Under the pieces are notes generated by a model, which saw only the letters and a list, made by a program, of their open reading frames with translations, searched no databases and was not told the origin of the DNA. The position numbers were made by a program, and so were the translations under genes. A stretch of DNA of 64,000 bases from Rhizobium ruizarguesonis (GTDB lineage: Bacteria; Pseudomonadota; Alphaproteobacteria; Rhizobiales; Rhizobiaceae): assembly GCF_012349115.1 (NCBI RefSeq), contig NZ_PQIG01000057.1:62001-126000 (forward strand), read 5' to 3'. Each line of letters begins with the position of its first letter. The stretch's first letter is position 1. Shown here piece after piece: positions 1 through 64,000 of the stretch.

Positions 1-379
1 AGGCAAACATCCCCTGATGGCTGACATCGGCCGGTTCGAAATGACGAGGTCGCCGCCGCTCGTCGCCGGGCGTGTGGGTTATGAAGCGGTAGGTATAGAG
101 TTCCTCGATGAAGGCGAGCACGGTGTTGCGGCTCGCCACCTTGTGCGCGGTGATGCGCCCCGTCAACCGCACGGCGGTGAAACCCGACGTCGGGTCGCGC
201 GGATCATATTCCAGATGGAGAGCATAGGCAGTCTGGGTCAGAAGCCAGCGTTGATGCGAGGCAAGCAGTCGCGCCAGCCGCGGACCGGCGTCGAACATGC
301 CGCGCATCTGCCCAGCCAAAAAGCGAATGCTCATCAGAAAGGAAGAGTTCCCCACCAATTGCTCCGCTGTGAATGCCAT
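1..379 (-). CDS. Hypothetical protein, 5' part only (runs off the left edge)
   Basis: An open minus-strand frame starts at an ATG at 379 and stays open to the window edge (126 codons visible). A GGAG sequence lies nine bases upstream of the ATG. The visible part is rich in Arg and Leu and has no signal peptide or membrane segment. A stretch around residues 75-100 (ITAHKVASRNTVLAFIEELY) resembles the recognition-helix region of a winged helix, so a DNA-binding role is possible but is inference only. The family is not recognised. The plus-strand frame over the same bases has no comparable start and is taken as a shadow. Confidence 0.55.
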   Translation of the reverse strand, partial: MAFTAEQLVGNSSFLMSIRFLAGQMRGMFDAGPRLARLLASHQRWLLTQTAYALHLEYDPRDPTSGFTAVRLTGRITAHKVASRNTVLAFIEELYTYRFITHTPGDERRRPRHFEPADVSHQGMFA

Positions 380-621
380 TATGCTTTTCTCCACCTCCGC
401 TCGCCGGCCGGCGTTCGGAGCAACGACACCCAGAGCTCCTCCGGCATCAGCGGCCATTCAGACATGCACAGCTTGGAATAAATGATACTCTCTCATGTTC
501 AACAACCATATTCCTCAGGTCCGCGATATCCCAAGAATTCGCCATTCTTTTCACTCGTTGAGAGCAAGTTTCAAGCCACCGCAATCTTCGCGTTAAAACC
601 GATATTGCGCGCTGGCGGGCG

Positions 622-1560
622 TCAGGCTTGCGGCGTCGTGGCCTTGCGCGCCTCCCTCTGTTCGATGCCCAGCTGATGCTCGCGATAGATGATGAAGATG
701 CCGGCGGCGACGACGATGGCGGTGCCGATCAGCATGGTCACGCTCGGCACGTCGCCGAAGACGAAGTAGGCAACGATGCCACCGAGCAGGATCGAGGTAT
801 ATTCGAACGGCGCGATGGTGGAGACATCGGCATGGCGGTAACTTTCCGTCAGCAGAATCTGCGCGACGCCGCCGCAGAAACCGGCCGCGATCAGGCAGAG
901 CGCTGTCGGCCATGGCAGGATGAGCCAGCCGAAGGGAAGAGAAGCCAGCGAAAAGACCGAGGCGGTGATCGAGAAATACAGCACGATCGTCGCCGTCTTC
1001 TCCTCTTCGACGAGGCGGCGCACCTGGATCATCGCCATGCCGCCGAGAACGGCCGAGAACAGCACGCAGAGCGCGCCGACGGCCTGCTCCGCCTCCATGC
1101 CGCCGTCGCGAAACAGCGTCAGTTTCGGCCAGGACACGATGGCAACGCCGACGATGCCGACGAGGACGGCGCTCCAGCGATAGATGCGCACGGTCTCACC
1201 GAGAAAAACGGCAGCGAAGATGACGGCGACGAGCGGCAACGCGTAGCCGAGCGCGATCGCCTCCGGCAGCGGCAGATGCAGCAGGCCGTAGAAACCGAAA
1301 GCCATCGACAAGATGCCGATCGTGCCGCGCCTGAGGTGACCGATTGGATTGGCCGTGTAGAAGGCGGCGCGCAGCTGCCTGTTATAGGCGAGATAGGCCA
1401 TGATCGGGAAAAGCGCGAAGAACGACCTGCAGAAGGTGACCTGACCTGGCGGGATGTCTGAGCCGGCCAGCTTGATGAAGGTCTGCATGGCCAGGAAGAC
1501 CACGACCGACGAGACTTTCAGCGCAATGCCTCTCATCGGGTTTCTGAGAACCGAGTGCAT
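622..1560 (-). CDS. EamA/DMT-family permease
   Basis: 312-residue integral membrane protein of the drug/metabolite transporter superfamily. The sequence shows two EamA repeats with about ten hydrophobic helices in total: the first begins near residue 10, and the second repeat begins after the hydrophilic loop near residue 155. Motifs such as FCRSFFALFPI and YALPLVAVIFAAVFLGE are typical of the RhaT/RarD-like branch. Length fits the family (about 290-310). Such proteins export or import small metabolites across the inner membrane; the substrate cannot be told from sequence. The start is the ATG at 1560, preceded by AGGATC; a second Met at residue 9 is a possible alternative. The gene stands alone, divergent from the chemoreceptor-like gene at 1906. 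Confidence 0.85.
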   Translation of the reverse strand: MHSVLRNPMRGIALKVSSVVVFLAMQTFIKLAGSDIPPGQVTFCRSFFALFPIMAYLAYNRQLRAAFYTANPIGHLRRGTIGILSMAFGFYGLLHLPLPEAIALGYALPLVAVIFAAVFLGETVRIYRWSAVLVGIVGVAIVSWPKLTLFRDGGMEAEQAVGALCVLFSAVLGGMAMIQVRRLVEEEKTATIVLYFSITASVFSLASLPFGWLILPWPTALCLIAAGFCGGVAQILLTESYRHADVSTIAPFEYTSILLGGIVAYFVFGDVPSVTMLIGTAIVVAAGIFIIYREHQLGIEQREARKATTPQA

Positions 1561-1905
1561 GATCCTGGCTCTTAATACTGCTCAAGCGGAATGGGGGGAC
1601 GCGTTCGACTCGGGAACGCAGCGGGTGACGTCTTCCATCGTAGCGAAAGAAAAAACCGATTGGCGAAAAAATCGCGAGCAAGGCGGGAGAATCGCAAATC
1701 GCCTTTCAGCCGCGGGCTCAATCGTGCCGTATGTGCGCCACAGCTCCGAAATCACCCTCTTTTCAGCCATTCCCCCTAAAATGTTCACCTCTGACTGCTC
1801 GGCGTTAACCAATTGAAAACCATAGGCAAGCATCGTTTTTATCGCTGATTTCGAAATTTTCTTCACCACGCAAACAATTGCCCGCTCCTCCCAGGATCCC
1901 ATTTG
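1561..1905. other. Intergenic region between divergent genes
   Basis: 345 bases separate the EamA gene from the chemoreceptor-like gene, so promoters for both should lie here. Reading frames crossing it have poor codon usage and no supported start. No clear operator, repeat or RNA gene was seen. Confidence 0.4.
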
Positions 1906-3012
1906 ATGAAGCCGCTTAGCGCCGAAACCATCGCCCAGTCGCAGAATGCGACACCGCGGTCCATGCGCGTCGTCACCGACGGCATCAGCACCGACCTCGA
2001 GCGCTTCAGCGCCGACAACACCCATATCGTCAAGCAGATCAAGCTGCTGGCGATCAATGCGCTGATCGAGGCAGCCAGAGCCGGCGAGACCGGAAAGGGC
2101 TTTGCCGTCGTTGCCAACGAAGTGCAGCGGCTGGCGCAGATCGCAACCGACATTACCGGCAGGTTCGAGTGCAACGTGCTCGGCCGCATCGGCCTCAGCC
2201 GCGCCATGGCCGATTCGCTGGTCGAAGAGATGGAGGGCGTTCGCCTCACCGATCTGGCACAGACGCTGGTGCAGCTCATCGTCCGCAATCTCTTCGAGCG
2301 CACGGCCGATGTGCGCTGGTGGGCAACGGACCCGTCACTCTGGCAGGCGCTGCAGAACCCGAGCCGGGAAACCGCCGCCTTTGCAGCGGAGCGTCTCGGC
2401 GCCATCAACCGCTTCTACACCGTCTATCTCGATCTCGTCATGACCGATCTGTCGGGCAAAGTGGTCGCATCCGCCAATCCCAAGTTCCAGCGCAAGCTCG
2501 TAGGCACGAGCCTTGCCGGCGATCCGTGGTTCCGCGCAGCGTCGGCCTGCTCCTCCGGCGACGCTTATATCGTCGACGACGTCAAATCGAGCCCGCTGCA
2601 CGACAACAGGCATGCGCTCGTTTACGCCACAGGCATCCGCAAAGAGGGCAAGCTCGACGGGCGGCTGGTCGGCACGCTCGGCGTCTATTTCGACTGGCAG
2701 AACCAGGGCCAGGCGATCGTCGAGAAAGAGGCGAACCTGCCGCCGCAGCTGGCGGAAAGAACGACTGTCATGCTGCTCGACGGCAAGAGCCGGGTCATCG
2801 CCACCACCAATCCCGCCTTGCTGTTTTCCCATTTCGCGCTCGCCAATCCGTCCGGCCAGGCGAAAGGCAGTTACTACGACAATAACGGTTCGATCGTCGC
2901 CTTCGCGCGCACTCTCGGCTACGAGGATTACGACGGGCTCGGCTGGTACGGCGTCGTCGTGCAGCAGACCGAAAACGACGCGACGATCAAGGCCGCACTC
3001 AATCTGAAGTAG
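1906..3012 (+). CDS. Chemoreceptor-like protein: short MCP tip followed by a Cache-type sensor domain
   Basis: 368 residues, no membrane segment and no signal peptide. Residues about 40-75 match the conserved methyl-accepting chemotaxis tip ([20 protein letters not shown], then [11 protein letters not shown]), the part that contacts CheA/CheW. Only some 40 residues precede it and about 50 helical residues follow, so the long coiled-coil arms of a normal receptor are missing. Residues about 100-360 look like a Cache/PAS-like sensor ([30 protein letters not shown]), normally N-terminal and periplasmic. The ATG at 1906 follows an AGGA at good distance; the in-frame TTG just before it is less likely. 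The upstream in-frame sequence reaches a stop near 1846, so no lost receptor N-terminus lies there. It may be a cytoplasmic sensor or a decayed receptor. Confidence 0.7.
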
Positions 3013-3060
3013 AGGACTTCCCCCGTCAGCTGCGTCCATCCGTATCCAATAAGATATTTT

Positions 3061-3085
3061 GCCCGCGAACTTGGTGTTCGCGGGC
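3061..3085 (+). terminator. Hairpin downstream of the chemoreceptor-like gene
   Basis: A perfect 10-bp stem (GCCCGCGAAC with GTTCGCGGGC, loop TTGGT) is followed by a modest T-rich stretch. It sits 48 bases after the stop and before pepN, as expected of an intrinsic terminator. Confidence 0.65.
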
Positions 3086-3200
3086 AATTTGCTTTAAGTT
3101 TAGTTCAGACTTTAATGTAATCATGCCCGGCAAAATTTATGGCAGAGTGCGCCCGCCTCTGTATTCCGCGGTTGTCCAATAACGGTCTTCAGGAAACACC

Positions 3201-5849
3201 ATGCGAACAGATACCGGCCAGGTCATTCATCTGGCAGATTACCGTCCCACCGACTTCGTGCTGGAACGCGTGGACCTCACTTTCGAACTCGACCCGACGG
3301 AGACAAAGGTCGAGGCGCGTCTCATTTTTCATCGTCGCCCGGGCGCCGATCCGGCGGCGCCGATCGTTCTCGACGGCGACGAACTGACGCTGTCGGGGCT
3401 TCTGTTAGACCAGGTGGAGCCGGACCCTTCACGCTATGACGCAACCCCGGAAAGCCTGACGGTGCGCGACCTGCCGGAGAGCGCCCCCTTCGAGCTGACG
3501 CTCACCACCGTCATCAACCCCGAGGCCAATACCAAGCTGATGGGCCTTTACCGCACCGGCGGCATCTACTGCACGCAGTGCGAGGCGGAGGGCTTCCGCC
3601 GCATCACCTATTTCCCGGACCGGCCCGACGTGCTTGCGCCCTTCACGGTCAACATCATCGCCGACAAGGACGCCAACCCACTGCTTTTGTCGAACGGCAA
3701 CTTCCTCGGCGGCGCCGGCTACGGCCCCGGCAAGCATTTCGCCGCCTGGTTCGACCCGCATCCGAAGCCGAGCTACCTCTTCGCGCTCGTCGCTGGCGAT
3801 CTCGGCGTCGTCGAAGACACGTTCACGACCATGTCCGGCCGCGAGGTGGTGCTGAAAATCTATGTCGAGCACGGCAAGGAACCGCGCGCAGCCTATGCCA
3901 TGGACGCGCTGAAACGCTCGATGAAATGGGACGAAGAGAGGTTCGGGCGCGAATACGATCTCGATATTTTCATGATCGTCGCCGTCTCCGACTTCAACAT
4001 GGGCGCGATGGAGAACAAGGGCCTCAACGTCTTCAATGACAAATACGTCCTTGCCGACCCGGAAATCGCGACCGATGCAGACTATGCCAATATCGAAGCG
4101 ATCATCGCGCATGAATATTTCCACAACTGGACCGGCAACCGCATCACCTGCCGCGACTGGTTCCAGCTGTGCCTCAAGGAAGGCCTGACGGTCTATCGCG
4201 ACCACGAATTCTCTTCCGACCAGCGCTCGCGCGCCGTCAAACGCATTGCCGAAGTGCGCCACCTGAAATCGGAGCAGTTCCCGGAAGACGGCGGCCCGCT
4301 CGCCCATCCGGTGCGGCCGACGAAATATCGCGAGATCAATAATTTCTACACGACGACCGTCTACGAAAAGGGCAGCGAAGTCACGCGCATGATCGCGACG
4401 CTGCTCGGCAAGGACGGCTTCAAGAAAGGCATGGACCTCTATTTCGACCGCCATGACGGCCAGGCCGTGACGATCGAGGATTTCGTCAAATGCTTCGAGG
4501 ATGCAAGCGGGCGCGATTTGACGCAATTCTCGCTCTGGTACCATCAGGCCGGCACGCCGCTCGTCACCGCATCGGGCAGCTATGATGCGGCGGCCGACAC
4601 CTTCACCCTGTCGCTCGAACAGATGATCCCGGCAACGCCCGGCCAGCCGAGCAAGGAGCCGATGCATATTCCGCTCAGCCTCGCGCTGTTTGGCGAAAAC
4701 GGCGGCAAGATCGAGCCGACCTCGGTCGACGGCGCGGAATATATCGGCGAGGTGCTGCATCTCACAGGCCGCACCCAGACGGCGATCTTCCATGGCATCG
4801 CCTCGCGGCCGGTCGTTTCGATCAACCGCGGCTTCTCGGCGCCGATCAACCTGCATTTCGACCAGAGCCCGGCCGATCTCGCTCTTCTCGCCCGCCATGA
4901 GACCAATCATTTCGCCCGCTGGCAGGCGCTGACCGATCTGGCGCTGCCGAACCTCTTGAAAGCGGCACGCGACGCCCGCGAGGGCAAGCCTGTCGTCTGC
5001 GAGGCAACCTTCATCGAGACGCTGATCGCAGCCGCCGCCGACGGGGCCCTCGAGCCTGCCTTCCGTGCCCAGGCGCTGGCTCTGCCGAGCGAATCCGATA
5101 TCGCCCGCGAACTTGGCGGTAACAACGATCCCGATGCCATCCATGCCGGCCGGCAGGCGATCCTGAAACAGATCGCCGATGCCGGAAAGGATGTCTTTGC
5201 CGGCCTCTACGCAGCGATGACGACATCAGGCGATTTCAGCCCGGATGCGAAGAGCGCCGGACTGCGCGCACTGCGCAATACCGCCCTCACCTACCTCTCG
5301 CATGCCGAGCAGACGCCGGCCCGCGCCAAGGCCGCCTTCGATGCGGCCAACAACATGACCGATCTCAGCCATGCGCTGACGATCCTCGCCCATCGTTTCC
5401 CCGACAGCGCGGAGACCAGCGAAGCGCTGGCAAGTTTCCGCGACCGCTTCGCGGAGAACGCGCTCGTCATCGACAAATGGTTCGCGATCCAGGCCGGCAT
5501 TCCGGGCGCCAAAACCCTGGAACGGATCCGCGCCCTGATGAACGATCCGCTCTTCAAGCGGACCAATCCGAACCGGATGCGGGCGCTGGTCGGCACCTTC
5601 GCCTTTGCCAATCCGACCGGCTTCGGCCGCGCCGACGGCGAAGGCTACCGCTTCCTCGCCGATCAGATTCTCGATATCGACGAGCGCAACCCGCAGCTTG
5701 CCGCCCGCATTCTCACCTCGATGCGCTCCTGGCGCTCGCTCGAACCGACACGTGCCGATCGCGCCCGCTCGGCGCTGATCGAGATCGAGCGGGCCGCCGA
5801 TCTTTCGACCGACGTGCGCGATATCGTCGAGCGCACGCTTAAAGGGTAA
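3201..5849 (+). CDS. pepN: Aminopeptidase N (M1 family zinc metallopeptidase)
   Basis: 882 residues, the normal length of bacterial PepN. The protein removes N-terminal amino acids from peptides in the cytoplasm. The exopeptidase motif GAMEN is at residues 268-272. The zinc site HEYFH is at 304-308, with the third ligand Glu327 in LKEGLTVY, giving exactly HExxH-18-E. The N-terminal beta domain, catalytic domain and long helical C-terminal domain (from about residue 540) follow in the usual order. The start ATG is preceded by AGGAAA. It appears monocistronic, flanked by hairpins on both sides. Confidence 0.96.
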   Translation: MRTDTGQVIHLADYRPTDFVLERVDLTFELDPTETKVEARLIFHRRPGADPAAPIVLDGDELTLSGLLLDQVEPDPSRYDATPESLTVRDLPESAPFELTLTTVINPEANTKLMGLYRTGGIYCTQCEAEGFRRITYFPDRPDVLAPFTVNIIADKDANPLLLSNGNFLGGAGYGPGKHFAAWFDPHPKPSYLFALVAGDLGVVEDTFTTMSGREVVLKIYVEHGKEPRAAYAMDALKRSMKWDEERFGREYDLDIFMIVAVSDFNMGAMENKGLNVFNDKYVLADPEIATDADYANIEAIIAHEYFHNWTGNRITCRDWFQLCLKEGLTVYRDHEFSSDQRSRAVKRIAEVRHLKSEQFPEDGGPLAHPVRPTKYREINNFYTTTVYEKGSEVTRMIATLLGKDGFKKGMDLYFDRHDGQAVTIEDFVKCFEDASGRDLTQFSLWYHQAGTPLVTASGSYDAAADTFTLSLEQMIPATPGQPSKEPMHIPLSLALFGENGGKIEPTSVDGAEYIGEVLHLTGRTQTAIFHGIASRPVVSINRGFSAPINLHFDQSPADLALLARHETNHFARWQALTDLALPNLLKAARDAREGKPVVCEATFIETLIAAAADGALEPAFRAQALALPSESDIARELGGNNDPDAIHAGRQAILKQIADAGKDVFAGLYAAMTTSGDFSPDAKSAGLRALRNTALTYLSHAEQTPARAKAAFDAANNMTDLSHALTILAHRFPDSAETSEALASFRDRFAENALVIDKWFAIQAGIPGAKTLERIRALMNDPLFKRTNPNRMRALVGTFAFANPTGFGRADGEGYRFLADQILDIDERNPQLAARILTSMRSWRSLEPTRADRARSALIEIERAADLSTDVRDIVERTLKG

Positions 5850-5857
5850 TTTGATTC

Positions 5858-5890
5858 GACCGGCCGTCCCGAAAAATTCGGCGGCCGGTC
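5858..5890 (+). terminator. Strong GC-rich hairpin after pepN
   Basis: Nested inverted repeat: GACCGGCCG pairs with CGGCCGGTC, and inside it CCGAA pairs with TTCGG. It lies nine bases after the pepN stop. No T-run follows, so it may stabilise the 3' end rather than terminate by itself. Confidence 0.5.
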
Positions 5891-6041
5891 GCCCAGCGCC
5901 CCGAATCACCTGGAAAAACCCGAAATTATAAATAGTTAACGGATTTTTACCTTTGCCTCTGGACAAGGCGAATCACCCATGATTCTCTAGGTCAGGTTCG
6001 AGCGAGCGGCGCGCGAATCACATGAGGGACAAGGCGAAGAG

Positions 6042-8351
<2,310 letters not shown>

Positions 8352-8363
8352 GCCAGGACCAGA

Positions 8364-8388
8364 GTCGACCTTTTTTCAGTCGGTCGAC
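8364..8388. terminator. Hairpin between convergent pleC and GST genes
   Basis: GTCGACC and GGTCGAC form a 7-bp stem around an 11-base loop starting with TTTTTT. It overlaps the stop codon of the glutathione S-transferase gene and lies just after the pleC stop, so it could end transcription in both directions. Confidence 0.45.
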
Positions 8389-9026
8389 GCGGTGGTGAAA
8401 ACCGCCAATTGAGCGGCGAAAGCACGCTTGTAGGCGGGCCGCGCTTCGCCGCGGGCGACATAGGCGGAGAGGTTCGAATATTCCTCCAGGATAGCAGATC
8501 CTTTCAACCTGAGCAGCACCGACACCATTAGCAGGTCACCGGCGCTGAACGCACCGTCGAGCCAGTCGGCGTCGCCAAGGCGACGGGAGAGGTCGCTCAA
8601 CCGTTTCCGGATGCTGCCCTCGAGGGCAGAAAGGCGCTGGTCGTACCAAGGCTTGTCGCGCTCGAGGATCATGACGAGAGCACGGTCGAAGATCGGTGGT
8701 TCCATCGTGTTGAGCGCGGCAAACATCCATGTGAGCGCGCGCGCCCGGGCATTCGCATCGTCCGGCAGCAGGCCTGCATGGCGCTCGCCGATATGGAAGA
8801 CGATGGCCCCGGACTCGAACAAAGCGAGCTCGCCTTCTTCATAGGTCGGGATCTGCCCGAAAGGCTGCAGCGCCAGATGCGCCGGTTCCTTCATCTCTTT
8901 GAACGAAACAAGACGAACGTCGTAAGGCTGGCCAACCTCTTCGAGCGCCCAGCGAACGCGCATGTCGCGCGCCAGACCCCTGCCGCGATCGGGCGACCGT
9001 TCAAAAGCGGTAATGGTAATTGTCAT
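8376..9026 (-). CDS. Glutathione S-transferase family protein
   Basis: 216 residues with the GST layout: an N-terminal thioredoxin-like domain (residues 1-85) and a helical C-terminal domain. The cis-Pro region appears as FGQIPTYEEGELALFESGAI, which matches the glutathione-binding PxL/ES pattern. The enzyme would conjugate glutathione to electrophiles in the cytosol or use it for reduction or isomerisation; the substrate is unknown. GGAGA precedes the ATG at a good distance. Lies on the same strand as glnE, 103 bases downstream of it, with its own likely promoter. Confidence 0.88.
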   Translation of the reverse strand: MTITITAFERSPDRGRGLARDMRVRWALEEVGQPYDVRLVSFKEMKEPAHLALQPFGQIPTYEEGELALFESGAIVFHIGERHAGLLPDDANARARALTWMFAALNTMEPPIFDRALVMILERDKPWYDQRLSALEGSIRKRLSDLSRRLGDADWLDGAFSAGDLLMVSVLLRLKGSAILEEYSNLSAYVARGEARPAYKRAFAAQLAVFTTASTD

Positions 9027-9129
9027 TGGTGTTCTCCATCGCTTGCCTGTCCTGAAGACGATTGGCTAAACGAGATTCCGACAGGCGATGCTCGCGATAA
9101 TCCTCGCGGTCGTTCCATCTGATGTGAGA

Positions 9130-12087
9130 TCAGGCTTTCACGACATTCAGGAATATTTTCCGAACCGCTTTCGAAAGCCGCTTTACCTCCCCTTCCAGCG
9201 TCTTGATGTCAGGGCAGTCGCCGGCGCGGCAGACGAGTTCGACGAGGCCCGCCGGTGCGTCCTTCGGATCGAACAGGCCGTCGATGGAGAGGCGGATCAG
9301 TTGCGAAAGGCCGGTATAAAGCGTGAAGGCCTCGAGGCATATGTCGAGATCGACGGTTGCCATCAGCCGGTCGCCCAGCACCTTCAGGGCTTCGCCGGTG
9401 CTCATCCCATTGACGGCAATGCCGACGCCCCTGGTCGGCGCGATCAGCGCCAGGTACTGGGCGATGAATTCGAGATCGATGACGCCGCCGGGGATCAGCT
9501 TCAGGTCCCACGGGCCGGATGGCGGTTTTTCCTTGTCGATCAGTTCGCGCATTTCGGCGACGTCATGCGCCACCTTGGCAATATCGCGATCGGCCGACAG
9601 CACCTCCCGGACGATCAGTTCCGCCTCGGCGATCAAGCTCTCATTGCCGCAGATCAGCCGCGCGCGGCTGAGCGCCATATGCTCCCAGGTCCATGCTTCT
9701 TCGCGCTGGTACTTGCCGAAGGCGTTGATGCGGGTGGCGACCGGCCCCTTGTTGCCGGATGGGCGCAGCCGCATGTCGACCTCATAGAGCACACCTTCGG
9801 CGGTCGGCGCCGACAAGGCGGCCATCAGCCTCTGGGTGATGCGGGTGAAGTAACGCGTCGCGTCGAGCGGCTTCGGCCCATCGGATTCGGAGGCCGCGTC
9901 GTCATAATCATAGAGCAGGATCAGATCGATGTCGGAACCGGCCGTCAGCTCGAAACTGCCGAGCTTGCCCATGCCGGCGACCGCGATGCGCCCGCCGGGA
10001 TAATCGCCGTGTGCTGCCCGCATCTCGCTCACCACGGCATCGAGTGCCGCCGCAATGACGAGGTCGGCGAGATGCGTGAAGGCGCGTGCGGCCATCACGC
10101 CGTTGATCGCACCGGTGAGCAGGCGGATGCCGATCAGGAAGCGCTGCTCGGCGGCGAAGATGCGCAGCCGGTCGAGCACCTCTTCATAGTGGCGGGCCTG
10201 GGCAAGCGAGCCCTTCAGCCGCTCGCCGAGATAATCGCGCGTCGGCAGCTCGGCCATCAGGCCGGGATCGAGCATGCCGTCGAAGACATGCGGCTTGGCG
10301 GCAATCACCTCGGCAAGCCGGGGTGCTGAGGACATGATGTTGACGATCAGCGACAGCAGCGCCGGGTTGCTGCCGAGCAGCGAGAAGAGCTGGATGCCGG
10401 AGGGAAGGCCGGAGATGAAGCTGTCGAAGCGCAGCAGCGCCTCGTCGGCGCGCTTGCTTTCGCCGAAGACCCGCAGGAGTTCCGGCGCCAGCTCCGTCAG
10501 CCTTTCACGCGCTTCAACCGATTGCGTTGCGCGGTAGCGGCCATAGTGCCAGGTGCGGATGATGCGGGAAATGTCGGACGGCCTGGTAAAACCGAGTTTC
10601 TTCAGCGTCTCCAGCGTGTCCGGGTCATCGCCCTGGCCGGTAAAGACGAGGTTGCCGGTGTCGGTGGAAAGCCTGCTCTCCTGTTCGAAGAGGTGAGCAT
10701 AACGCCGCTCGACCGTCTTCAGCACGCCGACCAGCCGTTCAGAGAAGCTCGGCGTGTCGGAAAATCCCATCATGAAGGCGATGCGCTTCAGGTCGGCATC
10801 CGTCTCCGGCAGCAGGTGGGTCTGCTCGTCGCGCACCATCTGGATGCGATGCTCGACATCGCGCAGGAACCAGTAGGCCTCCGTCAGTTCGTCGCGGGTT
10901 TCCGCGTCGATCCATTTCGCCTTGGTGAGTTCTCCGAGCGTTTCCTCCGTCGCCCGGCCGCGCAAGGCCGGCATGCGGCCGCCGGCGATCAGCTGCTGGG
11001 TCTGGACGAAGAATTCGATCTCGCGAATACCGCCGCGGCCGAGCTTGACGTTATGACCCTTGACCGCGATGGCGCCGTGGCCCTTATGCGCATGGATCTG
11101 CCGCTTGATCGAATGGATATCGGCAATCGCCGCGTAATCGAGATATTTGCGGAAGACGAAAGGGGCAAGGCCGCGCAGGAAATCGCCGCCCGCCGTAAGG
11201 TCGCCGGCAACGGCGCGCGCCTTGATGAAGGCCGCCCGCTCCCAGTTCTGGCCCCTGCCCTCGTAATAGATCATCGCCGCATCGACCGGGATCGCCAGCG
11301 GCGTCGAACCGGGATCGGGGCGCAATCTGAGATCGGTGCGGAAGACGTAGCCGTCGGCTGTGCGCTCCTGCAGGATGCGCACCAGCCGGCGCATCATCCT
11401 CGGGAAGATCTCGATCGCGTCATCGGGGTCAGGCACGATGCCAGCCTGTTCGTCGAAGACGACGACGAGGTCGATATCGGAGGAGTAGTTGAGTTCGGAT
11501 GCGCCGAGTTTGCCCATGCCGAGCACGATCAGCCCGGAGCCGTCACTCGGTGCTGCCAGATCCCGCAGCCGCAGCTTTCCACCCTCATGCGCCGCCAGCA
11601 GCAGATGGTCGATCGCGGCGGCAACCGAAGCTTCGGCAAGCTCGCTCAGCCAGGCTGTCGTCGCCCGGCCGTCGAAGATGCGCGCAAGATCGGCAAGTGC
11701 GACGAGGAATGCCACCTTGCGCTTGATGATGCGCAGCCTGCTCATCACCACGGATTCCGAAGGCGCCGCCCCCTCGCCGTCCCGTTGCCAGCAGCGCCGC
11801 GCCTCGGCGACCAGCGCCTCGATCTGCGGCTCCAGCGGTTCGGTGATGGCGCCGGCGAGGATGGCGGGATCGAGATTGACAATTTCGCGCAGATAAGGCG
11901 ACAGTGTCAGCACGGCGGCAATGAAATCGCGAAGCGGGCCTTCCGTCTTCAGCATCGCAGCCACCGACGGCTCACTCCTGCCGGCCTCCTGAAGGTCGGC
12001 CAGCGCCAGCTTCAACTCCGTCTGGTTCAGCGGACGCAGCAGCCCTTCGGCGACATCCTTCAGGCCATGCGTCGATTTCGTCAGCAT
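9130..12087 (-). CDS. glnE: Bifunctional glutamine synthetase adenylyltransferase / adenylyl-removing enzyme
   Basis: GlnE adds AMP to glutamine synthetase when nitrogen is plentiful and removes it when nitrogen is scarce, under PII control. It has two nucleotidyltransferase domains, each with the metal-binding (G/S)SDxDL motif: SSDIDL near residue 202 and GSDIDL near residue 714, separated by the helical GlnD/PII-responsive part. The frame can be extended to a TTG at 12150, but the ATG at 12087 (MLTKSTHGL) has a strong GGGAGAG six bases upstream and gives 985 residues, the expected rhizobial length. It is the last gene of the block degP-regulator-kinase-glnE, separated from the kinase by 133 bases. 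Confidence 0.96.
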   Translation of the reverse strand: MLTKSTHGLKDVAEGLLRPLNQTELKLALADLQEAGRSEPSVAAMLKTEGPLRDFIAAVLTLSPYLREIVNLDPAILAGAITEPLEPQIEALVAEARRCWQRDGEGAAPSESVVMSRLRIIKRKVAFLVALADLARIFDGRATTAWLSELAEASVAAAIDHLLLAAHEGGKLRLRDLAAPSDGSGLIVLGMGKLGASELNYSSDIDLVVVFDEQAGIVPDPDDAIEIFPRMMRRLVRILQERTADGYVFRTDLRLRPDPGSTPLAIPVDAAMIYYEGRGQNWERAAFIKARAVAGDLTAGGDFLRGLAPFVFRKYLDYAAIADIHSIKRQIHAHKGHGAIAVKGHNVKLGRGGIREIEFFVQTQQLIAGGRMPALRGRATEETLGELTKAKWIDAETRDELTEAYWFLRDVEHRIQMVRDEQTHLLPETDADLKRIAFMMGFSDTPSFSERLVGVLKTVERRYAHLFEQESRLSTDTGNLVFTGQGDDPDTLETLKKLGFTRPSDISRIIRTWHYGRYRATQSVEARERLTELAPELLRVFGESKRADEALLRFDSFISGLPSGIQLFSLLGSNPALLSLIVNIMSSAPRLAEVIAAKPHVFDGMLDPGLMAELPTRDYLGERLKGSLAQARHYEEVLDRLRIFAAEQRFLIGIRLLTGAINGVMAARAFTHLADLVIAAALDAVVSEMRAAHGDYPGGRIAVAGMGKLGSFELTAGSDIDLILLYDYDDAASESDGPKPLDATRYFTRITQRLMAALSAPTAEGVLYEVDMRLRPSGNKGPVATRINAFGKYQREEAWTWEHMALSRARLICGNESLIAEAELIVREVLSADRDIAKVAHDVAEMRELIDKEKPPSGPWDLKLIPGGVIDLEFIAQYLALIAPTRGVGIAVNGMSTGEALKVLGDRLMATVDLDICLEAFTLYTGLSQLIRLSIDGLFDPKDAPAGLVELVCRAGDCPDIKTLEGEVKRLSKAVRKIFLNVVKA

Positions 12088-12220
12088 ACGCTCTCCCTGC
12101 TTTCGCGCCTCAGGAGCGGTCCCGCAGAATCGCGGGAACGCCTCCTTCAACCGGCATTAAACTAGGGTCTCGGCGGAAAACCGCCAATACGCGATTCAGC
12201 CGATCATCGGCATCGAACCA

Positions 12221-13630
12221 TCAGGCAGCCTTGGCCGGGAAGATCATGCTGACGGTCAATCCGCGCTGTTCCGGCTTATCAGGATCGGTATCGGAGAGTT
12301 CCAACCGGCCATTGTGCAGCTCCATCACCGCTTCCACCAGCGAAAGCCCGAGCCCCGTCCCGGGCTTCGACCGGCTTTCATCGAGGCGGACGAAGCGCTT
12401 CACCACGTCGTCTCGCCGGTCGGCCGGAACGCCCGGTCCGTAGTCGGCCACGGAAAGGCAGATGCCGTCCGGGCGGCGGGCGAGTTTCAGCGACACTTTG
12501 CCCGCGCCTTCGGTATCGGCGGAATATTTGATGGCATTGTCGAGCAGGTTGAAGATCGCCTGGCCGATCAGCTCGCGATTGCCCTGCACCTCGACATCCG
12601 GTTCGATGCTGGAGCTCAGGCCGAGCCCGGCCTCCTCCGCCGCCGGTTCGTAAAGCTCGGCGCTATCGGAGACGATGGCCGAAAGCTCGACTGGCGACAT
12701 TTCAGCCGCGACCGATCCGGCCTCGACGCGGGAGATCATCAACAGCGCGTTGAAGGTGCGGATCAGCTGATCCGATTCGGAAATGATGCCTTCGAGCGCG
12801 GTGCGCCGCGTCTCGCCGTCGGCGATATCGAGCGCATCGGCCGCCTTGTTGCGCAGCCGCGTCAGCGGCGTCTTGAGATCATGGGCGATGTTGTCGGAGA
12901 CCTGCCGCAGGCCCTCGTTCAGCTTCTCGATGCGCTCCAGCATGGTATTCAAAGACATCGACAAGCGGTCGAATTCATCGCCCGATCCGCCCACCGGCAG
13001 GCGCTGCGACAGATCGCCGGCCATGATCTTCTTGCTGGCATCCGACATGCGGTCGATGCGTTTCAGCGCGTTGCGGCCGATGGCGAACCAGATGATGATC
13101 GCGCCAAGCCCCATGATCGCCAGGGCCACCATCAGCGCCTGGCGCACCAGCAGACGGAAACGCTCGGGGTCGCCGAGGTCGCGGCCGATCAGGATTCTGA
13201 GGCCATTGTCGAGCACGAAGATATTGGCGATCGCCCTATGGCGGCGCTCGACGCCGCTGTCGGTATAACGCTGGTAGCCGAAGGGCGCGGAAGTCCAGCC
13301 GATCTCCTCGAAGACACCCGGCTGCACCGAGGCGACGTTGCCGGCGAGAATATCGCCCGAGGGGCCGGCGATGATGTAGAGGTTGGCACCCGGCTGTCGG
13401 GCACGCCGCTCCATCGTGCGCAGCAGAAGGTTCATGCCGCCGGTGTCGTAGGCGCGCTGCACCTGCTCCACCTCCTGCCTGACGGCGTCGCGGATCTGGC
13501 CCGTCAGCAGCCGCTCCGACATCGCCGTCACATAGAAGACGAGCGTCGCGGCGCAGATGGCGAAAAGCAGGATGTAGAGTGCCGAAAGGCGGACTGCAGT
13601 GGACTTGAAGAGAACCTTGAAACGGCTCAT
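12221..13630 (-). CDS. Two-component sensor histidine kinase
   Basis: 469 residues. Two membrane helices (about residues 13-35 and 167-187) enclose a periplasmic sensor of some 130 residues. A HAMP domain follows (about 190-240), then the HisKA box DNIAHDLKTPLTRL with His250 and HATPase boxes NLLDNAIKYS, DYGPGVP and KPGTGLGLSLVE. Domain order and length fit EnvZ/TctE-like kinases. The start codon overlaps the stop of the upstream response-regulator gene by four bases (13627-13630), so the two are translationally coupled. Placement after degP suggests an envelope-stress input, which is inference. Confidence 0.92.
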   Translation of the reverse strand: MSRFKVLFKSTAVRLSALYILLFAICAATLVFYVTAMSERLLTGQIRDAVRQEVEQVQRAYDTGGMNLLLRTMERRARQPGANLYIIAGPSGDILAGNVASVQPGVFEEIGWTSAPFGYQRYTDSGVERRHRAIANIFVLDNGLRILIGRDLGDPERFRLLVRQALMVALAIMGLGAIIIWFAIGRNALKRIDRMSDASKKIMAGDLSQRLPVGGSGDEFDRLSMSLNTMLERIEKLNEGLRQVSDNIAHDLKTPLTRLRNKAADALDIADGETRRTALEGIISESDQLIRTFNALLMISRVEAGSVAAEMSPVELSAIVSDSAELYEPAAEEAGLGLSSSIEPDVEVQGNRELIGQAIFNLLDNAIKYSADTEGAGKVSLKLARRPDGICLSVADYGPGVPADRRDDVVKRFVRLDESRSKPGTGLGLSLVEAVMELHNGRLELSDTDPDKPEQRGLTVSMIFPAKAA

Positions 13631-14373
13631 CCCTCATCCTTGATCATATACCCCGCGCCGCGAATGGTCTTCAGGAGCGGCTGGCTGTAGTCCTTTTCGA
13701 TCTTCGAACGCAGGCGCGAGACATGAACGTCGATGACGTTGGTCTGCGGGTCGAAGTGATAGTCCCAGACGTTTTCGAGCAGCATGGTGCGGGTCACCAC
13801 CTGGCCGGCATTCTTCATCAGATATTCGAGCAGGCGGAATTCGCGCGGCTGCAGCAGGATCTCCTTGCCGCCGCGGCGCACCTCGTGGGAGAGCCGGTCG
13901 AGTTCGAGATCGCCGACGCGATAGACGACGTCCTGATCCGGCGTGCCCTTGCGGCGGCCGAGCACCTCGACGCGCGCCAGCAACTCGCTGAAGGCATAGG
14001 GCTTCGGCAGGTAGTCGTCGCCGCCGGCACGAAGACCGGTCACGCGGTCATCGACCTGGCCGAGCGCGGAGAGGATGAGGACCGGCGTATGGATGGCCTT
14101 GCGGCGCAACTCGCTGATGACGGAAAGCCCGTCGCGGCGCGGCAGCATGCGGTCGATGACGATGACGTCGTAGGTATTTTCCGACCCCATGAACAGGCCG
14201 CTCTCGCCGTCGCTGGCGTGATCGGCGACGATGCCCGCCTCGCGAAAGGCTTTCGTGAGGTAGACCGCGGCTTCGAGATCATCTTCGATGATGAGAATCT
14301 TCATGCGGCCGACATTACCCACCAGCTGCGTTTCGGCAAGGCTCAAAGCATCTTCCTGCGGGGCGGCGCTCAT
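13627..14373 (-). CDS. OmpR/PhoB-family response regulator
   Basis: Receiver domain with acidic pair EDD, phosphoacceptor Asp in VIVIDRMLPRRDG and Lys in DDYLPKPYAF, then a C-terminal winged helix (LEYLMKNAGQVVTRTMLLE, VIDVHVSRLRSKI). It should bind DNA when phosphorylated by the kinase whose gene overlaps it by four bases. Three starts are possible: ATG 14382 has its Shine-Dalgarno too close; ATG 14373 has GAAGGA eight bases upstream and is used here; ATG 14304 would give the usual MKILIIEDD start but lacks a good ribosome-binding site. The degP gene ends 76 bases upstream on the same strand, so one transcript is likely. Confidence 0.92.
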   Translation of the reverse strand: MSAAPQEDALSLAETQLVGNVGRMKILIIEDDLEAAVYLTKAFREAGIVADHASDGESGLFMGSENTYDVIVIDRMLPRRDGLSVISELRRKAIHTPVLILSALGQVDDRVTGLRAGGDDYLPKPYAFSELLARVEVLGRRKGTPDQDVVYRVGDLELDRLSHEVRRGGKEILLQPREFRLLEYLMKNAGQVVTRTMLLENVWDYHFDPQTNVIDVHVSRLRSKIEKDYSQPLLKTIRGAGYMIKDEG

Positions 14374-14449
14374 CGCGATCATCCTTCAAAGGTCAGAAGA
14401 ATCGAGCCGCGCGGACTTTCGTCCGCACGGCTCCAAGTTGTCTTAGGGA

Positions 14450-16042
14450 TCAGCCCTGGCCGTTGATCGGAAGCGCTACGAAACGGCTTCCTTCATTGGA
14501 CTGGATCTGGAAGAGCGCGCGGGTGCGGCCGTCCTTCTTGGCCTGGTTCAGCACCCTGACGACCTCGTCGGGGCTGGAGACCTCCTGGTTGTTCACCGAA
14601 GTGATCTTCTCGCCTTCCTTGATGCCCTTGTCGGCAGCGTCGGAGTCCGGGTCGATGCCGGTGATCGCCAGGCCCTTGCCGTCATCGGAAGGGCCGACCG
14701 TCAGGCCGAGATCGGCAAGCGCCTTCTCGGAAGCCGGTGCCTCAGGCTGCTGCGGCTGGCTGTTGTCATCGGCAGACGCATCCTTCTGGTCGATCGGCAG
14801 CGTGCCGAGTTCAACGGTGAGAGGCTGGGCCTTGCCGGCGCGCCAGACCGAAAGCTCGACCTTGCTGCCCGGCTGCATCGCGCCGATGCGGCGGCTGAGA
14901 TCACGGGCATCCTTGATCGTCTCACCATTCAGCGCGGTGACGACGTCGCCGGCCTTCATGCCGGCCTTGTCACCCGGCGATCCGGCCTGCGGGGCAACGA
15001 CCAGAGCGCCGCTCGGCTCGGAAAGGCCGATGGATTCGGCGATGTCCTTGGTTACCGGCTGAATCTGGACACCCAGCCAGCCGCGCGAGACCTGGCCATC
15101 CTTCATCAGATCGGCGACGACGTCCTTGGCGGTCGAGGCGGGAATGGCGAAGGCGATGCCGACGCTGCCGCCCGACGGCGAGAAGATCGCGGTGTTGATG
15201 CCGACGACTTCGCCGCTGAGGTTGAAGGTCGGACCGCCGGAGTTGCCGCGGTTCACGGCGGCATCCACCTGCAGGTAATCGTCATAAGGACCGGAGCCGA
15301 TATCGCGGCCGCGAGCCGAGACGATGCCGGCCGTGACCGTGCCGCCGAGACCGAAGGGATTGCCGACGGCAACGACCCAGTCGCCGACGCGGACATTGTT
15401 GTCGTCGGCCCAGTTGACGTAGGTGAACTTCTTGCCCTTGCCGTCGACCTTCAGCACGGCGAGGTCGGTGCGCGGATCCTTGCCGATCAGCTTGGCATCG
15501 AGCTCGGTACCGTCATTCATGACGGCGACGAAGGCCTGGCCATCGGAAACGACGTGGTTGTTGGTGACGATATAGCCATCCTCGGAGATGAAGAAGCCAG
15601 AGCCCTGGGCAACGGGGCGGAGGCGACCCTTGCCGCCCGGACCATTCGGACCACCATTCGGTCCGTTCTGGCCGAAGCGCTTGGGATGGCCCTGCTGGTC
15701 ATTCGGATCCTGGCCGAACTGCTTGAAGAACCGCTTCAGCGGATGATCGTCGGGAAGGTCGTCGAAGCCGCGGCCGTTGAAATCGAAGGAGAAGCCGTCA
15801 TTGTTGTCGGAGACGGGATTGACGCGGTTTTCGACCCGGACGGAAACGACGGCCGGCGAAACGGCGTCGACGACATTGGCGAAGCTCGGAACGGCAGGCG
15901 CCTGAACCTTGACAGCTTCGGCATAAGACCGGGTGATTTCGAGCGGAACGCCGGTTGCGAGCACAGCGGCTGCGATACCGGCAACGGTAGAAGCCTTGAG
16001 CACGGTGGCGAGGGACGGACGTCCGTTGAAATTCTTGAGCAT
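14450..16042 (-). CDS. degP: DegP/HtrA-type periplasmic serine endoprotease
   Basis: 530 residues. An N-terminal signal sequence (about residues 15-42) is followed by the trypsin-like domain and two PDZ domains (about 295-385 and 420-520). The triad reads His163 in TNNHVV, Asp193 in RTDLAVLK and Ser268 in GNSGGP, so it should be active. A Gly/Pro/Asn-rich loop near residues 110-140 is an LA-loop-like insertion. The protein degrades or refolds damaged envelope proteins. AAGG lies seven bases before the ATG. It heads the minus-strand series with a two-component pair, an arrangement I recall for degP1 in Sinorhizobium. Confidence 0.95.
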   Translation of the reverse strand: MLKNFNGRPSLATVLKASTVAGIAAAVLATGVPLEITRSYAEAVKVQAPAVPSFANVVDAVSPAVVSVRVENRVNPVSDNNDGFSFDFNGRGFDDLPDDHPLKRFFKQFGQDPNDQQGHPKRFGQNGPNGGPNGPGGKGRLRPVAQGSGFFISEDGYIVTNNHVVSDGQAFVAVMNDGTELDAKLIGKDPRTDLAVLKVDGKGKKFTYVNWADDNNVRVGDWVVAVGNPFGLGGTVTAGIVSARGRDIGSGPYDDYLQVDAAVNRGNSGGPTFNLSGEVVGINTAIFSPSGGSVGIAFAIPASTAKDVVADLMKDGQVSRGWLGVQIQPVTKDIAESIGLSEPSGALVVAPQAGSPGDKAGMKAGDVVTALNGETIKDARDLSRRIGAMQPGSKVELSVWRAGKAQPLTVELGTLPIDQKDASADDNSQPQQPEAPASEKALADLGLTVGPSDDGKGLAITGIDPDSDAADKGIKEGEKITSVNNQEVSSPDEVVRVLNQAKKDGRTRALFQIQSNEGSRFVALPINGQG

Positions 16043-16347
16043 TGGAGCACCTTCTCTTGTTCTTAGATCTTCAGACCGGCGACGCCGGATCAGTCGATGA
16101 CTAAGGATATAGGACGCCGCACCTTACTGCGAACTGTCCGGCCAATGAAAAGTTGGTAATGTTTGGCAAAGGGCCAAACGCATATGGTTTGTGCCGCAAG
16201 GCTTGACCTCTTGGGTGAAGCCCTCGCCGCTAAACGCGAGACGAGCGATCAGCATATTTTGCATGGTGTAAGTGTCCGTCCAAGAACGGCGGCTGGTCCT
16301 GAGGAGTGGCTTAATAGCGGCGATCAGCTTTTGAACCGCGCAATCGT
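16043..16347. other. Region upstream of degP, no gene seen
   Basis: 305 bases between degP and a small lipoprotein gene. A 62-codon plus-strand frame (16163-16351) lacks a good ribosome-binding site and overlaps the lipoprotein stop, so it is not accepted. The degP promoter should lie in the AT-richer part near 16100-16170. Confidence 0.35.
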
Positions 16348-16662
16348 TTAGGGATGTTCTGCGGGCCTAAACCGCCGCCCATCGAATTCAACTAAGACGA
16401 CGCCATGGAAGGGAAGCCCAGCCACTATCAACTCAGAGGTTAGGCCATTGTCACAAACTGCCACTTTTCGCTGATCGTCAAATTCGCAAGACACTTCGGC
16501 TTGACCGGGAGCCCGGTACTTAAACTTTTCACCCTTGAATAAAATTGTCGCGCCATCGTCCGAAAATACCGGTGGCATTCTGGCGCAGCCAGAGAGCAGC
16601 CCTGCTGCCAACACCGTCAACACACTAAGGAACTTGGGGATTTTGAGAGCAGCATAGGTCAT
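16348..16662 (-). CDS. Small hypothetical lipoprotein
   Basis: 104 residues. The N-terminus is a clear lipoprotein signal peptide: a hydrophobic segment ending in the lipobox LLSGC, with Cys26 as the lipidation site. The mature part (about 78 residues) has two further Cys, in SCEFDD and VAVCDNG, that could form a disulfide. The family is not recognised. Third-base GC bias is weaker than in the flanking degP and cycL genes. The gene sits with an IS5 remnant between cycL and degP, which suggests that this patch was acquired. Confidence 0.6.
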   Translation of the reverse strand: MTYAALKIPKFLSVLTVLAAGLLSGCARMPPVFSDDGATILFKGEKFKYRAPGQAEVSCEFDDQRKVAVCDNGLTSELIVAGLPFHGVVLVEFDGRRFRPAEHP

Positions 16663-16767
16663 TGATCTGATTTCCAGCCATAGGGCGCCTCATGTCGTAT
16701 TCGTCATCGAATGCAATAACATGAATGTCTGGAAGTTCCTGTATTGCGACAAATACGGAGAGGTCGA

Positions 16768-16944
16768 ATGGTCTGGACACCCTCTACCCGGCGTCAACAT
16801 GATAGAAGCGGCATGCGCTACGCAAGCGATATGGCAGATCGCGAATGGAGCGTGATCGAGCCGTTCACGCCAGCTCATCCACGGCAACGTAGATCTGCGG
16901 CCATCCGCCGGACAACTTCAGGAACTCATTGTTGCGACCAATGA
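16768..16944 (+). pseudogene. IS5-type transposase remnant (N-terminus only)
   Basis: The frame from ATG 16768 begins MVWTPSTRRQHDR and continues with YASDMADREWSVIEP, close to the N-terminal signature of IS5-family transposases (RYASDLTDAEWxxIEP in common members). Similarity ends near 16880 and the frame closes at 16944 after about 58 codons, so the DDE catalytic domain is gone. No terminal inverted repeats or target duplication were recognised. It marks an old insertion between cycL and degP. Confidence 0.7.
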
Positions 16945-17013
16945 ATTGCTATCGCTTCTGAAAACTTAGCCTCAAGTCGGCGTCCTTTTATAGCGTTGCC
17001 GCCGGCGGGCCGC

Positions 17014-17469
17014 CTACTTTTTCAAAAGCTCGCTCAGCTTCGCCTGCTCGTCGGCCGTCAGCTTGCTTCCGGTCGGCTTGCCGACCCTGTTGCGGGCAAA
17101 GACCAGCAGTGACAGCCCGCCGGCGAGGACCAGCAGCAGCGGTGCGCCCCAGAGCAGCCCCGTCTTCATGCTGACACGCGGCTTCAAAAGCACGAACTCG
17201 CCGTAGCGCGAGACGATATAGGTCAGCACCGCTTCGTCGCTGTCGCCGTCGGTGATGCGCTCGCGCACCAGCAGGCGCAGGTCCTTGGCCAGGTCGGCGT
17301 TGGAATCGTCGATCGACTGGTTCTGGCAGACCATGCAGCGCAGTTCCGCCGAAAGGGCGCGGGCGCGCGCTTCGAGCGCCGGATCGGCCAGCACCTCGTC
17401 CGGATTGACGGCAAAGGCGGGGGCGGCCATCAGCAGCAAAGCGACAGCCAGGAGGAGACGGCGCATCAT
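17014..17469 (-). CDS. cycL: Cytochrome c-type biogenesis protein CcmH (CycL)
   Basis: 151 residues. A signal peptide (residues 1-20) leads into a domain with the redox motif [11 protein letters not shown] (Cys45 and Cys48), which reduces apocytochrome c before heme attachment. A membrane anchor near residues 104-124 holds it in the inner membrane, and the tail ends KLSELLKK. The start overlaps the cycK stop by four bases (17466-17469); longer in-frame starts lie inside cycK and are rejected. Last gene of cycHJKL. Confidence 0.95.
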
Positions 17470-19463
17470 TCGGCCGGCTCCATTGCAGGAGCTGCCGGCT
17501 TTGCCGGCTTCGCCTTGCGGCGCGGGGCGCCGACACGCAGGCGCCGGTCGCTGAGCGAGACAAGGCCGCCAAAGGCCATGATCACCGCTCCACCCCAGAT
17601 GCAGAGAATGAACGGCTTCCACCAGATGCGCACGACGATGCCGCCATCCTTGGTGGCGTCACCGAGCGATACGTAAAGCTGGCTGAGCCCGAAGGTCAGG
17701 ATGCCCGCCTCCGTCGTCGGCATCTGCCGGGCGGTATAGAGCCGCTTGGCCGACCAGGTATCGGCAACCGCGACACCGGCACGACGGATGGTGAAGTGGC
17801 CGCGCTCCTCGGTATAGTTCGGCCCGGTCCCCGGCTGCATGCCGTCGAAATGCAGGCTGTAACCGCCAGCCTCGGTCACCTCGCCGGGCTTCATCTCGAT
17901 GACGTGTTCGCTCTGGAAGGTCGTCACCGCGACGATGCCGAGCACGGTGACGCCGAGCCCGGCATGGGCAAGCGCCGTGCCGAAGGCCGAACGCGGCAGG
18001 CCGGAAAGCCGGCGCCAGGCAAGGCTGCCCGCGACCTTGCCGATGCCGGCGCGATACCAGAGATCGGCGACCGCACCGAGGACCAGGAACAGCCCGGCAG
18101 CCAGGCCGAGGACGGCAAGCACCGGCCCGCCATGTTCGATGTAGAAGAAGACCACTGCGGCAAGGAAGGCGAGGCCTGCGACGACATAGAGCCGCTGCAG
18201 CGCGCCGAGCAGATCGCCGCGCTTCCAGGCCAGCATCGGCCCGAACGGCACGATGACGATCAGCGGCGCCATCAGCAGGCCGAAGGTCAGGTTGAAGAAA
18301 GGCGGTCCGACGGAGATCTTGTCGCCGGTCAGCGTTTCCAGCAGCAGCGGATAGAGCGTGCCGGTGAGCACCGTGCCGCAGGCGACCGTCAGGATCAGAT
18401 TGTTGACGACGAGCGCGCCCTCGCGCGAGATCGGCGCAAACAGCCCGCCGGCGGCGAGCTTCGGCGCGCGGAAGGCAAACAGCGACAGCGCCCCGCCGAT
18501 GAAGATCAGCAGGATGCAGAGAATGAAGACGCCGCGGGAGGGGTCGCTGGCAAAGGCATGCACCGAGGTCAGCACGCCGGAGCGCACCAGGAAGGTGCCC
18601 ATCAGCGACAGCGAGAAGGTGAGGATGGCCAGCAGCACCGTCCAGATCTTCAGCGCCTCGCGCTTTTCCATGACAAGCGCCGAATGCAGCAGGGCGGTGC
18701 CGGCGAGCCATGGCATGAAGGAGGCGTTTTCCACCGGGTCCCAGAACCACCAGCCGCCCCAGCCGAGCTCGTAATAGGCCCAGTAGGAGCCCATGGCGAT
18801 GCCAAGCGTCAGAAAGGTCCAGGCGGCCAGCGTCCAGGGCCGCACCCAGCGCGCCCAGGCGGCGTCGATGCGTCCTTCTAGCAGAGCAGCAACGGCAAAG
18901 GAGAAGCAGACGGAGAAGCCGACATAACCGAGATAGAGCAGCGGCGGGTGGATCGCCAGACCAACATCCTGAAGCACCGGGTTGAGATCGCGGCCCTCGG
19001 CCGGCGCCGGGTCAAGCCGCAGGAAGGGATTGGAGGTCAACAGAATGAACAGCGTGAAGGCGACCGAAATCCAGGCCTGCACGGCCAATACGTTGGCCTT
19101 CAGCGTCTCCGGCAGATTGCGGCCGAAGACGGCGACCAGCGCGCTGAACAGCGTCAGGATCAACAGCCAGAGCATCATCGATCCCTCGTGATTGCCCCAG
19201 ACGCCGGAGTATTTGTAGAGCAGCGGCACCAGCGAATGCGAATTCTCCCAGACGTTTTTGACAGAGAAATCCGAGACGACATGGGCATAGGTCAGCACGG
19301 CGAAGGAGAAGGTGACAAGCGCAAACATCGCCAGCGAGCCAACCGTCGCCACATCCATCATCGCCCGGTCGTGACGACGGGCTCCGATCACCGGCACGAT
19401 GGAGAGGATGAGCGCCGTGGCCAGCGCCAGCACCAGCGCGTAGTGGCCGATCTCGATGATCAT
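17466..19463 (-). CDS. cycK: Heme lyase subunit CcmF (CycK)
   Basis: 665-residue polytopic membrane protein with about 15 hydrophobic helices. The periplasmic tryptophan-rich heme-handling motif [13 protein letters not shown] is present, as is the ELGWGG approach to it. With CcmH and CcmI it ligates heme to apocytochrome c in the periplasm. The start at 19463 ([12 protein letters not shown]) overlaps the cycJ stop by four bases; the longer frame to 19562 lies inside cycJ and is not used. Third gene of cycHJKL. Confidence 0.96.
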
Positions 19464-19987
19464 GGCGTCGCCTTCACTTCCTGCCCCTGAACTTGTTTCC
19501 CCTGAGCTTGTTTCCCAGAGTTTTCCTGGCCCTGAGCTTCCTGGCCTTGGCCTTCCTTCCACAGCCCCTGGGCTTTGAGCCTGTCGGCCACGTCCTTCGG
19601 CATATAGGTCTCGTCATGCTTGGCAAGCACGGTGTCGGCGACGAAGACGTTCGTTCCGGCAGTGAACATGCCTTCGGTGACGACGCCCTGGCCCTCGCGG
19701 AAGAGATCGGGAAGGATGCCGGTATATTTGACCTTCACGGCATTGGTGCTGCCGTCTGTAACGGCAAATTCCACCGTCGAGCCGGTGCCGCGCACGACGC
19801 TGCCTTCCCCGACCAGGCCGCCAAGACGGATGCGGGTTTCCGGCGCCACCGGCGTCTTGGCCAGATCCGCCGGCATGTAGAAATAGGCGACCGACTGGCT
19901 GAAGGCGAACATCACCAGCAGCACGGCGGCGAGGATGAATCCCATCCCGCCCGCAATCACCGCGAGGCGCTTCTGCTTGCGCGTCAT
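19460..19987 (-). CDS. cycJ: Heme chaperone CcmE (CycJ)
   Basis: 175 residues. One N-terminal membrane anchor (residues 8-30) is followed by an OB-fold periplasmic domain with the heme-binding motif HDETY: His124 forms the covalent heme bond and Tyr128 is the conserved tyrosine. It carries heme from CcmABCD to CcmF. The last 30 residues are a Gln/Gly/Lys-rich low-complexity tail with several QGQ or AQG units, longer than needed for function. The start overlaps the cycH stop by four bases (19984-19987). Confidence 0.96.
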
Positions 19988-21162
19988 TGCGTCGCTCCCT
20001 CCGTGGCTATGCCGAGTTCCCTGGCAAGCGCCAGCAATTGCCTGCCCTGTTCGCCGGGCGGCGGAAAGGCCGCAAGCCCGCGCTTCAGGGCGCCGGCGGC
20101 GCGATCCTTATCGTTCAATACGGCGTAAGAGCGGACGAGCCGCATCCATCCCTCGAAATTGTTCGGATCCTCGCTGAGCTTGGCATCGAGGCTTTCGACC
20201 ATGCCGCGGATCATCTGCTGCCGGTCGCCGGCGTTCATGGTCTCGGCCGCCGCCACATCCTGCTGCGTGGGATTGCCTGGGGCACTTGGATTGGTGCCCG
20301 GGGCAGCCGAACCGGCGCCCGGGGCAGCCGAACCGGCGCCTGCCGGCGCGCCGCCGTTCATGGCGATATGCTGGTTGACCAGCGGCAGCCAGGGCGCATC
20401 GGCGGGCGATTGTTTCGCCAGCGCCTCGAAGGCCTGGCGCGCCTCATCGGGCCGTCCCGCCTGCTCCATGCTAAGGGCGATATAGAAGCGGGCGCGCGGA
20501 TTGTCAGGCTCCAGCATCAGCGATTGTTCCAGCACCTGGCGCGCCTCCTCCGTCACCACCCCATCGGAGACCGCCATCAGCGTCTCGGCAAGGCCATCGA
20601 GCCGGACCGGGCTCGGGCCGAGAAGCCGGATGGCGTTGCGGTAGGCCACTTGCGCGTCGTTGACGCGCATCGTGCGGAAATAGATCGGCGCCAGCACGTC
20701 CCAGCCCTTGCCGTCATCAGGTTTCTCAGCCAGGTGCCGTTCCGCCTTGGTGATCAGCACCGCCACGTCGTTGCCAGGGTTTTCCAGCCGCGCTTCGAGC
20801 GGCTGCGAGGGCAGGTCCGGCCTGCCCGTCGTCAAATAAAGACAGAGGCCGAGAACCGGCAAGAGCAGGAGGACGAAGGCCTCGGTGAAACGGTGATGCC
20901 GCGCGGGTTTCGGTGTCTCAGCCGGCTCGTCAGCAGACACGGCGATCAGCCGCCGACCGATTTCCGCCCTGGCATAATCAGCCTCCTCCGGGGTGATCAG
21001 CCCGCCATCGAGATCGCGGTCGAGTTCGCGCAACTGGTCGCGATAGACCGCCGTCTCGCCCGCACGGATATTATCCGCCGCCTTCGCTCCGCGCAGAAGG
21101 GGGTAGAGCAGGATAACGGCGAGGGCTGCCGTCAAAGCGGCAACGAGAATCCAGAACAGCAT
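19984..21162 (-). CDS. cycH: Cytochrome c biogenesis protein CcmI (CycH)
   Basis: 392 residues. Two N-terminal membrane helices (about residues 1-22 and 97-117) surround a cytoplasmic helical loop ([18 protein letters not shown]). A periplasmic TPR region follows (about 140-300) that binds the C-terminus of apocytochrome c. An Ala/Gly/Pro linker near residue 285-310 is made by a 21-bp tandem duplication. Starts at ATG 21162 ([10 protein letters not shown]), as homologues do; in-frame starts at 21192 and 21204 would only add a hydrophilic leader. First gene of the overlapping operon cycHJKL, which rhizobia need for cytochromes c and also for siderophore-dependent iron uptake. Confidence 0.93.
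20296..20337. repeat. Perfect 21-bp tandem duplication inside cycH
   Basis: Two adjacent identical 21-base units (20296-20316 and 20317-20337) encode a duplicated GAGSAAP-type heptapeptide in the CcmI linker. The repeat keeps frame, so unit number could vary between strains. Confidence 0.85.
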
Positions 21163-21262
21163 GTCGCCCAAATACGTGAAGCGCGCCTTCATTCCAACTG
21201 CCAAAGCCGGAATGACGAAGATTTGAGGCTAGCACATAATCCCTATGTGCTGGTTTAAAGTG

Positions 21263-21306
21263 ATAGAGCGTCCTTAGCTCGTCCTGTCGGACGCGCGGCG
21301 CTCTAT
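21263..21306. repeat. Nested-hairpin intergenic repeat, copy 1
   Basis: ATAGAGCG pairs with CGCTCTAT, and inside it CGTCC pairs with GGACG around TGTC. The same architecture recurs at 26387-26428. It lies between cycH and a lipoprotein gene and may act as an mRNA 3' structure. Confidence 0.7.
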
Positions 21307-21316
21307 AAGCCGCAAT

Positions 21317-21739
21317 TCAGAGCGGTGACCAGCTACCGTCGTCGTTGCGGCAGGCAGCGCCCCGCGCCACCGTGTCCTTGCCGTCGACGGTCAGCGTATG
21401 GGTATACTGCCGGCAGTTCTGCGAACCGACCTGATAGGGCGCAGCCGCGACCACCTTGCCGGTGACGTCCTTGCCGGTCCACAGCACCGGCTGGCCGACG
21501 GCGGCCCCTTCCAGCGCCCGATATTCCGCCTCGAGCGCCCGCTGCTTGTCACTGTCGGTCAAGCTCACGCCGCTGCGGCCGACGATGCCGCCCTGCAGCG
21601 CGGTGATGAAGGCGGCCGATGCCGAGGGCTTGCTCGAAAAAATGCCGCGCGAGGCGGCGCTCTTCGTCGTCGTGCAGCCGGTCAGCGCGACGGCGACGAG
21701 AAGAGCGGAAACGATCATGCCTTGCGAGCGTAAAATCAT
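21317..21739 (-). CDS. Outer-membrane lipoprotein, 17-kDa surface-antigen-like
   Basis: 140 residues. The lipobox VALTGC (Cys22) follows a hydrophobic signal segment. The C-terminal half has the pattern of the rickettsial 17-kDa antigen family: a region like LEAEYRALEGAAVGQPVLW, then QNCRQYTHTLTVDGK and RGAACRNDDGSW with two Cys. These are small outer-membrane lipoproteins of unclear function. It lies between feuQ and cycH on the same strand, 118 bases after feuQ. The start ATG 21739 is weakly supported; Met8 is an alternative. Confidence 0.8.
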   Translation of the reverse strand: MILRSQGMIVSALLVAVALTGCTTTKSAASRGIFSSKPSASAAFITALQGGIVGRSGVSLTDSDKQRALEAEYRALEGAAVGQPVLWTGKDVTGKVVAAAPYQVGSQNCRQYTHTLTVDGKDTVARGAACRNDDGSWSPL

Positions 21740-21857
21740 TGCGTCGAACCACGATCAGGGGTCAATTTCAGCCGATCGAAGTGCAGCGTCCCCGTGTCAG
21801 CATTAAGGCAAAGCATGCTATGCATTTGCCAGTATCTTTGTGACATCAAGCAGTTGC

Positions 21858-23261
21858 TCATGCAACATCCTTTGTGACGCCAGGCAGGATAAGCTTCGCC
21901 TTCAGCCCGCCCCATTCACCGCGGGAAAGCTCGAGCCGTCCCTGGTACTCATTGGAAATCTCGGTGACGATCGAAAGGCCGAGCCCGGTTCCCGGCTTGC
22001 TTTCGTCGAGCCGGCGGCCACGTTTCAGCGCCTCGCGGATCTGATCCGGCTCCAGGCCCGGCCCGTCATCCTCGACGGCGAGCTCCACCCAGTGGCGGCG
22101 CGCGCTCGCCTCAACCCCCTTCACATCCTCGCCGGCCTCGACGGCCGAGAGCCGCACCCTGCTCTTGGCAAAACGCGCCGCATTTTCCAGGAGATTGCCG
22201 ACGGTCTCCTCGAGATCCTGCTGCTCCATGGCAACGGCCAGATGCGGCGGCGAGACGACGAGATCGAATTCGGTATCGACGTTCAGCCGGCGCATGACGC
22301 GCACCAGCCGCTCGAGCGCCGGCTCGGCATCGGTGCGGGCGAGCACGGATTCGCGCTGCGCGGCGATGCGCGCCCGATTGAGATAGGACTGCACTTGCCC
22401 CTGCATCGATTCCGCCTGGCTGCGGACCAGCTCGCCATGGGATTTCTCCAGGACGCGCGCCTCGTTGAGCAGCACGGCGATCGGCGTTTTCAGCGAATGC
22501 GCGAGATTGCCGACCTGCATGCGGGCCCGCTCGACGATGCGGCGGTTGCTGTCGATCAGCGCGTTCACCTCGTTGGCAAGCGGCAGGATTTCGCGCGGGA
22601 AGTCGCCTTTCAGCTGCTCGCTCTCGCCGGCGCGGATGCGCTCCAGTGCGGCACGCGCCTTGTCGAGCGGCTTCAGGCCATAGAGAATCGCCAGTGCGTT
22701 GACGATCAGGCTGCCGACGCCGAAACCGGCAAGCGCGAGATAGAGGCTGTGGGAAAAGGTGCGCACGTCGTCCTCGACGACATCGACATTGCCGGTGACG
22801 CGGACGCGTGCCGCGCGCCCGTCTGTATCAAGCACCACTTCGGTCTCGGCCACCTGCACACGGTTCCCAGAGGCATCCGTCACCTGATAGTACCGCTCGT
22901 AATTCTTGTCGAAAGGCGCCTCGACGACGGAGGGAACCGGGATGAGCGCCGAGCCGAGCGAAGGCGAGACCAGCGGAGCTGTCGTATAGGTGCCGAGAGG
23001 CTCCACCACCCAGTACCAGCCGGTCTTCGGCTGGGCAAAGCGCAGGTCGCCGAGCTGCGGGCTGCCGCTGAGTGCGCCCTGATCGCCGATCGTCACCGAA
23101 TTGATGACATTGTAGAGCTGCGCCCTCAGCAGATCCTGGAAACCGCGTTCGGCGCTCTTGCGGTAGAGGGTGGAGATCAAGAGGCCGATCACCACCAGCG
23201 CCACCGTCGACCAGACCGTGGTCAGCAACAACACACGTGCGGTGAGCGACTTAATTCGCAT
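21858..23261 (-). CDS. feuQ: Sensor histidine kinase FeuQ (PhoQ-like)
   Basis: 467 residues with membrane helices near residues 8-30 and 168-190, and a periplasmic sensor between them of PhoQ type (GWYWVVEPLG). The phosphorylation motif NLAHSLKTPIAVL has His255; HATPase boxes are NLLENAARFA, EDDGPGLE and KPGTGLGLSIV. FeuQ with FeuP controls iron-uptake-related genes in R. leguminosarum and cyclic glucan export in S. meliloti. The gene overlaps feuP by 11 bases. The FeuPQ call rests on this PhoPQ-like type, the feuN-like gene upstream, and the known association of feuPQ with cycHJKL. Confidence 0.9.
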   Translation of the reverse strand: MRIKSLTARVLLLTTVWSTVALVVIGLLISTLYRKSAERGFQDLLRAQLYNVINSVTIGDQGALSGSPQLGDLRFAQPKTGWYWVVEPLGTYTTAPLVSPSLGSALIPVPSVVEAPFDKNYERYYQVTDASGNRVQVAETEVVLDTDGRAARVRVTGNVDVVEDDVRTFSHSLYLALAGFGVGSLIVNALAILYGLKPLDKARAALERIRAGESEQLKGDFPREILPLANEVNALIDSNRRIVERARMQVGNLAHSLKTPIAVLLNEARVLEKSHGELVRSQAESMQGQVQSYLNRARIAAQRESVLARTDAEPALERLVRVMRRLNVDTEFDLVVSPPHLAVAMEQQDLEETVGNLLENAARFAKSRVRLSAVEAGEDVKGVEASARRHWVELAVEDDGPGLEPDQIREALKRGRRLDESKPGTGLGLSIVTEISNEYQGRLELSRGEWGGLKAKLILPGVTKDVA

Positions 23262-23922
23262 GTTTCGGCGCTTGGATGCGGTAACCGAGACCGCGCACCG
23301 TTTCGATCAGGTCGACGCCCATTTTCTTGCGCAGGCGGCCGACGAAGACTTCGATCGTGTTGGAATCACGGTCGAAATCCTGGTCGTACATATGCTCGAC
23401 CAGTTCCGTGCGCGAGACGACCTCGCCCATGTGATGCATGAGATAGGAAAGCAGCCGATATTCGTGCGAGGTCAACTTCAGCGTCGTACCGTTGACCGTC
23501 GCCTTCGAGGATTTGGTATCAAGGCGTACCGGCCCGCAGATGATCTCAGATGAGGAATGCCCGGCCGCACGCCGGATCAGTGCCCGAATGCGGGCCAGCA
23601 CTTCCTCGACATGGAAGGGCTTGGTGACGTAATCGTCGGCACCGGCATCGATGCCGGCGACCTTGTCGCTCCAGCGGTCGCGCGCCGTCAGGATCAGCAC
23701 CGGCACGCCGCGGCCGGCGCCGCGCCATTTCTCAAGAACGGTGACCCCGTCCATCTCCGGCAGGCCGATATCGAGGATGATGGCGTCATAGGGTTCGGTG
23801 TCGCCGAGGAAATGGCCTTCCTCGCCGTCGAACGCCTGGTCGACGACATAGCCCGCCTCCTTCAGCGTGTCGGCCAGCTGCCGGTTCAGATTAACGTCGT
23901 CTTCGACTACCAGGATGCGCAT
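23251..23922 (-). CDS. feuP: Response regulator FeuP (OmpR/PhoP family)
   Basis: 223 residues. Receiver domain with acidic residues VVEDD, phosphoacceptor Asp51 in IILDIGLPEMDG and Lys in DDYVTKPFHVEE. The C-terminal winged helix (about 125-220) contains LTSHEYRLLSYLMHH and IEVFVGRLRKKM. It is phosphorylated by FeuQ, whose gene overlaps its 3' end by 11 bases. The ATG at 23922 gives the standard MRILVVEDD start. In S. meliloti FeuP activates ndvA and is essential for symbiosis; the same role here is inference. Confidence 0.93.
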   Translation of the reverse strand: MRILVVEDDVNLNRQLADTLKEAGYVVDQAFDGEEGHFLGDTEPYDAIILDIGLPEMDGVTVLEKWRGAGRGVPVLILTARDRWSDKVAGIDAGADDYVTKPFHVEEVLARIRALIRRAAGHSSSEIICGPVRLDTKSSKATVNGTTLKLTSHEYRLLSYLMHHMGEVVSRTELVEHMYDQDFDRDSNTIEVFVGRLRKKMGVDLIETVRGLGYRIQAPKHAN

Positions 23923-23977
23923 CGGTCCGCCTTCGTCCGCTTCAAATCGATCAATGTCCTGAATAAGCCGATTCCGC

Positions 23978-24226
23978 CTACATCGGAACCTTTACCGTGA
24001 CTTTGCGTGGTCGCTGGCCGTTGGCCTGCACAAGAACGGTGATGATGCAGGTATCGCCCACCGGTTGCACGGACAGCAGCTGGCCGCCGGTCTGCTCGAC
24101 GACCTGGGCTGCGGCGGCGCTGCAATCGCCTCCGACACGCACGACAAAAGTGCTCGTGGCGTCCGGTGAGGGCGCCGATACCACCAGTCCGGCGGCCAAT
24201 GCTGCGACGCTCAGAGGAAAGGCCAT
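23978..24226 (-). CDS. feuN: FeuN-like small periplasmic modulator of FeuQ
   Basis: 82 residues with a cleavable signal peptide (about residues 1-24, ending LVVSAPSPDA). The mature part has two Cys (Cys35 and Cys60) that could form a disulfide, and a basic tail (GQRPRKVTVKVP). Its place directly upstream of feuP on the same strand, with 55 bases between, matches S. meliloti feuN, whose product restrains FeuQ in the periplasm. The assignment rests on size, export signal and position; the sequence itself could not be compared here. Confidence 0.75.
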   Translation of the reverse strand: MAFPLSVAALAAGLVVSAPSPDATSTFVVRVGGDCSAAAAQVVEQTGGQLLSVQPVGDTCIITVLVQANGQRPRKVTVKVPM

Positions 24227-24580
24227 GTGTTATGCTTTCAAGGTAATGCCAACTTGCCCCGAATATGTACTCACGCGACCTGAATGGCAAATGAATGCCC
24301 CGTAATGCAGGGTGTTTAGAACTGTTCTCGACTGTTCGGGGCGGCCTGTTTCAGCGCCTGGAAACTGCCGCCGTTGCGCCCCAAAACGATGCCCTCCAGC
24401 CTTGGAATCCACGCGTTCTTTATCACCTCCCGCACAGGTGGGGAGCCGGCGGGACCGACACCATAGTCTTTGTCTGCGAATCGTCCGCGCTCTTCTCATT
24501 CCTGCCGACCGCAGCTTTCACCGGCCGGTTGAAACTGTTATGTCCTTGCTGCCCCCGCAGTTCAGACCGTTTCAGCACCA
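24227..24580. other. Promoter region between divergent feuNPQ and an MFS gene
   Basis: 354 bases without an accepted gene. Frames crossing it lack ribosome-binding sites. Promoters for feuN (minus) and the MFS gene (plus) should lie here; no FeuP box could be named by eye. Confidence 0.4.
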
Positions 24581-25807
24581 ATGCCAAAATCCTCCCGCTT
24601 CCGCTCGGCGCAGACGGTCACCGTCCTTGCCGTTACCCAGCTGATCGGCTGGGGCACGACTTTCGACATGCTCGGGGTCATGGGCCGCATCGTAGCGCCG
24701 GATCTCGGCCTGGCGAACGAGGTGGTATTTGCCGGCCTGACGATCATGATGGTGGTCAGCGCCATTGTCGGTCCCGCGACCGGCCGATGGCTCGGCCGCT
24801 ATGGTGCTGCCCGGGTGCTTTCGGCCGCCTCGCTGACCTTTGCGCTTGGCCTGCTTCTGCTTGCCGCCGCAAACGGCATCGTGCTCTATGCGAACGCCTG
24901 GGTCATCATCGGCATCGGTGGCGCATTTGGCCTCTCGGCACCAGCCTATACCGCCGTCGTCGAGCGCGAGGGGGCGAACGGCAAACGCGTCATTGCCATC
25001 CTGATGCTGTTCACCGGGCTGTCGAGCGCCATCTTCTGGCCGATCCTCAGCCTGCTCAACGAGACGGTCGGCTGGCGCCTCACCTTTCTCGTCTGCGCGG
25101 CGCTGCAATTCTTCGTCTGCTTGCCGCTGCATCTTTTCGCCCTGCCGAAACCGATCGCAACGCATGTCGAAGGCGGGGCGGCTGAAATCGCCCCGGTGCC
25201 GCTATCGAAAGCGGCGCAGCGCAAGGCCTTCTTGCTGATTGCCGCGGCGACGACGATCTCGACCTTCATCACCTTCGGCATCTCCCCATCGCTGCTCGAG
25301 ATCTTCCGCCAATCCGGCGCCTCGCCGGCCTTTGCGCTGCAGCTCGGCTCGGCGCGGGGCGTCCTCGGCATCTCGGCGCGTTTCCTCGACATGCTTCTCG
25401 GCCGGCGCGGCAACCCCATGCTCAGCGCGGCCATGGGTATCAGTCTGATGATGTTCAGTTTCCTGACAATGCTGGTCGCCAGCCCGTCGACACCGCTGCT
25501 CGTCACCTTCATCCTGCTCTACGGCTTCGGTGCCGGCGTCATGACCGTCGCCCGCGCGCTACTGCCGCTGGCGCTGTTTTCACCGCGCGAATTCGGACTG
25601 CAATCGGCCAGGCTGTCGCTGCCGCAAAATCTCGCCAACGCCATCGCCCCGGTCATCTTCACCGCCATCCTCGACCGCGCCGGCACCGGCCCGGCGCTCG
25701 CCGCCTGCGCCGTTCTCGCGGCATTGTCGCTCACCTTCGTGCTGATGCTGATGGCGCTGGTGCGCGGCGCCCGCGCATCCGAGTCAGCCATTCTTAATGT
25801 CTCCTGA
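24581..25807 (+). CDS. Major facilitator superfamily permease
   Basis: 408 residues with about 12 hydrophobic helices and the central hydrophilic loop near residues 190-205. The helix 2-3 loop carries GPATGRWLGRYGAARV, a form of the MFS A-motif. Length and layout suit a 12-helix transporter; the substrate is unknown. No strong Shine-Dalgarno precedes the ATG at 24581, so the start is less certain. Monocistronic, divergent from feuN. Confidence 0.85.
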   Translation: MPKSSRFRSAQTVTVLAVTQLIGWGTTFDMLGVMGRIVAPDLGLANEVVFAGLTIMMVVSAIVGPATGRWLGRYGAARVLSAASLTFALGLLLLAAANGIVLYANAWVIIGIGGAFGLSAPAYTAVVEREGANGKRVIAILMLFTGLSSAIFWPILSLLNETVGWRLTFLVCAALQFFVCLPLHLFALPKPIATHVEGGAAEIAPVPLSKAAQRKAFLLIAAATTISTFITFGISPSLLEIFRQSGASPAFALQLGSARGVLGISARFLDMLLGRRGNPMLSAAMGISLMMFSFLTMLVASPSTPLLVTFILLYGFGAGVMTVARALLPLALFSPREFGLQSARLSLPQNLANAIAPVIFTAILDRAGTGPALAACAVLAALSLTFVLMLMALVRGARASESAILNVS

Positions 25808-26049
25808 TTATCACCCACGCATGGACGAGAGCGGCTTTTCGCCCGCGCGCCGCAACCGCTGCGGCAACCAGACCATGAACCAACAGCCCCTTTTGATGAA
25901 TCTTTTGAATCGCTTGCCGCCGCTTTTTCGAAAGTTGAGTTCGGTGGCTCAGAAGCTGAGTCAGCTTCGCAACGATCCGAATCCGGACAGTCAGTCATCC
26001 ATTTGAAATTTCAATTGAATGTAGCTTGGCAGTTAAATGCTTTGGCAAT

Positions 26050-26355
26050 TCAGAGCGGCCGCGTCACCGCCGTGCGGCTGTCGTAATCGGCGGCGATGCG
26101 CTTTTCCCGGAGTGGCCGCACGCGCTCGATCGAGAGCTGGTAATCGGGATGCGCCTTGTAGGCGGCAAGGGCCGCCTCATCGTCGAATTCGCCATAGACC
26201 ACAAGATCGATCTCGGTGCCCAGCTGATCGGTCTTCACGTTGGTGCCGATTTCCAGCAGCCGCGCATGCGGAATGCCGGTCAGAATCGAAAGCCCGGCCC
26301 TCACCTCCTGCAGATGTTCCTCCTGCACAGTGAAGAAGACGATATGACGGATCAC
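26050..26355 (-). CDS. Dabb-family (stress-responsive alpha/beta barrel) protein
   Basis: 101 residues. The start MIRHIVFFTV and the later YGEFDDEAALAAYKAHPDYQ match the dimeric alpha/beta ferredoxin-like Dabb fold. Members are small cytosolic proteins, some binding small ligands; catalytic activity is known for only a few. Function here is unknown. It stands alone; a nested-hairpin repeat lies upstream. Confidence 0.88.
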   Translation of the reverse strand: MIRHIVFFTVQEEHLQEVRAGLSILTGIPHARLLEIGTNVKTDQLGTEIDLVVYGEFDDEAALAAYKAHPDYQLSIERVRPLREKRIAADYDSRTAVTRPL

Positions 26356-26386
26356 GCGGAAGCTCCTGTCAGATTTATCAAAATGA

Positions 26387-26428
26387 TGGAGCGACCTTGG
26401 CGCATCCTATCGGATGCGTGGCGCTCCA
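26387..26428. repeat. Nested-hairpin intergenic repeat, copy 2
   Basis: TGGAGCG pairs with CGCTCCA and the inner CGCATCC pairs with GGATGCG. Architecture and bases match the element at 21263-21306. It lies between the GH19-like gene and the Dabb gene. Confidence 0.7.
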
Positions 26429-26465
26429 GGCGTCAGCCGGGCGATAACATGCGAGCCCCAGGCCT

Positions 26466-27101
26466 TCAACCGCGCGAGCATGCCATGCGCAGCATCGCCG
26501 CATCGAAATCCATGGCGTAAGCTGCGAGTTTTTCCGCCCGGTCGGTGCCATTGACGATGCGGCGCGCATTCACCCAGTCGGCGGTCGTTGCATTCAGATG
26601 ATCGGCGAGCTTGTGGCCGGTAAAGCTGCCCTGCAGCATGCCCTCGATCAGGATCGTCACCGCCGCATCCATCTCCATCGCCCGGTCGGGTTCGGCAACG
26701 AGGTCGATCCCCGTCAGCGCACTCATCGCCTCATAGTTCCGCTTATGGGTGAGCTGCACCAGGCCGCGGCCGAGCCAGCTGCAGCCATCCTCGTCCGGCC
26801 GCCAGTAGGGCGTCTTCACCCAGGAGAGCCGGCCTGCGGCAAAGGCCGTCTCCAGGATCTCGACCGCGCGCGCATCGCTTTCCGCCAGCGTCTCACGCAC
26901 CGGCTGCATCGTATAGGCAGTCTCGTGATAAGCGGTTGCGAGGATATAGGCGAGCCACCGCCGGTCGGCATCGGCAAACCGTTCTTCCCAAGCGTCGAGA
27001 ATCGCCGTGATGCCCACTACCTGAGGCTGAGTCAGGTTTCCTTTGAAGAGTAGGTGCCGTACCGTATCGAAAAAGAATGCCCGGTCCATGTGGACAACCA
27101 T
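26466..27101 (-). CDS. Chitinase/endolysin-like glycoside hydrolase (GH19-type fold)
   Basis: 211 residues. The motif ILATAYHETAYTMQPVRE places the probable catalytic Glu after His, as in GH19 and related phage lysozymes. GRGLVQLTHKRNYEAMS matches the second family motif (GRGxxQLTxxxNY). It would cut peptidoglycan or chitin-like glycans. No signal peptide is seen, as in phage endolysins, yet no holin or phage gene is nearby. The ATG at 27101 (MVVHMDRAFF) has AGGGA eight bases upstream and is preferred to ATG 27125. Confidence 0.78.
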   Translation of the reverse strand: MVVHMDRAFFFDTVRHLLFKGNLTQPQVVGITAILDAWEERFADADRRWLAYILATAYHETAYTMQPVRETLAESDARAVEILETAFAAGRLSWVKTPYWRPDEDGCSWLGRGLVQLTHKRNYEAMSALTGIDLVAEPDRAMEMDAAVTILIEGMLQGSFTGHKLADHLNATTADWVNARRIVNGTDRAEKLAAYAMDFDAAMLRMACSRG

Positions 27102-27258
27102 TCCGCGCTTCCCTCGAAATATCATGGTTAAAACCGTCTTAATCGATTAAATTCCATTTAATCGTTTAAAGTGTTTAAACCACTGATTTACACGCCTTTT
27201 GTCTTATGCAATGCATCTTCTTGCCCCGAAGCCTTACCACGAACAGAGGAGACTTCCG

Positions 27259-27390
27259 ATGCAGACGCCCGCCAATAGCCAAACCACCATTCCCCAGCAT
27301 GTCGTCGATCAGATGGAAAACGAATGGCGCCAGGTTCGCCCTGAACGGGAAAATACGCGCCCGGCCCAGCAGCCTCAACAACAACGCTGA
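27259..27390 (+). CDS. Small hypothetical protein, 43 residues
   Basis: The ATG at 27259 is preceded by a strong GAGGAGA seven bases upstream. The protein is hydrophilic and Gln/Pro-rich (MQTPANSQTTIPQHVVDQME start, PAQQPQQQR end), without membrane segment or signal. A hairpin with a T-run follows 58 bases after the stop. An upstream in-frame ATG at 27199 lacks a ribosome-binding site. Family not recognised; the ribosome site and terminator make expression likely. Confidence 0.6.
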   Translation: MQTPANSQTTIPQHVVDQMENEWRQVRPERENTRPAQQPQQQR

Positions 27391-27448
27391 AATACACGCA
27401 AAACGTTACCAATGTAAGCTCGAGCGCCGCGCTGCGCTCGATCAATGC

Positions 27449-27480
27449 CCCGGCCAGTCGATGTGGCCGGGTGAATTTTT
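27449..27480 (+). terminator. Intrinsic terminator after the 43-residue gene
   Basis: CCCGGCCA pairs with TGGCCGGG around a seven-base loop, followed by TGAATTTTT. It fits a rho-independent terminator on the plus strand. Confidence 0.7.
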
Positions 27481-27533
27481 CACAGTTGCAATCAACGTCC
27501 CAGCGGTTTGCCCCCTCATCACATTACCGCCCC

Positions 27534-28094
27534 TCATCGCATCACAGAATCAAACCGTTTCGCCAGCGTGTCCAATGATCGGGTAAAAACCATCCTGTCG
27601 TCCAGCGCGCGCGACAGCACCAGCGCGCCTTGAATGCCCGCGACGCCCTCTTCGGCGAGCGTTTGCGCCTCCCCCTCGGGGCAGCCTGCCCGCATCAGCG
27701 CCGAACGCAAGGCGTCGATCCAGCGGATGAAATAATCGCCGATCGCTGCTGAAAACCGCTCGCGGGTCTCGTCAAGCGCAAAGGCGCCGACGAGGCAGAT
27801 GCGACGACCGGAGCGGAAATAATCGCTCACATTCGTCCACATCGCGGCGATCGCCTGATCGGCGTCGTCCTTTCTTAGCGGCTGATAGATCGCATGTTCG
27901 AACCAGGCATCGACATCGGCGAGCACGGCGCCCGCCATCTCCTCCTTGCCGCCGGGAAAGAAGTGGTAGAGGCTGCCCTTGCCGATGCCGGTGCGTTCGG
28001 TGATGCGGCTGAGCGACGTGCCCTCATAGCCGAGCTCGCGGAAGATTTCCGCCAGCAGCAGTACGATGTCGGCGCGTTCGTAGACGGTCTTCAC
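27534..28094 (-). CDS. TetR/AcrR-family transcriptional regulator
   Basis: 186 residues. The N-terminal helix-turn-helix (about residues 10-50) reads AEIFRELGYEGTSLSRITER then GIGKGSLYHFFPGGKEEM, the TetR signature. The C-terminal ligand domain has a Cys in RRICLVGAFALDE. It lies 20 bases behind the DUF1348 gene on the same strand, so both should share the promoter upstream of 28576, which contains a TGTACC/GGTACA palindrome. Autoregulation is inferred. Confidence 0.92.
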   Translation of the reverse strand: MKTVYERADIVLLLAEIFRELGYEGTSLSRITERTGIGKGSLYHFFPGGKEEMAGAVLADVDAWFEHAIYQPLRKDDADQAIAAMWTNVSDYFRSGRRICLVGAFALDETRERFSAAIGDYFIRWIDALRSALMRAGCPEGEAQTLAEEGVAGIQGALVLSRALDDRMVFTRSLDTLAKRFDSVMR

Positions 28095-28114
28095 CCGCGG
28101 CTTCCTTGGCTTGT

Positions 28115-28576
28115 TTAGAGGCCGAGTTCGGTCAGACCGGGATGGTCGTCCGGCCGCCGGCCGAGCGGCCAGTGGTACTTGCGCTCCGATTCCCGGATCG
28201 GCAGGTCGTTGATGCAGGCGAAGCGGCGCTGCATCAAGCCGGCCGCGTCGAACTCCCAGTTCTCGTTGCCATAAGAGCGGAACCAGTTGCCGCTGTCATC
28301 GTGCCATTCATAGGCGAAGCGCACGGCGATGCGATGATCGGTGAAGGCCCAGATCTCCTTGATCAGCCGGTAATCCAGCTCCTTTGCCCATTTGCGGGTG
28401 AGGAAGGCGACGATCTCGGCGCGGCCGGTGATGAATTCGGCACGATTCCGCCAGCGGCTGTCCGGCGTATAGACGAGCGAGACGCGCTCGGGATCACGGC
28501 TGTTCCAGCCATCCTCGGCAAGACGGACTTTCTGGGTGGCGGTCTCAAGGGTGAAAGGCGGGACGAGGCTGGACAT
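28115..28576 (-). CDS. DUF1348 (SnoaL/NTF2-like fold) protein
   Basis: 153 residues. Conserved features of the DUF1348 family are visible: [50 protein letters not shown] and the C-terminal REKYHWP-like [14 protein letters not shown]. The fold is a cone-shaped NTF2-like barrel; function unknown, often induced with detoxification genes. Full length for the family. First gene of a two-gene unit with the TetR regulator. Confidence 0.9.
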
Positions 28577-28604
28577 GAACTCTCCTGTACTGATTGGTTA
28601 TTGT

Positions 28605-28620
28605 TGTACCTATCGGTACA
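28605..28620. promoter_or_regulatory. Candidate TetR operator
   Basis: TGTACC TATC GGTACA is a palindrome of two perfect 6-base arms, 29 bases upstream of the DUF1348 start. A related half (TGTACTGATTGG) lies just downstream at 28586. Position fits an operator of the TetR regulator encoded in the same unit. Confidence 0.55.
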
Positions 28621-28655
28621 CTCGTTGGCAAGCTGGCTCGAAGCGACGTTTCGCC

Positions 28656-29591
28656 TCAGAGGTCGCGATGCTGGCTCCATCGCAGCGGCAGGGCGTCCGG
28701 GCGAAGCACGATCGCTTCGGGCGTGAAGCGCCACAGCCGTTCCGCCCGTTGAAAGGTGGCGATCTCAGGCGAATCCAGCAGCACCTCGACCTTTCCCGTC
28801 ATCTGCAGCATGTCGCCGCTTTCGAAATCGATGAACACCAGCCCCGCCTTCGGGTTGACGAGGAAATTACCGAGCGTGTTGAAGAACCGATTGCCGGGAA
28901 AGTCGGGAATGGTCAGCACGCCGTCGGCGCCGATATGGACGAAGCCGGCATTGCCGCCGCGATGGGACACGTCCACCTGCCGCTCGCCATTGTCGCGGTC
29001 GACATAGGAGGCGACGAAAAACGTATCGGCGCCCTCCACCATCTGTCGCGCCCGATCGTCGAGTTGGCCGGAATGAATGGGTGGCATCGTCGTGGGCATA
29101 TCGGGATCGCGGACGAAGGCGGAAGAGCGAAGCTGGATATATTGCGGACAATTGCCAAAGCTCTGGCCGACGCGCACTTGGAAAGCTCCAGCATCCGTCC
29201 TGCGGATCACGCCGTTCAGCCGGTTGCGCCGCCGGGTCTCGAGCTGGATGCCGAGCATCGCGATCGCATCGCCGTCCTCCATGCCGGCGTCGGCAGGATC
29301 GGCTGCGTCGCGCGGCAGGCGGACCTCGAGAATCTCCGGCTCCGGCGAAGCCATGAAACCCGGGCGCTCAGCCCGCACCGTTGCCCAGACATCGCCCTTG
29401 GCATCGACGGCGCCGAGCACGACGAAAGGCAGCATCGGAAAGAAGGCGCGGTGCTGCTCCGGCATGGCCTTGCGGACGAATTTTCTTCCCGGCCCATCCA
29501 TGCGTTCAGCGACACCGACACTGCGCTGCATGGCGAGTTCACCCACATGCCAGGGCGATGTGGCGTCCTGTCTTGTCTGCTCGAGCATCAC
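28656..29591 (-). CDS. Pyridoxamine 5'-phosphate oxidase-like FMN-binding protein
   Basis: 311 residues. The C-terminal half has the PNPOx split-barrel pattern (DTFFVASYVDRDNGERQVDVS, then DFPGNRFFNTLGNFLVNPKAGL and FIDFESGDMLQMTGKV). The N-terminal half repeats a related barrel. It probably binds FMN or F420-like cofactors and oxidises or reduces small molecules. Larger than PdxH (about 220 residues) and without its active-site signature, so it is not the vitamin B6 enzyme. Lies 57 bases upstream of the end of nothing related; the GST gene downstream on the same strand begins at 30260. Confidence 0.8.
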   Translation of the reverse strand: MMLEQTRQDATSPWHVGELAMQRSVGVAERMDGPGRKFVRKAMPEQHRAFFPMLPFVVLGAVDAKGDVWATVRAERPGFMASPEPEILEVRLPRDAADPADAGMEDGDAIAMLGIQLETRRRNRLNGVIRRTDAGAFQVRVGQSFGNCPQYIQLRSSAFVRDPDMPTTMPPIHSGQLDDRARQMVEGADTFFVASYVDRDNGERQVDVSHRGGNAGFVHIGADGVLTIPDFPGNRFFNTLGNFLVNPKAGLVFIDFESGDMLQMTGKVEVLLDSPEIATFQRAERLWRFTPEAIVLRPDALPLRWSQHRDL

Positions 29592-29648
29592 GGCCTCCTT
29601 TTGAGCACCATTTGGGGAACCGGGACAGCGACCTGCCCCGGCGGCTTG

Positions 29649-30260
29649 TCACGCGGCAAGGCCGATCTTGGTCTTGCGAAAACCGACGAAACCCGGCAGC
29701 GCCTCAATGCGCGCAAGCCAGGCACGAACGCCTGGATAGGCCGAGATATCGACATTACCCTCCGGCGCATTGGCGATGTAGCTGTAGAGCGCCACGTCGG
29801 CGATCACAGGATTGTCGCCGAGCAGGAAGCTGCGGCCGTGGAGCTCCGCCTCGATCAGCGCGAGAATGCGGTGCGCCCGGCCGATCACCTCGTCGGTGCG
29901 GAAATCGGCGCCGAATACGGTGACCAGGCGCGCAGCACATGGTCCGTAGGCGATCTCGCCTGATGCAACCGAGAGCCATTTCTGTATCCGCGCCGCGGCC
30001 ACCGCCTCTTCCGGCAGCCAGTCGGTGCGGCCGTATTTGCGCGCGAGATAGACGAGGATGGCAGAGGAATCGGCAATGACCGTGCCATTGTCGTCAAGCA
30101 CCGGCACTTGGCCAAAGGGATTGAGCTTCAGAAAGTCCGGAGCCTTGTGGGCGCCTGCCGCCATGTCGACCTCGACCAGTTCATAGGGCACGCCAAGCAG
30201 CGACAGGAACAGGTGAGCCCGGTGCGAATGGCCGGAAAGCGGGTGATGATAGAGTTTCAT
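29649..30260 (-). CDS. Glutathione S-transferase
   Basis: 203 residues. Thioredoxin-like N-terminal domain with [14 protein letters not shown] at the start and the glutathione-binding [22 protein letters not shown], then a helical C-terminal domain ([13 protein letters not shown], the GST motif with conserved Asp). Ser9 is a candidate active-site residue. Substrate unknown. Divergent from a LysR regulator at 30404; the 143-base gap holds an inverted repeat, so it is probably the LysR target. Confidence 0.92.
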
Positions 30261-30337
30261 GATGGTTCCTTTGGTCTTCTAATCGACGGGACGCGGTTGG
30301 CGATGGCCGCTTCGAACCATCTGCTACATAATTTACT

Positions 30338-30377
30338 GCCTTCCATCTGACTGCAGTAGAATGCTAATCTGGAAGGC
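30338..30377. promoter_or_regulatory. Candidate LysR binding site between GST and lysR genes
   Basis: GCCTTCCA (30338-30345) and TGGAAGGC (30370-30377) are perfect inverted arms 24 bases apart, and a further ATGGAAGG half lies at 30391. This is placed as expected for a LysR regulator controlling the divergent GST gene and itself. Confidence 0.5.
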
Positions 30378-30403
30378 ATGTTACCAATTTATGGAAGGAT
30401 AGA

Positions 30404-31303
30404 ATGGATCGCCTCGACGCCATGACCGTGCTCCTTGCCGTCGTCGAACAGGGCAGCCTGTCGGCCGCCTCACGGCATCTGCGATCCCCGCTCGCAACCG
30501 TCAGCCGCAAGGTTTCAGAACTGGAAGCACATCTCAACGCCCAGCTGCTGCAGCGGAGCAACCGGAAGATCACGCTGACTGAAGCCGGCCGCTCCTATGT
30601 CGAGGCGGCGCGGGAGATTCTCGATCGGGTGGAAGAGGCGGAACGGACGGCAGCCGGTGAATACAGCACCCCGAAGGGCGAGCTGACGATGACCGCACCG
30701 ATCGTCTTCGGGCGGCTGCATGTCCTACCCGTCGTCGTGGATTTCCTGAAAGCCTATCCCGATATCAATCTGAGGCTGATGCTTGGCGACCGGTTATCGA
30801 ACCTCGTCGAGGATCATATCGACGTAGCGCTCAGGATCGGCAACCTGCCGGACAGCAACCTGATCGCCACAAGGCTCGGCGCGATCCGCCGTACGGTCTA
30901 TGCCAGTCCGGATTATCTGACGCGGCACGCCCTGCCCCGGCATCCAGGCGATCTCGCTGGGCATGACTGCGTCACCTTCGAGGGTATGGCCTCGATGCTA
31001 AGCTGGACATTCACCGAGGGGAAACATGATCTCGCAGTGCCGATCCGCTCGCGGCTGGCCGTCAACACTGCCGAGGCCGCGGTCGATGCGGCTGTCGCCG
31101 GCCTCGGCATCACCCGCGTGCTCTCCTACCAGGCCGCACGCGCCGAGATGGCCGGCCTGCTGGTGCCGCTGCTCCAAGATTTCGAACCGCCGCCGGCGCC
31201 GGTGCATCTCGTCTATCCCGCGCAGGGACTGGTGCCGCTGAAGCTGCGGGCGCTGCTCGATTTCGCGACGCCGCGCCTGCGCGCGACGCTGAACAGGCCC
31301 TAA
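30404..31303 (+). CDS. LysR-family transcriptional regulator
   Basis: 299 residues. The helix-turn-helix at residues about 5-60 reads AVVEQGSLSAASRHLRSPLA then TVSRKVSELEAHLNAQLLQR, and the effector-binding domain covers residues 90-295. Belongs to the DsdC/CrgA-like majority group by pattern (GELTMTAPIVFGRLHVLPVV). Divergent from the GST gene, which is the likely target. The stop codon is the first part of a RIME1 repeat. Confidence 0.94.
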   Translation: MDRLDAMTVLLAVVEQGSLSAASRHLRSPLATVSRKVSELEAHLNAQLLQRSNRKITLTEAGRSYVEAAREILDRVEEAERTAAGEYSTPKGELTMTAPIVFGRLHVLPVVVDFLKAYPDINLRLMLGDRLSNLVEDHIDVALRIGNLPDSNLIATRLGAIRRTVYASPDYLTRHALPRHPGDLAGHDCVTFEGMASMLSWTFTEGKHDLAVPIRSRLAVNTAEAAVDAAVAGLGITRVLSYQAARAEMAGLLVPLLQDFEPPPAPVHLVYPAQGLVPLKLRALLDFATPRLRATLNRP

Positions 31304-31405
31304 AGCGCGTCGCGATCTTTCAGATTCGCCCCTCGCGCTTTAGGTCTTTGTTTTTACGCATGTCGTTATCGCAAAACCGCTGCACAGTTTTGCGCGACAT
31401 GCTTA
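31302..31405. repeat. RIME1-type intergenic mosaic element, copy A
   Basis: About 104 bases made of two palindromes: AAAGCGC...GCGCTTT and GCATGTCG...CGACATGC. Near-identical copies are at 43-base-shifted position 47043-47147 and, inverted, at 61790-61892. It fills the whole gap between the convergent lysR and DUF983 genes and provides the stop codons of both (TAA at each end). Confidence 0.88.
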
Positions 31406-31771
31406 GGCGAGCTTGCCCTCTTCCGCCTTGTAGAAATACTGGCTGGCCACCAGCCAGCCCTTCAGCGGCCGCAGCGGCGGAATGCAGGTGGCGAGCATGA
31501 AGGGACCGGTGACCAGAAGCTGCACCCAGATCGGCGCCGAAAAGGCCACCTCCAGCCAGACGCCGAGCAGCACGCTCGGGATGCAGGCGAAACAGATGAC
31601 GAAGAAGGCCGGGCCGTCGGCCGGATCGGCGAAGGAATAATCGAGGCCGCAGACCTCGCATTCCGGCTGCAGCGTCAGGAAGCCCTTGAACATATGACCT
31701 TGGCCGCAGCGCGGGCAGCGCCCCCTGATACCGGTCTGTATCGGAGGAAGTGGGGGATATTCCGTATCCAT
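31403..31771 (-). CDS. DUF983 membrane protein
   Basis: 122 residues. An N-terminal zinc-ribbon-like part with CPRCGQGHMF and PECEVCGLDYSF (two CxxC pairs) precedes two membrane helices (about residues 50-75 and 80-100). This is the DUF983 pattern, common in alphaproteobacteria, often near cytochrome oxidase assembly genes; function unknown. Start at ATG 31771 (MDTEYPPLPP); the frame extends upstream to 31831 but without better support. Confidence 0.88.
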   Translation of the reverse strand: MDTEYPPLPPIQTGIRGRCPRCGQGHMFKGFLTLQPECEVCGLDYSFADPADGPAFFVICFACIPSVLLGVWLEVAFSAPIWVQLLVTGPFMLATCIPPLRPLKGWLVASQYFYKAEEGKLA

Positions 31772-32092
31772 GACGATCTCGCTTTCCTGTGCCGCGGGCA
31801 TTGATGCTATCAATGCCCACAATGAATGCATTCAATATAATTACATTGGAAGGAAATTACCAGTCAATTCGTCAGAATGCCGCAGAGCTCCCAGCGCAGG
31901 CCGGCAGCAAGCTGATTGCAGATCTCCGAAGCAGCATTTGGGGCCGCAGCCAGGCTTGGCAGCCTGGGCAGATTAAACGTGAACGTGACGGATATGTTTC
32001 GCCATGCCCGGACAGCTTAGAGTGCGGCCGATCTGATCCCGACCGCTTCCGGCTTTCGCCAGGGCCTGATCAGCCCGAGGCGGGGTTCTGCG
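31772..32092. other. Intergenic region, no gene accepted
   Basis: 321 bases between the DUF983 and MocR genes. A 118-codon plus-strand frame (31789-32145) has no ribosome-binding site, weak codon bias and runs into the MocR gene, so it is left out. The DUF983 promoter should be here. Confidence 0.35.
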
Positions 32093-33496
32093 TCAGAAGA
32101 ACGACGCCGCCATCTCAGGCGGACCTTCCAGCGCGTGGGCCATGAATTCCAGTGCGCCCTGCAATTTCTCCCGGGTAATCGGTCCGCCAAGGCAGACGCG
32201 CACGGCCTCGGGTGCCGTGCCCTCGACCGTGAAGGCGTCGCTTGCGACGACGCCGATGCCGGAAGAACGGGTATGGCTGCCGAAGGTAGAGCGGGTCCAG
32301 CCGTTGGAGAGCGGCAGCCAGATGTTGAAGCTGATCGGATCGGCGCGGTAGCTGCCGGCCGGCAGGATGGCGGCGACCATTTGCTGGCGGGCGGCGGCCT
32401 CGGCGCGGATGAAACGCAGGATCGTATCGGCGGTGCCGTCCTCGATCCAGCGGGTGGCGAGCGCCACGGTCAACGGCGAGGCCATGACATTGTTGGCGCG
32501 CATGGCGCTGACGAAGGGCCACACTGCCTTACTGTCAGGCGCCACGACATAGGCAAGGCGCAGGCCCGCGCCGATGCATTTCGCCAGCCCGCCGATATGC
32601 CAGGTCAGATCGGGCGCCATGGCGGCGAGCGGCGCCGGGCCTTGCTGCGGAATGAAGCCGTAGGCATCGTCTTCGACGATCGGCACATGATATTTGCGGG
32701 CGACCGCGCAGATCTCCTCACGGCGCCTGGCCGGGATGGTCAGCGTCGTCGGGTTCTGCAGCGTCGGATTGAGATAGAGCGCCTTCGGTTTCAATCTCTC
32801 ACAGGCGTCTGCAAAGGCATCCGGCAGGATACCGTCCTCGTCCATCGGCAAGCCGGCCAGATTGAGCCGCAGCTGGGCGGCGATCGAACGCATGCCGGGA
32901 TAGGTGATGATTTCCGAAAGCACGGTCTCGCCCGGTTTTGCCAGCAGGCCAAAGATCGCCAGCAGGGCCGGATGGGCGCCGGGTGTGACGAAGATGCGCT
33001 CCTGCGAGGGCACCAGCCCGCGACGGCTGAGCCAGGAGGCAGCTGCCTCCTTGTCCATGCTGGAGCCGCCGAAACCCTGGTAGCGCAAAAGCGGAATGAG
33101 GCTCGCCGCCACCGCCGACATGCCCTCGCGCATGCGGGCGATCAACTCGGGGTCGTCCGGTTCCGGGGGCATGTTCATCGAGAAATCGACGATGGAGGCG
33201 CGGCGGGGATCGGGCGCAGCGTCGGGCGCGAATCCCTGGCGCTCCTTGTCCGCGCCACCGGTGACGAAGGTGCCTCGGCCGACATGCGAATCCACAAGCC
33301 CGCGCTTCTGCGCCTCGACATACCCTCTGGCCACCGTCGTGAAATCGACATTCAGCCGCTTGGCGAGTTCGCGTTGCGGCGGCAGCCGATCCCCAACCAC
33401 CAGATGCCCGCTGCGCAGATCCATTTCAATCACATCCGCGATCGCCATATAACGGGGGCTGCTGCTGCGGCTGAGATCGGGATGCCAGTCTTTCAT
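32093..33496 (-). CDS. MocR-type regulator (GntR helix-turn-helix fused to aminotransferase fold)
   Basis: 467 residues. The winged helix of the GntR family is at residues about 12-75 (GDRLPPQRELAKRLNVDFTT then VARGYVEAQKRGLVDSHVGRG). The rest is a fold-type I aminotransferase with the pyridoxal-phosphate site GGLAKCIGAGLRLAY, whose Lys should bind the cofactor, and VEDDAYGF as the cofactor Asp motif. MocR proteins usually regulate a neighbouring gene in response to an amine or PLP-linked ligand. No obvious partner is adjacent. Start at ATG 33496 (MKDWHPDLSR); the longer frame to 33628 is an unlikely leader. Confidence 0.92.
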   Translation of the reverse strand: MKDWHPDLSRSSSPRYMAIADVIEMDLRSGHLVVGDRLPPQRELAKRLNVDFTTVARGYVEAQKRGLVDSHVGRGTFVTGGADKERQGFAPDAAPDPRRASIVDFSMNMPPEPDDPELIARMREGMSAVAASLIPLLRYQGFGGSSMDKEAAASWLSRRGLVPSQERIFVTPGAHPALLAIFGLLAKPGETVLSEIITYPGMRSIAAQLRLNLAGLPMDEDGILPDAFADACERLKPKALYLNPTLQNPTTLTIPARRREEICAVARKYHVPIVEDDAYGFIPQQGPAPLAAMAPDLTWHIGGLAKCIGAGLRLAYVVAPDSKAVWPFVSAMRANNVMASPLTVALATRWIEDGTADTILRFIRAEAAARQQMVAAILPAGSYRADPISFNIWLPLSNGWTRSTFGSHTRSSGIGVVASDAFTVEGTAPEAVRVCLGGPITREKLQGALEFMAHALEGPPEMAASFF

Positions 33497-33843
33497 GTCG
33501 TGATCCGTGTCAGTCTGATTCCTGATGAGATTGACCGTATATTGTTGCACAGGGTCGCTGTCACGAAAAATGTCGCGCCTCCGAGTCCGGAGAGCGACGC
33601 AGGACGGAATGCCACAGCTTTTTCGCACGCCTTGATACGTTTAATGACGGATTGTCGCCGGATTTGACTACTATTTGCGCAAATACAATCTGGCATGGCG
33701 ACCGCGCTGTCGCAGGCCGATTTCGGCAGCGTGCGCGCCAATGACGCTTTCACCCGAGAGGGCCCGGGTGAGGCGCGAGGACGGCAAGACAATCGGCCGC
33801 GTCTTCAGCGCGCATTGACGAGGGTTTGCCGCGCGCTATGGCT
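33497..33843. other. Intergenic region, no gene accepted
   Basis: 347 bases between the MocR and SDR genes. A plus-strand frame beginning at 33695 runs into the SDR gene on the opposite strand and is treated as a shadow. No repeat or operator recognised. Confidence 0.35.
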
Positions 33844-34803
33844 TCAGGCGTGCGCCGCGAAAGCGTCAATGCCGGTCAGCCTTGCCGACAAGATCCACAG
33901 GCGTGCCGCCTCCTCGGGATCGACTGCATGGTCGCTGACGCCGCCGGGTTCTCCATCGGTTGCGCGGATGGCGACATCGCAGTCCTCGCAATAGAGGCCT
34001 CCGATACCGTCGAGTTGCGGTGAGGTCGCCGCCCAAACCTGGGTGGCGGCCCCCTGGGATGGCGTCTTGAATGTCGGGTCAATCGGATTGCCGTCCGCAT
34101 CGATCCAGCCGGCACCGACCATTTCCTCCTTTGCGAGATAACGCTGCAAGGGGGTAAAGATCTTGCCCGGGTGCAGCGAGAAGGCGCGGATGCTGGTGTC
34201 GCGCCCGAGCCTGTCCAGATGCACGGCGAAAAGTGCGTTGGCGGTCTTCGACTGGCCATAGGCCTGCCATTTGTCGTAACCGGTCTCGAATTGCACATCC
34301 TCCCATCGTATGGCCGAGTTGTGATGGCCACCGGAGGAAACCGAAACGATGCGAGCGCCGCGCGAGATCGCCGGCCAAAGGCGGTTGACCAAGGCGAAAT
34401 GGCCGAGATGATTGGTTGCGAATTGTGCCTCCCATCCGTCGCCGACACGCGTTTCCGGGCAGGCCATGATGCCGGCGCTGTTGATCAGAATGTCGATGCT
34501 GCGGCCAGACGCGACAAACCGCTCGGCAAAGACGCGAACGCTTTCGAGGTCGGAAAGGTCGAGCCGATCAATCTCTACGCCATCGATACCGGCGACCGCG
34601 CTACGCGCCGCCTCGATGCTCCTTGCGCCGATGGTCACCTGAGCGCCAGCGCCCGCCAGAGCGCGTGTGGTTTCGAGCCCGAGGCCGGAATGGCCGCCGG
34701 TAACGATGACGCGCTTGCCGGAAAGATCGAGACCGGCCAGAACCTCGTCGGCAGTCGTGTGGGCTCCAAATCCGGAGCCGATGGGGACTTGTTTGTCACG
34801 CAT
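33844..34803 (-). CDS. Short-chain dehydrogenase/reductase
   Basis: 319 residues. Classical SDR motifs: dinucleotide site TGGHSGLGLE near residue 35, INSAGIM, catalytic Ser in IVSVSSGGHH and YGQSKTAN (Tyr and Lys). The C-terminal IGGLYCEDCDVA segment is shared with the cut-off SDR at 63529, marking both as one subfamily of NAD(P)-dependent oxidoreductases. Start ATG 34803 has AAAGG eight bases upstream; longer frame to 34911 rejected. Divergent from the AraC regulator at 34927, probably its regulator. Confidence 0.92.
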   Translation of the reverse strand: MRDKQVPIGSGFGAHTTADEVLAGLDLSGKRVIVTGGHSGLGLETTRALAGAGAQVTIGARSIEAARSAVAGIDGVEIDRLDLSDLESVRVFAERFVASGRSIDILINSAGIMACPETRVGDGWEAQFATNHLGHFALVNRLWPAISRGARIVSVSSGGHHNSAIRWEDVQFETGYDKWQAYGQSKTANALFAVHLDRLGRDTSIRAFSLHPGKIFTPLQRYLAKEEMVGAGWIDADGNPIDPTFKTPSQGAATQVWAATSPQLDGIGGLYCEDCDVAIRATDGEPGGVSDHAVDPEEAARLWILSARLTGIDAFAAHA

Positions 34804-34828
34804 GATAATACCTTTGTTCTGCGACGTT

Positions 34829-34849
34829 ACCGTCGCTCGGGGCGACGGT
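34829..34849. promoter_or_regulatory. Inverted repeat between SDR and AraC genes
   Basis: ACCGTCGC and GCGACGGT form a perfect 8-base inverted repeat with a five-base spacer in the 123-base gap between divergent genes. It may be an operator, or a hairpin in the SDR leader. Confidence 0.4.
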
Positions 34850-34926
34850 CGCGAGAATAAGGCGTGGCCTCCAGACGATCCATGCGCTAAAGTCCAACAT
34901 ATCTTCGCCATCGTCCGGATTTTTAC

Positions 34927-35871
34927 ATGGACCCGTTATCCGATGTTCTCGCATTGCTCAAACCGCGCAGCTATGTTTCCGCGGGGCTTGACGCTGGCGG
35001 CGCCTGGGCGATCGATTTTCCGCCCCCTGATGGCATCAAGTTCAACGCGGTGATTTCAGGCGCGTGCTGGCTGAGCGTCGATGGCGTCCCCGAAGCTGTC
35101 CGCCTGGAGGAAAGTGACTGCTTTCTGCTGACGAGCCGCCGAGCTTTTCGTCTCGCCAGCGATCCGGCTCTCGAAGCGATCCCGTCCGATGCGATCTATT
35201 CGATCGCCCGCGACGGCATTGCGACTTGCAACGGCGGCGGCGATTTCTTCCTGATCGGCAGCCGTTTTTCCTTTTCGGGAGGAAATTCGGACATCCTTCT
35301 CGGAATCCTGCCGCCGATCGTCCATGTGAAGAGGGATTCCGATCACGCCGCCGTGCTGCGTTGGTGCCTCGATCGGATGACGCGCGAATTGCGCGACCAG
35401 CAGCCGGGTGGCTTTCTGATGGCGGAGCATTTTGCTCATGTCATGCTCATGCAGGTGTTGCGCCTCCATGTCGCATCGCCGAATGCGCGCGGCGTCGGCT
35501 GGCTTTTCGCGCTTACCGACCGGCGGATCGGCGCGGCTATCGGTGCCCTGCATGCCGATCCAGCCCGCAGGTGGACCTTGCAGTCGCTGGCTGAACGGGC
35601 CTCGATGTCCCGGTCCAGTTTTGCTCTCCACTTCAAGGAAATGGTCGGACTTGCGCCGATGGATTATCTGACGCGCTGGCGCATGCTTCTCGCAGGTGAC
35701 CGATTGACAAACTCGGCCGAAGCAATTGCCGGTGTCGCCCTGTCGCTCGGTTATGAATCCGAAAGCGCATTCAGCACCGCTTTCAAGAGAGTGATGGGAT
35801 GCTCGCCGCGGCAATATGGTCGCGCTCAGCCGCCCGCCGGTGCCATGCGAGATAGTCTCGGCCCTCAGTGA
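34927..35871 (+). CDS. AraC-family regulator with cupin_6 ligand domain
   Basis: 314 residues. The N-terminal half (about 1-190) follows the AraC_binding_2/cupin_6 pattern, and the C-terminal half has two helix-turn-helices (LQSLAERASMSRSSFALHFK and IAGVALSLGYESESAFSTAF, ending in CSPRQYGR). Regulators of this type usually activate the divergent oxidoreductase gene. Start ATG 34927. Confidence 0.92.
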   Translation: MDPLSDVLALLKPRSYVSAGLDAGGAWAIDFPPPDGIKFNAVISGACWLSVDGVPEAVRLEESDCFLLTSRRAFRLASDPALEAIPSDAIYSIARDGIATCNGGGDFFLIGSRFSFSGGNSDILLGILPPIVHVKRDSDHAAVLRWCLDRMTRELRDQQPGGFLMAEHFAHVMLMQVLRLHVASPNARGVGWLFALTDRRIGAAIGALHADPARRWTLQSLAERASMSRSSFALHFKEMVGLAPMDYLTRWRMLLAGDRLTNSAEAIAGVALSLGYESESAFSTAFKRVMGCSPRQYGRAQPPAGAMRDSLGPQ

Positions 35872-36026
35872 AACCTTGATTGGTGCAGGCATCGGAGGGA
35901 GGTCGCGCGTTGGCCTGCCGAAATTCCGTCCGATACGGTCTTGCACCCGCCGTCCATTCTCTTACCTATCAAGGAAGAATGCGCCGGATTTCGGCCTTTC
36001 GCGCCGGTGCCCATCGGGATGAAAGC

Positions 36027-36932
36027 ATGAATATCGATCCGATTTTGCGGTCAGTCGTGGCCGTCCGTTCCTCCATTCCGGAAGATGCATTCACGGCGGA
36101 GACGCTGGGCACTGTCCGGGAGGGCAGCGGCGTGGTCATTCGCGACAACGGGCTGGTGCTAACCATCGGTTATCTCATCACCGAGGCCGAAGAGGTCTGG
36201 CTGACGACCCATGAGGGGCGCGTGGTTCCCGCCCATGCACTTGCCTATGATCAGGAAAGCGGCTTCGGCCTGGTGCAGGCGCTTGGACCCCTGAATGCGC
36301 CTGCGGTGGATCTCGGCGACGCGGCGACGGCCAAGGCCGGCGATCCCGTCGTGCTGGCCGATGGCATCGGAGAATTCGTCCAGGCAAATATCGTCGCCCG
36401 GCAGGAATTCGCCGGCTATTGGGAATATCTGCTCGACGAGGCGATTTTCACGGCACCAGCCCATCCCTCATGGGGCGGTGCAGCACTGATCGGTTCGGAC
36501 GGCAAGCTTCTCGGCATCGGTTCGCTTCGCCTGCAGATGAGCGATGGCGACGAGGTCGCCGATATCAACATGGTCGTGCCGATCGACCTTTTGCCACCGA
36601 TCCTCGACGATCTCTTGAACCGCGGCCAGGTCAACAAGCCGCCGCGGCCCTGGCTCGGCGCCTTCTCCGCCGAGAGCAATGGCGGCGTGGTGGTCATGAG
36701 CGTGGCCGAAGGCGGACCGGCCGCCCAGGCGGGCCTGCGTCAGGGCGATATCATTTCGGAGATCCGCGACGAAGAGGTCGATGGCCTGGCCGATTTCTAC
36801 CGCAAGCTCTGGAGCAGCGGCCCGGCCGGCGCCGAAATCCCCATGCGGATCCTCAGGAACGGCCGGGAAGCCTGGCTGCGCATCAAATCCGCCGACCGCA
36901 ACAGCTTTCTTAAGAAACCGCAGCTGCAGTAA
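36027..36932 (+). CDS. HtrA-like protein with PDZ domain, catalytic triad lost
   Basis: 301 residues. The trypsin-like fold is clear (GSGVVIRDNGLVLT, SWGGAALIGSDGKLLGIGS) and a PDZ domain covers about 205-290 (GGVVVMSVAEGGPAAQAGLR, GDIISEIRDEEVDGL). All three catalytic positions are changed: Tyr49 where HtrA has His (in TIGYLI), Phe80 where Asp is expected (ESGFGLVQA), and Trp149 for Ser (PSWGG instead of GNSGG). It should be inactive as a protease. No signal peptide follows the ATG at 36027 (GGGAT upstream), so it is probably cytoplasmic. The frame open from 35880 adds an unsupported leader. A scaffold or PDZ-mediated regulatory role is inference. Confidence 0.85.
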   Translation: MNIDPILRSVVAVRSSIPEDAFTAETLGTVREGSGVVIRDNGLVLTIGYLITEAEEVWLTTHEGRVVPAHALAYDQESGFGLVQALGPLNAPAVDLGDAATAKAGDPVVLADGIGEFVQANIVARQEFAGYWEYLLDEAIFTAPAHPSWGGAALIGSDGKLLGIGSLRLQMSDGDEVADINMVVPIDLLPPILDDLLNRGQVNKPPRPWLGAFSAESNGGVVVMSVAEGGPAAQAGLRQGDIISEIRDEEVDGLADFYRKLWSSGPAGAEIPMRILRNGREAWLRIKSADRNSFLKKPQLQ

Positions 36933-37000
36933 GGTCGCGCCAACGTCGTGAAAGCCGCTGGCGCTCATTCGAGCGGATTGTCCGGCATCCTTATCCCGCC

Positions 37001-38014
37001 TCAAAGATTTTCAGATGTGATCGTCAGGAAGCGCACCGGCTCGGCGCTGACCTCCACCTCGATGAGACCCAGCCTGTTCAGGGCCAGGTCTATCGATCGC
37101 CTCGCCTGCACCTCCGGCGCCTGGTCGAGCACGATCGACATGATGCCACGGCTGAGATAGTCCTGCGTCTCTCCCGTCAATTCGTGGCCGACCCAGAACG
37201 GCCGCCTAGCCTTGTTTGCCTCGAGCACCCTGGCAACGCCCTTGTTGTCGCCGCCTGCACTATAGACGCCGATGATGCCGGGTTCGCGCCGGAGGGCCGC
37301 TTGCAGCAGCTCGATGGCATTGTGCTCATCATCAAGGTCGAACATGACCTCGATGAAACGATGCTCGTTTGAACCCTCATTCGAAGCCTTGTCGGCGAGA
37401 TAGCTGGAGAAGCCGCGGATCCGCTCCTTATGGTTCTCATAGGCGCCGCTGTGGCAGAGAGCGACGAACGAACCGGGGCGCTGCGCCAGCATGCCCGACA
37501 TGTAGTGAGCCGCGGTGCGTCCGGCAGCGTAGTTGTCGATGCCGACATAGGGCAGTTCCGGGGCAGGACGGGTCATGATCTGGACGACGGGAATGCCGAG
37601 ACCGGCCGCCTTGCGCACGCTGGTGACGACATCGGCATGGTCGGGCGCAACCACGATCAGCGCCGACCGGCGTGCCGTCGGGTTGGCGATATAGCGAGCG
37701 AATTGCGCCGGCTCGTTCTCGCGGACGAAGGTGCGGTGAACGACAATGCTGTCGTCGAGCGAGGCGGCGATGCGCTCGAACGCCCGGTTCAAACGCGAAT
37801 AGAAGCTGGTCTCCGGACGAACGAGGATCACCTCTATCCGGATCAGGCCGCGATGGGCGACCGGCAGGCTCAGCCGGTATTCAAGCCGTCTTGCCGCCAG
37901 GAACACCTTCTCCACCGTTTCAGGCCGCACGCCGCCGCGGCCGTTGAGGACGCGCTCCACGGTCGCGGTGCCAACGCCGGCCTGCCTCGCGACATCCTTC
38001 AAAGTCACCTTCAT
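37001..38014 (-). CDS. LacI-family transcriptional regulator
   Basis: 337 residues. The helix-turn-helix is at the N-terminus (VTLKDVARQAGVGTATVERV then LNGRGGVRP) and the rest is a periplasmic-binding-protein-type sugar domain (YVGIDNYAAGRTAAHYM, IIGVYSAGGDN). This variant has VERVLNG in place of VSRVLNG, seen in regulators of the AglR/ThuR-like rhizobial type. Divergent from the sugar module at 38222, with a 16-bp palindrome between. ATG 38014 is used; a GTG at 38023 closer to GGGAG is possible. Confidence 0.92.
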   Translation of the reverse strand: MKVTLKDVARQAGVGTATVERVLNGRGGVRPETVEKVFLAARRLEYRLSLPVAHRGLIRIEVILVRPETSFYSRLNRAFERIAASLDDSIVVHRTFVRENEPAQFARYIANPTARRSALIVVAPDHADVVTSVRKAAGLGIPVVQIMTRPAPELPYVGIDNYAAGRTAAHYMSGMLAQRPGSFVALCHSGAYENHKERIRGFSSYLADKASNEGSNEHRFIEVMFDLDDEHNAIELLQAALRREPGIIGVYSAGGDNKGVARVLEANKARRPFWVGHELTGETQDYLSRGIMSIVLDQAPEVQARRSIDLALNRLGLIEVEVSAEPVRFLTITSENL

Positions 38015-38071
38015 CAAGCTCACTCACTCCCAAAGCTGACACAGCAGAGCACCGGGCTGCTGCGCGGTCAA

Positions 38072-38087
38072 TGATCAAATTTGATCA
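38072..38087. promoter_or_regulatory. Candidate LacI operator (16-bp perfect palindrome)
   Basis: TGATCAAATTTGATCA lies between the divergent lacI-type gene and the sugar operon, 58 bases before the regulator start. It is fully symmetrical, as LacI-family operators are, though it lacks the usual central CG. Confidence 0.65.
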
Positions 38088-38221
38088 AGGAAGCATTGGA
38101 GCATGGGGGCGCCGCGGCAGTATCGTGCTGGCAATCCGGGAGGAGCACCGGACGTCCGAAACAAACGAGATCAAGGATCATCCGCCGGCCCGATGCGGCC
38201 GGGGGATGACGGAGGAACCAG

Positions 38222-39136
38222 ATGAAGATCGCACTCGACCCGCATATGCACCGTCACCTCAACCTGCGCGACCTCTGCCGCAAGGCGGCAGAGCTCGGCT
38301 ACGAGCATATCGAGCTTTCACCGCGTGACGACTTTCTGCCCTGGTGGGTGCGCCCGCGGGCGCACAAGGAACGCATTGCGGAATTCAAGGCGGCCCTGAA
38401 GGATCACGGCGTCCAGCTCGCCTCGATCCTGCCGATGTACCGCTGGGCGAGCCCGCATGAGGACGAGCGGCAAGCGGCAGTGCGCTACTGGAAGGAAGCG
38501 ATCACGATCGCCGCCGAAATGGGCTGCGATACGATGAACTCGGAATTTGGCCGCGGGCCGTCGCCGGATCGCAGCCACCGCGCCAGCTGCTGCGGCGGCA
38601 TGCATACCCACGAACACAGCGAGGCTGCCTGGTGGCGCTCGATAGAAGAGCTCGTTCCGGTGTTCGAGCGCGAGGGCGTCACGCTCAACATGGAACCGCA
38701 TCCGGAAGACTGGTGCGAGACGCTGCATCCGGCGATCGACATGCTGAAGACCATCGGCTCGAAGAACGTCAAATTCCTCTATTGCGCGCCGCACACCTTC
38801 TATTTCGGCGACGACATGGCGCGGATGATCCGCGATGCCGGCCCGCTGATTGCCCATGTGCATGTGGCCGATACCTATAACCACAAGGCGTCGTCAGGGC
38901 TGCGCTACATCATCAATCCGCCGGGCGCCAAGGTCACCATCCATCAGCACATGGATATGTACCAGGGCGAGATCAATTGGGATGTCTTCTTCTCCTCGCT
39001 CGCCGCGGTCGGGTTCGACGGCATCATCACCGCCTGCGTCTTCGGCTGGGAGGAGCGCGCCGACGATTCCGGCCGCTTCATGCGCTCTGAAATCCAGAAA
39101 TATGTCGACAAATACTGGCCCGGGAAACTTGGCTGA
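38222..39136 (+). CDS. Sugar isomerase/epimerase family protein (AP-endonuclease-2 TIM barrel)
   Basis: 304 residues. TIM barrel of the xylose-isomerase-like superfamily. Candidate metal ligands: Glu in LNMEPHPEDW, Asp and His in HVHVADTYNHK, His in TIHQHMDMYQGE and the Glu in that same segment. The Cys/His-rich loop SCCGGMHTHEHSE near residue 120 is notable. Such enzymes isomerise, epimerise or dehydrate sugars and keto-inositols. First gene of a three-gene plus-strand unit (43 bases to the next gene) under the divergent LacI regulator. The true substrate is unknown. Confidence 0.88.
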   Translation: MKIALDPHMHRHLNLRDLCRKAAELGYEHIELSPRDDFLPWWVRPRAHKERIAEFKAALKDHGVQLASILPMYRWASPHEDERQAAVRYWKEAITIAAEMGCDTMNSEFGRGPSPDRSHRASCCGGMHTHEHSEAAWWRSIEELVPVFEREGVTLNMEPHPEDWCETLHPAIDMLKTIGSKNVKFLYCAPHTFYFGDDMARMIRDAGPLIAHVHVADTYNHKASSGLRYIINPPGAKVTIHQHMDMYQGEINWDVFFSSLAAVGFDGIITACVFGWEERADDSGRFMRSEIQKYVDKYWPGKLG

Positions 39137-39179
39137 TCGTCAGCATCCGCCCCGGCACCCCATTATCAGGAATAAAACC

Positions 39180-40103
39180 GTGACCATCACGATTACGACC
39201 GCCCCCTGCTGCTGGGGCGTGGACGACGTCAACCATCCAAACCTTCCCGCCTGGGAACGCGTCTTCGACGAGGCGGCAGCGGCCGGCTATGGCGGCCTCG
39301 AACTCGGGCCTTATGGTTACGTGCCGCTCGATGATGCGCTCGTCGCCAAGGCGCTCTCCGAGCGCAATCTCTTCATCGTCGCCGGCACGATCTTCGACGA
39401 TCTCGTCTCTTCTCAAAATCGGGAGGCATTGTTGCGACAGACGGACGAAATCTGCGCCGTCATCACCAGGCTGCCGCAGCCGGAACAGATGGCAGGCCAG
39501 CGGTTCAGGACCCCCTATCTCACGGTCATGGACTGGGGGCACGACGAACGGGACTATGCCGCCGGCCATTCCGATCGTGCGCCGCGTCTCGACGACAAGG
39601 CTTGGGCCGGGATGATCGCCAATATCACGGCGATTGCCGAACTCGCTCGGCGCAAATACGGCGTGCGCGCCGTCATCCACCCGCATGCGGGTGGCTATAT
39701 CGAATTTGCTGATGAGATCGAGCGGGTGGCCGCCGACATTCCGCAGGAGGTCGCCGGCTTCTGCCTCGACACCGGCCATAGCTATTATGCCGGCATGGAT
39801 CCCGTGGAGATGCTTCGCCGCTATGCCGACAGGCTCGACTACGTCCACTTCAAGGACATCGACCAGACGGTATTCGACCGTGTGCTTGGCGAGAAGATCC
39901 GCTTCTTCCAGGCCTGCGGACAGGGCGTGATGTGCCCGATCGGCCGCGGCGTCATCGATTATCCCGCCGTCAGACGGACGCTCGAGGAGATCGGTTATCA
40001 CGGCTTCATCACCGTCGAGCAGGAGCGCGATCCGAGGAATGTCGCCGGCAGCCTCGAAGATGTGAAGCAAAGCCGCGATTACCTCAGGTCGGTCGGGTTT
40101 TAA
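39180..40103 (+). CDS. Sugar isomerase/epimerase or IolE-like dehydratase (TIM barrel)
   Basis: 307 residues. Start GTG 39180 with AGGA eight bases upstream. Features of the IolE/hydroxypyruvate-isomerase branch: TTAPCCWGVDD at the N-terminus, IHPHAGGYIE, FCLDTGHSYYAG, YVHFKDID and the C-terminal FITVEQERD. The CCWGV start is also seen in IolE, a 2-keto-myo-inositol dehydratase, so an inosose or keto-sugar substrate is plausible. Seven bases separate it from the dehydrogenase gene. Confidence 0.88.
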   Translation: MTITITTAPCCWGVDDVNHPNLPAWERVFDEAAAAGYGGLELGPYGYVPLDDALVAKALSERNLFIVAGTIFDDLVSSQNREALLRQTDEICAVITRLPQPEQMAGQRFRTPYLTVMDWGHDERDYAAGHSDRAPRLDDKAWAGMIANITAIAELARRKYGVRAVIHPHAGGYIEFADEIERVAADIPQEVAGFCLDTGHSYYAGMDPVEMLRRYADRLDYVHFKDIDQTVFDRVLGEKIRFFQACGQGVMCPIGRGVIDYPAVRRTLEEIGYHGFITVEQERDPRNVAGSLEDVKQSRDYLRSVGF

Positions 40104-40110
40104 GGAAAAG

Positions 40111-41277
40111 ATGATGACGAATGACAGGAGAAAGCCGATCCGCTGGGGCATGGTCGGCGGCGGCAGAGGCAGCCAGATCGGCTATATTCATCGCTCGGCA
40201 GCGCATCGCGACGACGTCTTTGCCCTTGCTGCGGGTGCCTTCGATATCGATCCCGAACGCGGCCGCGCCTTCGGCCTCGATCTGGAGCTCGACGAAGCCA
40301 GGAGCTACCGGGACTATGCGACGATGTTTGCGACTGAGGCCGGGCGGGCCGACGGCATCGAGGCCGTGTCGATCGCAACACCCAACAACACCCATTTTGC
40401 GATCTGCAAGGCAGCACTCGAACATGATCTGCATGTGATCTGCGAAAAGCCGCTCTGCTTCACGACCACGGAGGCTGAGGAGTTGAAGACGCTGTCCCAG
40501 GCGCGCGGCCGTATCGTCGGCGTGACTTATGGCTATGCCGGCCACCAAATGATCGAACAGGCGCGTGCCATGGTCAGGAATGGTGATCTCGGCGAGATCC
40601 GCATCGTCAACCTGCAATTTGCCCATGGTTTCCATAGCGCTGCGGTGGAGGAGCAGAACCCCGCGACACGCTGGCGCGTCGATCCGAAATTCGCAGGCCC
40701 CAGCTATGTCCTCGGCGATGTGGGGACCCACCCGCTTTATATCGCCAAGGTCATCTTGCCGCACCTGAAGATCAGGCGGCTGCTCTGCACCCGCCAGAGC
40801 TTCGTCAAAAGCCGCGCGCCGCTCGAAGACAATGCGGTGACCCTGATGGAATATGATAATGGCGCGATCGCCACCATCTGGTCGAGCGCCGTCAATGCCG
40901 GCTCCATGCATGGCCAGAAGATCCGCATCGTTGGCTCGAAGGCCAGCATCGAATGGTGGGACGAGCGGCCGAACCAGCTCTCCTACGAGATCCAGGGCGA
41001 ACCGGCCCGCATCCTCGAGCGCGGCATGGACTATCTCTACCCCGAGGCCAGGATCGACGACCGGATCGGCGGCGGTCACCCGGAAGGTCTCTTCGAAGCC
41101 TGGGCGAACCTCTATCGCCGCTTCGGCTTTGCCATCAACAATGTGCGAGGCCTTGCCCCTGCGGGGATCGAAGACCTCGTCTTTCCCGATGTCGATGCCG
41201 GACTGGAAGGGGTGCGCTGGGTGGAAAACTGCGTGCGGTCCGCCGATGCTGGCGGGATCTGGCTGGATTACAGCTAG
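40111..41277 (+). CDS. Gfo/Idh/MocA-family NAD(P)-dependent dehydrogenase
   Basis: 388 residues. Rossmann domain with GMVGGGRGSQIG at residue 13, the family motif CEKPLC (Lys is catalytic) and the DVGTHPLYIAK segment with Asp and His of the active site. The C-terminal alpha/beta domain forms the substrate pocket. It should oxidise a hydroxyl of an inositol or sugar. Together with the two TIM-barrel genes it makes an oxidise-then-rearrange module. There is no ABC transporter or kinase in the cluster. Confidence 0.92.
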   Translation: MMTNDRRKPIRWGMVGGGRGSQIGYIHRSAAHRDDVFALAAGAFDIDPERGRAFGLDLELDEARSYRDYATMFATEAGRADGIEAVSIATPNNTHFAICKAALEHDLHVICEKPLCFTTTEAEELKTLSQARGRIVGVTYGYAGHQMIEQARAMVRNGDLGEIRIVNLQFAHGFHSAAVEEQNPATRWRVDPKFAGPSYVLGDVGTHPLYIAKVILPHLKIRRLLCTRQSFVKSRAPLEDNAVTLMEYDNGAIATIWSSAVNAGSMHGQKIRIVGSKASIEWWDERPNQLSYEIQGEPARILERGMDYLYPEARIDDRIGGGHPEGLFEAWANLYRRFGFAINNVRGLAPAGIEDLVFPDVDAGLEGVRWVENCVRSADAGGIWLDYS

Positions 41278-41359
41278 GATCCTCTCCTCAGATGGCACCG
41301 TATGCCGGCTTTACACGGCTGCGCTGGAGATCTGTCCAAGAACGCCTTCATACCCCCTC

Positions 41360-41530
41360 TCAGATAAGCTGATCGTCATCTTCCGTTGCCTGGGGCGCGC
41401 GGCGACGCGTGCTGTCGTTGGCGGCTTTCTTATGCTCGTCGGCAGCTGCCTCGCGGATTTTCTGGAAGCGGTTGTCGCCCGCGTCTTCTGCCGCTGGCTG
41501 CGGGTCGGTCTTTTTCACGAAACGGATCAT
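41360..41530 (-). CDS. Small hypothetical charged protein, 56 residues
   Basis: The minus-strand frame from ATG 41530 to TGA at 41360 begins MIRFVKKTDPQPAAEDAGDN and ends ATEDDDQLI. AGGAAA lies seven bases before the ATG. The protein is highly charged, Ala-rich and mostly helical by composition, with no membrane segment. It lies 65 bases behind the 41596-41988 gene on the same strand, behind groEL. Family unknown. Confidence 0.6.
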   Translation of the reverse strand: MIRFVKKTDPQPAAEDAGDNRFQKIREAAADEHKKAANDSTRRRAPQATEDDDQLI

Positions 41531-41595
41531 GGGTCATTTCCTGCTTTGACAGTGGCAGCGCTCCGCACCATATCGGAGCGCTCTGGAAAATGGTG

Positions 41596-41988
41596 TCAGA
41601 CGGCAAGCGCGGTGGCGCAGGCTTGAACACTTCGGCTGTCGGGTGAGGTTTGCCCAGGCATGGTCGCCCAGCCGCCGGCCTCGACAAACTGACGCTGCTT
41701 GTAGCCTTCGGTAATCGCCTTGAACTCGATCAGTTTAGCGCTTGCATCCGGCGCCGCATTGAACCGCTCGACGCAAATGGCGGACGCCAGCTCTCCGCGT
41801 GCGATGTCGCCGGCGGCGGCTGCCGCTTTGCTTGATGTGCCGCCTGTTACCCAACCTCCCCAGCTGAATCCGATGATCATCGTGGCGATCGCCGTGACGA
41901 CGCAGGCCCAGGCGAGAAGCGTCTTGGATGGCTGATAACTTTCGAAACGCTGGGTAATCGATGTCTTGCTGCTGCTCTGCACGGACAT
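41596..41988 (-). CDS. Hypothetical single-pass membrane protein
   Basis: 130 residues. One membrane helix near residues 23-46 (LLAWACVVTAIATMIIGFSW) divides a short basic N-terminus from an extracytoplasmic part of about 85 residues containing two Cys (SAICVERF, VQACATAL) and an Ala-rich stretch. ATG 41988 has GGAGA six bases upstream; the frame extends to 42024 without support. Lies 67 bases downstream of groEL on the same strand, so it may be transcribed with it. Family not recognised. Confidence 0.7.
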   Translation of the reverse strand: MSVQSSSKTSITQRFESYQPSKTLLAWACVVTAIATMIIGFSWGGWVTGGTSSKAAAAAGDIARGELASAICVERFNAAPDASAKLIEFKAITEGYKQRQFVEAGGWATMPGQTSPDSRSVQACATALAV

Positions 41989-42054
41989 TGGAATTCTCCT
42001 TGTCTGTTGTTCGGATTGTGCCATCCGGCGACGCCGGAACGGTTCAGGCTGGCC

Positions 42055-44056
<2,002 letters not shown>

Positions 44057-44110
44057 AGAGGTCTTTCTGCTGCCGGCGCGTATGGCGGCTGCAGTACATA
44101 AATAGCACCC

Positions 44111-44137
44111 GTGGCACTCGATTGATAGGAGTGCTAA
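44111..44137 (-). promoter_or_regulatory. CIRCE-like HrcA operator upstream of groES
   Basis: Left arm GTGGCACTC, nine-base spacer, right arm GAGTGCTAA. The CIRCE consensus is TTAGCACTC-N9-GAGTGCTAA; the right arm is perfect and the left has two mismatches. It lies 55 bases upstream of the groES start. It predicts repression by HrcA and heat induction. Confidence 0.85.
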
Positions 44138-44566
44138 TAAATATTGTTCACCAAGGGAATTTCTTGAAAAATTCAGGAAATCAATTTGAACGGATATTTT
44201 GTATTAATCCAGAAATGAAAAGAATTTTTTCGCCGTCGCGCTCAATTTTATTTAGCATATCGTGACCTTAATTTAGCGTTTTTTATAGATAAATCCGAAT
44301 TATCTTGATTTGGACTCAATCAAGGCGCAATGATAGGCCTCGTCGATTTGGCCGACTTGGCTTCGCGGTGTCAGAGACCTACGACCCGCCATCACCACTG
44401 AATTCTCGATAGCGAATGTATGACGTCGTTCCGGCGTTCATTTCGCCTGTTCCGATCCGGAATGAGCTTGGCGCTGACCGCGGATGTACCGGCAGCCTCG
44501 AGTTCGTCCGGCTCGGATCTCAACGATACAGGAACGCTTCAGTGTATTCCTGCGGAGGCCTCAGCC
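44138..44566. other. AT-rich region between groESL and a divergent small-gene cluster
   Basis: 429 bases, distinctly AT-rich from 44140 to 44330, where promoters for groES (minus) and the cluster (plus) should lie. The part from 44333 to about 44420 resembles 51283-51370 (shared ATTTGGCCGA, GCGGTG and CCCGCCAT). Frames open from 44416 and 44420 lack a ribosome-binding site at their first ATG; the supported start is GTG 44567. Confidence 0.45.
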
Positions 44567-44830
44567 GTGACAAGTCGCACCACAGAAACCGTCGTCCGTT
44601 TTTCATCTCCATTCCGCCTGCCCGGTTTCGACGGGGCGCAGCCAGCCGGAGAATACCGCGTCGATTATGACGAGGAATTGATCGATAGCGTTTCCAGGCT
44701 TGCCTGGCGACGGGTCGGCGCCTTCATCCACCTGCCGGCGATCGCCGCCCAGAGTTCGACGCAGCAGATGATGCCTGTCCACCTGTCAGATCTCGAAACC
44801 GCGCTCGAAAAGGACCACAAACTGTCATGA
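44567..44830 (+). CDS. Hypothetical protein, first gene of a five-gene overlapping cluster
   Basis: 87 residues from GTG 44567, chosen because a perfect GGAGG lies eight bases upstream; the longer frame from ATG 44420 has none. The protein is soluble, with FSSPFRLPGFDGAQPAGEYR, then YDEELIDSVSRLAWRR, and FIHLPAI near the end. It resembles a small conserved rhizobial/bradyrhizobial family of unknown function, by memory only. Its stop overlaps the next start by four bases. Confidence 0.7.
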   Translation: MTSRTTETVVRFSSPFRLPGFDGAQPAGEYRVDYDEELIDSVSRLAWRRVGAFIHLPAIAAQSSTQQMMPVHLSDLETALEKDHKLS

Positions 44831-45162
44831 CCGCTACGCGCATCCCGCAACGCAATGGACGCTCGATCCGACGCGAGGCAGCAACACATATCTTCAAGGT
44901 GGGGCAGACCGTCCGGGTGAAGGACGGGTTCCTGGTCGTTCCCTCCAAGCTCCCCGAGACATACCGCATTACCGCTACGCTGCCTCTGAGAGGAAATGTG
45001 CTGCAATACCGCATCCGCAGTGACGATGAACGTCATGAGCGGGTCGCGACGGAAGACAGCCTGGAACTGGTAAACCTATCGCCCGCCGGCAGCGGCGCAA
45101 CACTGATCGAGAGGACGTTTGGCCATGGCCACGGCCCGAATGACGAAAGGTTGACATCGTGA
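44827..45162 (+). CDS. Hypothetical protein with a KOW/SH3-like core, cluster gene 2
   Basis: 111 residues. The core FKVGQTVRVKDGFLVVPSKL then ETYRITATLPLRG and LQYRIRSDDERHERVATEDS suggests a small beta-barrel that reads like an SH3/KOW domain, possibly binding nucleic acid or protein. The N-terminus is basic. Start overlaps the previous stop (ATGA, 44827-44830) and its stop overlaps the next start (GTGA, 45159-45162). No function known. Confidence 0.7.
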   Translation: MTATRIPQRNGRSIRREAATHIFKVGQTVRVKDGFLVVPSKLPETYRITATLPLRGNVLQYRIRSDDERHERVATEDSLELVNLSPAGSGATLIERTFGHGHGPNDERLTS

Positions 45163-45488
45163 ACAGCCATGAAGACGAAGCCGAACGAAGACGGAATGCC
45201 TTTGCCGTCGGCACATGGGAAGACAAATGTGGCGCGTCCGGTCGCTACTCCATGGAGATCGAACACGACCGCCGGATCGAATCCGCCCGTTCGTCGACCG
45301 TCTATCGTGTCTCAGCAGGCGTTCCAGTGCTCGCCGACCATGCCATGACCGGCAAGAGCCGTTCGGAGGCCGGGAAAGAGATGATGTCCTTCAATCTTCT
45401 CAACATAGGATACCGGAAGGAATGGCTCAGGCTGTCGGACGCCGCTCGGAGTGCTCGTGAGACCCCGCCGGTTCAACCGTGGCGCTAG
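45159..45488 (+). CDS. Hypothetical protein, cluster gene 3
   Basis: 109 residues, soluble, charged N-terminus (MNSHEDEAERRRNAFAVGTW). No domain is recognised. Its GTG start overlaps the stop of gene 2 by four bases, and its end overlaps the DUF1488 gene by ten. Both overlaps support real translation. Confidence 0.6.
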   Translation: MNSHEDEAERRRNAFAVGTWEDKCGASGRYSMEIEHDRRIESARSSTVYRVSAGVPVLADHAMTGKSRSEAGKEMMSFNLLNIGYRKEWLRLSDAARSARETPPVQPWR

Positions 45489-45754
45489 CCTTCCTGAACC
45501 AAAGCCGTAGCTTCGATGCGGCGAGAAATGCTGTGCGCTTCGTCGGCCATGACGGCATGTTCCAGGTGTTGTTCTTCATCGAGGTTGGCGCTCTGGCGAA
45601 ATCCGACACCGCATTGCAAAGAACCGAGCCTTCGGAAACGAATTGGCTTTCGTTATTCGACGCCCTGCGCAACTCCATTCAGGACGTGGCACACAAAGCC
45701 TATTCCTACCGCCGCCGCGCCTTCTATACTCTAACTGCGGCGGACTTCCGCTAG
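45479..45754 (+). CDS. DUF1488 family protein, cluster gene 4
   Basis: 91 residues. Start MALAFLNQSRSFDAARNAVR then FVGHDG, and the ending YSYRRRAFYTLTAADFR, match the DUF1488 pattern (NPSRSYDxxRxxVxFxGxD ... YTLTxxDF). Members are small, common in proteobacteria and of unknown function. The GTG start at 45479 overlaps gene 3. Confidence 0.85.
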   Translation: MALAFLNQSRSFDAARNAVRFVGHDGMFQVLFFIEVGALAKSDTALQRTEPSETNWLSLFDALRNSIQDVAHKAYSYRRRAFYTLTAADFR

Positions 45755-45781
45755 GCGGATCCGGACGCGCGAGAACGCTCC

Positions 45782-46624
45782 ATGTTGATCCGTTACGGCT
45801 ATGAAATTACGCTGACCTGCCCGCAGCCGACCGCATTGGTATGCCTGTTGTCGGTTCATGATGATCGTGCGGCCGACATCAGAATTCCGGAAACGGTCTT
45901 CACCACGCCCGATGTTCCCACTTCGACTTATCGCGACCTCTTCGGCAACCGCTGTCTCCGGCTGATTGCCCCGGCGGGCGACCTGACCATATGGGGCGAT
46001 GCGACGATCGAAGACGACGGCAAACCGGACAGGTCGCTGCCAGGCGCCAGGGAACTCCCGGTTTCGGAATTGCCGGATGATTGCCTCGTCTACCTGATGG
46101 GCAGCCGCTATTGCGAGACGGATCGTCTCAGTCAAATTGCGTGGGATATGTTCGGCACCGTCTCACCTGGCTGGGGCCGCGTTCAGGCGATCTGCGACTT
46201 CGTTCACGGCCACATCCAATTCGACTACATGCAGGCGCGATCGACGCGGACAGCCTTCGAGGCGTTTCACGAACGTGTCGGCGTCTGTCGCGACTTTGCG
46301 CATCTCGCGGTGGCGTTGTGCCGTTGCCTCAACATTCCTGCCCGATATATCAATGGCCATCTCGGCGACATCGGTATTCCGGTCGTCGATCCGATGGACT
46401 TCAGCGCCTGGATCGAGGTCTTCCTGGACGGTGCATGGCATACATTCGATCCGCGCAACAATACGCCGCGGATTGGTCGTATCATCGTCGCACGCGGGCG
46501 CGACGCCGCCGACATACCGCTCATCAATTCCTTCGGTCCGCATGTGCTGAAGGCGTTTCGAGTCTGGACCTATGAGGTGACGAACCTGCAACAGATGCAA
46601 AGCGTCGCCGGGGGCGCTGTTTAG
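45782..46624 (+). CDS. Transglutaminase-like cysteine protease-fold protein, cluster gene 5
   Basis: 280 residues. The N-terminal beta domain (1-100) precedes the transglutaminase-like domain: nucleophile Cys169 in ERVGVCRDFAHLAVALC, and Asp223 in WHTFDPRNN. The position of the catalytic His, normally in HAW, is Ser208 (MDFSAWIEVFL). The rest of the motif is intact, so either His comes from elsewhere or the domain is not catalytic. No signal peptide. Ends with NLQQMQSVAGGAV. It lies 27 bases after DUF1488 and probably belongs to the same transcript. Confidence 0.85.
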   Translation: MLIRYGYEITLTCPQPTALVCLLSVHDDRAADIRIPETVFTTPDVPTSTYRDLFGNRCLRLIAPAGDLTIWGDATIEDDGKPDRSLPGARELPVSELPDDCLVYLMGSRYCETDRLSQIAWDMFGTVSPGWGRVQAICDFVHGHIQFDYMQARSTRTAFEAFHERVGVCRDFAHLAVALCRCLNIPARYINGHLGDIGIPVVDPMDFSAWIEVFLDGAWHTFDPRNNTPRIGRIIVARGRDAADIPLINSFGPHVLKAFRVWTYEVTNLQQMQSVAGGAV

Positions 46625-46867
46625 AACGAGACCCGGGCGGATGCGCGGCAATGTCCAGCCTCAGGCTTTGCCGCAGGCGCCTGCAGTCGGCGGACTGCCT
46701 GTCCCACAGTAGCTCCTGGCCGAACTGCGCCCTCCCCCAAAATCACGTGACAGCGTTGCTCGCCTTGTCTTAACTAGCACATTGCCGGTTCAGGGCCGAC
46801 TCGCACCGAAAGCCGGTGCGGATGTCTTCGAGTGGAGGGCCACTTCTCGCTCGGTCTCAAAAACATG

Positions 46868-47010
46868 ATGATCGGCCTGAGATCGATCCCGGCGTGCCGG
46901 TCCTCGTTGCCGACCGCTCCGGGCCGCTTGGGCTTGCGCTGAAAAGCGGCAATTTCGGCGCCCCCGATTTCTTCGCCAAGGCGCTGGGCAGGATCGCCGG
47001 CCATGAATGA
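46868..47010 (+). pseudogene. C-terminal remnant of a DUF1537 (four-carbon acid sugar kinase) gene
   Basis: The frame encodes PEIDPGVPVLVADRSGPLGL then ALKSGNFGAPDFFAKALGRI, the C-terminal signature of DUF1537/OtnK-type kinases (ALKSGNFGxxDFF). The rest of the roughly 420-residue gene is missing; upstream bases show no matching frame. It is taken as a gene fragment left by deletion or rearrangement, beside a RIME1 copy. Confidence 0.7.
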
Positions 47011-47042
47011 TCCGCGCCCAAGATACGGGCCCCTTCGTTGAC

Positions 47043-47147
47043 TTAAAGCGCATCGCAATCTTTCAGATTCGCTCCTCGCGCTTTAAGTCTTTGTTTTAAG
47101 CATGTCGTTGTCGCAAAACCGCTGTAGACTTTTGCGCGACATGCTTT
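47043..47147. repeat. RIME1-type intergenic mosaic element, copy B
   Basis: About 105 bases, the same two-palindrome structure as copy A (AAAGCGC...GCGCTTT and GCATGTCG...CGACATGC), differing at few positions. Lies between the kinase remnant and the VOC gene. Confidence 0.88.
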
Positions 47148-47227
47148 GGTTGAAAGATGTTGGCGTCGAGCCATCTTGGGTGTGAGCAGTCCTTCGGGGA
47201 TTAGCGGCAGATAGGGAGTTCGTGTTG

Positions 47228-47608
47228 ATGTTCGATCATATCTCCATCGGCGTAAAAGACCTCGAAAGAGCTCGCCGTTTCTACGATGCGGCGCTGGCGC
47301 CGCTCGGATATGAGCGCCTGTCCAATTCCGACACCATGATCGGCTATGGCCCGGAAAGGGTCGGGCTCTGGGTGATGCAGGTCGAACAGCCCGTGGTTGC
47401 CGACATGCGATCCGGGCTGCATTTCTGCTTCGTCGCGCCTGATGAGGCCGCGGTCGATGCCTTTCACGCGGCGGCCGTCGCATCCGGCGGCGCGGATAAT
47501 GGTGAACCGGGTGTGCGGCCGGATTATGGGCAATTCTATTACGCCGCCTTCATCATCGACCCGGACGGCTACCGCCTCGAAGCGTATTTTCACAAAGGTG
47601 AGCTGTAA
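47228..47608 (+). CDS. VOC-family (glyoxalase/bleomycin-resistance fold) protein
   Basis: 126 residues. MFDHISIGVKDLERARRFYD is the classic VOC start; the metal-ligand His3 (DHI) and the C-terminal Glu in GYRLEAYFHK are in place. The GGGAG is nine bases before ATG 47228; GTG 47222 and TTG 47225 are too near. Could be a lyase, dioxygenase or resistance protein; the substrate is unknown. Monocistronic, between two repeats. Confidence 0.9.
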   Translation: MFDHISIGVKDLERARRFYDAALAPLGYERLSNSDTMIGYGPERVGLWVMQVEQPVVADMRSGLHFCFVAPDEAAVDAFHAAAVASGGADNGEPGVRPDYGQFYYAAFIIDPDGYRLEAYFHKGEL

Positions 47609-47620
47609 CCGACCGCCCTA

Positions 47621-47744
47621 ACCTTTTGTTTTCACGCAATTCTGGACGCAAAACCGCTGTGCACTTTTGCTGGAATTTGCGCTGTCTTTTGTTCTGCGCA
47701 ATTCCGGACGCAAAACCGCTGTGCACTTTTGCTGGAATTGCTTT
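47621..47744. repeat. Two tandem half-elements related to the second RIME1 palindrome
   Basis: Two copies, 47621-47681 and 47684-47744, share CGCAATTC(T/C)GGACGCA, then AAACCGCTGTGCACTTTTGC and TGGAATT. Each can fold as GCAATTCC...GGAATTGC. They keep the AAAACCGCT core of RIME1 but have other outer arms. The second copy provides the TAA stop of the convergent LysR gene. Confidence 0.75.
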
Positions 47745-48705
47745 AGGCCGCGGCTCTCGAGATCGATACGCAGCAGCCGGAGGCTTCGAGCGCCTGGCTG
47801 GCGACGTCGAGGAACAGGCGACGGAACCAGCGCGCCCGGCCGTCGGCCTGGTCGACGCGGCGATAGAGCATGGTTACGGGATCGGCCGGCAGCGAAAGCG
47901 GCGGCTCGCAAATCGTCAGCCCATGCAACTGCGCCATGCAGCGGCCGATCGACTCCGGCACGGTGGCGATGGCGGGCATGGCCCGCAGCGCCGTCGGCAA
48001 GGCGGAAAAGCGCGGTACCGTCGCCACCACCTGTCTGACGTGCCCGGTGCGGCTCAGCGCGATGTCGATGCTGCTCGCGGCATTGCCTTCGAACGAGACC
48101 GTGACATGCGCGACATTGGCAAAATCTTTAAGGCTCAGCGGCGCCTTTAGCCGGAGTTGAGCTTCGTCGTAAATGCAGATCGAGGCCTGGTCGAACAGCG
48201 GCGCACGAATGTGCCAGGAGGCCGGTTCGTCGTGCACGGAGACGCTGAAGTCGAAGACGCCCTCGTCCAACCGGCGCGCGGCATCGCGTTTCTCGGAGGC
48301 GACGCCGATCAGCCGGGCGCCGGGTGAAAGCTGGAGAAGACGGGCGGCAAGCGGGCCGAAGAAGGCCGATTCGAGATTGTCACACATGCCGATGCGGAAC
48401 TCGCCCTGCCAGCTTGCCGGATCGAATTCGGCCTGCGGGCGGATGGCGCGCTCGATGCCCGACAGCGCATCCTCGATCGCCGGGGCGATGGAAAGAGCGC
48501 GCGGCGTCGGCTGCAGGCCGCGGCCGACACGCACGAACAATTCGTCGTCCAGCGCCTCGCGCAGGCGCCGCAAAGCGGCCGACAGGCCCGGCTGGCCGAG
48601 CAGCAGCCGTTCGGCGGCACGACTGACGTTGCGCTCCTGCATCAGCACCGAAAAGGCCAGCAGGAGATTGAGGTCGATCTTGCGAAGAGTGGCATCATTC
48701 ATCAT
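47743..48705 (-). CDS. LysR-family transcriptional regulator
   Basis: 320 residues. Helix-turn-helix near residues 17-45 (RNVSRAAERLLLGQPGLSAA) and the NodD/PcpR-like motif LNLLLAFSVLMQERNVS. The C-terminal effector domain follows from residue 95. The majority of such proteins activate the gene divergent to them; here an MFS exporter gene starts 124 bases away. A stop codon lies in a half-RIME element. Confidence 0.93.
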   Translation of the reverse strand: MMNDATLRKIDLNLLLAFSVLMQERNVSRAAERLLLGQPGLSAALRRLREALDDELFVRVGRGLQPTPRALSIAPAIEDALSGIERAIRPQAEFDPASWQGEFRIGMCDNLESAFFGPLAARLLQLSPGARLIGVASEKRDAARRLDEGVFDFSVSVHDEPASWHIRAPLFDQASICIYDEAQLRLKAPLSLKDFANVAHVTVSFEGNAASSIDIALSRTGHVRQVVATVPRFSALPTALRAMPAIATVPESIGRCMAQLHGLTICEPPLSLPADPVTMLYRRVDQADGRARWFRRLFLDVASQALEASGCCVSISRAAA

Positions 48706-48729
48706 CGTCAGTAATACCTGGCATGGCTA

Positions 48730-48746
48730 CTATCAATTTGCAATAG
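48730..48746. promoter_or_regulatory. Possible LysR site between lysR and MFS genes
   Basis: CTAT (48730-48733) and ATAG (48743-48746) are imperfect inverted arms around an AT core in the gap between the two divergent genes, with the T-N11-A spacing. Weak evidence. Confidence 0.3.
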
Positions 48747-48828
48747 GAAAGGAAGCTGTACATTTTCTCGTTCCCTGCCGCCCGGCAACCTCCCCCGATG
48801 AGGCGGCAGCAGAGAAGGAACGATTTCG

Positions 48829-50229
48829 ATGACTCTTTCCAAATCGCCAAGCGGGGCGGGGCTGGCATTGCTGCTGCTCTGCGCCGCCAATTTTCTCGAC
48901 GCCATGGACGTCTCCACCATCGGCGTTGCCTTGCCTGCCATCCAGGCCGAACTCGGCATGGAGGCGACCTCGCTGCAATGGGCCGTCAGCGCCTATGTGC
49001 TCGGCTATGGCGGCTTCCTGCTGCTCGGCGGCCGGGTCGCCGACGTCTTCGGCCATCGCCGCGTCTTCCTCTGGTCGCTGGCGATCTTTGCCGCCGCCAG
49101 CATCGCCGGCGGCTTCGTTGATAGTGGGCCGACGCTGATCGCCGCCCGATTGATCAAAGGCATTGCCGCCGCCTTCACGGCGCCTGCGGCCCTTGCGCTG
49201 CTGCTCTCCGTCTTCGGCGAGGGAACCGCGCGGGCAAAAGCGCTCGGTGTCTTCTCCTCCACCGGCGCCGCCGGCTTCGTGCTCGGCATGGTGCTCGGCG
49301 GTGCCGCGACGATCTTCAGCTGGCGGGCGACGCTCGTCATGGGTGCGCCCATCGCCATCCTGACGCTCGTTCTGGCGCCGCTGGTGCTGCCCGCCGACCC
49401 GAAAAGGGCGGGACCGAGACCTGCCTTCGACTGGGCCGGCGCGCTGACGATCACACCCGGGCTGCTGCTCTTCGTCTTCGGCATCACCAATGCCGCGGCC
49501 GCCGGCTGGCAGGCGTTCCCGACCTGGGGTTCGCTCGCCGCGTCGCTGGTGCTGATCCTGCTCTTCCTCGTGGTCGAAGCGCGTCATGCCGATCCGATGG
49601 TGCCGCTCGGCATGTTCCGCCGCGCCAAGCTGCGGCATGCCAATGCGATCGCCGCCCTCTTCCAGGGTGCCTATGTCGGCTTCCAGTTTCTGGCGACGCT
49701 CTACTATCAGAATGTCATCGGCTGGTCGGCCTTCACGACGGGCTTCTGCTTCGCCCTCGGCGGTGTCTTCGTGATGTTCCTGGCGCCACGTTTTGCGACG
49801 GTCGCGCAAAATCGCGGTGCTACCCGGCTGATGGCAGCGGGTGTCGGCCTGCAGGCCTTCAGCTACATCTTCTGGGTGACCGCACTCGGACATGTCGATC
49901 CGATCCTGCTCGTCGTGTTCTCGCAGATCCCGCTCGGCCTCGGTTACGCCCTGACCTACCCCTCGGTGCAGGTTGCGGCCCTTTCCGATGTGGAGGATGA
50001 CAAGGCGGGGCTCGCCTCCGGGCTACTCTTCGCCTCCTTCCAGATCGGCGGCGGCATCGTGCTTGCGGCCGCCTCGGCGGTCTTCGGCGCCGCACCGCAT
50101 TTCGGCTGGAACCCCTATGTCGCCGGCATCGCTTTCGTGGCATCGCTTGCGGTGGCGATCACCCTGCTTGCAGCCGCCGGTCCGCGGACATCGGCCGCCC
50201 GGAGGCGAACCTATCAAGCGGCGGAATGA
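48829..50229 (+). CDS. MFS drug exporter, 14-helix DHA2/EmrB-type
   Basis: 466 residues with about 14 hydrophobic helices. Helix 1 reads NFLDAMDVSTIGVALPAIQA, close to the EmrB start, and the A-motif GGRVADVFGHRRVF is in loop 2-3. AAGGAACG precedes the ATG at a normal distance. Probably exports toxic organic compounds, under the divergent LysR regulator. Substrate unknown. Confidence 0.9.
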   Translation: MTLSKSPSGAGLALLLLCAANFLDAMDVSTIGVALPAIQAELGMEATSLQWAVSAYVLGYGGFLLLGGRVADVFGHRRVFLWSLAIFAAASIAGGFVDSGPTLIAARLIKGIAAAFTAPAALALLLSVFGEGTARAKALGVFSSTGAAGFVLGMVLGGAATIFSWRATLVMGAPIAILTLVLAPLVLPADPKRAGPRPAFDWAGALTITPGLLLFVFGITNAAAAGWQAFPTWGSLAASLVLILLFLVVEARHADPMVPLGMFRRAKLRHANAIAALFQGAYVGFQFLATLYYQNVIGWSAFTTGFCFALGGVFVMFLAPRFATVAQNRGATRLMAAGVGLQAFSYIFWVTALGHVDPILLVVFSQIPLGLGYALTYPSVQVAALSDVEDDKAGLASGLLFASFQIGGGIVLAAASAVFGAAPHFGWNPYVAGIAFVASLAVAITLLAAAGPRTSAARRRTYQAAE

Positions 50230-50405
50230 TCCTCACAGCCCGCACTCTGACCGGTGCGGGCTGCTCATGAACCGGAGCTAAATCTGCGGCAAGAATCCCG
50301 TTGCGTTGCCTGGGCGAAAGGCGCATGGTCGCAACTTCGGCAGCCATTGAACGGGCGCTGCCGACTGAGGATCTTGGTATCCTCGCCCCGATGAAAGGAG
50401 GACCG

Positions 50406-50738
50406 ATGTCTTCCACTTCCGAAAAATCGCATCTGACCTCATCCGATCTCGACATGCTTCAGGGCGTGCTCGACGACGCCGGTTACGACGCCAGAATCCT
50501 GATCGACGACGAAAGGGTCTTCAACGTCGCGGCCGTGCTGCTGATCAGGCTGTTCGAGGAGGGCGTCACCTCTCCGGCCCTGCTCTCGCTGGCGCTCGAA
50601 CACCATTTCGGCAAGCTGAAGACGCCGCCGAAACCGGTAACCCCCGTCTTTAACCGATATGCGATACAAGGATTGCCCCGCGAAGACGCGCCGGCAAGAG
50701 CGCCGCGGGTCTTTTCAGACGCGCTAAGGACGCTCTAA
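50406..50738 (+). CDS. Small hypothetical protein, same domain as 59860 gene
   Basis: 110 residues, soluble. Start ATG 50406 has AAAGGAGG four to five bases upstream. The N-terminal 65 residues (LTSSDLDMLQGVLDDAGYDA, VAAVLLIRLFEEGVTSPALL, then SLALEHHFG) align with the 68-residue protein encoded at 59860, which has FSPEDLDVLRSALD and ALDLYQAGHDSRERLLHALR. Tail is Pro-rich. Function unknown; rhizobial small-protein family. Confidence 0.75.
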   Translation: MSSTSEKSHLTSSDLDMLQGVLDDAGYDARILIDDERVFNVAAVLLIRLFEEGVTSPALLSLALEHHFGKLKTPPKPVTPVFNRYAIQGLPREDAPARAPRVFSDALRTL

Positions 50739-50833
50739 CACTTTGAGTTTGCGCGTAATCCATTCGGAAATCGATTCCGATTTCGGGGTTATGCGCTAGC
50801 GGCAAGCGAGCCGCTCGGCTCCGAAGGATTATT

Positions 50834-51166
50834 GTGCGGAAAACCCTCTTGCTTTGTATCTGCGTCGCAGCGGCCGGTTATTTCGGATGGGTGCAGTTCG
50901 GGGCTTACCAACAACGGCAGCAAGCTAGGGATTTTGCCGACATCGACAGGGAGCGCCGGGTGGCGCTCCTGGAAATCGATGGCTGCCAGGCGCAAGTGGA
51001 TATGCTTTTGTCGATGACAGACCGCCTGCTCAAGGCCGGCGGCATGCTGGTACCGCTCGATATCGGACGGGACATAGAACTCTGTTTGGCCCGCGGCATC
51101 ATGTCGACATCGGGCCGATCGGAGATGGAAAGAACGAAGCTGATCCGCCTGTTTCCCTTAGAATAG
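50834..51166 (+). CDS. Hypothetical small membrane-anchored protein
   Basis: 110 residues. The N-terminus MRKTLLLCICVAAAGYFGWV is a membrane anchor or signal sequence; the remainder is a helical charged part with two Cys (DGCQAQ, ELCLARG). GTG start at 50834, AAGGA five bases upstream. No family recognised. Confidence 0.6.
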   Translation: MRKTLLLCICVAAAGYFGWVQFGAYQQRQQARDFADIDRERRVALLEIDGCQAQVDMLLSMTDRLLKAGGMLVPLDIGRDIELCLARGIMSTSGRSEMERTKLIRLFPLE

Positions 51167-51209
51167 GATGTCGTCCGAAAACCGCTGACACTTTTCGGCA
51201 TCATGCTCT
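51166..51209. repeat. 44-bp intergenic repeat, plus-oriented copy
   Basis: GGATGTCGTCCGAAAACCGC, then TGACACTTTTCGGCATCATG, and CTCT. Almost identical in inverted form to 54877-54926. Forms a hairpin from GATGTCG/CGACATC-like arms. Confidence 0.7.
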
Positions 51210-51592
51210 TGCGGATTGAACCCTGTGGAAATATGGCTTTCCTGCGGCGGCGGCCTTAATGGCGACTCAATTTTACGCTAAGAGGATGGCTCGCTGATTT
51301 GGCCGATGCGGCATTTGCGGTGACCGGAGTTCCGGCCCGCCATTTTCCCGATCGCGAAAGCATGGTGACGTCCCGTCTCAACGTCGGGTTTGGCTTTCGG
51401 TGACCTCTCCGGTCATCCGCCTCCAGACTGCGATGCGGTTTCAGCAGGCATCATTTTTATTCCATCCCTGCGGCCCGGTGTTGTCGGGTTGCCCCTCATG
51501 ACGATCCCGCGATCTCTGATCGCGACCGACAAGCGGGGCGAATACCACGCAGGCTGCGGCTTTCAATTTCGATCTAAAGGGAGATTTTATCG
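51210..51592. other. Intergenic region, no gene accepted
   Basis: 383 bases upstream of a very small gene. The segment 51283-51370 resembles 44333-44420 (ATTTGGCCGA, GCGGTG, CCCGCCAT shared in order). An open frame 51390-51611 is not supported. Holds the promoter of the 47-residue gene. Confidence 0.4.
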
Positions 51593-51736
51593 ATGGCAAA
51601 AGGACAAGTAAGAAGCAATCGCGAGGTCCGGAAGCCGAAGAAGGACAAGCAGGCAGCGAAGGTGGAAAGCACATTCGCCAATCAGATGAAGACGGCGACC
51701 AAAACCGCCCCGCAGGGCAGTGCTCCAAAGAAATAG
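51593..51736 (+). CDS. Very small basic protein, 47 residues
   Basis: ATG 51593 to TAG 51736; GGGAGA lies upstream at a longish distance. MAKGQVRSNREVRKPKKDKQ, then AAKVESTFANQMKTA and QGSAPKK at the end. Highly basic (many Lys and Arg), no hydrophobic segment, likely disordered or nucleic-acid associated. A conserved small type in rhizobia by memory. Too short for length-based gene finders. Confidence 0.65.
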   Translation: MAKGQVRSNREVRKPKKDKQAAKVESTFANQMKTATKTAPQGSAPKK

Positions 51737-51874
51737 AACCTCTTATCGAGCCCCCGCTCCGCCCCCGTGCGCATAACAGCGCAAGTGATAGCGCGTCTTG
51801 TCGAACGCGCCGGGCTCCGGCGTGACACCATCACCCATTGACATGTTTTCAGAAAAACAGGAATTGCTGCAACC

Positions 51875-51991
51875 ATGACCACTCTTCATACGATGTACCA
51901 CTTCGACTATCCGCTCTTCCTCATTCGCTCGGCCGTGGTGATTGCACTCGGCTTTTCGGCGATCGTCGCCTTTCACGGCGTCACTCTGTGA
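51875..51991 (+). CDS. Small membrane peptide, 38 residues, coupled to the desaturase gene
   Basis: ATG 51875 to TGA 51991. Encodes MTTLHTMYHFDYPLFLIRSA, then VVIALGFSAIVAFHGVTL: one membrane helix near residues 14-34. Its TGA overlaps the GTG start of the desaturase by four bases (GTGA, 51988-51991), a typical translational coupling. AGGA lies twelve bases before the ATG, a little far. No family known. Confidence 0.6.
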   Translation: MTTLHTMYHFDYPLFLIRSAVVIALGFSAIVAFHGVTL

Positions 51992-53109
51992 TCGAATCTG
52001 CGCGCCGCAGCGAGTGCGAGGAAATCCAAGTGGCCCCTTTGGGCGAGCCCGGCGACAACCCGGAGCGATCCGAAAACCCGGATCGATCCGCAGAGCAAGC
52101 CGAGCTTTTCGCTGAAAAACGCTGGCTGAAAATCCTTGCCGGATATCGCCAGCCACGAGCCGGACGCAGCGCTTTCGAGCTTGTCGTCACCGTCGTCCCT
52201 TTCGCGCTGTTCTGGGCTACCGCCTGGGCGGCGGTTCATTACAGCTTCTGGCCCGGCCTGATCCTCGTCCTTCCCGCCGCCGCCTTCCTGCTCCGGCTGT
52301 TCATGATCCAGCATGATTGCGGCCACGGCTCGTTTTTCGCCCGTCGCCGCGTCGACGACTGGGTTGGACGCACGATCGGCATCCTGACGCTGACGCCCTA
52401 CGACTATTGGCGCCGGGCGCATGCGGAACACCACGCCTCGGCTGGAAACCTGGACGAACGCGGCGTTGGCGACATCGAAACGCTGACGATCGCCGAATAT
52501 AACGCGCTGTCGCGCTGGGGCCGGCTCGGCTACCGGCTCTACCGGCACCCGATCGTGATGTTCGGGATCGGACCGGCATGGCTGTTCCTCTTCAAGCAGC
52601 GCCTGCCTTTCGGCATGATGCGCTCCGGCGCCCTGCCCTGGGTCTCGACCATGGCGACCAATCTTGCCATCGCACTGGTCGCCGCGCTGCTGATCTGGGC
52701 GGTCGGGATCGTCCCCTTTTTACTGGTGCATCTGCCGACCGTTCTTCTGGCAGGTGCTGCCGGCGTCTGGTTGTTCTATGTGCAGCATCAATTCGAGGAA
52801 ACACATTGGTCGAAGAAGCCGGACTGGCAGTTCCAGCATGCGGCCCTGCACGGTGCCTCGCATTACGACCTGCCGCCAGTGCTGCGCTGGATCACCGGCA
52901 ATATCGGCATCCACCACGTGCATCATCTGTCGAGCCGGGTGCCCTACTACCGGCTGCCGGAGGTGCTGCGAGACCATCCTGAGCTTGCCGATATGGGCCG
53001 CATCACGCTCATGGAAAGCCTGCGTTGCGTCAAGCTGGTGCTGTGGGACGAACAGACGAAGCGACTGGTCTCGTTTCGCGACGCAGCGCGCCTCGCCGCC
53101 GCCCGGTAA
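51988..53109 (+). CDS. Membrane fatty-acid desaturase
   Basis: 373 residues. Three histidine boxes bind the di-iron centre: HDCGH (109-113), HAEHH (145-149) and HHVHH (309-313), in the DesA/omega-desaturase order. Four or more hydrophobic helices lie between them (about 65-100, 180-245). The N-terminal 45 residues are hydrophilic. It introduces a double bond into membrane lipid acyl chains using oxygen and reduced ferredoxin. GTG 51988 is chosen because it overlaps the upstream peptide stop; the longer frame lacks support. Confidence 0.9.
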   Translation: MIESARRSECEEIQVAPLGEPGDNPERSENPDRSAEQAELFAEKRWLKILAGYRQPRAGRSAFELVVTVVPFALFWATAWAAVHYSFWPGLILVLPAAAFLLRLFMIQHDCGHGSFFARRRVDDWVGRTIGILTLTPYDYWRRAHAEHHASAGNLDERGVGDIETLTIAEYNALSRWGRLGYRLYRHPIVMFGIGPAWLFLFKQRLPFGMMRSGALPWVSTMATNLAIALVAALLIWAVGIVPFLLVHLPTVLLAGAAGVWLFYVQHQFEETHWSKKPDWQFQHAALHGASHYDLPPVLRWITGNIGIHHVHHLSSRVPYYRLPEVLRDHPELADMGRITLMESLRCVKLVLWDEQTKRLVSFRDAARLAAAR

Positions 53110-53150
53110 CGGGCTCGAGAGCGGTTTAGACGACATCATGCTCCAATTCA

Positions 53151-53177
53151 GATTTTAGGCCGATCCGGCCTAAAATC
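53151..53177. terminator. Bidirectional hairpin between convergent desaturase and SDR genes
   Basis: GATTTTAGGCCG and CGGCCTAAAATC form a perfect 12-bp stem with a three-base loop, and each strand presents a run of T after the stem. It ends nine bases before the SDR stop at 53186. Confidence 0.75.
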
Positions 53178-53185
53178 ATGCTGCT

Positions 53186-54100
53186 CTAGCGATAACCCGT
53201 TACGTCAGCCGGTCTGCCGGGCTCCTGCACTTCCACCATGTAGCGCCAGCAATCCGGCCGCGAACCGTCGATATCGTCGAAACCATAGGTCTTTGCGATT
53301 GCGCCGCTCGATAGCGACTGGCCGTTCCAGCGAGCGCGGTCGGGATCGGCGGCGATGGCCGCAACGGCCCGGCCGACGAAGCGCGGGGTTTCGGAAATGG
53401 CGAAATGCGGCTGTACCTTGGTCGCCTCGCGCCAGTTCTCCTCGCGAACACCGTAGGCATCCAGCATCATTTCGGAACGCAGCCAGCCAGGCGTGATCGA
53501 AACGGCGGTGGCGCCGTGTTTTTCCAAATCTTGCGCATGCGCCCAGGCCATGCGGGTGACACCCGTTTTGACGAGGTCGTAAAAGGGCGAAAGCCGGTAA
53601 TGCGTGGCATTGTAATCAGCCGTGCCGTCGGTCATCTCCACCAGCAGCCCGCCGGGCCGCTCGATCATCAGCGGCAGGGCGTAATGGGCGGTAATCAGAT
53701 GTGTCTCGATACCGAGCCGCAGCATGCGCAAGCCGTTGTCCAGCGAATGCTCCCAGACTGATTTGTCCCATTCGAACAGTTTCTCGCCGCCCCAGATGTC
53801 GTTGACGAGAATATCGAGCCGGCCGGCCTCGGCACGGATGCGGGCGATCAGCGCCTCGACCTGTTGCTTGACAAGATGGTCCACCTGCACGGCGATACCC
53901 TTGCCGCCCGCTGACGTCACCAACTCGGCCGTCTCCTCGATCGTCTCCGGCCTGATATATTCGGATTGCTGCGCGCGCGTCGTGCGCCCCGTCACGTAAA
54001 CGGTGGCGCCGGCGGCGCCGAGTTCCACTGCGATGCCGCGGCCGGCGCCGCGCGTAGCACCCGCCACCAAGGCCACTTTCTCCCGCAAGTTCGCTGTCAC
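53186..54100 (-). CDS. Short-chain dehydrogenase/reductase
   Basis: 304 residues. AGATRGAGRGIA is the cofactor site (GxxxGxG), NDIWGG replaces the common NNAG, and SPFYDLVKTG carries the catalytic Tyr and Lys. The start is GTG 54100 (VTANLREKVALV), with GGAGG eight bases upstream; a GTG at 54115 lies too close to it. Substrate unknown. It is divergent from the TetR regulator at 54308, with half-RIME sequence in between. Confidence 0.88.
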   Translation of the reverse strand: MTANLREKVALVAGATRGAGRGIAVELGAAGATVYVTGRTTRAQQSEYIRPETIEETAELVTSAGGKGIAVQVDHLVKQQVEALIARIRAEAGRLDILVNDIWGGEKLFEWDKSVWEHSLDNGLRMLRLGIETHLITAHYALPLMIERPGGLLVEMTDGTADYNATHYRLSPFYDLVKTGVTRMAWAHAQDLEKHGATAVSITPGWLRSEMMLDAYGVREENWREATKVQPHFAISETPRFVGRAVAAIAADPDRARWNGQSLSSGAIAKTYGFDDIDGSRPDCWRYMVEVQEPGRPADVTGYR

Positions 54101-54152
54101 TTCTCCATCCTCCACGCTAGAACAGCCTTCACGCCGTCATGGAAACGCCCGG

Positions 54153-54243
54153 GTTTAACTCTTTGTTTTTACGCAATTCCCGGCAAAACCGCTTCGCGCT
54201 TTGCCTGGGAAAACCGCTTCCCACTTCTCCTGGAATTGCTTCA
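54153..54243. repeat. RIME-related half-element between SDR and TetR genes
   Basis: Contains TTTGTTTTTACGCAATTCCC, GGCAAAACCGCTTC, and a second GGAAAACCGCTTCCCACTTC then CTGGAATTGCTT. It keeps the core AAAACCGCT and the outer GCAATTCC/GGAATTGC arms of the repeats at 47621-47744, with an internal duplication. Confidence 0.65.
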
Positions 54244-54307
54244 GCTGGCGCTCCTTGTATATAAACGAATGATCGTTTACATTGACGGCGAATGCAAGGG
54301 AAATTTC

Positions 54308-54868
54308 ATGCCGCGCCGCCGCACATTTTCCGATGAACAGCTTCTCGCCATGGTGCTGGCGCTGATCCAGGCCGAGGGGCCGGATGCGGCGACCTTTGCG
54401 GCGGTAGCGAAAGCGAGCGGACTTTCCGGCTCGACGCTGGTGCAGCGTTTCGCCACGAAGGCGGCAATGCTGCGCTCCGCGCTGCTTTACGCCTGGGACA
54501 GGCTGGATGCGGAAACGGCGCGGCTTGCCGAGACGGTGCCTAAAACACCGGAAGGCGCCATCGCGCTGCTCGTCGGCCTGTCGCAGGATTATGGCGACAA
54601 TGCCGCCGCCTATGGTGAGGGGCTGCTGGTGCTTCGCGAGGATTTCCGCGATCCGGTGCTACGCGCCCGAGGGGCCGCCTGGGGAACAGCACTGACAGCG
54701 GCGATCGCTCGGTGTTTCGGATCGGCGACCGCGCCGGAAACGATCGCCCGGCTGATGCTGTCGCAATGGCAGGGTTCGCTCATCTGGTGGGGTTTTGGCG
54801 CCGAGGGGCCGGTGGCTGTCTATGTGGAAACGGAGCTGCGGTGCTTCCTCGCGGCAATAAAGCCCTGA
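54308..54868 (+). CDS. TetR-family transcriptional regulator
   Basis: 186 residues. The helix-turn-helix is at residues about 10-55 (TFAAVAKASGLSGSTLVQRF), with a tryptophan-rich C-terminal segment WQGSLIWWGFGAE. Start ATG 54308 has AAGGGAAA upstream; the frame open from 53966 is inside the SDR gene and rejected. Probably regulates the divergent SDR gene. Confidence 0.88.
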   Translation: MPRRRTFSDEQLLAMVLALIQAEGPDAATFAAVAKASGLSGSTLVQRFATKAAMLRSALLYAWDRLDAETARLAETVPKTPEGAIALLVGLSQDYGDNAAAYGEGLLVLREDFRDPVLRARGAAWGTALTAAIARCFGSATAPETIARLMLSQWQGSLIWWGFGAEGPVAVYVETELRCFLAAIKP

Positions 54869-54876
54869 GCCCGCCT

Positions 54877-54926
54877 AGAGCATGATGTCGAAAAGTGTCA
54901 GCGGTTTTCGGACGACATCACGCTCT
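54877..54926. repeat. 44-bp intergenic repeat, minus-oriented copy
   Basis: AGAGCATGATGTCGAAAAGT, GTCAGCGGTTTTCGGACGAC, then ATCACGCTCT: the inverse of 51166-51209 with few differences, with outer AGAGC(A/G)TGATGTC/GACATCACGCTCT arms. Lies between the TetR and UPF0260 genes. Confidence 0.7.
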
Positions 54927-54948
54927 AACTATTTAAAATCATCCTGTT

Positions 54949-55422
54949 CTAGGCTTCCTCATCGTCCTTCTCGCCCACGGTCAGCGGCCAGTCGACCACA
55001 TAGTCCTCGAGATCGTCGATATCGATTTCATTTTCGTTGATCGTGCGGCCTCGCGCAGAAATACCGGCGGCATGGACGGTCTCCGGGTCACCGGAGACGA
55101 GCGGGTGCCACCAGTAGAGGTCGTGGCCTTCATTGACCAGCCGGTAGCCGCAGGTCGGCGGCAGCCAGGCGATATCGGGCACGTTCTCCTTCGTCAGTTG
55201 CACGCAATCCGGCACGAAATCCCAACGGTTCTCATAGCTCGAGCAGCGACAGCTTTCGCCGTCGAGCAGCTTGCAGCTGACCGAGGTGAAATAGATATCG
55301 CCGCTATCCCATTCCTCGATCTTGTTGAGGCAACAGAGACCGCAGCCGTCGCAGAGGCTTTCCCACTCGGCGGCGGTCATCTCGGCAAGCGTCTTGCTCT
55401 TCCAGAAGGGCAGATCGTTCAT
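54949..55422 (-). CDS. UPF0260 (YcgN-like) cysteine-cluster protein
   Basis: 157 residues. [11 protein letters not shown] near residue 27, [15 protein letters not shown] and DCVQLT make a Cys-rich metal-binding cluster (Fe-S or zinc), matching UPF0260/YcgN. The [10 protein letters not shown] and [14 protein letters not shown] segments are family-specific. Function unknown. Start ATG 55422 ([10 protein letters not shown]) agrees with homologues; ribosome-binding site weak. Confidence 0.92.
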
Positions 55423-55625
55423 CGTCGTTTCATGCAACAGCGGCCCGCAAATTCGCGTGACCCTCATGCATCTCTCTTGTTATCGGCCGCAAAATCAATC
55501 AATCCTTCGGTATACTCCTGGTACTCGGAGAATTCTCTCCTGGTATCGGAGAGATTTGCGGCCATATGCGGGCCTCGCGCTTTCGTCGGATATGACCGAA
55601 GCGCGATCAGGCGGGAATACAGGAC

Positions 55626-57836
55626 GTGCAGGATCCGGACAACCCAGGAAATGGGCCAGGAAATGGGCCCGAAAACGGGCCAGAAAAAAGGCCCGGAAAA
55701 GCGGCGAACGAGGCGGCGGACAAGCGGCCGGCGAAGAGCCGTCACATTCTGCTGCGCATCGATTCCTGGATCGATTCGACCGTCTGGAACGCCGGCTTCC
55801 GCGCCGCCGAGATCTGGGAAGACATCACCATCTTCTTCCGCCGCTTCCGCGTGCGCGGCTGGAAGCGCATGGTCTTCGAACTTGCCGGCGAAGGGCTGAC
55901 GCTTGGGGCGGCCGGCTCCGTGCTGATGCTGCTGCTTGCCCAGCCCGCCTTCGAGGCGACCAAGGAGGACTGGCGCAACCGCGGCGATTTCGCCGTCACC
56001 TTCACCGACCGCTACGGCAACGTCATCGGCCATCGCGGCGTGATCCACCAGAATTCCGTGCCGATCGACGAGCTACCGGATTCGCTGATCAAATCGGTGA
56101 TCGCCACCGAGGACCGGCGCTTCTTCGACCATTTCGGTATCGATTTCATCGGCCTCTTCCGCGCCATGAGCGAGAATGCGCGGGCCGGCGAAGTCGTGCA
56201 GGGCGGCTCGACGCTGACGCAGCAGCTCGCCAAGAACCTGTTCCTGTCCAATGAACGCTCGATCGACCGCAAGGTCACCGAGGCGTTCCTGGCATTGTGG
56301 CTCGAGGCGAACCTTTCCAAGAAGGAAATCCTCTCCACCTATCTCGACCGCGCCTATATGGGCGGCGGCACTTTTGGCGCAGCGGCGGCGGCGCAGTTCT
56401 ATTTCGGCAAGAACATCACCGATGTGAACCTTGCCGAATCCGCCATGCTCGCCGGCCTGTTCAAGGCGCCGGCGAAATACGCACCGCATGTCAACCTGCC
56501 GGCGGCGCGTGCCCGCGCCAACGAAGTGCTGACCAATCTGGTGCAGAGCGGGTTGATGACCGAGGGCCAGGTGATCGCCGCCAGGCGCAATCCGGCCACC
56601 GTCGTCGACCGCAACGAGGTGGAATCGCCTGATTTCTTCCTCGACTGGGCTTTCGACGAGGTGCAGCGGCTTTCGTCGCGCTTCCACCAGCATTCGCTGA
56701 TCGTGCGCACGACGATCGACATGGGCATCCAGCAGGCGGCGGAGGATTCGGTCGAAACGTCGCTGCGCGAATATGGCGAAGCCTATCACGCCAAGCAGGG
56801 CGCGATGGTGATGATCGAAAACGGCGGCGCCGTGCGCGCCATGGTCGGCGGCCGGGACTACGGCGAGAGCCAGTTCAACCGCGCCACCAGGGCGCTCCGT
56901 CAGCCGGGCTCCTCCTTCAAGGTCTACACTTATTCGGTGGCGATGGAGAGCGGGATGACGCCGCAGACGACGATCGTCGACGCGCCGATCTCCTGGGGCA
57001 ATTGGAGCCCGCACAATTATGCGAACCGCTATGCCGGCCGCATCACGCTTGAGACCGCGATCGCCCAGTCGATCAACACCGTGCCGGTGCGGCTCGCCAA
57101 GGAAAAACTCGGTATTCAGCCGATCCGGGCGATGGCCAAGAACCTCGGCGTCGAAACGCCGATCCGCGATGACGTCACCATCCCGATCGGCACGTCCGAG
57201 GTGACGGTGCTCGACCAGGCGACGGCCTATGCCACCTTCCCAGCCGGCGGCTACCAGTCGCGCCGCCACGGCATCACCCAGATCCTCGATTACGACGGCG
57301 ACGTGCTCTACGATTTCGACCATGACGAACCGGCGCCGAAACGCGTGCTGTCCGAACAGGCCGACGCCTATATGAACCAGATGTTGTCGCGTGTTCCCTA
57401 TGTCGGCACGGCGCGCAAGGCCGCACTCGACAACGGCATCCTGACGGCCGGCAAGACCGGCACGACCCAAGCCTATCGCGACGCCTGGTTCGTCGGGTTC
57501 ACCGGCAATTACACCTGCGCCGTCTGGTTCGGCAATGACGACTACACCTCGACCAACGAGATGACCGGCGGCTCGCTGCCGGCGATGACCTTCAAGCGTG
57601 CCATGGACTACGCCCATCAGGGCGTCACGTTGCGCGCCATCCCCGGCGTCGAAAACCCCCTGCCCTCGGAAAAGGATCTCGCCAAGACCGCCGCCGCCAA
57701 GCCGCAGGACGGATTGCCGCAGCTTATCCGGCCGCGCATGCTCTCGGTTCAATCGACTGACATCCTCAAGATGCTCGGCGAAAAGCTGAAGGATGCCGCC
57801 CCGCTCGCGCCGGCGAAGGTGGCGAGCGCGGAGTAG
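55626..57836 (+). CDS. Class A penicillin-binding protein (bifunctional peptidoglycan synthase)
   Basis: 736 residues. A low-complexity N-terminus (GNGPGNGPENGPEKRP) is made by a short tandem DNA repeat. One membrane helix lies near residues 91-112. The glycosyltransferase domain has catalytic Glu162 in ATEDRRFFDHFG and GGSTLTQQLAKNL. The transpeptidase domain has SxxK at Ser429-Lys432 (QPGSSFKVY), SxN at Ser482 (SINT) and KTGT at Lys610. Polymerises and cross-links murein at the outer face of the inner membrane. GTG start at 55626, with GGGAA eight bases upstream. PBP1-family; the exact paralogue is not decided. Confidence 0.93.
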   Translation: MQDPDNPGNGPGNGPENGPEKRPGKAANEAADKRPAKSRHILLRIDSWIDSTVWNAGFRAAEIWEDITIFFRRFRVRGWKRMVFELAGEGLTLGAAGSVLMLLLAQPAFEATKEDWRNRGDFAVTFTDRYGNVIGHRGVIHQNSVPIDELPDSLIKSVIATEDRRFFDHFGIDFIGLFRAMSENARAGEVVQGGSTLTQQLAKNLFLSNERSIDRKVTEAFLALWLEANLSKKEILSTYLDRAYMGGGTFGAAAAAQFYFGKNITDVNLAESAMLAGLFKAPAKYAPHVNLPAARARANEVLTNLVQSGLMTEGQVIAARRNPATVVDRNEVESPDFFLDWAFDEVQRLSSRFHQHSLIVRTTIDMGIQQAAEDSVETSLREYGEAYHAKQGAMVMIENGGAVRAMVGGRDYGESQFNRATRALRQPGSSFKVYTYSVAMESGMTPQTTIVDAPISWGNWSPHNYANRYAGRITLETAIAQSINTVPVRLAKEKLGIQPIRAMAKNLGVETPIRDDVTIPIGTSEVTVLDQATAYATFPAGGYQSRRHGITQILDYDGDVLYDFDHDEPAPKRVLSEQADAYMNQMLSRVPYVGTARKAALDNGILTAGKTGTTQAYRDAWFVGFTGNYTCAVWFGNDDYTSTNEMTGGSLPAMTFKRAMDYAHQGVTLRAIPGVENPLPSEKDLAKTAAAKPQDGLPQLIRPRMLSVQSTDILKMLGEKLKDAAPLAPAKVASAE

Positions 57837-58008
57837 TCACGCGCCGATCCCGAAATCAGCATCCACCCGCATCGATGCATCGGCATGAATGCCGCTGCCG
57901 CATACGGCATGACCGTGGATCAATCGGCCTCTATGGCACGGCTTGGCATTCCACCCTGCCAGAATCAGTGGTAACCCTTTCATCCGATATGGTTTCCAAG
58001 GTCATGAC

Positions 58009-58596
58009 GTGTTTCGATTTCCCCTTTTTATCGCGATCACGCTGATCGTCGCCTTTGGCGGCGGGATCATGATTTCGCTTTATGCGCTGGATGCGACACA
58101 GGGCTTTGGGGCGATCAAGCTCGGCGCCTGGGAGGCCTTTCCGGCGTTGCAGACGGTCGAGGCCGATCCTTATGCCAAGTCGCACCGGGCACGCGCCGGC
58201 AAGCTGCTCTACGGCAGCGCAGAGGGCCTGACGTTTACGGCGAGCGTCGACGACGAGGGCGCGCGGCTGAATGCCGGCTGCCGCTACCGCATCAGCGGGC
58301 AGACACCGCCTGCCCGGCTCTGGACCCTTTTTACCGCCGACAATGGCGGCAATCCGGCGGCGGTGACGACAGGGCATCCCTCAGCGTTGAATTCCTGGAC
58401 GGTGCTGCGCCAGCAAGACAGCAGCTTCTCGATCGACATATCCGCCGTCGCGCAGCCGGGCAACTGGCTGGCCTTGCCACAGGCCGGCACCTTTCGGCTG
58501 GTACTGACGCTGTTCGACACACCGACCGCCGGCAGTTCCGGCGTGATCGACCTCGCCATGCCGAAGCTCACCAAGACCGGATGCGGCAATGCTTAG
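58009..58596 (+). CDS. DUF1214 protein with N-terminal membrane anchor
   Basis: 195 residues from GTG 58009 (AAGG seven bases upstream). N-terminal membrane helix (VFRFPLFIAITLIVAFGGGI) then a beta-rich domain of DUF1214 type with SWTVLRQQDSSFSIDIS and a C-terminal VLTLFDTP. Function unknown; the gene overlaps the following DUF1254 gene by eight bases, so the two are coupled. DUF1214 and DUF1254 normally occur as one protein or as neighbours. Confidence 0.85.
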   Translation: MFRFPLFIAITLIVAFGGGIMISLYALDATQGFGAIKLGAWEAFPALQTVEADPYAKSHRARAGKLLYGSAEGLTFTASVDDEGARLNAGCRYRISGQTPPARLWTLFTADNGGNPAAVTTGHPSALNSWTVLRQQDSSFSIDISAVAQPGNWLALPQAGTFRLVLTLFDTPTAGSSGVIDLAMPKLTKTGCGNA

Positions 58597-59137
58597 GATA
58601 TTCTTCGCCGTCCTGACCGGCCTTTTCGGCGCAGCCCTGCTGCATCTCGTCATCATCCTGTCGCTGCCGCATTTCACCGGCAGGGATGCGGCGACCCGCG
58701 TGGAGGCGGAGGGCGACCTCAACAATTTCTACCTGCTCGGCAACCAGTATGACGAGGCAGGCCTTGCCAATGGCGACCCCTTCCTGCGCACCGCCGTCTG
58801 CTCCTTCGATGTCGAGGATGCACCGGTGCATTTCACCGCCAAGGGCAATGTGCCCTTCTGGTCGATCGCGATCTACGACAGTGCCTCCAATGAGGTCTTC
58901 AGCATGAACGACAGGACGTCGGTCGGCGGTGCGCTCGATGTGCTGGCCGGCAGTCCGATCCAGCTGACCGACCTGCGCAAAAATCTGCCACAGGAGCTGC
59001 AGCAGGCGATCCTGGTGGAAATGGCACGGCCGGACGGTTATGCCGTGCTGCGGACGCTGGCGCCGCAGGCGAGCTTCGATGAGGCCGCGCGCAACTTCCT
59101 GACGGAAGCCGGCTGCGAGCAATTCGCCGCTCGCTGA
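58589..59137 (+). CDS. DUF1254 family protein with membrane anchor
   Basis: 182 residues. N-terminal membrane helix (residues 3-25, IFFAVLTGLFGAALLHLVII) then a DUF1254-like domain with NQYDEAGLANGDPFLRTAVC, APVHFTAKGNVPFWSIAIYD, and FSMNDRTSVGG. Start ATG 58589 overlaps the DUF1214 gene by eight bases. Function unknown; both are inner-membrane anchored with periplasmic domains. Confidence 0.85.
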   Translation: MLRIFFAVLTGLFGAALLHLVIILSLPHFTGRDAATRVEAEGDLNNFYLLGNQYDEAGLANGDPFLRTAVCSFDVEDAPVHFTAKGNVPFWSIAIYDSASNEVFSMNDRTSVGGALDVLAGSPIQLTDLRKNLPQELQQAILVEMARPDGYAVLRTLAPQASFDEAARNFLTEAGCEQFAAR

Positions 59138-59150
59138 GGTTGAAAAGCGG

Positions 59151-59318
59151 TTACTTCTTGTTGACGCGCGGCGCGGGCGCCGGACGATGTTTCGGGCTCT
59201 CGGCCAACCGCTCGTAGCGGACGCCGGTGAACCAGAGGATCTTGGCTTCGCGGGGCTCCTTGTCCGGGCGACGCGGCGCCCGTGGCCGCCGATCCGCCAA
59301 TGCGACTACTATTGCCAT
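59151..59318 (-). CDS. Small hypothetical basic protein, 55 residues
   Basis: ATG 59318 has GGAGA five bases upstream. MAIVVALADRRPRAPRRPDK, then EPREAKILWFTGVRYERLAE, and the basic tail SPKHRPAPAPRVNKK. Arg/Pro/Lys-rich, soluble, resembling a conserved rhizobial small protein by memory. It is convergent with the DUF1254 gene, 13 bases away. Longer in-frame starts at 59330 and 59450 are less supported. Confidence 0.65.
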   Translation of the reverse strand: MAIVVALADRRPRAPRRPDKEPREAKILWFTGVRYERLAESPKHRPAPAPRVNKK

Positions 59319-59859
59319 TCTCGTCTCCATGCACTGCCCGAGACGGATGAACTTGCGATGGATTTCACCCTGCCCGCCAATGTGCGAGCCGGCGCGTCCT
59401 GCAGTGCCGGGATAACCGGACCGAGGGCATTCGCGCCTTTCCCACGGCACCTGATTGAAATACCGTGATGCGGAGTTTCAACGATCCAACTGCTCAAATC
59501 GCGTCGTTCCTATCCGAATTGAGACACATGACAGTTAACAGTTTACTAATGTTCGATAGATGCCAAACACAGTTCACCTCACTTCCCCTTTAACGCTCGA
59601 AGAGTTGATTTGGTTTCACGCCGCCCGCGCAAAGGCCCGGATGGGGTTCGGCGCGTAAAATTAGAAACAATTCATATAGTTGGCATTGACGCGGCAATCT
59701 GCCTGCCAGAAAAGGGGCGATGTTGCAAAAATGCCGCATGAAAATATTTAATTGCGAGGCGCTCAGATGCGCGTATGTTCGCTCATGTCGATCACACGTT
59801 TCCGGGCACCGATCGATCGGGAATCTTCCTCGCTCTTGCCGGAATGCGGAGGGTAAACG
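59319..59859. other. AT-rich intergenic region, no gene accepted
   Basis: 541 bases between small genes. Frames here (such as 59763-59957 minus) have no ribosome-binding site or codon bias. AT-rich parts around 59520-59560 and 59640-59760 may hold promoters for the 68-residue gene. Confidence 0.35.
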
Positions 59860-60066
59860 GTGTCTTTGCTGGTGAATTCATCTTTCTCGCCTGAGGATCT
59901 CGACGTTCTGCGCAGTGCTCTCGATGCCTGGTGCGCGGAACGGCACATCGACATCAAGAGCGTCGAGGCGCAGTTTGCCGCATCAGCAGCACTCGACCTC
60001 TATCAGGCCGGTCACGACAGCCGCGAAAGGCTGCTGCACGCGCTGCGCGATCACAGGATCGCCTAA
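59860..60066 (+). CDS. Small hypothetical protein, 68 residues, paralogue of 50406 gene
   Basis: GTG 59860 with GGAGG seven bases upstream. FSPEDLDVLRSALDAWCAER, then AQFAASAALDLYQAGHDSRE and RLLHALRDHRIA. The pattern S/TxxDLDxLxxxLD and A-x2-L-x4-AGxxSxxxLLxAL aligns with the first 65 residues of the 110-residue protein at 50406. Helical, no Cys pair, no membrane segment. Function unknown. Confidence 0.72.
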   Translation: MSLLVNSSFSPEDLDVLRSALDAWCAERHIDIKSVEAQFAASAALDLYQAGHDSRERLLHALRDHRIA

Positions 60067-60376
60067 ACTTTCCACCATCACTTCGGCGATGAGCAATCCT
60101 CAGAGCGCCCTTCCAAACCGTGCATTTTTATATTGCCGGCTAACCATGCCTGGACACGCTAAGCGTGTATATTTCTGTTGCTTTTTAATAAAATCTTCAG
60201 CATGCATTAACCCTACCGGTGTAGGATTTGTTCATAACCGTATGGCCTGACATGCGTTCCGCCAGCGCATATCGGCCCATGGTCCCCTTGTTCTGCGTTT
60301 TCGGGGTGTTTTTGTGCGTGACCGGTTTCGAGACCTAGAAGGCCCCTTGGCCGTCAGGAAAAAGGACGTGGTGTTA
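60067..60376. other. Region upstream of the DUF2336 gene
   Basis: 310 bases without an accepted gene. Contains an AT-rich stretch near 60120-60240 that could hold the DUF2336 promoter. Frames crossing it lack ribosome-binding sites. Confidence 0.35.
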
Positions 60377-61363
60377 ATGGCGACTGTCAGCAGTTTCGAG
60401 AACCTGTCTCATCCGACACGGTCCGAACTGCGCCAATTTGCCGAACTTTTCATGCCGCTGTTCCAAGCCTCCTCCGACGAGGCCAAGCGCCAGGCGGTCG
60501 CAGCGCTGTCCCAATGCGAGAACATGCCGGCAGCCGTAGCACTGTTTATCGGCAACCAGCCGATCGAGATCGCAGCCCCTTTTCTTGCCGCCTCCAAGGC
60601 AATCGCCGACGATACGCTGATTACCATCGCGCGCATGCAGGGTGCAGCGCATGTCAAGGCGATCGTCAGCCGCGATTCACTCTCGCCAAAGGTCATCGAT
60701 GCGCTGGTGGCGCTGCGCCAGAGCCAGCCGCGGCCCGCGGGCGCATCGGCGCCGATCATGGAATCGCCAGCGGTCCCGCTTTCGCCAGCGCCGGCCGAGA
60801 CCAACGAGGCGGATGCGCTGGAAGAACAGCGGGTTGCCAATGAAGAGGCGTTGCGCGAACGTATCCTCGGGCTTGCCGGTCATCTCGGCCGTGCCGACGA
60901 AGACAGGCTCGGTCTGCGCACGCTCACCGACATTCAAGAGGCGCTGCTGGTGCGCTTCGCGCGCTCACGCGAGGCAACGCATTTCGCAACAGCACTTGCC
61001 GATGCGCTTTCCGCCAGCCGCTGGCTTGCCGAGCGCATCATGCTCGACCTTTCCGGCCAGCAGCTTGCCACTACACTGACGAGCCTCGGCATGGGCTTTC
61101 TCGATGCCGTCTTCGTGCTCGAAAGGCTCTATCCGCACCTTGCCGAACAGCAGCACAACGTCACGCGGGGCTGGATGGTGCTCGATGCGCTCGACCCGGA
61201 AGAATGCCACGAACGCGTCGAAGCCTGGCGGCGTGCCGATCGCTACACCTACAGGCACGACGTGCCCAATGTGCCTGCACCTCAGGAAACGCCCAACCAC
61301 CGCTTCATCCGCCAGGCGCCGCCGCAGCGCGACATGCGCATCATGGGACGGCGGTCTCGCTGA
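60377..61363 (+). CDS. DUF2336 family protein
   Basis: 328 residues. Start ATG 60377 (MATVSSFENLSHPTRSELRQ). The protein is helical with HEAT-like repeats in the N-terminal half (FAELFMPLFQASSDEAKRQA, VAALSQCENMPAAVALFIGN), a typical feature of DUF2336. The C-terminus is basic (RDMRIMGRRSR). Alphaproteobacterial family of unknown function. The frame open from 60314 gives an alternative leader but weaker start. Monocistronic. Confidence 0.85.
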   Translation: MATVSSFENLSHPTRSELRQFAELFMPLFQASSDEAKRQAVAALSQCENMPAAVALFIGNQPIEIAAPFLAASKAIADDTLITIARMQGAAHVKAIVSRDSLSPKVIDALVALRQSQPRPAGASAPIMESPAVPLSPAPAETNEADALEEQRVANEEALRERILGLAGHLGRADEDRLGLRTLTDIQEALLVRFARSREATHFATALADALSASRWLAERIMLDLSGQQLATTLTSLGMGFLDAVFVLERLYPHLAEQQHNVTRGWMVLDALDPEECHERVEAWRRADRYTYRHDVPNVPAPQETPNHRFIRQAPPQRDMRIMGRRSR

Positions 61364-61431
61364 GCCGCGGGCTGACCTTGCCACATATCAGCGGTTTGAA
61401 ATGGCGCTGACCTGACGGCTGCCTCCGGCCG

Positions 61432-61779
61432 TCATCCGCTGTCCCTGACAAGGGGGATCATATCCCCCAGTTCATCCGCCTCCAGCTCGACGATCCAGAG
61501 ATCGGGATCGAATTTGCGTTCGCGCTCCAGCATCGCGCGCACCGCTTCCGGTTCGCTGCGCAACAGGCGGATCTCGAACAGGCGGTCGCCGGCCTGGCCT
61601 TCGTCGAAAGCGGTCTGCGGCGCCGGCGCATAGAGCGTTTCCAGGCCGTCGCGGAAGTGCTGACGGATGAAGATCGCACCCGCTTCCTCCGCACCCTTCT
61701 TCTCGACGGCGGCGAAATCGCCGCTGGCGAAGACGCGGCGCAGGAGGGCTGAAACGAAGATGTCGGCGCGTAATCTCAT
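61432..61779 (-). CDS. DUF1491 family protein
   Basis: 115 residues. Start MRLRADIFVSALLRRVFASG and the end DPDLWIVELEADELGDMIPL match the DUF1491 alphaproteobacterial family; AGAIFIRQHF is the middle motif. The frame extends upstream to 61863, but that part is RIME1 copy C, so ATG 61779 is the start. Function unknown. Confidence 0.88.
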   Translation of the reverse strand: MRLRADIFVSALLRRVFASGDFAAVEKKGAEEAGAIFIRQHFRDGLETLYAPAPQTAFDEGQAGDRLFEIRLLRSEPEAVRAMLERERKFDPDLWIVELEADELGDMIPLVRDSG

Positions 61780-61789
61780 CGGTGCGGTA

Positions 61790-61892
61790 TAAAGCATGTC
61801 GCGCAAAAGTGTGTAGCGGTTTTGCGATAACGGCATGCGGGAAAATAAAGACTTAGAGCGCAAGGAGCGAATCTGAAAGATTGCGATGCGCT
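61790..61892. repeat. RIME1-type intergenic mosaic element, copy C (inverted)
   Basis: The reverse complement of copies A and B: GCATGTCGCGCAAAAG...GCGGTTTTGCGATAACG then AAAGACTTAGAGCGC...GCGATGCGCT. Both palindromes are recognisable. Sits directly upstream of the DUF1491 start. Confidence 0.85.
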
Positions 61893-61944
61893 AGCCCCGG
61901 AGCGCCGGTGGCGGCAATGCAGGGTCAGAGCTTGACCCCAGGGG

Positions 61945-63393
61945 TCAGACCTTGATTGCCAGCCGCAAGCCTCCCCAATGCCGTCCGCGGACGGTGATCG
62001 GAGCGGAGATATCCTTCATCATCACGAAATTACCGCCACCCATGTCGCGCCTGTAGGTCTGGACGAGGAAGGGCGCGGTGCTGCGGCCGGCGGCAAGGCC
62101 GACGCGATCGGCGAAGATGCGGCGATTGCGGCAATTGGCGGTGTTCCAGACGGTGTCGCCAGGCCGCTGGGCTTGCGAGAATTTCCGGTTGTGGGTCGGC
62201 AGATAGCCGTTCTCATCGATCGCCGCGCAGAAGGCGACGCGCTCGTCCAAGGCTGTGACGGGTTCCTGGATCGGCGGCAGCAAGCGGTCGGCGAGTTCGG
62301 TGAAGGCTGCCATCACCTGTGCCGGATCGGTGCCCGGTATCGGCCGATACCGTCGGTCGAAGAGAGCATCGAGCCCGATCTGCCCTTCAGCGACGGCGCG
62401 CTCGAAGGCGCCGGAAATCTGCCTTGCCACCGACTGCGCTTCCTCGATCCAACGGCTGTCGGCGGTCTTGACGCCGGCGCTCGCCGTCAGCTGGATCAGG
62501 GTTTCCGAGAGGCCGACGACGCTGTCGACGCGTTTTGCCGCCTGCTGCAGCCTGATGTTCGAGCCGGCGACCTCGGCCGACATCTCGCCGAGTTTCTCGA
62601 CGAAGCCGGCGCATTGCTGGTCGACCGCCTCGGTGGTGTTGGCCATGACAGTCGAACTGTCGAGGATGCGGGTGATGACATGTTCCATGTTTTCGAAGGC
62701 GCCGCGCATCGCTTCCGACTTGTCACGCACGCCGGCGGCACTGTCGCGCGCATCGCTGCCGACGGCCGACAGCCGGTCGATCTTCACGCGCAGCTCGTCG
62801 AGCGTCTGCTGGATGGAACCGGTCGCCTTCGAGGTCTGCAGCGAAAGCGCCCGGACCTCGGTGGCGACGACGGCGAAACCCTTGCCCGCATCGCCGGCGC
62901 GTGCCGCCTCGATCGCGGCGTTCAGCGCCAGCAGGTTGGTCTGGCGGGCGATGGTGCTGATCTCCTCGGCGATATTGTCGACATCGGCAAGCGACTTGGA
63001 GAAGCCGGCGATCTCAGCGCCGATCTCGTTGGAGGACTGGACCATGTGGCCGATCTCGACGACGGAGCCGGTCAGGCGGTCGGCCGATTCTTTCAGCATG
63101 TGGCGGGCCTCGGCCGCCGTGCGGTCGGTCTCGCGCAGCGATACGGCGACCGAGCGATTGGTCTCGGCAATCGACAGTGCAGTGCGGGTGACACGATCGA
63201 AGGCGGAGGCATGCCGGGCCGACATCCCCGCCATGTCCTGGATGGCGCCGGCGATATCGACGAGATCGATGCCAAGCGTGGAGGCTTCTTCGGCAAGACG
63301 CTGCAGGATGTGGCGCAGCGCCTCGGGATCGGGGCCTCCCGCTTTGACCGCCGGTTCTCCGGCCAGATCGTCTATCGCCTTCAGCGCATGCAT
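61945..63393 (-). CDS. Soluble methyl-accepting chemotaxis protein with C-terminal sensor
   Basis: 482 residues, no signal or membrane helix. Long helical N-terminal arm (residues 20-150), the conserved signalling tip ([20 protein letters not shown], then [20 protein letters not shown]) near 155-190, and the return arm to about 300. The C-terminal domain carries [44 protein letters not shown] and [10 protein letters not shown], a Cache-like module typical of soluble chemoreceptors. It should signal to CheA with a cytoplasmic cue. Arm length is normal, unlike the protein at 1906. Confidence 0.92.
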
Positions 63394-63528
63394 GACCGAC
63401 GCTCCCCCGTCCCAATCAGAAAAGCTTCAGGCAACATGGTTAACAAGTTGCAAACAGCCGCAGCACCTTAGACTTAGGTTGTAGGGAAATCGAACTCCGT
63501 GACTGTGGGCCGACCGTGTGACGCCCCG

Positions 63529-64000
63529 TCAGCTGGCGATGAAGCCCGTCAGCCGCTCGCTCAACTGCCAGAGGCGTTCGGCAAATTCCGGATCGGTTGC
63601 CCAAGGACGGACACCGAGCATCTCGGTCGAATCGCCGGGGACGGCGGTGGCGATATTGCAGTTCTCGCAATAGACGCCGCCAAGACCGTCGAGCTTCTCG
63701 CTGACGGCGCACCAGACGGTGGTCGAAGCCCCCTGCTCTATCGTCTTCTTGTTGTTTTCCGGATCGATGACCGGTTTGCCATCCTCGTCGACATAGCCGC
63801 TCGCCTTGAGGAAGTCGCTCGACTGATGGCGGACCAGATTGGTGGTGACGATACCGCCGGGATGCAGCGAGAAGGCCCTGATACCGTGCTTTGCACCCAA
63901 AGCATCCAGTGACACCGCAAAGAGAGCATTTGCCGTCTTCGACTGGCCGTAGGCGAGATAGGGCGCGTATTCGCGGTTCTCGAAATTCGGATCGTCGAAA
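63529..64000 (-). CDS. Short-chain dehydrogenase/reductase, C-terminal part (runs off the right edge)
   Basis: 157 codons are visible to the window edge, entering with FDDPNFENREYAPYLAYGQS; the catalytic YxxxK site is in YGQSKTAN, then FSLHPGGIVT follows. The tail LGGVYCENCNIA is the same as in the SDR at 33844 (IGGLYCEDCDVA), so both are paralogues of one SDR subfamily. The N-terminal cofactor domain lies outside the window. Its last residues are RLTGFIAS. Confidence 0.9.
   Translation of the reverse strand, partial: FDDPNFENREYAPYLAYGQSKTANALFAVSLDALGAKHGIRAFSLHPGGIVTTNLVRHQSSDFLKASGYVDEDGKPVIDPENNKKTIEQGASTTVWCAVSEKLDGLGGVYCENCNIATAVPGDSTEMLGVRPWATDPEFAERLWQLSERLTGFIAS

Follow-up and report, generated by a model that had tools for sequence, protein, structure and literature searches.

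Several copies of groESL are found in rhizobia and related bacteria, and what each of them does is mostly unsettled. One such copy in Rhizobium ruizarguesonis stands divergently from five closely packed genes, and the locus raises the question of whether these genes form one functional unit and what such a unit would do beside a chaperonin. A sequence-only reading of the window (the whole stretch of 64,000 nucleotides that was analysed, from a genome of 7.70 Mb) had proposed such a unit and had called a stress or protein-quality role conceivable. The explanation that fits best as a whole, and that we regard as on balance probable, is a conserved, modular, horizontally mobile operon of the Hyphomicrobiales that acts as an accessory stress module. 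A GroEL type travelling with its own small-protein operon under a conserved leader would provide a testable reason for one groESL copy; the promoter/leader element described below also links families of unassigned function (orf1, orf2, MAKGQ, X, orf3 and DUF1488) and gives hints as to where and when they might be assayed.

Gene content of the locus

The features of the locus are collected in Table 1. The five open reading frames lie exactly where the sequence-only reading had placed them; each is closed by a stop codon, and consecutive genes overlap by 4, 4 and 10 bases, followed by a 27-base gap ahead of the transglutaminase-like gene (orf5, TG). Pooled dN/dS values, calculated for the window genes against 12 relatives, were 0.27 for orf1, 0.20 for orf2, 0.48 for orf3, 0.28 for orf4 (for this gene L051, one of the 12, yielded no separate usable value) and 0.09 for orf5/TG. 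Coding beyond chance follows from these low ratios and from the same short overlaps seen again in other genera: all five are genuine coding genes under purifying selection, which is weakest for orf3 and strongest for TG. A longer orf1 from the in-frame start at 44420 was rejected: relatives have a broken or different frame upstream, and this stretch is conserved as a non-coding element that also stands ahead of other genes.

Table 1. Positions of genes and regulatory features in the window.
Feature	Position	Strand	Remarks
Membrane-like protein, 142 aa	41596..42024	-	behind groEL; without Pfam family; kept with groESL in many relatives
groEL, operon-linked type	42055..43689	-	one of three groEL copies in the genome
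groES of the operon-linked pair	43739..44056	-	
CIRCE-type inverted repeat	44111..44137	-	upstream of groES; conserved in the 28-locus alignment
Promoter/leader element, copy 1	44302..44423	+	CTTGAT at 44304-44309, -10-like region, leader start; R1 E 1.3e-30 (built into the model)
Leader of orf1 (presumed transcribed)	44330..44566	+	helix 2 44365-44368/44386-44389; helix 4 44473-44496; putative start
orf1	44567..44830	+	87 aa, GTG start; without Pfam family; model of beta-strands and a C-terminal helix
orf2	44827..45162	+	111 aa, ATG start; predicted SH3-like barrel core, about residues 20-83
orf3	45159..45488	+	109 aa, GTG start; without Pfam family; fastest evolving of the five
orf4	45479..45754	+	DUF1488 protein, 91 aa, GTG start; PF07369 E 3.8e-16
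orf5 (TG)	45782..46624	+	transglutaminase-like, 280 aa, ATG start; PF01841 E 1.4e-19
Promoter/leader element, copy 2	51253..51365	+	ahead of MAKGQ; R1 E 5.1e-13; R2 E 3.4e-16 (copy included in R2)
MAKGQ gene	51593..51736	+	47 aa, basic small protein; between orf2 and X in other genera, displaced here

Two family calls of the earlier reading were borne out by Pfam, namely DUF1488 for orf4 (59.3 bits against a cut-off of 22) and a transglutaminase-like core for orf5 (70.8 bits against a cut-off of 23). The orf4 product is thus a clear profile member of a family of unassigned function. Searches at E<=1 gave no Pfam match for orf1 or orf3, and for orf2 a below-threshold match to Pcc1 (PF09341; 18.8 bits against a cut-off of 20.9) as the sole result. 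NCBIfam returned a single weak match for the five proteins, to TG and far below threshold.

Operon composition in relatives

Related loci were identified by an orf1-alignment scan, which gave 145 relatives, the best 80 of which were used; all operon counts are therefore conditional on orf1 and on these best 80 of 145. Operon genes were counted on the same strand up to 2.6 kb downstream, and divergent groES up to 1.2 kb away. The closest named orf1 relatives in this set were strains of the Rhizobium leguminosarum complex. Immediately behind orf1, orf2 was present in 77 of the 80 loci; orf3 followed downstream in 61, DUF1488 in 58, MAKGQ in 57 and TG in 38, and a conserved small gene between MAKGQ and orf3, here called X (MK[IV]VIEFYRTR...), in 47. 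The commonest order, orf1-orf2-MAKGQ-X-orf3-DUF1488-TG, was found in 25 loci (19 with groES, six without), and the arrangement of the window, orf1-orf2-orf3-DUF1488-TG with groES, in nine Rhizobium loci. Overlaps recurred likewise in this best 80 of 145: of 72 measurable loci, 63 have a 4-base and seven a 1-base overlap of orf1 with orf2, and of 55 loci, 37 have a 4-base and nine a 10-base overlap of orf3 with DUF1488.

Scattering of the families in related genomes, the outcome that the sequence-only reading had named as speaking against itself, was not found among these best 80 of 145 orf1 loci, in which the order is conserved. Conserved order, conserved overlaps, the leader and joint transfer together make a functional unit very likely. 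The unit as first proposed stands with regard to linkage, order and overlaps; it has to be enlarged in that the commonest form adds MAKGQ and X between orf2 and orf3. Judged from gene order, the five genes of the window are the remainder of a seven-gene operon and not a self-contained five-gene system. MAKGQ lies 5 kb downstream of the window cluster, and in eight loci (L169, L170 and L172-L177, among the best 80 of 145) a second copy of the element precedes a MAKGQ gene situated some 6 kb downstream from orf1. X gave no match in the window's genome at E<=0.001, a lone empty search and as such weak evidence that X is missing in this lineage.

Membership in the operon is modular. Twelve Rhizobium genomes (L042-L053) have the five genes in order, with groES, groEL and the membrane-like gene on the other side (the DUF1488 match being shortened in L051). 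DUF1488 and TG are both gone from the cluster in the Rhizobium loci L054-L057, and TG is missing in L058, L062, L067 and the Mesorhizobium plasmids L040 and L041; TG directly follows orf1-orf2 in L063-L065, which lack an intact DUF1488 gene, and stands behind orf1-orf2 in L038 as well. Single small genes are frameshifted, truncated or deleted in several loci, and since they decay singly in several lineages the parts of the operon do not strictly depend on one another.

The groESL neighbour, mobility and promoter type

The divergent CIRCE-bearing groESL of the earlier reading is present, and its inverted repeat is conserved across an alignment of 28 loci; the left arm has two changes relative to TTAGCACTC, which we take to be the consensus. 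Control by HrcA is putative. The two other groEL copies of the window's genome are 74% identical to the operon-linked one. GroELs that are 87-94% identical to it were found in five genomes with the operon alongside, and the other GroELs of the ten genomes searched showed 73-78% or, for a third kind, 44-45% identity. One 91% identical copy (G352) lies by groES and a weak element, with operon genes not within reach. The groEL match is split between frames in L045 and limited to residues 183-539 in L052, with the operon genes still open in both; an assembly error is possible in either case.

Three groESL operons have been described for R. leguminosarum (PMC3989490). The present locus resembles the multiple CIRCE-bearing groESL of R. 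leguminosarum, S. meliloti and M. loti in that an accessory groESL with CIRCE occurs in a genome with three groEL copies; it differs in its divergent partner operon; neither a downstream nor a divergent one is mentioned in the passages of that paper that were consulted.

The island that holds the operon in Shinella pollutisoli (L212) has close counterparts in three other species: identity is 99.3% over 9.1 kb with Devosia faecipullorum, 98.9% over 6.1 kb with Nitratireductor indicus and 97.2% over 9.4 kb with Shinella daejeonensis. Identity this high across families shows that the island was transferred horizontally, and recently, between Shinella, Devosia and Nitratireductor. The shared island also bears an arsenic-resistance-like segment. 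The transmissible locus of stress tolerance of Gammaproteobacteria, whose defining genes are ClpG/ClpK and small heat shock genes, is comparable in so far as it is a mobile island with stress genes.

Such mobility could also mean a neighbourhood without function, in which general stress-island genes of the EcfG/RpoE2 type lie by groESL by chance and co-travel on one mobile plasmid island. A divergent groES is present in 43 of the best 80 of 145 loci and groESL is absent in 37 (a few of them cut by contig ends), as chance would allow, but one GroEL type accompanies the operon in several genera and gene order and overlaps are conserved. In Microvirga and Azospirillum the orf1 or orf2 families have YsnF, DUF2382, PhnA-like or OsmC genes close by, and in S. 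meliloti they have DUF2934 and NhaA; such settings, like the arsenic-resistance-like segment, would suit a general stress island; against this, no EcfG/RpoE2 motif (GGAAC-N14-19-GTT) was found in the 13 upstream regions scanned, which have a distinct conserved promoter/leader instead. An EcfG promoter was rejected on this basis, and we consider the chance neighbourhood rather unlikely.

CTTG was present in all 57 promoters read (from 72 loci with the element). The RpoH motif of R. etli has been given as CTTGaa-N16-CgATaT (PMC4167512). Of the 52 distinct promoters, 28 have a loose RpoH-like -10, and most of these lie outside R. leguminosarum; the window's own promoter lacks it. RpoH control is therefore a proposal, and for the window a sigma-70-type promoter and an RpoH promoter are equally open.

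The promoter/leader element

Alignment of the intergenic region from 28 loci gave CIRCE by groES, a poorly conserved stretch and then a conserved block that opens with CTTGAT. The same block, about 125 bases long, stands ahead of DUF1488 on pSymA of S. meliloti and S. medicae and ahead of orf2 in Ensifer canadensis. It was searched for by using a sequence-only model of 22 members (R1) and a wider model of 24 members (R2). In the window's genome the two copies in Table 1 were the only strong ones and were returned by both models, the next R2 match having an E of 0.04. R1 matched in 40 of 150 relatives at E<=0.01; of 397 genomes from the order, 24 had an R2 match at E<=0.001. Upstream of orf1 the element was detected at E<=0.01 in 72 of the best 80 of 145 loci, the remainder being L181, L182, L183, L185, L198, L205, L240 and L243. 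When applied to 14 sources outside the model, R1 found it in 12, among them Xanthobacter, Prosthecomicrobium, Aureimonas, Shinella and S. meliloti (R1 itself including a close relative of the S. meliloti copies), and found none in Microvirga L082 or Azospirillum L083.

Genes of the operon set stand behind the element in 23 of the 28 order-scan loci, groES alone in L168 and none in four. Twenty-three further stretches were fetched from outside the main locus. Their genes were assigned to families by eye, with Pfam confirmation for one DUF1476-like and one CSD representative. In 17 of them the element was followed by an orf1 paralog, by MAKGQ, or by a CSD gene together with an orf2 paralog, and orf1 paralogs behind the element were often accompanied by an ATPase-zeta-like gene (PF07345); the six without set genes all had weak element scores (E 2e-4 or worse).

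Mean pairwise identity was determined per 25-base bin for 18 loci with divergent groES. It was 0.81 at CIRCE, 0.20-0.36 in bins 101 to 225 between the CIRCE region and the promoter, 0.49-0.56 around the promoter and 0.67-0.81 in the leader (bins 276-500 of L169); the first full orf1 bins had 0.71. The leader of about 240 bases is as conserved as the start of orf1.

RNAalifold, applied to 33 leaders of orf1-first operons, predicted 17 pairs in four helices, with 94.7% of cells pairing. Changes on both sides of a pair were counted in 27 cells. Shuffled alignments gave 5.7 (none of 500 reached 27) and slid versions 2-10; the comparison is tilted towards the structure, because the helices were derived from this very alignment. 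Speaking against a structure, all element classes aligned together gave no common RNA fold (0 pairs), and the mainly groESL-linked set (A2) gave just three pairs; for the window leader alone the advantage over shuffled sequences is small (z -1.57; 16 of 200 equally good). Rfam gave no match in the window at the gathering threshold, on which basis a ROSE or other known thermometer, a riboswitch or a known sRNA was rejected; at E<=5 it gave two weak, unrelated matches, ar35 (18.2 bits, 45 needed) and SAM-II on the other strand (15.8 bits, 44 needed).

We suggest tentatively, as possible though not probable, that the leader is a new cis-acting RNA family within a portable promoter/leader cassette, which would place a changing small-protein set under one temperature- or stress-sensing control and, joined by a GroEL type of its own, would amount to a mobile proteostasis module in the Hyphomicrobiales. 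The set in question comprises orf1, orf2, MAKGQ, X, orf3, DUF1488, cold-shock-domain, F1-ATPase-zeta-like and His-less transglutaminase-like proteins. The long 5' leader of Agrobacterium cspA has been proposed as a thermosensor (PMC3738593); the likeness to those element copies that stand ahead of a cold-shock gene is one of arrangement, a long leader before such a gene.

The conserved block might instead consist of DNA-binding sites, with the palindrome-like spacer CTTGATT...CTCAATC as operator of a dedicated regulator. The spacer is indeed conserved, with CAAT nearly invariant, and L067 has the perfect repeat CCTTGATTGA-N3-TCAATCAAGG, but the palindrome is degenerate outside L067. Sequence that is kept across all element classes without a common structure would agree with DNA sites, yet conservation extends over about 240 bases, far past operator size, and pairs covary in the orf1-first set. 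The palindrome CTTGATTGA-N3-TCAATCAAG was rejected as an operator or regulon marker because the window's genome contains it once with two mismatches, at its own locus, and in one other place with three. An operator in place of an RNA leader is accordingly improbable in our judgement.

Function of the operon

In the reading preferred here the five genes are the Rhizobium version of the orf1-orf2-MAKGQ-X-orf3-DUF1488-TG operon. Its genes would share one transcript, begun some 240 bases ahead of orf1 and running first through the conserved leader RNA, and a CIRCE-bearing groESL pair of a single distinct GroEL type often stands divergently beside it. As an accessory module the operon might serve in heat or other folding stress, with the promoter (of RpoH-like type in many relatives) as the switch and the leader as a second point of adjustment. 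We judge it an evenly balanced matter whether the operon serves stress, probably protein-folding or temperature stress. Three things make a stress role reasonable: the operon's chaperonin partner, the presence of a cold-shock gene in some relatives, and reports that connect DUF1488 with stress. In Burkholderia cenocepacia a DUF1488 gene lies beside Usp and heat shock protein genes, all of them rising together (PMC6127331). The role that the sequence-only reading had called conceivable is plausible from context, that is, from promoter type, chaperonin neighbour and the cold-shock gene in relatives.

That reading knew of no named system with this composition, and a literature search, whose scope took in few subscription papers, likewise found no description of the operon or the element, nor of a DUF1488 gene inside a chaperonin-linked operon. 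The operon has the appearance of a stress-response module that is as yet undescribed. Small overlapping genes, mobility and plasmid presence would also suit a selfish module, such as a toxin-antitoxin or phage-defence system, but this is highly improbable, because none of the five proteins matches a PADLOC profile at E<=0.1, there are more than two small genes, these are lost singly, piece by piece, and TG is under strong purifying selection.

Predicted proteins

The predicted structure of orf1 (mean pLDDT 86.7; strands 3-12, 28-40, 45-56 and 67-71, helix 73-86) is a confident model without a clear solved relative: Foldseek gave no match at E<=0.001, and the top VIA Z was 4.0. The orf2 model has a mean pLDDT of 66 overall, with about 79-87 in most bins of residues 21-80 and 60 in 31-40. 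Its best Foldseek E was 0.057, with none at or below 0.001, and its top VIA match (Z 7.8, 56 residues, 2.0 A) lies below the tool's own mark of 8; the top rows include the SH3-like folds of R67 DHFR, KOW, chromo-barrel and PetP. The model is thus consistent with a putative SH3-like barrel core, which would suit the second half of the earlier label "KOW/SH3-like"; for the KOW half Pfam gave no match at E<=1. Against sequences of solved structures at E<=5, orf2 matched OspA alone (E about 1) and orf4 had no match. The DUF1488 fold (PF07369; PDB 2gpi, Shew_3726) was reported as new, with a left-handed crossover (PMC2954204).

The nearest solved relative of TG is 3isr (PF01841 superfamily; E 2.8e-37), with which it shares the core domain and the catalytic Cys and Asp positions (Cys169 and Asp223); unlike 3isr, which has His at the canonical (HAW-like) position, the window TG has Ser208 there. 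Among 83 distinct relatives with at least 45% identity and all three positions aligned, Cys and Asp were retained in all 83, and the canonical His position was Ser in 73, Ala in ten and His in none, a count that covers this position and not a His from elsewhere in the chain. The strong conservation of the protein makes a binding role or an altered active site likelier than decay. TG might then bind a partner instead of crosslinking or cleaving it, and the SH3-like orf2 and the basic MAKGQ peptide, together with the cold-shock-domain protein of some relatives, might act on RNA or ribosomes; these molecular roles of single proteins are guesses, more apt to fail than to hold. A TG paralog on contig C97, for which Anbu-type or ATP-grasp neighbours had been considered and were rejected, adjoins another TG-like gene together with trpD-like and peptidyl-prolyl-isomerase-like open reading frames (read by eye).

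Transglutaminase-like subfamily: Serine or alanine replaces the canonical histidine across a broad transglutaminase-like subfamily, which includes the protein encoded in the window. A paralog from the same genome (52% identical) belongs to the same Ser/Ala subfamily.

Promoter/leader element and associated genes: A second copy of the ~125-base element is followed in the window by a gene for a 47-residue basic protein of the MAKGQ family, which in other genera is a member of the operon. In five loci of relatives (L118, L120, L121, L123 and L124), the same element stands upstream of a gene pair made up of an orf1 paralog and a zeta-subunit paralog (F1-ATPase inhibitor family, PF07345). A cold-shock-domain gene lies downstream of the element in L068–L071, L132, L152, L156, L158 and L160, and is often followed by orf2- or orf1-type genes.

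Chaperonin genes and island cargo: The membrane-like protein encoded behind groEL, which has no Pfam family, is kept together with this groESL in many relatives. In two relatives (L045 and L052) groEL is split or shortened, which may be an assembly error; the operon genes are still open. The island common to Shinella, Devosia and Ochrobactrum also carries putative arsenic-resistance genes, read by eye in Shinella pollutisoli (L212), where an HsdM-like gene comes next.

Coordinates of the features
Feature	Sequence	Position
Membrane-like protein, 142 residues	window	41596-42024
Transglutaminase-like protein	window	45782-46624
Second element copy and MAKGQ gene	window	51253-51736
Transglutaminase-like paralog	G000 contig C97	31485-32288
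Putative arsenic-resistance genes and HsdM-like gene	L212	1886-4616; 12589-14994
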